From positions 1-36,088 of IMG/VR virus record IMGVR_UViG_3300024517_000050: DNA of 36,088 nucleotides, one strand, 5' to 3'. Under the pieces are notes generated by a model, which made no database searches, was not told the origin of the DNA, and worked only from the letters and a program-made list of their open reading frames with translations. Position numbers and translations under genes: made by a program. Positions within the stretch are counted from its first letter, which is position 1; each line of letters begins with the position of its first letter. The DNA is from a virus. Shown one piece after another: positions 1 to 36,088 of the stretch.

Positions 1-218
1 CAGTCATCGACGACATCCGGCGGCAGGCTAGCAACATCCGGCGGGATTCTGCCGGCGTCCATCACCTCAACGCCGATCGTGGCGAGATTCTCGCCGGCGA
101 TGAGCAGAACGCCCAGCGACTCGACACAATCGCCGAACGCCTCGCGGCAGGCTACGACGACCACGCGGCCTGCCTCTGTACACCGACCAGTCGGTGTCAG
201 TATCACACCCTGCCCTAG
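1..218 (+). CDS. 5'-truncated small protein of unknown function
   Basis: An open frame runs from base 3 with no start in the window and ends at TAG 216-218. It gives 71 residues, charged and helical in character in the middle (VIDDIRRQASNIRRDSAG, then EILAGDEQNAQRLDTIAERL) and ending with three cysteines (ACLCTPTSRC). I do not recognise a family. If the window ends are joined, the frame extends back to ATG 36043, giving a protein of about 86 residues, but that ATG has no clear ribosome site. The last codons (180-197) also hold a perfect 7-bp hairpin. Composition looks more protein-like than the other frames here. Confidence 0.5.
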   Translation, partial: VIDDIRRQASNIRRDSAGVHHLNADRGEILAGDEQNAQRLDTIAERLAAGYDDHAACLCTPTSRCQYHTLP

Positions 219-275
219 CCCGCTATCCCCTCGCTTGCCGTAGGGCACGACTCGGAGCCAGCCCGAGGCGAGGGA
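180..275 (+). promoter_or_regulatory. Structured RNA leader upstream of the ParA-like gene (candidate pseudoknot)
   Basis: Four perfect complementary pairs lie in under 100 bases. A 7-bp hairpin ACACCGA/TCGGTGT (180-186/191-197) has a CCAG loop. TGCCCTA (211-217) pairs with TAGGGCA (241-247). CCCTCGC (228-234) pairs with GCGAGGG (268-274). CTCGG/CCGAG (251-255/263-267) forms a hairpin. The second and third helices interleave, which is an H-type pseudoknot arrangement, or they are alternatives. There is no U-run after them, so this is not a classical terminator. The ribosome site of the next gene (AAAGGAG, 288-294) lies 13 bases downstream, so translational control is possible. I match it to no known riboswitch class. 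Confidence 0.4.
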
Positions 276-302
276 CTCAACTACCCAAAGGAGAAATAAC
301 CC

Positions 303-938
303 ATGATTATCGAACATCTTTACACCGCGAAAGGCGGACAGGGTTGCAGCGTCGTCGCCGTGCTCGCCGCGTTAGCGCTCGACGACGACCGCCGCGTTCT
401 ACTGGTCGACGCCGCGCCTAGCGCCGACCTCGCCACCATCGCCGGTAGCGTCGATCGCGTCGAGGGGTGTATCCCCGTCATCGCCGACATCCAGACGGTT
501 ACCCCGATGATCGATCTCGTCCGGATGGTCGAGCCGGACCCGGCCGTGCTCTACGGTCGAGGCTACGATGTCGTGATCGTCGATCATGGACTCGGCGCCG
601 AGCCCCGGCCGTGGCCAGCACCGGATCTCGTCAACCGGAACTTCAAGTGGCGCGAGGCGGCTGGCCGGTGGACGCTGGTCACGCGATCGTGCTATCTGGC
701 ACTTCAACACGCGGTCGCCCAGCCCGCCCAGCCCGATCAGATCGTTGTCGTCACCGAAGCCGACCGATCGTTGCGCCTATCCGATGTCAAGGCGGCGGTA
801 GGCGCGCCTGTCGTCGCCACCGTGGACGTGTCGACCGCAATCGCGCGAGCGGTAGACGCCGGCCTACTCACGACCCGCCATATGGGCGCGGCGACCCGCG
901 GCCTAGCGGGCCTCGTCAACGCTGAGGTGTCGCGATGA
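303..938 (+). CDS. ParA/MinD/CpaE-like NTPase with deviant P-loop
   Basis: The 211-residue protein has the layout of a ParA/MinD-type P-loop ATPase: AKGGQGCS at residues 9-16 in the Walker A position, RVLLVDAAPS (31-40) matching the A' segment, and DVVIVDHG (89-96) as Walker B. In the family the P-loop is KGGxGK(T/S). Here the second lysine is Cys15, so ATP hydrolysis may be lost or altered, while the family's leading lysine (Lys10) is kept. ParA-type proteins position DNA or protein cargo in cells. No ParB-like gene or centromere-like repeat set is visible beside it, so a partition role is only a guess. AAAGGAG sits 9 bases before the ATG. The stop overlaps the next start (ATGA). Confidence 0.7.
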   Translation: MIIEHLYTAKGGQGCSVVAVLAALALDDDRRVLLVDAAPSADLATIAGSVDRVEGCIPVIADIQTVTPMIDLVRMVEPDPAVLYGRGYDVVIVDHGLGAEPRPWPAPDLVNRNFKWREAAGRWTLVTRSCYLALQHAVAQPAQPDQIVVVTEADRSLRLSDVKAAVGAPVVATVDVSTAIARAVDAGLLTTRHMGAATRGLAGLVNAEVSR

Positions 939-1240
939 GCGCGGCGACGGTAACGCGTCGGCCGATGTCAGCCGATGAACTAGCGAACGTGGTCGACCTC
1001 GGCGGCCGATCATGGGTCTATGCGATCCTTGAGACGTTTTGGCTGTTCGGTGTCGACTTGACCGACCCGGACTGCCCGAACATTCGGCCCGGCGATTATC
1101 AGATTCCGTCTGACCAGTGGGGCGCGATCGCGGCGTCATGCGGGCAGTCCGACGCTGATCGGCTCGCCGGCGCGAACCACATGTTGGATTGGATGAACTA
1201 CGGACCGGGGAGTTACGACCCGCCCGAGGCTTCGTCATGA
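935..1240 (+). CDS. Hypothetical protein, 101 aa
   Basis: The start ATG overlaps the preceding stop by 4 bases and is preceded by GAGGTG, so it is probably translationally coupled to the ParA-like gene. The protein has a predicted-helical N-terminal half (SADELANVVDLGG, YAILETFWLFGVD) and a C-terminal part rich in Trp, Tyr and Pro. No signal peptide, membrane segment or known motif is visible, and I do not recognise a family. Its tight coupling suggests a role shared with its neighbours. Confidence 0.7.
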   Translation: MSAATVTRRPMSADELANVVDLGGRSWVYAILETFWLFGVDLTDPDCPNIRPGDYQIPSDQWGAIAASCGQSDADRLAGANHMLDWMNYGPGSYDPPEASS

Positions 1241-1614
1241 GTACCGACATGGTGGACGAACTCCACGCGGCCGAGGATCGCGCCGACCGATACCGCGCGA
1301 CACTCGATCGCATTTGGGAAGCTCTCCAGATCCCGTTCGAGTGGTCGGCAGACACCCCTGAGACAGTCTGTGAGATCATGCATGATGCTGGCTGGCGACA
1401 GGTCGACGAGGATCACGCGATGATCCGCGCCGAATATGAGCATGATGCCGGGTCGGTCGCCGAGGTGGCCGAACGTTGGCCGAGGATTGCCGCTGCGGCT
1501 CGACGCGACCATACGCCGCCCCGCGAACATCGACTGGCGTGCGAGGATCACGACATCGACGATGATGACGCCGACCTCGCGGGCTATTGCGGCTGTTGGT
1601 GCCACGATGAGTAA
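1237..1614 (+). CDS. Hypothetical acidic protein with Cys/His C-terminus, 125 aa
   Basis: ATG 1237 overlaps the preceding stop (ATGA). Earlier in-frame starts lie inside the upstream gene and are less likely. The protein is mostly helical and acidic. The C-terminus has CEDHDIDDDDADLAG then CGCWCHDE, a cluster of Cys, His and Asp that could bind zinc. A similar short GxCxCxxE-type tail is common in actinophage small proteins, but I cannot assign a function. The stop TAA (1612-1614) overlaps the start of the next gene by 8 bases. Confidence 0.7.
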   Translation: MSTDMVDELHAAEDRADRYRATLDRIWEALQIPFEWSADTPETVCEIMHDAGWRQVDEDHAMIRAEYEHDAGSVAEVAERWPRIAAAARRDHTPPREHRLACEDHDIDDDDADLAGYCGCWCHDE

Positions 1615-2140
1615 CGCGACCACGTACCCTGAGTTCACGTACTCCAAATGGCGTCACGGCGGCTGGTACGTGCCAGAGGTCCGGTACCCGTCCGGCGCGT
1701 GCGGCTGTGTCGGCCGCAACGCGGCCGGTCGCTGGGTGGCGGTGTCCGCCGACTGGCTCGGAGAATTCAAGACGCGAGGCGGGGCAGCACGCGCCGAATG
1801 GCTGTACGTCCGGAAACTCAACGAGCGCCGCGCCGTGTATCTCGACCTCATTAAGGACATGTTCGACTTCGAGGCGACCGAGAAAACGCGGTGGGGCGAC
1901 ACACCGGGATGTGACTATTACCCGGACCCGAACACCGACACCGATAAGCCGTTCCTGTTGTGCGAGTCGAGCCGGTACGGACAGACGTGGTTGACGTTCC
2001 ATAAGTCCGCCAACGCGGCAGCCGAGCGCCATATCAACCAGGAGTACGCGGAGGATTGGGAAGCGGACCTGCTCGTCGACCTTGATTGCCCGGCGGACGA
2101 ATATCGGATCGAGGTTCGCGCGTTCGCGACGAAACTTTGA
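1607..2140 (+). CDS. Hypothetical protein, 177 aa
   Basis: ATG 1607 lies 8 bases inside the end of the upstream gene. The frame is open further upstream, but that part would overlap the whole preceding gene. The protein is rich in Trp and Tyr (YPEFTYSKWRHGGWYVPEV near the start, LLCESSRYGQTWLTFHKSAN near residue 125), soluble, and without membrane segments. I do not recognise the family. It is the last gene before a perfect 14-bp hairpin, so it probably ends a transcription unit. Confidence 0.7.
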   Translation: MSNATTYPEFTYSKWRHGGWYVPEVRYPSGACGCVGRNAAGRWVAVSADWLGEFKTRGGAARAEWLYVRKLNERRAVYLDLIKDMFDFEATEKTRWGDTPGCDYYPDPNTDTDKPFLLCESSRYGQTWLTFHKSANAAAERHINQEYAEDWEADLLVDLDCPADEYRIEVRAFATKL

Positions 2141-2145
2141 CCCGG

Positions 2146-2186
2146 AATCGGCCGACCTCGCGCAAAACTTGTGAGGTCGGCCGATT
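2146..2186. terminator. Perfect 14-bp inverted repeat, probable terminator
   Basis: Arms 2146-2159 and 2173-2186 are exact reverse complements (AATCGGCCGACCTC and its complement) around a 13-base loop. The hairpin begins 5 bases after the stop at 2140. There is no U-tract, but terminators in high-GC actinobacterial genomes often lack one. Because a serine recombinase gene lies 500 bases downstream, a recombination site or operator is an alternative reading. Confidence 0.55.
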
Positions 2187-2289
2187 TGCCCGCGCCTGAC
2201 CCCCCACCCTCATCGTGCTCGTCGCTTAGAACGCAACACAGCACATCATCCCAGCTAGAAACCCGCAAACGAAAGAGAGAACCCTTGCC

Positions 2290-2664
2290 ATGACCATGAA
2301 TCAAGACATACGAGAGAACTTTGCTCACCCGGCGCTCGCCCCAGGAGGTGTGAGCCAGTCGATCATCGACCGGGTTGCCGCCTACTTCGCCGTTCTACTC
2401 ACGGCCGGTGGGCACGCCCACGTCACGCTAGAACCCGACGACGCCACCCGATACGAAATGATCGCCGTCCGCAGGAACAGATCACAGGCGGGCCCACCGT
2501 TCATATTCGCGTCGAGCTTCGGGGCGGCTTACCCGTGGAACGGGACACCGACTGTTCACCCCGATTACGCGACCGAGCACTACGTCGCGAACGGTAACGG
2601 GTGGACTGGCGTTGTGATCGCCCTGTTCCTCAACGCAGCCGCCGAACAACTGGTGACGCGATGA
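2290..2664 (+). CDS. Hypothetical protein, 124 aa
   Basis: A purine-rich stretch (AAAGAGAG) lies about 11 bases before ATG 2290, and a second ATG at 2296 is also possible. The protein has a helical start (SIIDRVAAYFAVLLTAGG), a beta-rich middle and a short Ala/Leu helix at the end. The hydrophobic helix is too polar at its ends for a confident membrane call. I do not recognise a family. The 150 bases upstream hold the 14-bp hairpin but no convincing promoter. The stop overlaps a 12-codon ORF. Confidence 0.65.
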   Translation: MTMNQDIRENFAHPALAPGGVSQSIIDRVAAYFAVLLTAGGHAHVTLEPDDATRYEMIAVRRNRSQAGPPFIFASSFGAAYPWNGTPTVHPDYATEHYVANGNGWTGVVIALFLNAAAEQLVTR

Positions 2665-2699
2665 AAGTATGCCTCATTTGCGCGGAGGCGCAGCGATGA
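2661..2699 (+). CDS. Tiny 12-residue ORF coupling two genes
   Basis: ATG 2661 overlaps the stop of the upstream gene (ATGA), and its own stop (TGA 2697-2699) overlaps the recombinase start at 2696 (ATGA). The peptide is MKVCLICAEAQR, with a CxxC pair. It contains the recombinase ribosome site (GGAGG, 2684-2688). It may be a translational-coupling leader peptide that carries ribosomes into the recombinase gene. It could also be chance, since it is so short. Confidence 0.35.
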   Translation: MKVCLICAEAQR

Positions 2700-3403
2700 G
2701 CAACGCGGTTGGTTACATCCGGGTCAGCACCGACAGCCAGGTCGACGGGTTCGGCCTCGACGTGCAACGCGACAGCATCACCGCGCACGCGGCAGCGGTC
2801 GGCCTCACACTGGTCGACATCTTCGCGGACGAGGGGATCTCGGGTTCAGAGGATGTCGCCGGCAGGCAGGGACTCGCCAACGCGCTCGACGCGTTGACAT
2901 CGGGTAACGCGACTGTGCTGATCGTCCCGAAGCTAGATCGGTTGGCGCGTGACTTAATGGTGCAGGAGTCGATCCTGGCGGACGCGTGGAAAGCCAACGC
3001 GACTGTTGTGCCGTGTGTGGAGGGGGAACGCCTGTATTGTCAGCCTGATGACCCGACAGATCCGAGCCGGGCGTTGATCCGTCAAGTGTTAGGCGCGGTC
3101 GCCGCGTACGAGCGGGCGATGATCCGGGCGCGCCTCGTCGCTGGGCGCCGGCGTCGTATCGCCCGTGATGGGTATGCGGGCGGACCTGAGCCCTTCGGAT
3201 GGGCTAACGCGACAGAACAGGCGACGTTGCGCCGCGTCGCCGAACTTCGAGCTCACGGGCTCACATGGGCCCGGACCGCGTCGGAACTGAACCGGGACGG
3301 CATGTTGAAACGCAACGGGACCCGATGGTCGGCATCGCATCTACATCGCACGTACACACGCGCCGGTCAACGCGGTAGCGGTATTCAGGCGGTCCCAGCA
3401 TGA
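2696..3403 (+). CDS. Short serine recombinase (resolvase/integrase family)
   Basis: This 235-residue protein has the serine recombinase catalytic domain at residues 5-150: YIRVS with nucleophile Ser11 and Arg9, the DEGISG region (45-50), and DRLARD (81-86) supplying active-site arginines. Residues about 160-225 match the 'recombinase' domain of large serine integrases, with a DNA-binding helical part. The zinc-ribbon and coiled-coil of 450-700-aa integrases are missing. GGAGG 7 bases before ATG 2696 fixes the start. Such enzymes cut, exchange and join DNA at short paired sites. Here it may integrate or resolve the phage genome. The downstream gap 3404-3590 is the natural place for an attachment site. 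A DNA-binding HTH gene follows, as expected for a directionality factor. Confidence 0.88.
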   Translation: MSNAVGYIRVSTDSQVDGFGLDVQRDSITAHAAAVGLTLVDIFADEGISGSEDVAGRQGLANALDALTSGNATVLIVPKLDRLARDLMVQESILADAWKANATVVPCVEGERLYCQPDDPTDPSRALIRQVLGAVAAYERAMIRARLVAGRRRRIARDGYAGGPEPFGWANATEQATLRRVAELRAHGLTWARTASELNRDGMLKRNGTRWSASHLHRTYTRAGQRGSGIQAVPA

Positions 3404-3534
3404 GAACGTAACGACGGCGTAGCTTGTGCGCCTTCCCCGTTTACTCCTTTAGGGTGGAGGCTGCTGTTGTCCCCGTATCCGGACCGAAGATGACCGGTCC
3501 GGGTGCTGTTGGGGTGGAGTTGCAGGCTCGAGCG

Positions 3535-3554
3535 ACCCGGCCGAAAGGCCGGGT
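3535..3554 (+). terminator. GAAA-loop hairpin terminator
   Basis: ACCCGGCC (3535-3542), loop GAAA, GGCCGGGT (3547-3554): a perfect 8-bp stem with a stable tetraloop, followed by TGTTCT. It lies after the recombinase and just before the next promoter, so it probably ends the first plus-strand unit. The final T is shared with the following -35 element. Confidence 0.6.
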
Positions 3555-3583
3555 TGTTCTCGTTGTACGCGATGGTGTAGTGT
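3554..3583 (+). promoter_or_regulatory. Promoter for leaderless HTH gene
   Basis: TTGTTC (3554-3559), an 18-bp spacer, and TAGTGT (3578-3583). The predicted start of transcription falls on the A of ATG 3591, so the mRNA would be leaderless. Two other promoters in the window have the same spacer length and the same distance to the start codon. Confidence 0.5.
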
Positions 3584-3590
3584 GGACGCT

Positions 3591-3791
3591 ATGGCACAGG
3601 TGCAAACGGTTTACGACATGACGGTTCGGGAGGTGGCCCGCCGGTTGGATGTTCCACCCGAGACGGTGCGACGGTGGGCACGCGACGAGGTGGTGCCCGC
3701 CCGCAAGAACATTTCGGGGTTCTGGCGGTTCAATCGGGCCGACATCGACGGTGTGCAGGTCGCCGCCGTGATCGAACGGACGACGCCGTGA
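3591..3791 (+). CDS. MerR/excisionase-type helix-turn-helix protein
   Basis: This 66-residue protein carries a single winged HTH of the excisionase (helix_turn_helix_17) type: TVREVARRLDVPPETVRRWA is the HTH, and GFWRFNRADID is the wing. It should bind DNA. ATG 3591 is chosen because the promoter predicts transcription starting there. GTG 3582 is also in frame but lies in the -10 element. It is the first gene of the recombination operon and sits beside the recombinase, so it may be a recombination directionality factor, or a regulator of this operon. It resembles the HTH protein at 32791, probably a paralogue. Its stop overlaps the next start (GTGA). Confidence 0.8.
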   Translation: MAQVQTVYDMTVREVARRLDVPPETVRRWARDEVVPARKNISGFWRFNRADIDGVQVAAVIERTTP

Positions 3792-4189
3792 ACGACGCCG
3801 ACACCGATGTTGTGGCCCGGTTGCGTGCCCTCGCTAACTGGTTAGAGACACGACCGACCATCGCGAACCAGAGCAAGTATCTGTTCCACACCGCCTACGT
3901 ATTCACCGATGCGGACTGTTGGCAGGACTGCCTCGCTGAGCTTGGCACCTTCACAAAAGGGACCGACGACAAGTACCTTGAGGCGACCGTCGTACTCCCT
4001 GGCGGTAGCCGCGTGTGCTTAAATGTGGCGAAGGAGGCCACCTGTCAACGGGTCGAGGCCGGCGTGCGTGAGGTCGAACGCGAGGTGTACCCCGCCGACG
4101 TGCAACCTGAGATCGTCACGGAGACGGAACTGGTTTACGAATGGGTGTGCCCCGACTCGTGGCTCAACCCGACCGAGGTGTCGGCATGA
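3788..4189 (+). CDS. Hypothetical protein, 133 aa
   Basis: Start GTG 3788 overlaps the HTH gene stop. The protein begins with a helix (VVARLRALANWLETRPT), followed by an alternating beta part with CWQDCLAELG and VCLNVAKEATCQRVEAG. It contains four or more cysteines, not in a recognised zinc pattern. I do not recognise the family. After its TGA (4187-4189) the same frame continues for 22 sense codons to 4258. See the separate entry for that segment. Confidence 0.7.
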   Translation: MNDADTDVVARLRALANWLETRPTIANQSKYLFHTAYVFTDADCWQDCLAELGTFTKGTDDKYLEATVVLPGGSRVCLNVAKEATCQRVEAGVREVEREVYPADVQPEIVTETELVYEWVCPDSWLNPTEVSA

Positions 4190-4258
4190 GCGGCTCTAGC
4201 CATCGCCGTCGTCCGCTACACCGTCGACCCCGACTCGATCGTGTGGGTTGACCGATGA
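4186..4258 (+). pseudogene. Broken small ORF or readthrough extension
   Basis: The codons after the TGA at 4187-4189 read AALAIAVVRYTVDPDSIVWV and end DR at TGA 4256-4258, which overlaps the next ATG (4255) in the usual ATGA style. This looks like real protein but has no start codon. From ATG 4186 the reading frame is shifted and gives an Arg/His-rich 21-mer ending at 4251. One base of insertion or deletion near 4195-4200 would join ATG 4186 to the protein-like frame. Readthrough of the TGA is the other possibility. Confidence 0.35.
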
Positions 4259-4989
4259 CCGGCCCGCTCTACCTCAAATGGACCGCCAAAGGTCGCTTCC
4301 CGTCCTACCAGGGCGGCACCCCGATCCCGTACCGCAAATGGACCGACCGGGTTGCCGACCCGATCCTCTGCGAACAGGGTTGGCACGCCTGCCGATGGGA
4401 AGACGCCATCCACCACATCGCAGCCGAGCTATGGGTCGTCGAGTTGGACGGGCAGATCGTCGAAGGTTCTGACAAGGTTGTGGCGGAACGGTTAAGGATT
4501 GTGCGACGAGTTCGGCTGTCCGACCGGGCGCTGCGGTTGTTCGCCGCTGATTGCGCTGAGGCGGTGTTGCCGATCTTTGAGCGGGCATACCCGAATGATG
4601 ATCGGCCTCGGTTGGCGATCCAAGCGGCCCGTGATTACGCCAACGGCCTGATCTCGGCTGCCGCCAGGGATGCCGCCGGGGATGCCGCCAGGGATGCCGC
4701 CTGGGCTGCCGGGGATGCCGCCAGGGATGCCAGGGATGCCCACTGGGCTGCCAGGGCTGCCGCCGGGGCTGCCTACTGGGCTGCCTACTGGGCTGCCAGG
4801 GATGCCGCCGGGGCTGCCGCCTGGGCTGCCAGGGATGCCGCCGGGGATGCCGCCAGGGATGGCTGGGCTGCCGCCTGGGCTGCCAGGGATGCCGCCAGGG
4901 CTGCCGCCTGGGCTGCCAGAACCGCCAACCTGCTCGGCAACTACGCCGGACTCAACCCAACCGACTACGCACACCGGAGCACCCCATGA
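4255..4989 (+). CDS. DUF7666-like protein with long Ala-rich repeat
   Basis: This 244-residue protein has two parts. Residues 1-130 match the phage DUF7666 pattern: YLKWT near the start, [41 protein letters not shown] and [17 protein letters not shown]. Residues about 135-225 are a run of 4-residue units of the type DAAR, DAAG, WAAR, WAAY, encoded by 12-base repeats. It should be a long Ala-rich helix with Trp and Arg/Asp at fixed faces. The function of the family is unknown. Repeat copy number is likely to vary by slippage. ATG 4255 overlaps the preceding small frame. Confidence 0.75.
4657..4920. repeat. Degenerate 12-bp tandem repeat array
   Basis: Units such as gatgccgccagg, gatgccgccggg and gctgccgcctgg follow each other through the 3' part of the DUF7666-like gene. 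They encode the Ala-rich helix. The repeat lacks stops in other frames too: the +1 frame reads [10 protein letters not shown] and the complementary strand reads GGIPGSPGG, so long shadow frames arise from it. Confidence 0.85.
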
Positions 4990-5225
4990 GCGCCGGTGAT
5001 GACGACCTCGAGAACGTGCGAGCAGCGATCGACGCACACGGATATGTGACCGTGATCGCCGTCATCGACCAAGCCACGAAGGACGCCCTTGTGCTCCAGG
5101 CGGCGTCGATGAACGTGCCGCCACTGATCATGGAGGCGTTGCGAGAGAAAGGCTGGTCGCATCTCGAGATGGTGGCCGGTGTGGCGTTGCAGTCGGGTGT
5201 CACAGCCCTCAGTCAGGATGGCTGA
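4986..5225 (+). CDS. Hypothetical protein, 79 aa
   Basis: ATG 4986 overlaps the upstream stop (ATGA). The protein is mostly helical, with two hydrophobic patches ([21 protein letters not shown] and [16 protein letters not shown]), and ends just before the exonuclease gene. It has no motif I recognise. A role with the exonuclease is suggested only by the operon position. Confidence 0.65.
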
Positions 5226-5226
5226 C

Positions 5227-6141
5227 ATGACGATGATGGACAGGTACACGCTCGAGCGGGCATACGACCGCGAGGACTGGCTGGCGCAACGCCAGCCGTA
5301 TTTCAATGCGTCAGCCGCAGCGTGTCTATGGGACCGTCACCCGTACGAATCTGCAGCCGATTACGCCACGAAGAAGCTGACCGGAGTCGACAACGATGAC
5401 GAAACGTCGGCGATGAGACGAGGCAACTATCTCGAGGACGGTGTGGCTGAGTGGTGGGCGTTCGAGGACGGTGTGACTGTGATCGAACCCGGTGTCCTGT
5501 ATGCGTGCGGGCCGGTGTTGGCGACCGTTGACCGGTGGGACATCACCCGTGACCGACCCGTGGAAATCAAAACGGCGTCCGGGCATCATTCGGAGCCGCA
5601 GGACTACTGGTTGGATCAGTGCCAGGCGATCATGTTGTGCGCCGATCGGGACGTGATCGAACTGGTGTGGATGGACGGGTCCCTCGACTTGGCGTCGATG
5701 ACTGTTGACGCGGACGAGGTGCAACAACGGGACCTGATGAATCGGGCGGAACGGTTCATGGCGGCGATCGAGTTGGGGATGGTGCCCGACTGGATCATCC
5801 CGCAACTCAAGCATCGCCATGTCGCAGCGTTGAACCCGGAACCGGTCGGCGAAGTCGAGTTGGATGAGGCGACGGTGGATCTGATGTTCAACTATCGGGA
5901 TCTGAAACTACGCGTGAAGGAAGCCGAAGTCGAGATGGACGCGATCAAAGATGTCGTGGCCGGGGCGCTCGGAGGTCACGAGGTCGGGTTGTGGGATGGC
6001 ACCAAAATCGTGTCGTGGAAGCCGTCGAAGTCGTCGAAGTCGTTGGACAAAGTCGGGTTGACGGAGGCGCACCCCGAGTTGGTCGCCGAGTACACCGTGG
6101 AGAAGCCGGGTGCGCGCCGGTTCTTGCCGTCAGGGATATGA
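5227..6141 (+). CDS. YqaJ-like viral exonuclease
   Basis: A 304-residue member of the YqaJ/lambda-exonuclease (PD-(D/E)XK) type. In this numbering, LEDGVAEWW (69-77) is the first acidic helix, ATVDRWD carries Asp102, PVEIKTA carries Glu113 and Lys115 of the core, and DQCQAIMLC (130-138) matches the conserved Gln-containing helix. The enzyme degrades one strand from a double-strand end to leave single strands for annealing. It precedes a RecT-type annealing gene, which is the classic phage recombination pair. Starts at 5218, 5227 and 5233 are all possible, and none has a strong ribosome site. A short repeat (tcgaagtcg twice, near 6025) encodes PSKSSKS. Confidence 0.85.
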   Translation: MTMMDRYTLERAYDREDWLAQRQPYFNASAAACLWDRHPYESAADYATKKLTGVDNDDETSAMRRGNYLEDGVAEWWAFEDGVTVIEPGVLYACGPVLATVDRWDITRDRPVEIKTASGHHSEPQDYWLDQCQAIMLCADRDVIELVWMDGSLDLASMTVDADEVQQRDLMNRAERFMAAIELGMVPDWIIPQLKHRHVAALNPEPVGEVELDEATVDLMFNYRDLKLRVKEAEVEMDAIKDVVAGALGGHEVGLWDGTKIVSWKPSKSSKSLDKVGLTEAHPELVAEYTVEKPGARRFLPSGI

Positions 6142-6287
6142 ACGTCCCCCCGGTGCTCTTGGTGTACTGCCGTAAATGCGACCGGTACATCGCATACGAA
6201 CCATTACACAAATGTCAACTCCCCTACCCATATCAACAGAAACGGATCGCTGAGCGGTTCACTCACGAAGCGAGGCTAAGAACATGA
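6138..6287 (+). CDS. Small Cys-containing protein, 49 aa
   Basis: ATG 6138 overlaps the exonuclease stop (ATGA), and the stop overlaps the next start at 6284 in the same way. The sequence has YCRKCDRYI and, 14 residues on, HKC, which may form a small metal site. The C-terminus is basic. Position between exonuclease and annealing protein suggests a part in the recombination module, but nothing more can be said. Confidence 0.6.
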   Translation: MNVPPVLLVYCRKCDRYIAYEPLHKCQLPYPYQQKRIAERFTHEARLRT

Positions 6288-7420
6288 CTGGTACCGATAT
6301 CGAACGGCGGCCCTCGAGCGGGCCGACTGTGCCCGCCGCTGAGTGGGCGTTGATGAACTCGCAGGCGGAAGCGTTGGCGACATCCGACATCATCCCATCG
6401 GCGTACAAGCGGAAACCAGCGAACGTGTTGGTGGCGGCGTTGACCGGCCGGCAGCACGGCTGGGATGTGATGACGAGCATGAACCAGGGTCATGTGATCG
6501 AGGGTCGTTGGGGGATGAAACCGGAGGCGATGGTTGGTCTGGTGCGTCAGGCTGGGCATTCGGTTACCGGTGAGGTGCGTGCTGATGGTGCGACGGTGAC
6601 AGGGGTCCGAGCGGACAACGGGGACACGATGACGTTCACGTTTTCGCTCGACGACGCGTTGCGAGCAAACCTGTGCAGGTTGAAGGACGGGAAGCCGTTT
6701 GCTCGGTCGCAGAGCGGGAAGCCGTTGCCGTGGGAGCAGTATCCGTCAACGATGTGTTGGTGGCGTGCTGTCGGACTGTTGTGTCGGGTCCTGTTTTCGG
6801 ATGTGACGATGGGAGCTCATTCAGCCGAGGAACTTGGGGCGTCGATCAGCGAGGAAGGCGACGTGATAGATGTCGGCGAGGTCGAACACGCGTCGGAAGG
6901 CCCGCAAGAATTGTCGGATGAAGCGATCGCTAAGTTCCGGCGGCGGTGTGAGGAACGTGAGGTGGACTCTGACGCTGTGTTGCATCGGGCGTTCGCTGAC
7001 GGGGTGCCGGCTCCGTTGTTGGATGAGCATTTGCCGGCGATGCGGGATGCGTTCAAGGAGATGGTCGCCGAGGGGGAGGGTGACATCGTGGACGGCGAAG
7101 TCGTTGAGGACGCCGAGGACGCCGAGGACGCCGAGGCGTCGGGTTGGGTGTCGGCGGAAACCGGTGAGGCGCCGGCACCCGCCGATGACGGGTCGATGCG
7201 TCCGGCGACGAAACATCAGGTCGGGAAGATCAAAGGCGAGTACAAGCGGCTAAAGGTGGAGGATCGTGATGAGCAGCTGGCGACGACGGTCGCGTTGATC
7301 GGTCACGACATCACGTCGCATAACAAGTTGACGTGGCAGGAGGCATCAGCGACGATCTCGACGTTGACCGGGTACGAGACACCGCCTGAGCAAACCGAAA
7401 TGGACCTCGAAGGTGGATGA
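6284..7420 (+). CDS. RecT-family single-strand annealing protein
   Basis: This 378-residue protein matches the RecT type found in actinophages. Residues about 25-190 have LATSDIIPSAYKRKPANVL, GWDVMTSMNQGHVIEGR and MKPEAMVGLVRQAGH, and later a YPSTMCWWRAVGLLCRVLFSDV segment. RecT proteins coat and anneal single-stranded DNA. A flexible acidic linker (EDAEDAEDAEA) comes from a 9-base tandem repeat at 7106-7138. The C-terminal domain (ATKHQVGKIKGEYKRLKV to SATISTLTGYE) is the small helical domain often fused to such proteins, probably for partner contact. The upstream YqaJ exonuclease is its expected partner. Confidence 0.85.
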   Translation: MTGTDIERRPSSGPTVPAAEWALMNSQAEALATSDIIPSAYKRKPANVLVAALTGRQHGWDVMTSMNQGHVIEGRWGMKPEAMVGLVRQAGHSVTGEVRADGATVTGVRADNGDTMTFTFSLDDALRANLCRLKDGKPFARSQSGKPLPWEQYPSTMCWWRAVGLLCRVLFSDVTMGAHSAEELGASISEEGDVIDVGEVEHASEGPQELSDEAIAKFRRRCEEREVDSDAVLHRAFADGVPAPLLDEHLPAMRDAFKEMVAEGEGDIVDGEVVEDAEDAEDAEASGWVSAETGEAPAPADDGSMRPATKHQVGKIKGEYKRLKVEDRDEQLATTVALIGHDITSHNKLTWQEASATISTLTGYETPPEQTEMDLEGG

Positions 7421-7562
7421 CCACGGTTTGACGTGGCGTGATTGGGTGGCCGACCCAACCGTGCTCAGGATCTGCACCTGCGGCCACGCCGAACAAAACC
7501 ATCGGCCGATCTGCACCGTGGCCCGCTGCGTGTGCGAACGATTCTCAGCGAGGAACCCATGA
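7413..7562 (+). CDS. Small Cys-rich (zinc-type) protein, 49 aa
   Basis: Start GTG 7413 lies 8 bases inside the RecT gene, and the stop TGA (7560-7562) overlaps ATG 7559 of the next gene. The protein begins MDDHGLTWRDWVADPTVL and contains CTCGH, then C, RCVC: five Cys and two or three His in a plausible metal-binding spacing. It fills an otherwise empty stretch and has good overlaps on both sides, so I think it is real. Function unknown. Confidence 0.6.
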   Translation: MDDHGLTWRDWVADPTVLRICTCGHAEQNHRPICTVARCVCERFSARNP

Positions 7563-7807
7563 ACCTAAACGCTGACGGCGGTATTGACCTGACCGGTCAG
7601 GATCACGCCATGATCCACCGGGCCAAAGCACGCTGCCCTATCATCGTCGACATCGACGGACGCCCCGTAGACGCCGTACTCGTCGCATGGAAACCCCGCC
7701 GGTCGGACGGGTCACGTCGCCGCAACGTCGCACGAGTCCGGTTCAGCAGCGGGCGACTGTTGACCGTGAAACCCGACCAGATCCAGATGCCAGCGGTAAC
7801 ACCGTGA
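7559..7807 (+). CDS. Hypothetical basic protein, 82 aa
   Basis: ATG 7559 overlaps the stop of the small Cys-rich gene. The protein is basic, with a beta-rich middle (RCPIIVDIDGRPVDAVLVAW) and VARVRFSSGRLLTVKPDQI, consistent with a small beta-barrel. The pattern suggests a nucleic-acid or protein-binding domain, but I do not recognise the family. Confidence 0.65.
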   Translation: MNLNADGGIDLTGQDHAMIHRAKARCPIIVDIDGRPVDAVLVAWKPRRSDGSRRRNVARVRFSSGRLLTVKPDQIQMPAVTP

Positions 7808-7811
7808 GCCT

Positions 7812-8012
7812 GTGGTGGCGGACATGATCGCCTATCCCAGCCGACCCGATGACCACTATCGGACGACGACTCGAGCATGGTGCGGTTGCGGCGAATGGTG
7901 CTACCTGCCAGACGGCCACCCGTGTTCGTGTTGCCAGGTTGCAATGGCTGAAGCCAACCCGTGCCCGCACTGTGATGGGACTGGCCTCGCCACTGGCAGC
8001 GTCGATGACTGA
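7812..8012 (+). CDS. DnaJ-type zinc-motif small protein, 66 aa
   Basis: The protein contains WCGCGEWC, HPCSCC and CPHCDGTG, the last being a DnaJ-like CxxCxGxG half-site. It is probably a small zinc-binding protein. GTG 7812 is 4 bases after the upstream stop, and ATG 7824, with GGTGG upstream, is an equally good start. It overlaps the RusA gene start by 8 bases. Similar CxxCxGTG motifs occur in two other genes of the window (32988 and 34362). Confidence 0.6.
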   Translation: MVADMIAYPSRPDDHYRTTTRAWCGCGEWCYLPDGHPCSCCQVAMAEANPCPHCDGTGLATGSVDD

Positions 8013-8388
8013 GGTCGTGCTGACATTCGAGCCGCCAGCCGACCCGATCTCCATGAACGAAGGGGACACATGGAACGTACGAACCAAAACCGCCGCATGG
8101 CGCGACCGCGCCTATTGGGCATGGTGCGAAGCACACCCCGGCGCCGGACCATCCGGGCGAACCTTCCCGCACCCAGCCGCCGTCCACGTCGTGATCCCGT
8201 TCCCAGCGAACCGCCGCCGCGACCCCATCAACTTCGCGAAAACGGTGAAACACATCGTTGACGGACTCGTGACCGCCGGCGCATGGCCCGACGACACCCT
8301 CGAATACGTCGAACAGAACATCCCGACCCTCGTCGTCGACCGGCTCGCCCTCGTCGTCGTCAGAGTAACGAAGCGATCTCAGGTTTGA
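8005..8388 (+). CDS. RusA-like Holliday junction resolvase
   Basis: This 127-residue protein matches the RusA type in length and pattern: a VLTFEPPADPISMN start, a central beta strand (AAVHVVIPFPANRRRD), the RRDPINFAKTVKHIVDGL helix and GAWPDDTLEYVE, which carries the acidic pair used for metal binding. In most homologues the first motif is DPDN; here it is DPIN, so one acidic position may be changed. RusA cuts Holliday junctions made during recombination, which fits the exonuclease and RecT upstream. It is the last plus-strand gene of this unit. Its 3' end overlaps the convergent gene by 29 bases. Confidence 0.75.
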   Translation: MTEVVLTFEPPADPISMNEGDTWNVRTKTAAWRDRAYWAWCEAHPGAGPSGRTFPHPAAVHVVIPFPANRRRDPINFAKTVKHIVDGLVTAGAWPDDTLEYVEQNIPTLVVDRLALVVVRVTKRSQV

Positions 8389-8710
8389 TGACCAGCAGAC
8401 ACGACCGGTCCGCCGGCGCGATCAACGCATCACCGTTGTTCCACAACACCCGCACCCGGAGCTCGTGGGTGCCGACACCCCATAGCCGGATTTCGGTGCC
8501 AGTCCAGTCGTAGGTGACAGTCGCGGTTGTCGGGTTCGCGATCGTGCATTCGTTCTCGACCATGACCCCGTTCTTGATGACCTGCAAGTAGCAGAGTGAG
8601 TCGGCCAGGTTAGCGGCGACCCCGTTGTGATCTTCGATGACGGCAGCGAAACCGGGGAGCGAGTCGCCGGCGCGTAGGTCGATGCGTTCGACGGCGAGGG
8701 TGGAGGTCAT
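8360..8710 (-). CDS. BppU-like baseplate/fibre protein
   Basis: This 116-residue protein resembles the N-terminal Ig-like domain of phage BppU-type proteins: ERIDLRAGDSLPGFAAVIED, a strand pair NLADSLCYLQVIKNG, and TATVTYDWTGTE followed by GTHELRVRVLWNNGD. Such domains attach receptor-binding parts to the tail. It is the last gene of the late unit, directly after the spike gene with an ATGA overlap. Whether it is a fibre part or an assembly partner cannot be told. Confidence 0.55.
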   Translation of the reverse strand: MTSTLAVERIDLRAGDSLPGFAAVIEDHNGVAANLADSLCYLQVIKNGVMVENECTIANPTTATVTYDWTGTEIRLWGVGTHELRVRVLWNNGDALIAPADRSCLLVIKPEIASLL

Positions 8711-10308
8711 GCTGTCAACGCCATTTCTGCGGCCATAGCTGCGAGCCCGTCAGCGTCGGTCAGCCACCACGGACCGTTCGTGCCGCCGGCGGAATGGTAC
8801 CAAATCCAGCCGACACAATCCGGGTCGGACTGGCACCATGCGATCCCGGTTGAGATCCAGTTCGCCAGATCGGCGCCGGTCCGTTTCGTCCCGGTTTCCC
8901 CGACACCCCAAACTGTGCCGCCAGCGGCCTTCCACAGTGTGACGGTCGCCTCCGTTTGCTGTTGCAGCGTCCGATTAGAGTTCGGATCGTACGAGTCGAT
9001 CCACAACGTGAAGTCAGCGATCCCGGTCGTCGGGAACAGATCAGCCGATGACGTTCCTGATGCCGGTTCAGGGTCGCGTTCGTTCCACGACATCAAACAC
9101 AACGACGGTTTGATCCAGGCGTTCGATCCGTCAGCGACCCACGCAGCGTGAAGGAACCCCATGAGGGTCCGGAACTGTGCCGGTGTCATGTTGTCCTCGG
9201 GTTCGTGCCATGCCGTTACCCAGGAGATGAAATCGGTGCCCGCGCCGTCGTTGTCGTTGGGGACGGTCGCCAAGAACGTCGCCCATTCGGCCTGCGTCGG
9301 TCGGGTGACTGACGGTGCTTTCATGGACACAAACCGGTGACGGACTCCTTCGTCTTGGGAGAAATCGTTGGCTGCGTTGCCGCCGGTCGCGAACGAGGTC
9401 GCCAGGTCGCCGTCGTATCGGCGGGCGATCTGCAAATGTGCGCCACCCAGGTCAGCCTCGAACGCCGCTGTGGCGGCAGGGTGTGTCGTGGCGGTGAACA
9501 CCGGGTCAAGGTCGATGGACGACCCGATCAAGAAGTTGACGCCGGACGGCAACACGACATCTTTGAACGTCGCTTCTACACCGCAAAACATGACGCCGAC
9601 ACCGGTCGTTTCGGGTGCAGCCTCGATTTCGATGGCATACAGGTACGCCTTCGCGGTGGGCCCGGCCGTGTGAATCCAACCAGGTGTCAGATCGGCGGTC
9701 GCCGGCATCGTGTGTCCAGCCAACCAGGTCCCGGTCGGCGACGACCCCGACCCGAGCGCCGTAAACGAAGTCCAGTCGTGATCGCCGCCGGCGTCCGCGT
9801 CCATCTCGAGACGGGCCGTGGCCGAACAGTCGACGTTCGCGGCGACGAACACGAGCACCGCGTTGTTGGAGGACCCCGGTGTAGCCAACGTGACCGGTTC
9901 GGCGAGCGTGCCCGATGGTGCTGTGTGCGAAACACCGGAGTATTGGACTGGCGCTAACCCGCCGGGCACCTCGAGCACGAGCACGTCAACGTCTGCCGGG
10001 TCGGTCGCGTAGGTGACATCTATTGTGTCGGTCCCACCCGATGTCGGCCGTCCCCAAAACGTGCTGGTTTTACGCATCGACGCGGGGATCGAATCCCAAT
10101 ACGTGTCAGCGCCGGAAACGTCAGCCCATGTGACGCCCATCCCGGTCACACCAGGGGTAGGTGGCTCAACGGAGTCCAGGCGTGCCTGAGTGATCTGAAC
10201 TACATACACGGTGTCCGCGAGATAGGCGAGCGAAGCCGTCGACACCACCCCAACAGGGGGCGTCGGATCGAACACATGATCCCATTCTGTGATTGTGCCG
10301 ATCGCCAC
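8707..10308 (-). CDS. Tail spike with glycoside-hydrolase-like domain
   Basis: This 533-residue protein has an N-terminal beta-sandwich module (about 25-228), a short link, and a C-terminal domain (about 245-533) with the look of a TIM-barrel glycosidase. ISWVTAWHEPED carries Glu369 in the position of the acid/base of GH26-like clan A enzymes, and VWGVGETGT carries Glu471 at the nucleophile position, followed by GWIWYHS. It probably binds or cuts a host surface polysaccharide. The N-terminal module is shared with the 803-aa tail protein at 20622. ATGA overlap with the gene downstream. Confidence 0.6.
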   Translation of the reverse strand: MAIGTITEWDHVFDPTPPVGVVSTASLAYLADTVYVVQITQARLDSVEPPTPGVTGMGVTWADVSGADTYWDSIPASMRKTSTFWGRPTSGGTDTIDVTYATDPADVDVLVLEVPGGLAPVQYSGVSHTAPSGTLAEPVTLATPGSSNNAVLVFVAANVDCSATARLEMDADAGGDHDWTSFTALGSGSSPTGTWLAGHTMPATADLTPGWIHTAGPTAKAYLYAIEIEAAPETTGVGVMFCGVEATFKDVVLPSGVNFLIGSSIDLDPVFTATTHPAATAAFEADLGGAHLQIARRYDGDLATSFATGGNAANDFSQDEGVRHRFVSMKAPSVTRPTQAEWATFLATVPNDNDGAGTDFISWVTAWHEPEDNMTPAQFRTLMGFLHAAWVADGSNAWIKPSLCLMSWNERDPEPASGTSSADLFPTTGIADFTLWIDSYDPNSNRTLQQQTEATVTLWKAAGGTVWGVGETGTKRTGADLANWISTGIAWCQSDPDCVGWIWYHSAGGTNGPWWLTDADGLAAMAAEMALTA

Positions 10309-10316
10309 CGTTTACC

Positions 10317-11012
10317 TCAGATCGCGTAAGTTGACTCGATGACAACGACCAGGTTGGAGCCTTCCGTCGACGCCAGCCCGGTCTGGTCAATGTCGATCGA
10401 CAGCCAGTCGCCGTCGACCATAGCGGTCACGTCAGGAACAACCGTGTCGAGAACAGCGGTCGGGATGATCGTGATTTGGTTCGATTGTGGTGAGTGAACT
10501 GTGGTGCCGTTCAAGTTCACGTCTATTTTCACGTCGGCGCCGACCGGGGAGTCGGCGTTGCCGAGCCGACCGGTGATCTTCGTCAGCGTCTCCGGGCGGG
10601 TGATCGGCCACTCGATCACACCGGTACCGACAGCGAGCGCGCCGGGCACCGAGAACGTCCTGGTTTCAACAGCGGTGTGAGCGTGCGAGTGTGCAGCCAC
10701 AGACACACTGATATCCCCGGTGTCGAGCAGGAGCGACGTGTCAGCCATGCCGTGCTGAGCGGTCGTGTCCGCTGCGTGAACAGCGAGCGCCGCAGCAGCG
10801 GTCGCTTCCGCAGCGGTCTGAGCGGTCGCGGCCGTGCCGAGCACATCGAACATGAACGCCAACGCAGTCCACGCGGTCGTGCCGTCACCTAGCTTGCCTT
10901 GTTTCAGGTCGGTGTCCCACCCGATTTCACCGGCGAGCAGGATCGGGTCGTTCGACGCCCAGTCAGCGGTCGTGTCGTATCGTTGTTGGCCTTTGCCGTC
11001 CAAAGTGGTCAT
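10317..11012 (-). CDS. Tail fibre protein
   Basis: This 231-residue protein starts with a typical phage fibre N-terminal motif: DWASNDPILLAGEIGWDTD, KQGKLGDGTTAWTAL. This segment is found in fibres of many phages near the attachment end. An Ala-rich helical segment (TAQTAAEATAAAALAVHAA) follows, then a beta-rich C-terminal part that probably forms the distal domain. It lies between other fibre genes. The start overlaps the stop of the upstream gene by 4 bases. Confidence 0.7.
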   Translation of the reverse strand: MTTLDGKGQQRYDTTADWASNDPILLAGEIGWDTDLKQGKLGDGTTAWTALAFMFDVLGTAATAQTAAEATAAAALAVHAADTTAQHGMADTSLLLDTGDISVSVAAHSHAHTAVETRTFSVPGALAVGTGVIEWPITRPETLTKITGRLGNADSPVGADVKIDVNLNGTTVHSPQSNQITIIPTAVLDTVVPDVTAMVDGDWLSIDIDQTGLASTEGSNLVVVIESTYAI

Positions 11013-11683
11013 GTTGTCGCGTCTCCTAGTGTGATCGTGTCAGATCCGGTCGCTGCTGCGGTGCCCATCGTCAACAAATCTGCGCCCGTTGTATCGGCTG
11101 TGCCGCCAGTCCACAGATCGTACGGGCCGATGATCGGCGGCGGCGCGACCTCGATCGCTCCGCCGTCCGACACGAGCAGGGTGCGGTTGTCGTGCGCTGG
11201 GATGGTGAGTTGCCGTTCCGACAGAAACGTCAAAATGATCCCCATACGGTACGTGCCAGGATCGGTCAGGTCGCCGTCCGTCATCGTCCGCGTCAATGTG
11301 TCCGCCGTGCCGTCGACAGTGAGCCGCAACCCGATCGCGACTGGGTGCCCCCACGAAACCCTGTCCAACCGCAGTTCGGCAGCGGAAACCGTCGATAGGT
11401 CCAAGACGGTGCCCTCACCGGACTCGAACGGTCCGCCGAACGCCACCACCCGGAACGCGAAGTTGTCGTTCGGGAAAGCGTCACCGACTCGAGCACGGAA
11501 GGCATGAGGGGCCGACAACCCGGACGTGAGCGGCACCGCGACGTACACCTGTAGATCGGCCGGGTCGGTTGCTCTGGTGCCGTAGATCCCGTCGCCGTAG
11601 TCGAGTGCGACGTTGCCGTAGGAGACACCCGGAACCGAAATGTTCTGGATGAGGCGAAGCCGATGCTCGATCTGTGACGACAT
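11009..11683 (-). CDS. Tail-associated structural protein, 224 aa
   Basis: The sequence is beta-rich with Gly/Asp/Thr turns (MSSQIEHRLRLIQNISVPG at the start, YGDGIYGTRATDPADLQVYV, and a Thr/Ala-rich end). It lies between the collar-domain fibre and another fibre, so a virion fibre or decoration role is likely. I do not recognise a named family. Confidence 0.5.
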   Translation of the reverse strand: MSSQIEHRLRLIQNISVPGVSYGNVALDYGDGIYGTRATDPADLQVYVAVPLTSGLSAPHAFRARVGDAFPNDNFAFRVVAFGGPFESGEGTVLDLSTVSAAELRLDRVSWGHPVAIGLRLTVDGTADTLTRTMTDGDLTDPGTYRMGIILTFLSERQLTIPAHDNRTLLVSDGGAIEVAPPPIIGPYDLWTGGTADTTGADLLTMGTAAATGSDTITLGDATT

Positions 11684-11689
11684 GATGAA

Positions 11690-12466
11690 TCAGGTCTTGA
11701 TGATGTAGTTGATGACTTGGTAGGGCTGCACGTTCTTGTCGGTGCCGGCCTCGGTCACGTCGCCGTTGTCGGTGCCCGGCGATGTTCCACCGGTCGTGTT
11801 TGGTATCGACGGGCCACCCGAGTTGGCGTTCGTTGATGGACCGGTCGACGCCACGTCGAGGTCATAGAACGTCTGGTCGGACGGTGTGCCGGACTGCTGA
11901 GCGAAATCGGAGCCAGCGACGACCGCCTTCGGGGTGACCCCAAGCCCGCTGTTCGTCGAGGTGTGGGCGTGAGCGATCGTATGGGTGTGGCTGCCCAGCC
12001 CGTGCTCGTGCCCGTCGACAGTGTGAGCATGGTTGACGGGCACCGCGTCCCTTGAACCGCCGTCCTCGCCGAGGGTGTTGAACATCACGACCAATGCGTC
12101 TCGTCCGACCGGGACACGACCCTTCAAGTCGGGCAGATTGAACGTCGTCGATCCGTCGCCGACACCGAACGACGTGCCGATCGCAGCGAAAAGCGCAGCG
12201 TACGTAGTGCGATCGACAGCCGAATTGTCGCACAACAGATACCCCGAGGGGGCCGAACCGCCACCGTACGCCGAGATGACACCGGGCGGCACCATCGCGC
12301 TGATACGGGCCGCAACGTCAGCGAACCCGCCCTTCGGGTCGGCGCCAAGCTCGTTCACGATGTCCGTCAACGCATCAGCGGTCGCGTTGTGGTCGGACGG
12401 GTGGTTGGTGAACGTCACTGTGCCGTCTGCTCGGCTGTTCGGTGGGATCGTGGGCGGATACGCCAT
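11690..12466 (-). CDS. Tail collar-domain fibre protein
   Basis: This 258-residue protein contains the phage tail collar domain: PPGVISAYGGGSAPSGYLLC, YAALFAAIGTSFGVGDGSTT and FNLPDLKGRVPVGRD. A His-rich repeat follows (VNHAHTVDGHEHGLGSHTH and further HxH pairs), which in related fibres binds metal ions along the trimer axis. It should form part of the receptor-binding apparatus. Confidence 0.8.
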   Translation of the reverse strand: MAYPPTIPPNSRADGTVTFTNHPSDHNATADALTDIVNELGADPKGGFADVAARISAMVPPGVISAYGGGSAPSGYLLCDNSAVDRTTYAALFAAIGTSFGVGDGSTTFNLPDLKGRVPVGRDALVVMFNTLGEDGGSRDAVPVNHAHTVDGHEHGLGSHTHTIAHAHTSTNSGLGVTPKAVVAGSDFAQQSGTPSDQTFYDLDVASTGPSTNANSGGPSIPNTTGGTSPGTDNGDVTEAGTDKNVQPYQVINYIIKT

Positions 12467-12474
12467 GTCTGTTC

Positions 12475-15400
12475 CTATCTGCGGCTGGCTTCACGCCGAC
12501 GCCGGTCGATTTCTCGTTTCCTTTGGTCACGCAACAGTTGTTTCGTGTCTATCCGGTCGATCCGTGGCAGGTTCAACCCTCGCAATACTAGATCACCGAA
12601 GTGGCCGGTGGCGGGTGCCTCGTCGTCGAACTGTTCAGGGCCACGATCACCGGACCCGTACCGGAAGTCGCCCGGTCCGAGCACGGCGTCTCGCAGCGCC
12701 CGTGTTTGCGGGAGGATACCGGAAGCCTGGTACCCGATTTCGCCGAGCCCGCCCAACGGGTCGCCTTCGATGGCGCGCCGGATCGGAGACTTCGGGACGA
12801 CACCACCCCACATGTCGGTCGCCTGATCGCCGAACGGGCGGGTTACCGGCCTCATTCTGTCGATGTCCACCCCGAGAGCTTTCCCGGTGAGGTCGATCAC
12901 CGGTGAGAACCCGCCGGTGAACGTGTCCAGCCGGGTCGGGTCAAGAGGCAACGACCGTGGATCGCCGAACGGGGACAGTCCGCCGATGTTCAAGAAGTTG
13001 CCACCACCCAACGGCATCCTCGACCCCAACAGTTGCCGCATCTCATCGCCGTACTCAGGGTCGTTCATCATATTCGACAGATGCAGGAGCCACGCCGCCC
13101 GAGTCGGAGACTGTAGCGGCAACCGGACAGCAGCGACCGTCTGATGTCGCATCCACGCGTAGAACGGCATGGCCTGACGCACATAGTTGCGTTCGAACGG
13201 TGTCATCCGAGTGAAGTCGCCCATCGTGCGAAGCCCTGCCCTGACCGCAGCGTCGGCATTCCCCGTTTTTTGGAGTTCCTTGAGGTACACAGCGGACCGG
13301 CCGATGTTGTCAACAAACTCGTTCATGTTGTACGAATACTCAGCGACACGGTTCAACCCGCGTCCTGCCCTAGTACGGGCGACTTGTTGACCCTTCTCGC
13401 CGTACCGCAACCGGTGTTCGTTGTAGGTGAGCCCGTGCGACGCGAGAGCGTCCGGTGCGAACGACGCGAGCCCGCCCTGCTCCCACAACTGTTTCCAGCC
13501 GCCATCGAGTTTCTGGATGTCGTTGACGACTCGCATCAACTCGATCGGGCTCATCCCATAGTTGAACATCGCCATGAAAGCGTTGCCGACGAGGTTGCCG
13601 GTAAGCCAACGAGGCGACAGTGCCAGGACACCCGTCTTGAACATCCGGTTGCCTTTGTCGACGGTCTGGTAGATGACACCGCCGGGACGATCCGCCCGGC
13701 TCAACTGGTCGGCGATCGCTTTCGGGATGACCACCGTGTCGTACCCGATGCTTCTGGTGCCAGCAGGCACGTCGTAGCCTGCGTCGTTCAACGCGGCCTT
13801 GATGTCTGAGGGGTGCATCATCGTGTCGTGCGGGTGGGCGCGTTCCCAATTCTTGATCGCGTCACCGATGACCGATTTCGCTGGGCGACCCATGTTCGCT
13901 TTGATGAAGTCGTTTGCGCTGTTCTGCAAGAACTTGGCGGCTTGGTCGATCTGCAACGACGTTTGATCGGCGAGGTCAACGGCACGCAACCCGGTCGTGG
14001 ATTCGTGCGATGCCCGCAACGCCGACCGGCGCCCGCCGGACGGACGCCCAGCGGTTTGGGCGTGCAACGGAGGTTCGCCACCCGGCAAATACTGTGGGTC
14101 GAGCCCGGCGTCAGCCATCTGTTGCATCGTCGTGGGGACATCCTCAGCGAGTTCCATCAGGAGCGCCGCCGACGTATGATCGCCGGCGTCAGCGAACACT
14201 TCGGCTTCGGTGAGCAACCCGTCGATGTTGCGGCGGGCGTGCTGCCCGATCGCGCGCCACGTCTTAGGCATGACCCGAAGTTGAGCGTCGTACGATTCCT
14301 GTAGGAACCGGGTGCGAGCCTTCGCGTACTGCGCCCAGCGTGCCTCAACCTGCGACCGGACGCCCTGACTGGACATCACTTCGTCGGGCATCTTCAAGTC
14401 GTCAATCCAGCGGGCCCGACGAACATGGTCGATGACCCGGAACGGTGTGTTCGCTGCCCCACCGTTCTCAGCGGAACGGGTGACGATCTGGTCTATCTCA
14501 GCGAGCAGCTGGTCGGCCTGCCACGACCGTTCGATGGTCGCCAAGTCAACATCGTCGAGGCGGACACCGCCGTCCTCGAGGACTCGTTGCAACGCGCCAC
14601 GAGCAGCGACCGGCATGATCTGGCCGTTCTCTGCAACCTTGAGTTCGTCGTGGAGTTGGGCCACGAGTTCGTCGTGGACCCCGTACTTGTGGGCCATGTC
14701 ACCCATCACACCGGTCACTACGTCCGGGGTGTCAGCCTTGCCGGGCTCAAGCCGCCCGAACTGCGCCTCGATACCTCGGATCGACGACGCGATCGACTTG
14801 ATAGCGGGCTGGTTCTTGTCCTTTATCAGCCGTTCGATGAAGTCGCGTTTCAACTCGGTTGGCAGTTCGGCGATCTTGGCGTTCCACCCAGCCAGCGACC
14901 GTTCGACATTTTGGACGGCGGCGAGCCGCACGTTGGCGCGTTCCCGCAATGTGCCCTCTTGGCGGATCGCACGCTCAGCGGGCGAATACGGGCTGGTTTC
15001 GTTCCCCTGGGCATCCTTGCCCTTCCGACGCTTCCACGTCCGCCTGGCGGCAGCGGCGGCGTCCAGAGTGGCTTGGAATACCGGCATGGACCCGTCGAAC
15101 GCGTCAGCAGCAGCAGCAGCCCTCTGTTCCGCCCCAACAGCGTCATCGACGCGCCGGGCAGCCGTCGCAGCGTCACGGGCGACCTTAGCGGTGTGCTTCT
15201 CGAGGATGTCCGCCAAACGACGCTGGTCGACACCCGTTGACCGTTCCGCCGCTTTGAGGTCGACGAGTCTCTGCTGCATCCGGGCGATCTGCCGGGACTG
15301 CGCTAAATCCGGACGGCTAACGACGCGTTCGTACACGGCGTCGGGCACGGGGGACTCACCGACAAGCCAGTCCGACAACTGGTTCCACGACACCGAGGTC

Positions 15401-18204
15401 CATATCGGATCAAGCAGTCTCGCGCTCACTTTCTCGGACTCCATCACTTCTGTCATGTAGTCGAGGATCTCGCCTTCGGGCAACCCCTTCGCCCTCATGT
15501 CACGCAGTTCGTTGAGGATGCCTTCCCGTACCGACGGCTCCATGCCAGCGAACACCGCTGCCACATCGTCGACCGCCGAGATCCGGTCGGCTTGCACGAT
15601 ATGGCGGAAATCACCGGCCTTGCCTTCGAGAGCCATCTGTACGGCTTCTCGCGAGAAACCGGTGTCCGCGGAGATGTCGGTGACGGCACGGTAGTTGCCG
15701 GCGGCTCTGACATCGTAGTAACGGTTGACGGCACCGAAATACATCTCGAGCACATCCATAACGCTGACCGTCGTTGGGTCTATGTTGAGAGCGTCCATAA
15801 CGGTGTCCGCGAAGTTCTCTGGCGTGCTCCCTCTGCCGACCGCACCGTACGAGGTTTGCCTGTGTGCTATCCCTAACCATTGGCCCCGGTCCGGGTTCTT
15901 TTTGAGTCGGGTCGCCTCCGGGCCCGTCCCGAGATCCTCCCACTGGCCTTCCATGATCGGCCTGTCGCCGCTAGTCATCTGGTGAAGCTCCAGCAGAACC
16001 TGCCCCTGCTCGGCTTCACGGATAACCGCAGCGGCCCGCTTCATAGCGGCCGGTGTGTCCAGGCCGGACAGATCGGTGCTGACTTCGGGTCGGGGTGGGG
16101 TATCGAGCAGAGAACCAGACGGGGCAGCGGGTTCGACGAGTCGTTCCTTGACCCGAGACAACGGAATGGCGGCGTCGACCCGGCGTTCGGCAACCGCTAT
16201 GTCGTCCCGCAGCTTTTCGCCTTGCACAAGTTTGCGATCCAGTTCTTTCTCCAACCGGGCGACCGTCGCCGCGCCCGCATCATCGTTGACGGCACGCTCA
16301 TACCGATCCAGAGTCGCCCGCAGTTCCGACTGCAACATTTGATGCTGGGTACGCAGCGCCGTGGCATGCGCCTTCGCGAACCCGAGCTTCTCACCCTCCG
16401 ACGCAAACCGTTTCGGATCAGGCGGCGGCGGCAACTCTGCGTTGACGGCCTCACGGACATCAGCCTGCCGGGCCGCTCGAGCAGCACCAGTCCACAACTT
16501 GTCGAGCTTCTTGACATCACGATCCCGTTCGATTTCGAGCCTGCGGCGTTCCTGCGCCACATACTCGGGCATCGCCTCCGGTTCGAGTTGCGCCGGGTCG
16601 ATACCGCCGTCCACGTCCGGTCCGAGCTCCACCTTTTTGGCTGTGTCGGCTTCCGACACCTCCCGCACCGCAGCGTCAACCTCGTCCATCTTGGCGCCGA
16701 GTTCCGGGTCGATCCGACCGGACTCCCAATCGTCGTACGCTTTGAGGTCGTCGAGTTCCGGTCGCAACGTCGCCGGCAGATCCGCGTAGGCGCGTTCGAT
16801 GATGTTCGTCAGCGTGGCGTCGTTCAACCCGGCTGCGACACCAGCCCGATACTGCTCAACGAGCGGAAGGAACACCTGGTCGACGTTGAAGATCGCTGCA
16901 CGAGACTGCGAGATGGTGAGCCCGGCAGCGTCAGCGATCGTTTCGGCGTGCATCAGGACGCGTTGCGTGGCGACCATTTCGCGACCCAAGTCGGCTTCGA
17001 TCCGATGTACCTCGCGGGCGAACGCCCGGTTGTCTGTCCCGAACCGTCCGACCATGTTCGCCCACCGGCCGGGGTTCTGGTTCGAGTACGTTTGCGCCGC
17101 ACGACCCACCCCACGGACAGCGGGTCCGCCACCCTTTTTGGCGGCAAGGAAGATGAGGCGAGGGAGCAGCGACAGTTGAGCGTTGTCGACGGCTTCGCCG
17201 AGGCGGGCGACCTTACGAATGCCCGCACCCGTGCCAGCGACCACCTTTTCGGCGGTCGAACCGGGAGTCATCTTGCCGGCCAACCCGGTGCCAGGGATCT
17301 GATGAGGGGCACGTTTGGCGGCGCCAACACCGGTTGACGGGGACAGCACCGAACGGGACAGAGCCGAACCGACACCGCCGGGGCGCATCGCCTTAGCACC
17401 CAACGCGCCCGCTTCCTCCACGGTCAACATCGCGTTGCCGATAGCGGCGCGCCCGGCGATCTTCCCGGCGATCGCGCCGCCCATACCGACGTTGCCGATG
17501 TCCTCGAACGCCAGATCAAGAATGTGGCCTTCGTTCCATGCGTCCACGTACTGCGAGAAGTCGCCCTTGCGGGCTTCGTTGATGCGGCCACCCGTGCGGG
17601 TCGCCGAGTCGGCCATCATCGCCGTCAGAGGAATGTAGTCATGGAAGGCGTTGGACAGCCCGTACTCTTTGGTCGGCAACCCCTGTTCGTCGATGTAGTC
17701 CTTCGTTTTTTGGGTGAGGTTGTCGTTGTTGTAGATGTCGCGGCCGTTGAGCCCACCGGAATAACGGTCCCAATCTATGTCGCCTCGAGCGGCGTCGAGC
17801 CCGATCTTCAACGGGGCGACAGTGGTCCAGGCGGCTTGTTCGGTGAGCATCGCGATAGCTGGACCGATGCCGCCGATCATGGCGCCGAGTTGGCCGGGGA
17901 GCGATCCCCAACCACCCTGACCGCCGCCACCACCGGCGGGTTTGGTTGGGAACACCGGGACGGGAGCACCGGGACGCGGTTCGGGGGTCGGGGTGCCGCC
18001 GGGTGCCGTTTGTCCACGACGGGCCCGCATCTGCGCTACCGCGTCATCGGCCGGTGACGGACCGTCGTCGGGTGTCGTCGTCGGTGGTGCCGGGGCGCGT
18101 GGTGCCGTGGGCGCGGACCGTGGACGCGGCGGAGCAACCCGAGTGGGTCGGGCGCGTGGCGTGCGGTTGCCAGCCAACAGCGACGAGAGTCCCCGTGGGG
18201 CCAT
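12475..18204 (-). CDS. Giant internal virion (ejection-type) protein, 1909 aa
   Basis: This is the largest gene in the window. The first 95 residues are rich in Pro, Arg and Thr with a Gly run. Then comes a Gly/Ala hydrophobic stretch (about 101-130), and long helical, charged regions with many Ala and Arg make up the middle. Near residues 1625-1708 is a segment seen in large internal virion or polyvalent proteins of podoviruses: EFVDNIGRSAVYLKELQ, TPFERNYVRQAMPFYAWMRH. Such proteins form the inner core and are ejected into the cell, where they may form a channel. I see no clear enzyme motif. TAATG links it to the upstream 598-aa gene. Confidence 0.65.
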   Translation of the reverse strand: MAPRGLSSLLAGNRTPRARPTRVAPPRPRSAPTAPRAPAPPTTTPDDGPSPADDAVAQMRARRGQTAPGGTPTPEPRPGAPVPVFPTKPAGGGGGQGGWGSLPGQLGAMIGGIGPAIAMLTEQAAWTTVAPLKIGLDAARGDIDWDRYSGGLNGRDIYNNDNLTQKTKDYIDEQGLPTKEYGLSNAFHDYIPLTAMMADSATRTGGRINEARKGDFSQYVDAWNEGHILDLAFEDIGNVGMGGAIAGKIAGRAAIGNAMLTVEEAGALGAKAMRPGGVGSALSRSVLSPSTGVGAAKRAPHQIPGTGLAGKMTPGSTAEKVVAGTGAGIRKVARLGEAVDNAQLSLLPRLIFLAAKKGGGPAVRGVGRAAQTYSNQNPGRWANMVGRFGTDNRAFAREVHRIEADLGREMVATQRVLMHAETIADAAGLTISQSRAAIFNVDQVFLPLVEQYRAGVAAGLNDATLTNIIERAYADLPATLRPELDDLKAYDDWESGRIDPELGAKMDEVDAAVREVSEADTAKKVELGPDVDGGIDPAQLEPEAMPEYVAQERRRLEIERDRDVKKLDKLWTGAARAARQADVREAVNAELPPPPDPKRFASEGEKLGFAKAHATALRTQHQMLQSELRATLDRYERAVNDDAGAATVARLEKELDRKLVQGEKLRDDIAVAERRVDAAIPLSRVKERLVEPAAPSGSLLDTPPRPEVSTDLSGLDTPAAMKRAAAVIREAEQGQVLLELHQMTSGDRPIMEGQWEDLGTGPEATRLKKNPDRGQWLGIAHRQTSYGAVGRGSTPENFADTVMDALNIDPTTVSVMDVLEMYFGAVNRYYDVRAAGNYRAVTDISADTGFSREAVQMALEGKAGDFRHIVQADRISAVDDVAAVFAGMEPSVREGILNELRDMRAKGLPEGEILDYMTEVMESEKVSARLLDPIWTSVSWNQLSDWLVGESPVPDAVYERVVSRPDLAQSRQIARMQQRLVDLKAAERSTGVDQRRLADILEKHTAKVARDAATAARRVDDAVGAEQRAAAAADAFDGSMPVFQATLDAAAAARRTWKRRKGKDAQGNETSPYSPAERAIRQEGTLRERANVRLAAVQNVERSLAGWNAKIAELPTELKRDFIERLIKDKNQPAIKSIASSIRGIEAQFGRLEPGKADTPDVVTGVMGDMAHKYGVHDELVAQLHDELKVAENGQIMPVAARGALQRVLEDGGVRLDDVDLATIERSWQADQLLAEIDQIVTRSAENGGAANTPFRVIDHVRRARWIDDLKMPDEVMSSQGVRSQVEARWAQYAKARTRFLQESYDAQLRVMPKTWRAIGQHARRNIDGLLTEAEVFADAGDHTSAALLMELAEDVPTTMQQMADAGLDPQYLPGGEPPLHAQTAGRPSGGRRSALRASHESTTGLRAVDLADQTSLQIDQAAKFLQNSANDFIKANMGRPAKSVIGDAIKNWERAHPHDTMMHPSDIKAALNDAGYDVPAGTRSIGYDTVVIPKAIADQLSRADRPGGVIYQTVDKGNRMFKTGVLALSPRWLTGNLVGNAFMAMFNYGMSPIELMRVVNDIQKLDGGWKQLWEQGGLASFAPDALASHGLTYNEHRLRYGEKGQQVARTRAGRGLNRVAEYSYNMNEFVDNIGRSAVYLKELQKTGNADAAVRAGLRTMGDFTRMTPFERNYVRQAMPFYAWMRHQTVAAVRLPLQSPTRAAWLLHLSNMMNDPEYGDEMRQLLGSRMPLGGGNFLNIGGLSPFGDPRSLPLDPTRLDTFTGGFSPVIDLTGKALGVDIDRMRPVTRPFGDQATDMWGGVVPKSPIRRAIEGDPLGGLGEIGYQASGILPQTRALRDAVLGPGDFRYGSGDRGPEQFDDEAPATGHFGDLVLRGLNLPRIDRIDTKQLLRDQRKREIDRRRREASRR

Positions 18205-20000
18205 TACGGCTGCCGGGCCTCAAGAAGGTCGAACACGATCTGGTCGATCCGGTTGTTCATGTCGAGCGGCGGGTCCATGTACCTGGTCAAAGTGTCATAG
18301 AGGACATCCAACGTCGCATCGAAGTCGGCGTCGTTGAGAACAGTCAACGCCTCATTCCAACGGTCGTGCCCCTTCAACTCCCCGTCCTCGATCCAAACGG
18401 CTTGTTCGGCGGTGTCGATCGACATGCCGGACGGCAACTCTTGGATGTTCGCCTCGAACGCTTCGGTGCGCTCCCTCGCGTTCTGGGCATTGAGGTCAGC
18501 GTCCGACACCGGCAAGCCCGCCTCGTAGCGTTGAAGCGGCGACATCGTGGACGCGGCCCGATCCATCTGCGAGTTCTCGAACCCGGTTTGCGCTCGCCAC
18601 GCCGCATCAGCAGCGCGAGCATCAGAGTCGGCCTGCCTGGCATCCGAACCAGCCTGTTCGGCGTCGTCAACCAGACTGTTGTACCCGGTCAACTGATCGT
18701 ACGCTGCCGCTGCGGACCCGCCCGGCTCGTACGCCGCGTCGTAGTCCAAAGCGGCCAACAGTTCCTCCGCGTTGATGTTGTATTCACCGGTTTCGTTCGC
18801 CTGGATCGCCGCCAACGTCATCGCCTGACGCATCGCAGCGGTAGCAGACGCCGCCTCACCAACACCCGCCGGGCGACCGCCATCCTCGCCACCCCAACGC
18901 GAACGACGTGTGTTCGCCCCGAACGCTGGGGTGTCCACCCCGAACGCCGGCATCATAATGTCGAACAGAGGGCTGTCTTGGAGACGGGCCATCTGATCCG
19001 GTGTCATCAAATCCTGCAACGACGGCATGTTGAGCGCCGGTGGACGATCCGGTAGCGAACTTCGGTTGACCGGAGGCAACGCCGCCGGTGTGCTGCGGTT
19101 CGCTCCACCATGGAACGGCGACGGTGGGGGAACCGGGACCGGCGCAGCAATATCGCCAAGACCGAGAGACGGCGGGTCCGGCACCTTCGGAGTCGGCCGC
19201 AAACGTGCCATCCGTTGTTCCTCAGCCCGATCACCCTGGCGGAGAGGCCGGACCGCTGGAGGATGACTCGAAGTCCAGTCAAGCTCAGCCTGCGCCCGAC
19301 GCATGTCACCCTCAGTGGCATTCCGGGTGTTTATCACCTTGTTGCGGCCGCCCGCCGTCGCACGATTCAACTCGGAGATCGCGTCACCGATCAACCCGCC
19401 GCCACCGTCGTCGCCGATAGCGCCACGCGTCAACAGCGAACGGAGCTCGGACTGGTTCATCGAACGTGCCTGCGTCGACCCGCCGCCGCCACCACCACCG
19501 CCGCCACCACCGGACGAACGGGAAGCGGCAGCCTGTTGCGCCTCGAGACGCAATTTGTCGAGCCGCCATTGGGCGTTGATCTGATCCACCTGGCGTTGCC
19601 CCGCCGTCTCAGACGCACGAACCTGAAAGTCCGACTGCGCGTTGATCGGAGCGACCGCCCGAGCAGCCTCGTCGCCGATCAGCGAACGAGCAGCCTCAAC
19701 CGACGCGTTGTAATCCGTCATCCTCTGCGACCTTGACGACGCGGACGCGGAAGCGATCGCCTCACCTTCGGTCATCGACGCGATCCGGTCGTCGTACGCG
19801 CCGGCGATCCCGGCAGTCGGCATCGCCCCCGCAGGAGCGCCCCGAGACGTGGCTTCGGCCAACGCCTGCTCCACGGCACCGTGCTTCTGTTCGCCGAGCT
19901 TCGCCTGAGCCTCCTGATACGCGGCGACACCTTCCATCCCTGATTCGGCTTGAGCCGCCAAGATTTCGGCGGAAGTGATCGGAACAGTCTGCGTGCCCAT
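18204..20000 (-). CDS. Internal virion protein, 598 aa
   Basis: This protein is helical and rich in Ala, Gln and Glu in its first 160 residues (AQAESGMEGVAAYQEAQAKL and similar), followed by an uninterrupted run of 11 glycines near residue 170 and a lower-complexity Pro-rich middle, then further helices with 'DARAADAAWRAQ'-type repeats. The position between two other core-type proteins and the helical build suggest an internal virion protein. The Gly run is a flexible hinge and could be unstable in length. Its stop overlaps the next gene's start. Confidence 0.55.
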   Translation of the reverse strand: MGTQTVPITSAEILAAQAESGMEGVAAYQEAQAKLGEQKHGAVEQALAEATSRGAPAGAMPTAGIAGAYDDRIASMTEGEAIASASASSRSQRMTDYNASVEAARSLIGDEAARAVAPINAQSDFQVRASETAGQRQVDQINAQWRLDKLRLEAQQAAASRSSGGGGGGGGGGGSTQARSMNQSELRSLLTRGAIGDDGGGGLIGDAISELNRATAGGRNKVINTRNATEGDMRRAQAELDWTSSHPPAVRPLRQGDRAEEQRMARLRPTPKVPDPPSLGLGDIAAPVPVPPPSPFHGGANRSTPAALPPVNRSSLPDRPPALNMPSLQDLMTPDQMARLQDSPLFDIMMPAFGVDTPAFGANTRRSRWGGEDGGRPAGVGEAASATAAMRQAMTLAAIQANETGEYNINAEELLAALDYDAAYEPGGSAAAAYDQLTGYNSLVDDAEQAGSDARQADSDARAADAAWRAQTGFENSQMDRAASTMSPLQRYEAGLPVSDADLNAQNARERTEAFEANIQELPSGMSIDTAEQAVWIEDGELKGHDRWNEALTVLNDADFDATLDVLYDTLTRYMDPPLDMNNRIDQIVFDLLEARQP

Positions 20001-20002
20001 AT

Positions 20003-20611
20003 CTATGAAGCCCTCGGTGGGAGATTGTAGATTTTGCGCGTCATCGCTTCTTCTTCGGCGGCGCGCTTGTCCTGTTCGGCCTTCGACCGCTGGTACGCCG
20101 CCTCGTCAGCTGCCTCCCGCCGCTTCCACGAGTCCTCGGTGGCGTCAGCGACCGCCTTCTGCGTCGACTGACGGGTTTCCTCACCCAACACCGTTTCCAT
20201 CGCGCCAGTGCGGAGTTGCCCGCCGATCTGCTGGAAAGCATCCTCTGCGGCGCCGATCCCCTCGGCCTCAGTGCGAGCAATGTCGGACTCGGCGGCGCCA
20301 ACGTCCTCAGCCTGCCGGGCGTACCGGGTGTTCGCCTCACCAGACGAATGGATACCGCGCCGCAACAGATCCGCCGTCACATTCTCCTTGCCACGCGCCG
20401 ACGACCGCCGCAGATCAGAACGGGCGTCCGACGCCCGCCGTTTCGTGCGACCGATCTGCTTCGTCGACCGATCCTCCGCCTCGTCAAGATTCATACCCAA
20501 CCCTCGAGTGAACGCCAACAACGCCGGCGAGGGTCGGGGGGCGTTCGGGTACGAAATCCCGAAGTCGGCCATCAACCCCGACAGTGCATCGTTTTGTACT
20601 TCGACAGCCAT
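20003..20611 (-). CDS. Coiled-coil internal virion protein, 202 aa
   Basis: This highly charged, helical protein (for example SDARSDLRRSSARGKENV and KRREAADEAAYQRSKAEQ) is likely to be a coiled coil through residues about 50-190. It is the first of three adjacent internal-type genes, smallest first, as in other podoviruses with three ejection proteins. No motif is recognised, so the call rests on position and composition. Confidence 0.5.
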   Translation of the reverse strand: MAVEVQNDALSGLMADFGISYPNAPRPSPALLAFTRGLGMNLDEAEDRSTKQIGRTKRRASDARSDLRRSSARGKENVTADLLRRGIHSSGEANTRYARQAEDVGAAESDIARTEAEGIGAAEDAFQQIGGQLRTGAMETVLGEETRQSTQKAVADATEDSWKRREAADEAAYQRSKAEQDKRAAEEEAMTRKIYNLPPRAS

Positions 20612-20621
20612 CAGAGGGTCC

Positions 20622-23033
20622 TTACGTTCGGGTCCAGATCAGCGGGATACGGACGGTGTATTGGTAGGTGATCGAATCTCCTGCTGCGTACGTCATGCCT
20701 GCTGGTATCACAACACGAACAGTAGTCGCAGATTCACGCCGAATGGTGCTGTCGGTCAACACACCCGCGTCAGAGTGTGTAGCCTGCCCGACCGCCACAT
20801 CATCAGGAACAGCATCATCGAACGTGTAATCGTCAGGCAACGACAGTGTGACGACACCGGTCGGATACGTTGCGCCGCTGGTACCGAACAGCACTTTGCC
20901 GGCGATCAACAACTGGTCGTTGGAAACAGTCCAGTCGGCGACGTTGACCGGGTTGCCTCCCGAACCGATGACCATGTTGACCAGAGTCGGCCCGTACTGC
21001 CCTGATCGGAACGCCACCTTCGAGTACATCCACGCCAAGTAGTCCTCGAGTTCGCGGTCGTGTTGTTCGCCTGCCCCGGCCTTTGTTGCGCCTTGCGGTA
21101 GGAGGTCGACCATGTGTTGCCGGACCCGGTATCGGAACGGGGACGTGATGTTCGGGTCGGGTTGCGGCGGGCTCGTGCCGGTCCCCACACCGTGTGATGT
21201 GACATCGCCGAGAGTTGACGCACCGGTGCCGGTGATGGGCCCCACCAAGAATGTACCTGTGCCGGCCGAGGTCACGTCAGCGAGAGTGGACGCGCCCGTG
21301 CCGGTGATGCCGGGTGGCGTGTAGGCGCCGACACCGGCCGATGTCACGTCAGCCAGGGTGGATGCCCCGGTGCCAGAAATGTCGGGCGGTGTGTAAGCGC
21401 CCGTCCCGGCCGATGTCACATCGTCGAGAGTTGAGGCGCCGGTCCCCGTGAACACCGGGACGGCGGAGGTGCCAGAACCGGCGGACGTTGCATCGTCCAG
21501 GGTCGACGCGCCCGTGCCGGAAATAGGAGCAGGCGTGTAAGCACCTGTCCCGGCCGACGTGACATCGGCGAGCGTGGACGCGCCTGTGCCGGTGATGGCG
21601 GGCGGGGGGGCCGCTACGCCGACCTCGATGACAAGCCGATACGACGCCGACGACCCGCCTGTGTCGTTGTTTGCACCCGGTGACGGGCTGAACGCTCCCG
21701 AGACATCGGACCAGGTGACCAACGAATACCCGGTTGGTGACGTGCCCCATCCGAGGGCGGTGCCGCCCGTCGTGGCAGAGCCAACCTTCGGGTCGTTCGC
21801 CCCGGTGAGTTGTGCGGTTTCGTCGGCGGGCGTGACCGTTGACGCCCTGTTGGCGTTGCCAGAGAACACGGCGATGGTCCTCGAACCTGGATCAGCGAGG
21901 GCGTCGATGCCGTCAGACCAGTTCCAGCCGTACGGGTAGTCGGTGACGGTGCCGAGCGTGCCAGTGGCGTCGTCCATCGCGACGATGTCGCCGCCGTTCG
22001 GAATGCGTATTACCTGCACAGCGATCGAGCTCGGCGCAGTCGAGTACGACACCGTGAGCGCGCCGGAACCAGAACCGACGCATTGGCCTTGGATCTCAAA
22101 GACCTGGACCCGCCGATCAGTCGCCGTGTTCCACAGGCTTGTCGTCTGCCCGAGCGTGTCCGACACGTCAGTCCAGGTGTTCGACCAGCCAGCCAGGGTT
22201 GCCGCCACCGAACCCGACGCGACGAACGACGTGACGATCGCCACATAGGCGTCCCCCGCCACATATGAACCCGACCCGGTCGCCTGCGACGACGCACCCG
22301 GTGTCTCATCTAAGAACGAGATGACCTCGGTCGGATCGCTGTGGGGGGTGTCCGTGAACTCTGTATCAGGGGCGAACATCAACTGGATGCCCACGCGTCC
22401 GTCAGCGGTCGTGCCCGCCATATCAAGAACCAGATCAACGGACACGCCCGCTGTCGTGTGGTCCTTCTCACCGAAGTCGAGGCCGATCCCGTTGCTATCG
22501 TTCGTCGGGTTCTCAAGCCCGCCCGTACGGGACCACCCGGTACCGGACGTGATCGAAAACGGCGAAACGTCGGAGCCGTCAGTAGCGCCAACCCAAACCC
22601 CGAGACAATCATTGACCGCCGTAGTGACCTCAGGAATCGTCAGACTGGTGCCGGTGGCGCCTTGGCCTGCCCACGCGCCGACACGATGCGGACCGGTCGT
22701 GCAGGCTCCCGTGATCCGGATACAGACCGCAACGTTCGTGTAGAAATCGAGGTTGCTGCACTCAAATACCAGCGGCCATGTCTCGGTTCCGGTCGCCTCA
22801 CGCAAATAGATGCCAAGCTGGACATCGGCCCGGTTATTGCCGTGGGAGATCCGCTCATACACGTCCGGCGACGTGATGTTCGGCATGTAGTTGTTGTTCG
22901 ACTGCTCACTGGCAGCGATGACTAGAATCGTATCGCCCGCAACCAAACCGGTCGGCTTACCGAGCGAAACGGTAGCATCGTCGCTGACGCTGCTGTGTGT
23001 CGTCCAACCTGTTTCGAGTACCGGGACTGTCAT
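20622..23033 (-). CDS. Tail/fibre protein with six 24-residue repeats, 803 aa
   Basis: Residues 1-235 and 255-475 are two beta-sandwich modules. The second (TWTDVSDTLGQTTSLW, ALTVSYSTAPSSIAVQVIRI) resembles the N-terminal module of the spike at 8707. Residues 480-618 hold six copies of GTGASTLxDVTSAGxG linked by PP-containing spacers. Residues about 628-803 form a C-terminal domain (SPFRYRVRQHMVDLLPQGA, LEDYLAWMYSKVAF) that may be the virion anchor. It is probably a tail fibre or appendage. Its ribosome site (GGGAGGGG) lies partly in a small hairpin (23041-23055). Confidence 0.6.
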   Translation of the reverse strand: MTVPVLETGWTTHSSVSDDATVSLGKPTGLVAGDTILVIAASEQSNNNYMPNITSPDVYERISHGNNRADVQLGIYLREATGTETWPLVFECSNLDFYTNVAVCIRITGACTTGPHRVGAWAGQGATGTSLTIPEVTTAVNDCLGVWVGATDGSDVSPFSITSGTGWSRTGGLENPTNDSNGIGLDFGEKDHTTAGVSVDLVLDMAGTTADGRVGIQLMFAPDTEFTDTPHSDPTEVISFLDETPGASSQATGSGSYVAGDAYVAIVTSFVASGSVAATLAGWSNTWTDVSDTLGQTTSLWNTATDRRVQVFEIQGQCVGSGSGALTVSYSTAPSSIAVQVIRIPNGGDIVAMDDATGTLGTVTDYPYGWNWSDGIDALADPGSRTIAVFSGNANRASTVTPADETAQLTGANDPKVGSATTGGTALGWGTSPTGYSLVTWSDVSGAFSPSPGANNDTGGSSASYRLVIEVGVAAPPPAITGTGASTLADVTSAGTGAYTPAPISGTGASTLDDATSAGSGTSAVPVFTGTGASTLDDVTSAGTGAYTPPDISGTGASTLADVTSAGVGAYTPPGITGTGASTLADVTSAGTGTFLVGPITGTGASTLGDVTSHGVGTGTSPPQPDPNITSPFRYRVRQHMVDLLPQGATKAGAGEQHDRELEDYLAWMYSKVAFRSGQYGPTLVNMVIGSGGNPVNVADWTVSNDQLLIAGKVLFGTSGATYPTGVVTLSLPDDYTFDDAVPDDVAVGQATHSDAGVLTDSTIRRESATTVRVVIPAGMTYAAGDSITYQYTVRIPLIWTRT
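21190..21600 (-). repeat. 72-bp tandem repeats in tail protein gene
   Basis: Six related units occur at a 72-75-base spacing (starts near 21550, 21478, 21406, 21334, 21259 and 21190 on the plus strand). Each encodes one GTGASTLxDVTSAG repeat. Copies differ at silent positions, so the array is not very recent. Confidence 0.8.
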
Positions 23034-23060
23034 GGCCCCTCCCTTCGGGGAAGGGAAGGA

Positions 23061-23453
23061 TCAGGGGTTGCCGGCGGTGTAAACGAGGCTCGACACAGCG
23101 ACGTTGCCGCCCGCCACGAACGCCACACTGTCGAAGTTGATGTCCGAGCCTGATGTGCCGACATCGAAGTCGACGACGGCAGCACCGGCCGAGGTGGCGA
23201 GCCGACCCCAGGTGGCGGTCCCGGTCGCATCTGCTGACGTGTCGTCTGAGATGGCGCTGAACGTCAGCACACCCGCCGATGCCGCCGGCGCGGATGTTAC
23301 CGACAAAGCGAGTTCGGCGAGCTTGGTGGTTTCTGCTCCACCGGTGGCAGGCCGAGTACCGCTGAACACACGGAGAAGCCCGGACGCGCCGATCGAACCG
23401 GGGATCTCGTCCATCATATTGCTGCGTGTCGTCGCCACGATTCCGAGTGTCAT
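23061..23453 (-). CDS. Small tail protein, 130 aa
   Basis: The sequence has a conserved-looking N-terminus (SNMMDEIPGSIGASGLLRVFSG, in two short parts) and an Ala/Thr/Ser beta-rich body ending FVAGGNVAVSSLVYTAGNP. Small proteins of this appearance are frequent in phage tail regions. It is placed between the nozzle gene and the long repeat protein, with an ATGA overlap with the upstream small gene. The exact role is unknown. Confidence 0.55.
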   Translation of the reverse strand: MTLGIVATTRSNMMDEIPGSIGASGLLRVFSGTRPATGGAETTKLAELALSVTSAPAASAGVLTFSAISDDTSADATGTATWGRLATSAGAAVVDFDVGTSGSDINFDSVAFVAGGNVAVSSLVYTAGNP

Positions 23454-23584
23454 GCGTTCTCTCTCTCTCGTTTCTCGTCGGCCTCTTTCGCGAGGCGTTC
23501 GCAGTCCTCGCGGGTTAAACCGGGTGGCGGCGTGAACGTGCCGATACCGGTAGCGGACGGGGTGGGTTCGGGTGCTTCGTTCAT
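23450..23584 (-). CDS. Small acidic/basic protein, 44 aa
   Basis: ATG 23584 gives MNEAPEPTPSATGIGTF, a Pro-rich start, and a charged helix LTREDCERLAKEADEKRERE at the end. GTG 23593 is also in frame. The longer upstream frame would run inside the nozzle gene and is unlikely. The stop overlaps the next start (ATGA). Such small helical proteins are often tail accessory or assembly factors; no function can be assigned. Confidence 0.5.
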   Translation of the reverse strand: MNEAPEPTPSATGIGTFTPPPGLTREDCERLAKEADEKRERENA

Positions 23585-23603
23585 GTCCGACACACTAACC
23601 CGT

Positions 23604-25112
23604 TCACGTCCGAGCCGTTCGGACATCAACAAGCGCGACAACATCCTGGATCGCGACACCACGCAGCGCCGGGAACCGGATCTGGAACCCGTTGGCCCAA
23701 CCCTGCTCTCCGAAACTGGCCCGCCAAGAATCCGGTGTCCCATCAGCAGACGCAGCCTCGCAAGCCTCAACCCACGGTTCAGGGTTGGTGGTTACGAGCC
23801 CGCCGCCGTACGGCCCGAGTGCGTCAATAGTGACCCGCATCTGGTTGAACGTGTCAGCCACACCGGACGCCCACTTACGGAACTGGATCACCAACGATCG
23901 GACCCGCACCTGCCGTCCCTGCCCGTCATACCAAGCTGGCAGCGTGAAAGTACCGGTCACAAGATCGGTGTCGCCGTAGTCGACCGGTGCCGCCCAATCG
24001 TCATCGTTGTGCGCCGGACGGGCGTTGTCATGGGCGAACGACAGCACCGCCGGAGCGAGCCCGACCTGATCGTTTCGGACCATCGCGAAGATCACACCGT
24101 CAGGCATGTCGGCGGCGTCGGTGACAGTCGCAGGCGCGAGCGCCCCTAAATCGAACGGTGTGAAGTGTCGGGTCCAAGCGTTGTCCTTCCACAACAACCA
24201 GTCGGTGCCAGTAGTCGACGAGTCCTCGCCCGCCAAAATCAAGGTGCGCGCGGTCGGCGTCACGATGCAGGTGTGACCCTTGAACGGCAAGGCTCGAGGG
24301 TCGAGGCGTTGCGTCTCGTCGAGGTCGACGCGTTCACCATTCCAAAACGCCGGGACCTGCTGCGTCGGCCAGTACACGACACGGTTGTCGGTCGTGACGC
24401 TCGAGGTGCGATGCTCAACCGGGCCGTTCCCCACGATGTCCTCACGGATGAACGCCTGGTTGCCGAGCACACCAGAAATCGACCACCAACCCGACTTTTT
24501 GCCGCAGTACAGGGTGTTGTAAATCGGGATCAGAGCCGTGACCGGTTCGTTGTTGCCGATGTCGTAGTAGTTGTTGAGCGGCCACGTATCGAAGTCGGCT
24601 CCGGACGCATCAACTTTGCTGTACCAGATCCGCCACGGAATGTTCTCGTCGACCCCAACCATGAACGCACCCCATCGGACGACCATCGACAACGGGCCCG
24701 GCGTGGTGATCGGCGCCGTCGCGTACGCCACATGCTTGTAGAGCACACCGTCATACAACGAATACAGGACGCTGTTGCCGCGAACGAAGTCGACGGGTGA
24801 CGACGCCGACACCGGATATGTTGCGTACCCGGTCGCGGTCGCAGGGTCGGTCATCGGGAACTCGTACAAGTCGTCGAGGACGACCAGGAGCTTGTTGCCG
24901 TACACGTCGAACCCCATCGGACCGTCAACGACGGGATGCGTTGGGAGGCCGTTGACGGTGATCTGCTTGAAGCCGGCTCGGGGACCGATCAGACCGGATC
25001 GGTACAGTTTGACGTTGCGACCCGAGAACTGGTCTTTGGCGGCACGCGACGGATCGAGATGCCCGTAGTCGCCACCCCGAAAGTCGTTCCACCGGATCGC
25101 GAAGTCGACCAC
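23604..25112 (-). CDS. Tail nozzle / stabiliser (tail tubular B-like) protein
   Basis: This 502-residue beta-rich protein begins with the pattern typical of podovirus tail nozzle proteins: FRGGDYGHLDPSRAAKDQF, SGRNVKLYRSGLIGPRAG. Middle repeats have Trp/Tyr-Gly blades (FWNGERVDL, WWSISGVLGNQ), consistent with the beta-propeller fold of T7 gp12/P22 gp10-type proteins. It should form the distal tube of the short tail. Gene order adaptor, then nozzle, is as expected. No tape measure or sheath gene is present, which supports a podovirus. Confidence 0.75.
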   Translation of the reverse strand: MVDFAIRWNDFRGGDYGHLDPSRAAKDQFSGRNVKLYRSGLIGPRAGFKQITVNGLPTHPVVDGPMGFDVYGNKLLVVLDDLYEFPMTDPATATGYATYPVSASSPVDFVRGNSVLYSLYDGVLYKHVAYATAPITTPGPLSMVVRWGAFMVGVDENIPWRIWYSKVDASGADFDTWPLNNYYDIGNNEPVTALIPIYNTLYCGKKSGWWSISGVLGNQAFIREDIVGNGPVEHRTSSVTTDNRVVYWPTQQVPAFWNGERVDLDETQRLDPRALPFKGHTCIVTPTARTLILAGEDSSTTGTDWLLWKDNAWTRHFTPFDLGALAPATVTDAADMPDGVIFAMVRNDQVGLAPAVLSFAHDNARPAHNDDDWAAPVDYGDTDLVTGTFTLPAWYDGQGRQVRVRSLVIQFRKWASGVADTFNQMRVTIDALGPYGGGLVTTNPEPWVEACEAASADGTPDSWRASFGEQGWANGFQIRFPALRGVAIQDVVALVDVRTART

Positions 25113-25115
25113 AAC

Positions 25116-25736
25116 CTAAATCCAGCTTCCTTCTCGCACCCGGATACGAACCGGGCCGGTGGTGCGCCGTACGTCACGCCGGATGCGCTGCACCCATTGG
25201 AGGTACTCGGCGAGATGCGCTGCGGCTGCCGTGCGGTCGTCCTCACGGATCGACAACAGTTCAGCCGCCTTCGAGATGACCGCACCGGCGAACTGGTCGG
25301 GCATCGTCAACGCATCGGCGTCGTCGACCAGTGCGGCGCTCGTCCGATAGTACAGATGGATGAACGTGTAATCGGTCGCGGGGACCGGGCGAACCTCAAT
25401 CGCGTTGCCGATCGCCGCGAACACTTCGGGTTGACCGCTCTGCGTCAGATCACGCAAATACAGATCCGATGGCGCGATCGCCGATAGTTCGTCGTCGCCG
25501 ATGAACAACGAACGGGTCGCCCGCCAATCAGACGGCATCGACAACGCAGTCGTCGGCGCCGAAATCGTCGGGTTGGCGACAGCTTCCTGCCACGGCCACC
25601 GCTGCTCCGTTTCGAGCGTTTGGACCGCCTGGTTGATCGCGTCGTCGAGTGCGTCGTCGCCGTTGAACCGGTCCGTGATCGCGATACCGCACCTCGAACG
25701 GGTCAGGCGGCGCAACAGCATCAAGGAAACGGTCAT
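25116..25736 (-). CDS. Head-tail adaptor (SU10-adaptor-like) protein
   Basis: This 206-residue protein has the helical N-terminal pattern of phage adaptor proteins: LTRSRCGIAITDRF, DDALDDAINQAVQTLETEQ, RWPW. A central beta part (PSDWRATRSLFIG, and FIHLYYRTSAALVDDADAL) and helices with PDQFAGAVISKAAELL follow, which is the T7 gp11/SU10 adaptor arrangement. It connects the portal to the tail nozzle. ATG 25736 overlaps the previous stop (TGATG); GTG 25739 is the alternative start. Confidence 0.7.
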   Translation of the reverse strand: MTVSLMLLRRLTRSRCGIAITDRFNGDDALDDAINQAVQTLETEQRWPWQEAVANPTISAPTTALSMPSDWRATRSLFIGDDELSAIAPSDLYLRDLTQSGQPEVFAAIGNAIEVRPVPATDYTFIHLYYRTSAALVDDADALTMPDQFAGAVISKAAELLSIREDDRTAAAAHLAEYLQWVQRIRRDVRRTTGPVRIRVREGSWI

Positions 25737-26140
25737 CACATGTCCTGTCTGAAAGCGTGCGCCAGACGCGGTGCCGCTTCCTCAGTAATCCATTCGTCGA
25801 ACGCCGACTTCTTGTCGGCGTCGATCTTGTCGTTGTGAGCGTTGTTCTCGACGAACAAATCCCGTTGCACCCGACGCGAGTCGTAATCGCGTAGCTGCAT
25901 CAGGACTCGTTCGTCGAACAAGACGCCAGGTTTCGAGCGGCACACCATCCGATACTTGTTATCGACCTCGCAACGCCAAATCTCCCATCGCGGGTCGTTC
26001 CAGTAGACGGCGAGACGCTCGTCGCCTTCCCAGCCGATCACCGGGTCCCCGTAGTGGAGTTTGTCGATCAACTCGGTCATGCCGGCGTCCATCCATAGGG
26101 ACCGGCCCCCCACATGTTCGGGGTGAATCATTCCTGGCAT
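25736..26140 (-). CDS. Virion-associated protein of unknown role, 134 aa
   Basis: ATG 26140 is favoured by AGGAGG 7 bases upstream (complement of 26148-26153). The protein is mixed: a beta part (GDPVIGWEGDERLAVYWND, WEIWRCEVDNKYRMVC) and a helical C-terminal half with charged residues. It lies between the capsid and adaptor genes and probably serves in the virion or its assembly. I do not recognise a family. Confidence 0.6.
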   Translation of the reverse strand: MPGMIHPEHVGGRSLWMDAGMTELIDKLHYGDPVIGWEGDERLAVYWNDPRWEIWRCEVDNKYRMVCRSKPGVLFDERVLMQLRDYDSRRVQRDLFVENNAHNDKIDADKKSAFDEWITEEAAPRLAHAFRQDM

Positions 26141-26143
26141 CAC

Positions 26144-26237
26144 TGAACCTCCTCGCGGGTAGAGAGAACTCGTGACCGGGACGGGCTAGGGAACCGCGAG
26201 GAAGCTCTACACTCGCCCCGGTCACGAACCGTTGGCA
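26144..26237. terminator. Capsid-downstream stem-loop
   Basis: Between the capsid gene stop and the next start lies a perfect 11-bp inverted repeat, TCGTGACCGGG (26170-26180) and its complement (26217-26227), with a 36-base centre. The centre holds a further 5-bp stem GCGAG/CTCGC (26196-26200/26212-26216). There is no U-run. It may be a partial terminator or an mRNA 3' end protector that raises capsid transcript levels over downstream genes. Confidence 0.5.
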
Positions 26238-27476
26238 TCAGGGGGTCAGGTCGTTGATGCGTGCGTGCGCGTTGCGTGCGTCCGTGGCGCACTCCATGTA
26301 GTTGAACAGAGTGGCACCATACGCGTCGATGCCGGCGACACGGTTGAGGACTGCGCCGTCCTCGTCCATGAACTCCCAATCCGACATGCGATAGTTCTGC
26401 ATCCGCTTGGTGGTGATCCCGAACGCCGTCCCATCGGGGCAGTCCTTGTCCCACATCATCGACACCGTGTTGGCGCCGGTCTGGCCCTGCGAGATCGAGG
26501 ACATGTTCAGCCCCCGGTAGCCGCCGGGCAGTTCGGTGGGCGTGTTGAACTGGCGGAGCGCCGTGAACAACGCAGCCGTATTGCGAGAGACACCAGCGGA
26601 CGTGATCCACAGGTTGATCTGCTCACCGGAAGCGATGTTCACTTCCTGGTCGGCTTCGATGAACATGTCCTCCGACACGGCACGCGGGGTGCCGCCGTTG
26701 TCGTTGACGAACGACACCCAATTGGGGACCGTCGTCGGGTTGATGTTCCACAGCGTGCCGGAACTGTTGATCTGCGTCTGCAAACCGGTCAGTTCCTTCT
26801 GGCCTTCGCCGCCGTCGATGCCACCGGCGCCCTCGCGGAACACGAAGTGGATCGCGGAGGTGGTGACAGCGGCACCGGAAATGGTGATCTTCTTCCCGGC
26901 AACGTCGACAGCCGAAATGGTGCGGGTCGTCACGCTGACCACATCGGTATCGGCGACCGTGCCGATGTCGACGGTCATGCCGATGAGGAACTGGCGCATC
27001 GCCGACGCCGGCGTGGTCGCGGCGAGCACGACCAGAGTCGCGGCCGACGTGACACCACACGTTGCGATGACACCGTTCGAGGTGCCGAACAACTGACGGT
27101 TCACGTCGTTCTTGAGGTCGCGGACGACACCCTGAGTTTCCGACTCGACGGCTCGGGTGAACGAACCCCGATCGGAACCCATTGAACGGATCGTCGGTCC
27201 GCTGATCTGGATGCTGCCGTAGTTGTACTTGAGGACGACGCGTTCCTCGGAGTACCCCTGGTTGCCAGCGGTGGGCAGAGCGCCGTTCTCGGCGCGGGCG
27301 CCGACACCGTGGTTGCGGTTGGTGTTGATGGAGAGGACCGCTCGGCGACCTTCAACATCTTCGGAGTTCTGCTCTACCTGAGAGAGCAAAAACACCTCGT
27401 TGTTGAGGACGTTGCGGACCATCGGGAGATAGAACTCCTTGAGGGCCGCGTCGGCGGTGGTACGGGTGAGAGACAT
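26238..27476 (-). CDS. Major capsid protein
   Basis: This 412-residue protein sits directly after the scaffold gene. It has a helical N-terminus (TTADAALKEFYLPMVRNVL), an E-loop-like region (RRAVLSINTNRNHGVGARAE, NQGYSEERVVLKYNYGSIQI), a central part with GMTVDIGTVADTDVVSVTTR and a C-terminal helix-strand pattern (WEFMDEDGAVLNRVAGIDA) typical of HK97-fold capsid proteins in podoviruses. The gene has its own structured 183-base leader and a downstream stem-loop, which fits high expression. It forms the shell with the portal at one vertex. Confidence 0.8.
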   Translation of the reverse strand: MSLTRTTADAALKEFYLPMVRNVLNNEVFLLSQVEQNSEDVEGRRAVLSINTNRNHGVGARAENGALPTAGNQGYSEERVVLKYNYGSIQISGPTIRSMGSDRGSFTRAVESETQGVVRDLKNDVNRQLFGTSNGVIATCGVTSAATLVVLAATTPASAMRQFLIGMTVDIGTVADTDVVSVTTRTISAVDVAGKKITISGAAVTTSAIHFVFREGAGGIDGGEGQKELTGLQTQINSSGTLWNINPTTVPNWVSFVNDNGGTPRAVSEDMFIEADQEVNIASGEQINLWITSAGVSRNTAALFTALRQFNTPTELPGGYRGLNMSSISQGQTGANTVSMMWDKDCPDGTAFGITTKRMQNYRMSDWEFMDEDGAVLNRVAGIDAYGATLFNYMECATDARNAHARINDLTP

Positions 27477-27659
27477 GGGGAAACCCCACTTTCGGTGAGA
27501 GGATGTGTTGTCGTCTTGGACCGTTCACCAGGAACCGCGTCCCGTCCGAGCTGGGCTCCTGGCCCCACACTCGCTCTCGGCCGAGCACCAGGCTCCGCAC
27601 CGATTCACTTGTTGATGTTACACACCTCCACACAAAACTGTGCGATGGTGCGATTTACG
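27477..27659 (-). promoter_or_regulatory. Structured 183-base leader of the capsid gene
   Basis: This gap holds no gene. On the transcript it has two hairpins with the same CTGGT loop and the same preceding GCGG: GAGC/GCTC (complement of 27583-27595) and GTTC/GAAC (complement of 27523-27535). The stems differ by compensatory changes. A third hairpin GGGC/GCCC with loop CAGGA (27553-27565) lies between them, and its loop can pair with CCTGG. GGGGTTTCCCC touches the ATG (27477-27487). A weak promoter candidate is CGCACA, 18-bp spacer, TAACAT (complement of 27639-27644 and 27615-27620). Confidence 0.45.
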
Positions 27660-28568
27660 TCAGGTGCTGCCGGGGTCGTTGCGGGCGGCGAGCATCGCTG
27701 TCGTGCGTTTGCGTGCGTCCTCCCACGAAGTGACCTCATTGTGCTGGTTCGACGGGGTGCCATCGGGCGCCGGTGTTGCCCTGGTCCCGTTCTTGATGCC
27801 GTTCACGTAATCGTCGACCGCTGCCTGCTTCATGTCGGCAACGAACTTGACGCCGGCGGCGAGGTCGCCGTCAGCATGGTTGTTCGTGTACCACAACGCC
27901 AGGAACCCGGCCCCGGCCTGTTGCGGGTCGTCGGAGCGGGCATCGAACCCTGCTTCCCGAAGTTTCGCGAACACACCATCAACCTCTACCTTACGGTTGG
28001 CTTCCTGGTCCCGGTTCGCTAACTCCTGGGCGACGAGCTCGGACACCTTCTCGGGTGTCAGAGTCGCCGGGTCGACACCATCGGGGGTGAGTTCGCCGGC
28101 GGCTGCCGCGTCGGCTGCGGCCCGCTGCTCCGGTGTCGCCGTGTTCGGGTCGACGCCGTGTTCGGCGAGGATGGCTTCCGATACCGCCTGGAACCGTGAC
28201 GCAGCGGACACCGGGTCGGTGCGGAATTCTCCCATCAACTGCGTCCATGCCTGCTGGTCGTCCGGGGTGAACTGGTCGTACTCGGCGAGCACGTCCTTAC
28301 GGTCAGCGAACTGCTGTTCGAGGTCGCGGGCTTGGGTCCGGTACCGGGCGCCCTCGGCCCGGATGCTTTCGACGTATCCACGGTCGAACACCGCTTGATC
28401 GGCGGCGAGGTCCCCTAGAACGTCCGGGGCTGTGTCCCCTGACGGCGGTGCGGAAACCGGTTCAGGTGTTGGGTCTGCCGCTATTGGGGGCGCGGACTGT
28501 CCACTTGACGTGTCCCCTCCGCTGTCCGCTACCGGTTCGGGTGTTGGCGCTTCACTCGCTGGTGACAT
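27660..28568 (-). CDS. Capsid scaffolding protein
   Basis: This 302-residue acidic protein lies between portal and capsid. The N-terminal 60 residues are Pro/Ser/Asp-rich with a repeated PTPEPV motif. The central part is strongly helical (RGYVESIRAEGARYRTQARD, LEQQFADRKDVLAEYDQF), and the C-terminal part is mixed helix ending in a basic helix (SWEDARKRTTAMLAAR), where scaffold proteins usually bind the capsid protein. The protein should guide shell assembly and then leave the head. It overlaps the portal gene end by 17 bases. Confidence 0.75.
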   Translation of the reverse strand: MSPASEAPTPEPVADSGGDTSSGQSAPPIAADPTPEPVSAPPSGDTAPDVLGDLAADQAVFDRGYVESIRAEGARYRTQARDLEQQFADRKDVLAEYDQFTPDDQQAWTQLMGEFRTDPVSAASRFQAVSEAILAEHGVDPNTATPEQRAAADAAAAGELTPDGVDPATLTPEKVSELVAQELANRDQEANRKVEVDGVFAKLREAGFDARSDDPQQAGAGFLALWYTNNHADGDLAAGVKFVADMKQAAVDDYVNGIKNGTRATPAPDGTPSNQHNEVTSWEDARKRTTAMLAARNDPGST

Positions 28569-30549
28569 CTTCTGGTTCCTCGCTGTTTGGTTGTAGCCCC
28601 GGCTGCTGTTGCGGTGGGGGCTGAGATTCCTGTTCGGGGATCATGTCGGCTGGGATCGACGTTGTACCTGGTGCGGCTGCTTGCAGCGCGGCGGCGTCAG
28701 CCATCGTGCCAGCCGGCAGAACCGTGGTGGCTTCGGTTGGGAGCATCGCTGCGGCAGGCGAGAACCCTGCGGCCTGCATTTCTTGTGCGGCCTGCTGCGC
28801 CGCATATAGTTCGTGGCCGGCAAGATGCATACGAATGATGGCCTGGATTTCTTCCGGTGAGTTCTCGTAGCGTTCCGACCGAACGAAATCGCGGTGGAGA
28901 CGAATATGGTTCTGGTGGTCGTCGATCACGTCGATCGTGCGAGCCGAACCGGTCGCCATCCAATAGTTCTCGCGTTGCGCCTTCGCCGTGTCCGGGTCGA
29001 TACCAGCCAACAGATCGTCCTGATCGGGCAGATCGGCGACCTTCGCCAACTCCCACGGCGTTGTGATGATCCCACGATCGTACAACTGCATCGCGTACGC
29101 CGCCTGAGCGGCGCGGGACCGAGGCATCACAGAATCCAACGGCACGATCGCGGTCGTCTGCTCAAGATCAGGACCAGTCCATTTGACGACTTCGGGGACA
29201 CCGGTCGGCATCCGAATCATCGACGATCGGGTTTCCTTCACGTTCTTGGCGTACAACTCGAGAACCATCGACGCGACCCGCCCCCAGCACTCGCCGAGAG
29301 CCTTAGCGAACGACCCGACCGGGGTGTCGTCGTTCTCGGACAGGATCGACAAAGCGATCCCCGATTCGACACCGGCCGGTGCCTCGCCACGCGAAATGTC
29401 GTGGACCGACAAGATGTCGTCGAGAGCGTCGCCCAACATGCCCGGTTGTCTGATCCACCAGTCCGGCATCGACGGAGGCGACTTGTACTCAGGTTCGACC
29501 CCGTTGATCGGGTTGTACTCGACAGCTTCGCCGGCCATGTCGGTCAGTTCCTCAACGTCATCGACGGAACCGTTCGGAATCCACAGACGGGCGTTGCCAG
29601 CCAGTTTGATGTGTTCCACGATCGACGACCACGACGCGTTCAGGATCGCCTGCACCGGGACCGCATCGGTGACGGGGGTGTGCCCGGTCCAGATGCCGTG
29701 GATCGGTTCGACGACAGCGAGCCCAATGTTGAGCCGATCAGTGAACGGGAAAGGCCACTCGGCGTGTTCGACCGGTTCCTGACCGACGACCGTCATCACC
29801 TGACCAGGGTTCTGACCGGTCGGCCGCTCATAGTAGGTGAGGACCATCGTCAACGGGATGTTCTCGCCTCGCTCTGAGCGATCCGCTAGCCTCCAGATCG
29901 TTTCGACCGCTCGGGCGTCCGCAGCCGGTTCCTTCTCAAGCCCGAACATCTGTTGCACTTCGGCGGGTGGGAGAGCCTGCCCACGAACCCACCATCGGGC
30001 TTCCTCGCCGTTGCGGGTCCCCGGATCGAAAGCGATCTCGTGGAGGGACACGACAGTCAGTTTCACGTCGCCCGTGTGGACCGGTTGTCCGTCGTTGTCG
30101 GCGGCGACCTGCACACCGACACGGTGGTCCCACTCGACGCAGATCCCGGCGACACCGGCCTCCCAAACACAGTTCGCGTGGTCGAGCCGCAACCCTTCCC
30201 AATTCTGTCGCAGATGGGTTTCGGCTAGAGCCGCCTCAGCGGTCCGCGATGCTTTCGTGGACGCATCATCGGGTGAGGTCGGTGGGACATCGAATATGAG
30301 CGACCGGCGCGTCAGCTTCGCCATCGTGCGTCGAGTGTCCGGCCCGATGCGCGGCACCGACGCCCTCACACGTTGTGGGGAACGAGGGAGTTCCTCGAGA
30401 CGCCCCGAAGCACGATTCCAGTACACCCATTGCCGGTTCCTGATGAACGCACCGTTCACTGACGCCTGTTCGCGTTCGACACGAGTCGACTTGATCCCCT
30501 GTTCCCAGGCGTCCCGAACCTTCTTGGGTGTCATCTGTGTCATGTCCAT
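28552..30549 (-). CDS. Portal protein
   Basis: This 665-residue protein follows terminase (with two small genes) and precedes the scaffold, the usual position of a portal. It has a helical N-terminus (KKVRDAWEQGIKSTRVEREQ), the phrase VYWNRASGRLEELPRSPQRV, a stem/wing region with WSSIVEHIKLAGNARLWIPNG and a Gln/Pro-rich C-terminal tail (PEQESQPPPQQQPGLQ). The portal is the ring through which DNA enters and leaves. The length is in the range of podovirus portals. I place the start at ATG 30549. Confidence 0.75.
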   Translation of the reverse strand: MDMTQMTPKKVRDAWEQGIKSTRVEREQASVNGAFIRNRQWVYWNRASGRLEELPRSPQRVRASVPRIGPDTRRTMAKLTRRSLIFDVPPTSPDDASTKASRTAEAALAETHLRQNWEGLRLDHANCVWEAGVAGICVEWDHRVGVQVAADNDGQPVHTGDVKLTVVSLHEIAFDPGTRNGEEARWWVRGQALPPAEVQQMFGLEKEPAADARAVETIWRLADRSERGENIPLTMVLTYYERPTGQNPGQVMTVVGQEPVEHAEWPFPFTDRLNIGLAVVEPIHGIWTGHTPVTDAVPVQAILNASWSSIVEHIKLAGNARLWIPNGSVDDVEELTDMAGEAVEYNPINGVEPEYKSPPSMPDWWIRQPGMLGDALDDILSVHDISRGEAPAGVESGIALSILSENDDTPVGSFAKALGECWGRVASMVLELYAKNVKETRSSMIRMPTGVPEVVKWTGPDLEQTTAIVPLDSVMPRSRAAQAAYAMQLYDRGIITTPWELAKVADLPDQDDLLAGIDPDTAKAQRENYWMATGSARTIDVIDDHQNHIRLHRDFVRSERYENSPEEIQAIIRMHLAGHELYAAQQAAQEMQAAGFSPAAAMLPTEATTVLPAGTMADAAALQAAAPGTTSIPADMIPEQESQPPPQQQPGLQPNSEEPEDVTSE

Positions 30550-30550
30550 G

Positions 30551-30790
30551 TCAGGTCAGCCCTTCAACAAGCACCGGTTCCACGGCCGGTTTCGGGTCGG
30601 CTGCCGCCCGACCGGCTTGCCGATCGAACGCGATGATCTCGCCGCTATGGCGGGCGATGGCCCGATCGACAAGGGCGCGGCGTTCCGCCGACCAGTTGTC
30701 TCTCTCGCGCTGGTGTAGGAGCACCAGCACACACGCCATAGCGGCGAGCACGGCGACCGCACCAGCAAGGATGACGACCGCCGCGATCAT
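30551..30790 (-). CDS. Small membrane-anchored protein, 79 aa
   Basis: One hydrophobic segment at the very start (IAAVVILAGAVAVLAAMACV and further VLLH) is followed by a charged, cytoplasmic-type tail (QRERDNWSAERRALVDRAIA). It may be a holin-like or spanin-like lysis protein, or another membrane protein; there is no stronger evidence. The start overlaps the stop of the upstream gene (ATGA). Confidence 0.6.
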   Translation of the reverse strand: MIAAVVILAGAVAVLAAMACVLVLLHQRERDNWSAERRALVDRAIARHSGEIIAFDRQAGRAAADPKPAVEPVLVEGLT

Positions 30791-31149
30791 TCGTCGGACC
30801 CAACCAACGACACGACCTCAGGGGGAAGGTCGACGCCGACGAACGACGCAGCGTTGAACACGTCGCGGAGCGCCGCACGCAACTGGTCGTTGTCGGCGCG
30901 CATACTTTCGAGCTCGGCGTTCTTGACCTTCACCTCGTCACGGGTGCCCTTCGGCACCACCTTGAGGTCGAGCTGGGCGTTCAACACCTCGACGCCCTTC
31001 TCGGAGATGCACAACACACCGAACGGGGGCATCCCCTCGAGGTCGACATCGAGTTGGACGATCCGACCGACTTTCGCCGGGTCGGACTTGCGGAGAATCA
31101 GACAGGCGCCGGTAGCGGTGTCAATCGGGAACGCTTCAAGGGTTTTCAT
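30787..31149 (-). CDS. Hypothetical protein, 120 aa
   Basis: ATG 31149 lies 5 bases after the terminase stop. The upstream in-frame region is inside terminase and is rejected. The protein has a beta-rich first half (ACLILRKSDPAKVGRIVQLD, VLCISEKGVEVLNAQLDLKV) and then a coiled coil (VKNAELESMRADNDQLRAAL). Its place next to large terminase would suit a small terminase, but size and pattern do not match what I know of that family. Function unknown. Confidence 0.6.
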   Translation of the reverse strand: MKTLEAFPIDTATGACLILRKSDPAKVGRIVQLDVDLEGMPPFGVLCISEKGVEVLNAQLDLKVVPKGTRDEVKVKNAELESMRADNDQLRAALRDVFNAASFVGVDLPPEVVSLVGSDE

Positions 31150-31154
31150 GCTGG

Positions 31155-32732
31155 TTAGAACCTTCCAAGGGTTTGATGATACTTGTTTGCCTTCTCGCGT
31201 TTGCGGATTCGTTCCCACATGATGTCGGCGGCGCTCGTCGGTTCCGCCTTGTGATGTCGGGCGTGAACGGCCCGCTTCGCTAGTTCGCCGGCAGCGTACG
31301 ACAAGCAGTCCACCATGTCGTCGTACTTGGCGACCGGGAACGTCAACACTTCGTCTAAGAAGTCGGACACCCACTCAGCGTGATCCGGTATCCAAATGCG
31401 GCCGGCCGCAGCGAGCGCCGCCGCCGTTTCGGCGCGTGCAATCTTGTTTTTGTCGGGTGTCAACCAGCGGACCACGACACCGTTGCGTTGCACCTGGCTG
31501 AACATCGACAGCGTGGCAGCCTGCTTCTCGATGCCGACCCATGCCGGCTCGAACGTGTCCCACACCGACTGGATCAGCGGGGCGTGCTCGTGGTGTTCGG
31601 CGCGGACCCGCCGCATGTCAAGCAACGCCAGAATCGTGTTCTCGCCCGGCACCACACCCCACGTCGCTATCGCCGTGTAATCGGAGCGTTGGGTGCGGGT
31701 GTACGCCGGGTCCATCGTCGAGAACTTCCACACCTCGGACGCATCGACGATGTGATCCCCGAACCGGTAATACGCACGATCGTTGTTCTCGAACCGGGCG
31801 TACTTCCCGAACCATTCCCTCTTGAACATGCCGCCGCCGAGCGGCACGGGGCGCTGCTGATACAACGACGCCCACGGGCCCGGCCCGACATCTATCCGGA
31901 TACCTGACAGTGCTTCCTCGTCGTAGCGTTCCGGGCACAACGCATCACCAGGTCGGCGACCGAGAGCGTCATTTTCCTCGGCGATCGCCGGCAGCCGAAC
32001 CCGTTTGATCCGGGCGCCGCCAACGGGCGGATTCTTGACAAGTCTGCCGATCAGATCGTCCTCATGCCAGCGGGACATGATGACCAAGGTCTTAGCGCCG
32101 GGTTCGCGGCGAGTCAGGAACGTCGACTGCCACCACTCCCACAGTTTCTCGCGCATCACCGGCGACTGCGCTTCCTCAGCGTTCTTGATCGGGTCATCCA
32201 CGATCATCAGGTCGCCGCCCTTGCCGGTGATCGGACCGTTCGCACCAGCGGTACCCATCCCAACATCGGAGCCGACGAGTTGCCAACGGGACGCCGCACG
32301 CGACGTGTCGTCGATCTCGACACCGAACAGGGAGCCGTGCTCAGCGACGATCTCGCGGGCGGCGCGTCCATGGGTTGCAGCGAAGTCTGCTTCGTACGAG
32401 GCGAGCATGACCCGTTTCCGATATTTACAGATGAACCATGCCGGCGTCCACCTCGAGCACGTCAACGTTTTGCCGTGGCGGACGGGTTCCTCAATGACGA
32501 GGATGTCGCAGTCGTCCTCGTCGATCATCGACACGATCAGGTCGGATGTGTGAATGAGATGCTTGTACGGTTCCCATTGGCCTTTCGACAGGGCGACCGC
32601 GAACGTGGCGGGGGACCGCAGCATCATTTCGCGGTCGATTGTGTCGGCGACCCAGCGTTGCTCGCTGGCAGGCATCTTTCCGATTTCGTCGGGTGTCAAC
32701 GCTAGGAGTTGATCCAACAGTGGGGAGTTCAC
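31155..32732 (-). CDS. terL: Terminase large subunit
   Basis: This 525-residue DNA-packaging motor has an N-terminal ATPase: EEPVRHGKT (P-loop, about residue 82-90) and GGDLMIVDDP (Walker B), then SRWHEDDLIGRL (motif III/coupling region). The C-terminal RNase H-like nuclease shows STMDPAYTRTQRSDYTA with the first Asp, WVGIEKQA with Glu and VAKYDDMVDCLSYAAG with the last Asp pair. GTG 32732 is chosen because a promoter places transcription start on it, which makes the mRNA leaderless. An in-frame TTG at 32768 lies in the promoter. It heads the long late block. Confidence 0.93.
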   Translation of the reverse strand: MNSPLLDQLLALTPDEIGKMPASEQRWVADTIDREMMLRSPATFAVALSKGQWEPYKHLIHTSDLIVSMIDEDDCDILVIEEPVRHGKTLTCSRWTPAWFICKYRKRVMLASYEADFAATHGRAAREIVAEHGSLFGVEIDDTSRAASRWQLVGSDVGMGTAGANGPITGKGGDLMIVDDPIKNAEEAQSPVMREKLWEWWQSTFLTRREPGAKTLVIMSRWHEDDLIGRLVKNPPVGGARIKRVRLPAIAEENDALGRRPGDALCPERYDEEALSGIRIDVGPGPWASLYQQRPVPLGGGMFKREWFGKYARFENNDRAYYRFGDHIVDASEVWKFSTMDPAYTRTQRSDYTAIATWGVVPGENTILALLDMRRVRAEHHEHAPLIQSVWDTFEPAWVGIEKQAATLSMFSQVQRNGVVVRWLTPDKNKIARAETAAALAAAGRIWIPDHAEWVSDFLDEVLTFPVAKYDDMVDCLSYAAGELAKRAVHARHHKAEPTSAADIMWERIRKREKANKYHQTLGRF

Positions 32733-32738
32733 GCCCGC

Positions 32739-32768
32739 ATTCTGCCTCACAGGGTTGACGGGATACAA
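32739..32768 (-). promoter_or_regulatory. Late promoter for leaderless terL
   Basis: On the minus strand: TTGTAT (complement of 32763-32768), an 18-bp spacer, CAGAAT (complement of 32739-32744), then 6 bases to GTG 32732. It overlaps the divergent promoter at 32755-32784, so the two may compete or be controlled by one factor. Confidence 0.5.
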
Positions 32769-32784
32769 CGATATGTGGCATGTT
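32755..32784 (+). promoter_or_regulatory. Promoter for leaderless HTH gene
   Basis: TTGACG (32755-32760), 18-bp spacer, CATGTT (32779-32784), then 6 bases to ATG 32791. The -35 element overlaps the -35 of the leftward terL promoter (32763-32768), separated by only 2 bases. It is the only divergent point in the window. Confidence 0.5.
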
Positions 32785-32790
32785 AGACCA

Positions 32791-32991
32791 ATGCGTGACT
32801 CACGAACAGACGACTACGACTACGAAACCATGCTTACGGTGAATGAGGTGGCGGAGATGTTGAACGTGATCCCGCCGACTTTACGGACGTGGGTGAAACG
32901 CGGACAAGCTCCGACGAGTTACCGGATCAACGGCATGATCCGGTTCAAGCCCGACGACGTTGCCGCCTGGACGAAAGCGCAACGAACATGA
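32791..32991 (+). CDS. MerR/excisionase-type helix-turn-helix protein
   Basis: This 66-residue protein has a central HTH (LTVNEVAEMLNVIPPTLRTW) and wing (INGMIRFKPDDVAAW). It is of the same class as the protein at 3591 and shares the pattern TV-EVA-L-V-P-T-R-W, so a paralogue is likely. ATG 32791 is set by the promoter; the frame upstream runs into the promoter. It stands first in the plus-strand block and directly beside the terL promoter, so it may regulate the early/late decision. Stop overlaps next start (ATGA). Confidence 0.75.
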   Translation: MRDSRTDDYDYETMLTVNEVAEMLNVIPPTLRTWVKRGQAPTSYRINGMIRFKPDDVAAWTKAQRT

Positions 32992-33410
32992 ACTGTGATC
33001 GGGTCGCCTGTCCGACGTGCCACGGAACCGGGGTGGTCGACGCGAGTCTCCCGACCGGAACCGTCCGGACCCGGACCCGGCGCACCGCGATGGACACCAG
33101 CGTCACCGCCGCCGTTCTACTGACTAGCGAAACGTGTCGCAAACACCACATTCGAATCCTCACGATTCTGCGTCGGCAGCCGCTCGGGTTGGCTGACTTC
33201 CAAATCACCGACGCATACAACAACGAGCACCCGGGGACATCGGCGTCCACGCTGCGGGCCCGCCGCTCCGAGTTGATGCACGCCGGATTCGTTGTCGATT
33301 CAGGGTGGCGCCGACCGACACGGGACACGGGTCGCCCGTCCGCTATCTGGTCGATCAGCGATCTCGGGCTACGGGCGTTGCACCAACTCGAGGACGCCAA
33401 GTCAACATGA
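32988..33410 (+). CDS. Zinc-motif plus winged-helix DNA-binding protein
   Basis: This 140-residue protein starts with MNCDRVACPTCHGTGVV, a DnaJ-like CxxCxGxG motif with an extra Cys, and then has a winged helix (about 55-135): RILTILRRQPLGLADFQIT, SASTLRARRSELMHAGFV, RPSAIWSISDLGLRAL. This resembles regulators such as MarR-type or phage-type wHTH. A second start at 33090 would give the winged helix alone. It may be a transcription regulator. ATG 32988 overlaps the preceding stop. Confidence 0.6.
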   Translation: MNCDRVACPTCHGTGVVDASLPTGTVRTRTRRTAMDTSVTAAVLLTSETCRKHHIRILTILRRQPLGLADFQITDAYNNEHPGTSASTLRARRSELMHAGFVVDSGWRRPTRDTGRPSAIWSISDLGLRALHQLEDAKST

Positions 33411-34117
33411 GGAAGCCAGACGCCCACGTCTACTTCGCCGTCGCCCTCATCGTCGGACTGCTCGCCGGCGTCCAAGCCGTCGCCGGCCAACAGCGAACCA
33501 TCGACGAAATCAGCGAACCCGCTACGATCGGAACACAGCTACCGGCTGGGACAACGGTTGTGGCCGGGACCGGGGCAGGGACGGTAGCCGCATCGTCCCT
33601 GCCCTCCCCGGCGCCGGTCGTCCGCATCACACCCCAAATCCAAGCCACCGACACGTTGCCGCCACCTCCCGAACCGATCGTGTGGGGATTATCCGGCACC
33701 ACCGACACGTCACGTTGCACACAGTTCGAGCCGATGCTTACCGAACTCGCACCGCCGGCCGGATGGGACGTTGTGAAGATGTCGAAACTGATGCGCCGCG
33801 AATCGGGGTGCTGCCCGCAAGTCGCCACCTTGTCGTTCCCGACTTCTACGACGTGGCGCGAGTTGCGTGGCGGTGATGTCGCGACGGAAGCCTGCCAGTT
33901 TCTGCGGGTGGCATCTACATCGCATCGGTCGGACACCGGCCTGTTGCAGATCAACGGCATCAACTACGACCGGGCCCGGTGCGGGTCATCGTGTGTCGTT
34001 CACGCTACCCAAGCCGAACTAGGCGATCCCGTTACCAACATTCAGGCTGCCGCTGACCTCTGCCAATGGTGGGTCGATAACGGGTCGTCTTGTTACCAAC
34101 CGTGGGGGACATCATGA
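33407..34117 (+). CDS. Membrane-anchored lysozyme-like transglycosylase
   Basis: A short N-terminal hydrophobic segment (YFAVALIVGLLAGVQAVAG) is a signal/anchor. A Thr/Ala/Pro-rich linker follows, then a lytic transglycosylase (SLT)-like domain from residue about 110: KLMRRESGCCPQVA carries the likely catalytic Glu, RSDTGLLQINGINY is the family's GLLQIN signature, and NIQAAADLCQWWVDNG is the final helix. Multiple Cys suggest disulphides outside the membrane. The enzyme should cut peptidoglycan. It may be the lysis enzyme or a cell-wall helper; no amidase gene was recognised. Confidence 0.75.
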   Translation: MRKPDAHVYFAVALIVGLLAGVQAVAGQQRTIDEISEPATIGTQLPAGTTVVAGTGAGTVAASSLPSPAPVVRITPQIQATDTLPPPPEPIVWGLSGTTDTSRCTQFEPMLTELAPPAGWDVVKMSKLMRRESGCCPQVATLSFPTSTTWRELRGGDVATEACQFLRVASTSHRSDTGLLQINGINYDRARCGSSCVVHATQAELGDPVTNIQAAADLCQWWVDNGSSCYQPWGTS

Positions 34118-34365
34118 GTGATCGGACAACATCGTCTGAAATGAACAGGATAGCCCAGGCGGACGATATTGTCCGCCGCAACCAGCACATCTTCGGCCCG
34201 TGGGAGCGCACCGGCCGTGAGGTTCGGTTGGTCAAGGTTCCCACCATTGTCAGGGGATTGAGTGCCACTGTCGTTACCTCCGAACGCCTATACATCGAGG
34301 TCAATCACGAACGGCGCAAGGTGTGGAAGTTCATCGGGTACGAGGAGAGGACGACGGAGTCATGA
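34114..34365 (+). CDS. Hypothetical protein, 83 aa
   Basis: ATG 34114 overlaps the upstream stop (ATGA) and the stop overlaps the next start (34362). The protein has a helix at the start (EMNRIAQADDIVRRNQHIF) and beta strands in the second half (VPTIVRGLSATVVTSERLYIE). No motif is recognised. Confidence 0.6.
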   Translation: MSDRTTSSEMNRIAQADDIVRRNQHIFGPWERTGREVRLVKVPTIVRGLSATVVTSERLYIEVNHERRKVWKFIGYEERTTES

Positions 34366-34904
34366 CTGACACCCCGGAGTTCCCTACCCGCCGACCTAGA
34401 CGCCCTCCGGGGCGAATGCCCGACGACATGTTCGCCAGACGTGACGCCGTGAGCGCCGTCGGATTCCCGTGGCACGTCGTCGATGGCGTTCCGAACGCAG
34501 ATCGATATCACCTGCCTATGACGATCCCGCCCGCCGAGTGGTCGCCGCAAGAATGCTACGAATGTGAAGACGACGGCTGGTTCGACGACCTCGACAACGA
34601 TGGCGGGTCGGTCCGCTGCTCGTCGTGTGGCGGCACGGGGCAGCACACCTTCGGGGTCGAAGTAAGGATGGACGATTGGGTCGGGCCGTACACCGTCACT
34701 AAGCGGGTGCACGTCGTCCAGACGTTGCCGATCGTGACGACCAGTGACTACGTCCCAAACGTCCCCTGCGTTGAGATCACCGATCAGGGATTGTTGATCC
34801 TGCACTACTCCACGGATGGGGTGATGCACTCATCGCTGGCGATCACCCTGCCACCCGACGCTGCCCCTGGTATGTACGCCATCGAACTGATGGTGACGCC
34901 GTGA
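34362..34904 (+). CDS. Zinc-motif protein, 180 aa
   Basis: This protein has a Cys pair set CYEC (about residue 67) and CSSCGGTG (about 88), a DnaJ-like zinc motif with Asp-rich spacing. Residues 95-170 form a beta-rich domain (VEVRMDDWVGPYTVTKRVHV, PCVEITDQGLLILHYSTDG). The zinc part could bind nucleic acid or a partner. I do not recognise the family. ATG 34362 overlaps the previous stop, and the following GTG 34901 overlaps its own stop (GTGA). Confidence 0.6.
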   Translation: MTDTPEFPTRRPRRPPGRMPDDMFARRDAVSAVGFPWHVVDGVPNADRYHLPMTIPPAEWSPQECYECEDDGWFDDLDNDGGSVRCSSCGGTGQHTFGVEVRMDDWVGPYTVTKRVHVVQTLPIVTTSDYVPNVPCVEITDQGLLILHYSTDGVMHSSLAITLPPDAAPGMYAIELMVTP

Positions 34905-35002
34905 GCCCCGCAAGCTACCCGACCTGTGTCGAATGTTCCCACGCCGTCATCGCACACCTCGACATCGACCGCACCGGCACCCGAGAAACCCGCCGGCCGT
35001 GA
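34901..35002 (+). CDS. Very small Cys-pair protein, 33 aa
   Basis: GTG 34901 overlaps the preceding stop and TGA 35000-35002 is one base from the methyltransferase ATG at 35004. The peptide starts MSPASYPTCVECSHAVIAHL and ends with a basic tail. A CxxC and the tidy overlaps support a real gene, but it is short. Confidence 0.45.
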   Translation: MSPASYPTCVECSHAVIAHLDIDRTGTRETRRP

Positions 35003-35003
35003 C

Positions 35004-36005
35004 ATGGTTGTACATCCCCTCACACTCGTGTCCCTCTGCGACGGATACGGAGGAACAGAACTCGCTCTCCGATCCGTGGCACAGGTACGAACCGTGGCTC
35101 GTGTTGAGCGGGACGCCTACGCAGCGGCCATCCTCGTGGAACGGATGGGCCAGGCGCGCCTGGATTCATGCCCTATCTGGGATGACCTCATCACCTTCGA
35201 CGGCGCAGCGTGGCGCGGACGCGTGGATATCGTCGCTGCCGGTTTCCCCTGTCAACCGTTCTCGACCGCTGGCACCAGAGGCGGTACTGACGACGACCGA
35301 TGGCTCTGGCCGGACATCGCACGGATCATCGCTGACGTGGAACCCGGCTTCGTCTTGTTGGAGAACGTCGGACAGCTTGTTGCCCACGGATTACCCGAAA
35401 TCCTCTGTGCCCTTGCCGCGCTCGGGTTCGATGCGGAATGGGGTTTGCTCGCCGCGTCAGCCGTTGGCGCCCCTCACCGACGTGAACGGTTCTGGCTTGC
35501 GGCCCACCGCCCGATCGTCAGACGGGGCGAGCGGCTCAACGGCTCACTCACGAGCGGACTTCCGGCCGACGCTGAAACAGAAAGCGCAGCAGATGTGGGG
35601 TACGCCGACGGCGAGAGACGACCAGAAGTCGCCCGAAGCACACCTAGCAATGAAAGCCCGCATGGGTGGCGGTCGAACCGAACCGACCTCACTGACAGTC
35701 CAGGTCAAGATGTGGCCCACACCACGGGCCTCGAACGGCGAGAACCGGACCACCAAGAACGCCCCGAGCCACGGGACGACACACGGCCTGACGCTCGCCG
35801 GGGAGGCTTCCCGCCACGCCCCGACGACCACGACGGATGGGCCGACTGGATCACCCAGGGCGGACCTCAACCCGTTCTTCGTCGCCACACTGATGGGCCT
35901 CCCCCCGGACTGGCTGACGCACTCCACCTCGGCGGTAACGGACTCGTGCCGCAATGCGCTGCACACGCCTGGGCACAACTCATCGAACGGGGAGGCTTGA
36001 CGTGA
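35004..36005 (+). CDS. C5-cytosine DNA methyltransferase
   Basis: This 333-residue protein has a C5-methyltransferase catalytic half: SLCDGYGGTELAL (motif I, residues 10-22), GFPCQPFS with catalytic Cys83 (motif IV), LLENVGQLV (motif VI, about 118-126) and PHRRERFW (motif VIII, 157-164). The C-terminal half in this frame is charged and loosely ordered but ends LHLGGNGLVPQCAAHAW, matching the conserved GN(A/G)VVPQ motif. ATG 35004 is preferred over a longer start at 34926 because the small gene fits before it. It methylates cytosine, probably protecting phage DNA from restriction. The +1 frame is also methyltransferase-like. Confidence 0.85.
   Translation: MVVHPLTLVSLCDGYGGTELALRSVAQVRTVARVERDAYAAAILVERMGQARLDSCPIWDDLITFDGAAWRGRVDIVAAGFPCQPFSTAGTRGGTDDDRWLWPDIARIIADVEPGFVLLENVGQLVAHGLPEILCALAALGFDAEWGLLAASAVGAPHRRERFWLAAHRPIVRRGERLNGSLTSGLPADAETESAADVGYADGERRPEVARSTPSNESPHGWRSNRTDLTDSPGQDVAHTTGLERREPDHQERPEPRDDTRPDARRGGFPPRPDDHDGWADWITQGGPQPVLRRHTDGPPPGLADALHLGGNGLVPQCAAHAWAQLIERGGLT
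35569..36000 (+). other. Out-of-frame methyltransferase-like segment overlapping the gene 3' half
   Basis: In the +1 frame relative to the methyltransferase, the DNA has no stop from 34933 to 35998. From about 35569 it reads KQKAQQMWGTPTARDDQK, then VKMWPTPRASNGE, then LNPFFVATLMGLPPDWL and a tail of Ser/Thr. MWPTP and LNPxFVxxLMGxPxxW are standard motifs in the 3' half of many phage and bacterial C5-methyltransferases. There is no clear start for it by itself, so expression would need frameshifting, an internal start, or it is a leftover of a past frame change. Confidence 0.5.
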
Positions 36006-36088
36006 TCCCGGCCGCCATCATCATCGCCGGCACCGCCGCCCTATGGGCACTCAAACTCCGACGCCCACGACCAACCCGCCGCAACCCA
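36002..36088 (+). CDS. 3'-truncated small membrane protein
   Basis: GTG 36002 overlaps the methyltransferase stop (GTGA) and has GGGGAGG 6 bases upstream. The visible 29 residues are MIPAAIIIAGTAALWALKLR followed by a basic run (RPRPTRRNP). It looks like a small protein with one N-terminal membrane segment. The frame is open to the window end. If the ends are joined it would run to 243, but it would then overlap the better-looking frame ending at 218. Holin or other roles cannot be told. Confidence 0.5.
   Translation, partial: MIPAAIIIAGTAALWALKLRRPRPTRRNP

Follow-up and report, generated by a model that had tools for sequence, protein, structure and literature searches.

Complementary selection on two overlapping reading frames points to a probable two-subunit C5-cytosine methyltransferase in phages

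Introduction

The small subunit of the C5-cytosine methyltransferase M.EcoHK31I is read in another frame within the gene of the large subunit. M.EcoHK31I and M.AquI have both been named two-polypeptide C5-methyltransferases, and in M.EcoHK31I (YGGCCR) the large subunit carries motifs I-VIII and X, the small polypeptide carries motif IX, and the predicted recognition domain is placed in the large subunit (PMC3404938). M.EcoHK31I has also been termed naturally split (PMC3439449). In M.AquI (CYCGRG), motif X is found in the small subunit.

Here we describe a gene from a virus, contained in a stretch of 36,088 nucleotides (IMG/VR record IMGVR_UViG_3300024517_000050, hereafter the window). Its frame-0 reading, M, is a C5-methyltransferase, and its +1 reading, B, is a second protein. 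The closest known enzyme is M.EcoHK31I, likened here by its published motif layout: it is made of two polypeptides with motifs I-VIII and X in the large chain, and M of the window has the same set. B has an LNP segment at the place of motif IX, as judged from relatives that have these parts in a single frame, and this segment bears no significant resemblance to the canonical motif. The window differs from M.EcoHK31I in that the predicted recognition domain of that enzyme is assigned to the large subunit, whereas the recognition-like region selected here belongs to the +1 protein, and M.EcoHK31I is part of a restriction-modification system, whereas this is a viral gene. Unlike in M.AquI, motif X of the window lies in M, but 11 related loci have it in B, and M then ends just past motif VIII in most of those inspected, as described for M.AquI.

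We propose that the gene encodes two proteins in overlapping frames, and that these very probably form one C5-cytosine methyltransferase together. Within the searchable literature, three things appear to be new: that phages carry this arrangement so widely, that selection on the two frames is complementary along the gene, and that the +1 protein holds the recognition-like region; no paper on this overlap in phage methyltransferases was found in the literature searched.

Results

Two fully overlapping reading frames in the window

The features of the locus are collected in Table 1. The preliminary description of this DNA had the methyltransferase open in frame 0 to its end at GGNGLVPQ, with a stop codon coupled to the next gene, and this is confirmed: M reads GGNGLVPQ...GGLT at its C-terminal end, and the following gene begins at GTG 36002, within the stop codon of M. 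The +1 frame had been described as open over the 3' half with three motifs. All three are read there, but the extent was underestimated, since the +1 frame stays open from one end of the gene to the other. The motif I region is named after the corresponding motif of C5-methyltransferases.

Table 1. Features of the methyltransferase locus (window positions).
Feature	Position	Strand	Remarks
Small upstream ORF, VSPASYPTCVECSHAVIAHLDIDRTGTRETRRP	34901..35002	+	Stop TGA 35000-35002 overlaps B GTG (GTGA), 1 nt before M start
B, +1-frame ORF	34999..36000	+	GTG to TGA, 333 aa as M, begins MTWLYIP...
Double start	34999..35006	+	B GTG 34999, M ATG 35004, 5 nt apart
M, frame-0 C5-methyltransferase ORF	35004..36005	+	ATG to TGA, 333 aa; last full gene in window
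Motif I region, LVSLCDGYGGTE	35025..35060	+	Frame 0
Motif IV, AGFPCQPFS, catalytic Cys	35238..35264	+	Frame 0
Motif VI, LLENVG	35355..35372	+	Frame 0
Motif VIII, GAPHRRERFW	35466..35495	+	Frame 0
Linker	35496..35865	+	+1 frame selected; frame 0 open, without amino-acid selection (family substitutions and window trio)
Degenerate PTP unit, LRPTARSSDG	35497..35526	+	+1 frame
PTPxARD unit, MWGTPTARD	35593..35619	+	+1 frame
PTPxASN unit, MWPTPRASN	35710..35736	+	+1 frame
LNPFFVATLMGLPPDW, place of motif IX	35866..35913	+	+1 frame; between VIII and X in single-frame relatives
Motif X, GGNGLVPQ	35931..35954	+	Frame 0; region shows frame-0 selection across the family

Catalytic motifs I, IV, VI, and VIII of C5-methyltransferases were all located in M, and motif X was present at its C terminus. 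M matched Pfam PF00145 (DNA_methylase; E = 1.6e-31) over residues 7-169 only, corresponding to motifs I to VIII, and phrog_363 (E = 1.7e-50) over residues 4-326. The B protein of the window matched phrog_1008, to which PHROGs gives the label 'DNA methyltransferase' (E = 4.2e-25), and so did the B proteins of two close relatives, at E = 6e-30 for one and 4e-17 for the other; these are L001 and L081, with 53% identity to B of the window in L001 and 59% in L081. No significant match to B was obtained in Pfam and NCBIfam, or in the PDB by sequence. The phrog_1008 profile matches B proteins but carries the label of the enzyme, while the catalytic domain of the phages concerned sits in another frame and matches phrog_363. 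B proteins have matches in four PHROGs families (phrog_1008, phrog_27243, phrog_26627, and phrog_31772), half of them under the label 'DNA methyltransferase' and half under 'unknown function', so that the labels mix both subunits.

The two frames are under selection in different stretches of the gene

Both frames are open in L001 and L081, the close relatives from IMG/VR. In the catalytic half, differences between the window and these two loci at M codon positions 1, 2, and 3 were 34/30/59 and 34/30/60, and for residues 195-240 they were 24/5/7 and 21/6/5. First positions in frame 0 are third positions in the +1 frame, and the linker differences within this trio concentrate there. The contrast between the catalytic half and residues 195-240 was significant (P = 2e-8), with the two comparisons treated as independent though both include the window.

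The same pattern was found across the family, where 144 independent pairs (86 in an earlier version) were compared for per-site differences at codon positions 1/2/3 of M. The values were.184/.122/.334 for motifs IV-VIII and.135/.085/.328 for the motif X region, against.381/.144/.107 for the linker core and.191/.085/.076 for the LNPxxVEWLMGxPxGW segment. By this distribution over codon positions, frame 0 is the coding frame of the catalytic motifs and motif X, and the +1 frame is that of the linker and the LNP segment. Selection thus acts on frame 0 in motifs I-VIII and motif X, whereas the linker, with its PTPxASD repeats, and LNPxxVEWLMGxPxGW are selected in the +1 frame alone. The linker sequence of M drifts, yet its frame stays open, and the 5' half of B is likewise open without visible selection. 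We considered selection on this 5' half and rejected it: third positions of M, which are second positions of B, change there as freely as elsewhere in M, so beyond the open frame there is no sign of selection on B in this part. The earlier impression that both frames look selected is right, but the selected parts of the two frames do not coincide. The assumption that frame 0 probably prevails does not hold in the linker, in which substitutions track the +1 frame alone.

The arrangement recurs in diverse phages

A tblastn search with B in phage records, followed by scans of viral contigs and bacterial genomes, yielded 503 loci. B lay exactly in the +1 frame of M in all 422 loci with matches to both proteins and in all genome loci; in L054 and L421 the overlap threshold was not reached. 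Among about 500 loci, none had B without an overlapping M. The same arrangement was present in phages as diverse as Escherichia N15 (gene 58), Salmonella SEN4, Burkholderia BcepC6B, Acinetobacter ABMM1, Lactobacillus Lc-Nu, and Synechococcus S-H1.

In the Paenibacillus larvae phages Redbud (g50/g51) and Lily (gp62/gp63), the pair has been deposited as a methyltransferase and an 'internal gene' in the +1 frame, and g51 is the B protein. B of these phages starts inside M, some 60 codons past the M start, whereas B of the window starts at the M start. At two loci the annotated gene is B itself, namely the 'cytosine-specific methyltransferase' of Acidovorax phage Alfacinha1 (L085 1504-2637) and a 'hypothetical protein' of Synechococcus phage Ssp-JY39 (L086 1498-2613), and the catalytic methyltransferase in the other frame is unannotated in both. 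In Gordonia phage Float294 (gp62/gp61) the gene is split with motif X in B, and both proteins are annotated as DNA methylase. Other loci with motif X at the end of B and not in M include L033, L090, L122, L136, L263, L300, and L486.

The single-frame relatives were Seagreen, Tweety, L050, L063, and L080. In the Mycobacterium phages Tweety and Seagreen the catalytic motifs are followed by PTPxAxD repeats, FPEWMMGWPAGW, and motif X, unlike the window all in one frame. L050, L063, and L080 are intermediate forms, with the LNP segment and motif X in the frame of M and the PTP repeats still in the +1 frame. The B profile matched single-frame methyltransferases at the LNP segment (E = 1.7e-8). An old frame change among homologues had been one of the options raised in the preliminary description, and it is borne out to the extent that some relatives hold parts of the +1 reading in the methyltransferase frame.

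Several loci depart from the common form. In L001 (1436-3622) no stop closes the B frame where the methyltransferase ends; the reading continues in frame through the next gene, 728 aa in total, and B may be fused to the downstream protein. In L264, a Paenibacillus relative, B is broken across frames and frame 0 has a B-type end (WPTPAAQD, WAECLMGFP), possibly after a recent frame change or through a sequencing error. L421 (2916-3816), on a Citrobacter amalonaticus plasmid near an integrase, has an unannotated B open for 300 aa and an M of only about 60 aa; it is probably a decaying copy.

Stop codons and start codons argue for two separate initiations

Expected numbers of stops were obtained by synonymous shuffling, with M codons shuffled for the +1 and +2 frames and B codons shuffled for frame 0 of the linker. 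Over motifs IV-VIII of 311 distinct homologous genes, 3 stops were observed in the +1 frame against 336.5 expected, with no comparable loss in the +2 frame of the same region (1001 against 1065). Over 6257 codons of genes retrieved by the frame-0 query irrespective of B, a single stop occurred in the +1 frame, compared with 129 in the +2 frame; the frame-0 query for L001-L080 contained linker peptides and may favor genes with similar linkers. In the linker it was frame 0 that was depleted of stops (102 observed, 1152 expected), being fully open in 350 of 363 genes against 33.5 expected, while the third frame had 1743 stops and 1692 expected.

In ABMM1-type loci, the ATG of B lies exactly 4 nt after the M start (RTGA-ATG) in 129 of 160 cases, with ATG (66), GTG (45), or TTG (18) as the start codon of M. 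A Shine-Dalgarno tetramer was found in 95 ABMM1-type loci, mostly 3-5 nt from the M start, equal to 7-9 nt from the B start. Stops in the +1 frame are common in this group up to the ATG of B and absent past it. In the group of the window, the B start precedes or overlaps that of M: the window, L001, and L081 have RTGACATGG at this junction, and L085 and L086 have ATGTGG. The Shine-Dalgarno signal of the window gene is weak, and the overlap of the B GTG with the stop of the small upstream ORF suggests translational coupling. As a general start of B we also considered the internal ATG at the DD motif that follows motif IV, and discarded it since codon counts did not single it out.

These data bear on programmed ribosomal frameshifting, which would produce a chimera that passes from frame 0 to the +1 frame after motif VIII and returns to frame 0 before motif X. 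Such a product would agree with the selected frame, which switches at exactly these two places, and with the single-frame relatives, which share this order of parts. However, frameshifting does not need an open +1 frame before the shift, nor an open frame 0 in the linker, and stops are depleted in both. Because B has its own conserved start adjoining that of M, and because the +1 frame is free of stops upstream of its selected part, we rejected frameshifting after motif VIII as the main model and regard it as improbable altogether. The positions of the starts favor two initiations. Of the options raised in the preliminary description, frameshifting thus fares badly and two products are favored by the sequence evidence, with both frames open and selected in complementary parts. 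That homologues keep only frame 0 open, or that changes in the +1 frame are neutral, had been named as outcomes counting against the claim; when examined across the family, neither held.

From the openness and complementary selection across the family, together with the conserved starts, the gene of the window can be read as encoding two proteins.

The +1 protein as a putative recognition subunit

Most likely, M and B are subunits of a single methyltransferase whose specificity comes from B, and it is the relatives with both parts in one frame and those with motif X in B that lead us to this reading. M would be the large catalytic domain, in which an unselected linker connects motifs I-VIII to the helix of motif X. 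B would start at its own codon, in the window 5 nt before that of M. Its N-terminal half would be a mere +1 echo of the catalytic motifs of M, and its selected part would hold the PTPxASD-type repeats at the place of the target-recognition domain and LNPxxVEWLMGxPxGW at the place of motif IX. The two proteins would be translated from neighboring starts and assemble in trans, and B would set the sequence specificity. That B is made in this virus, binds M, and recognizes DNA is what we infer from sequence.

The predicted structure of M from the relative L442 has a catalytic core largely at pLDDT 75-96, a linker (residues 169-232) under 50 and predicted to be disordered, and a C-terminal helix; the top match of its fold was M.HhaI (Z 20.5, 189 residues, 2.4 A). 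B alone was poorly predicted, with a mean pLDDT of 53.6, and a recognition-domain fold of B is therefore a proposal. The resemblance of the LNP segment to canonical motif IX (LTPKEC...GYP) was weak and not significant (hhalign probability 0.03%, 17 columns, with one of four canonical methyltransferases). Alignment of the single-frame relatives to canonical methyltransferases by hhalign was significant only up to motif VIII, so motif IX is not placed by it; the assignment of the LNP segment to the place of motif IX rests on its position in the relatives. A single-chain C5-methyltransferase has the recognition domain and motif IX in the catalytic chain, whereas the linker and the LNP segment of the window are selected in the +1 frame.

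Alternatively, B could be a separate protein with a role of its own, for instance a regulator or an anti-restriction factor, and no subunit of the methyltransferase. A B that has no confident fold when predicted alone and no significant Pfam or PDB match would fit this, and the interaction of B with M is putative. Yet M would then be left without a folded and selected recognition region, B-type segments occur inside the methyltransferase chain of single-frame relatives, motif X moves into B at some loci, and among about 500 loci B was always accompanied by an overlapping M. We give a separate role little credence.

Discussion

Our results lead us to suppose, with somewhat more confidence than doubt, that these genes constitute a large unrecognized class of phage C5-methyltransferases. 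Catalysis and target recognition would be divided between two fully overlapping frames under complementary selection, and wherever one frame is at work the other would be mere filler, unselected yet free of stops. With starts a few bases apart the subunits would be made together, while specificity could evolve through changes that are neutral in the catalytic protein.

There is next to no chance that frame 0 is the sole gene and that the +1 frame is open by accident, through high G+C and conserved methyltransferase motifs, a reading that is already refuted for the family: the G+C of the window gene is about 65%, its openness taken alone is modest evidence (0 stops in the +1 frame from the M start to motif VIII, 2.54 expected from synonymous shuffles, P = 0.014), and the 5' half of B shows no selection at the amino-acid level, but the depletion of +1 stops persists in the 96 genes with 45-55% G+C (0 observed, 126.9 expected), frame 0 behaves as a non-coding frame in the linker, and canonical C5-methyltransferases of the same host genomes (n = 14) show no such depletion (53 stops, 55.8 expected).

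Hundreds of phage and prophage records annotate just one of the two selected proteins, and in a few of them the annotated one is the +1 protein. If M and B are subunits of one enzyme, the annotated 'methyltransferase' would be expected to be inactive or non-specific when expressed alone. The family would also provide a large natural test of how two fully overlapping genes partition selection from end to end, and of the way in which a recognition subunit can evolve apart from its catalytic partner.

Upstream of the gene, the small ORF at 34901-35002 (33 aa) has a CxxC pattern, and its 4-nt GTGA overlaps with the preceding gene and with B form a chain of coupled starts. Two ORFs further upstream were inspected by eye. 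The ORF at 34323-34904 (CYECEDDGW...CSSCGGTG) has a zinc-binding pattern of the DnaJ type, and the one at 33305-34117 (RRESGCCPQ...GLLQINGINY) resembles a lytic transglycosylase or a lysozyme-like wall hydrolase.
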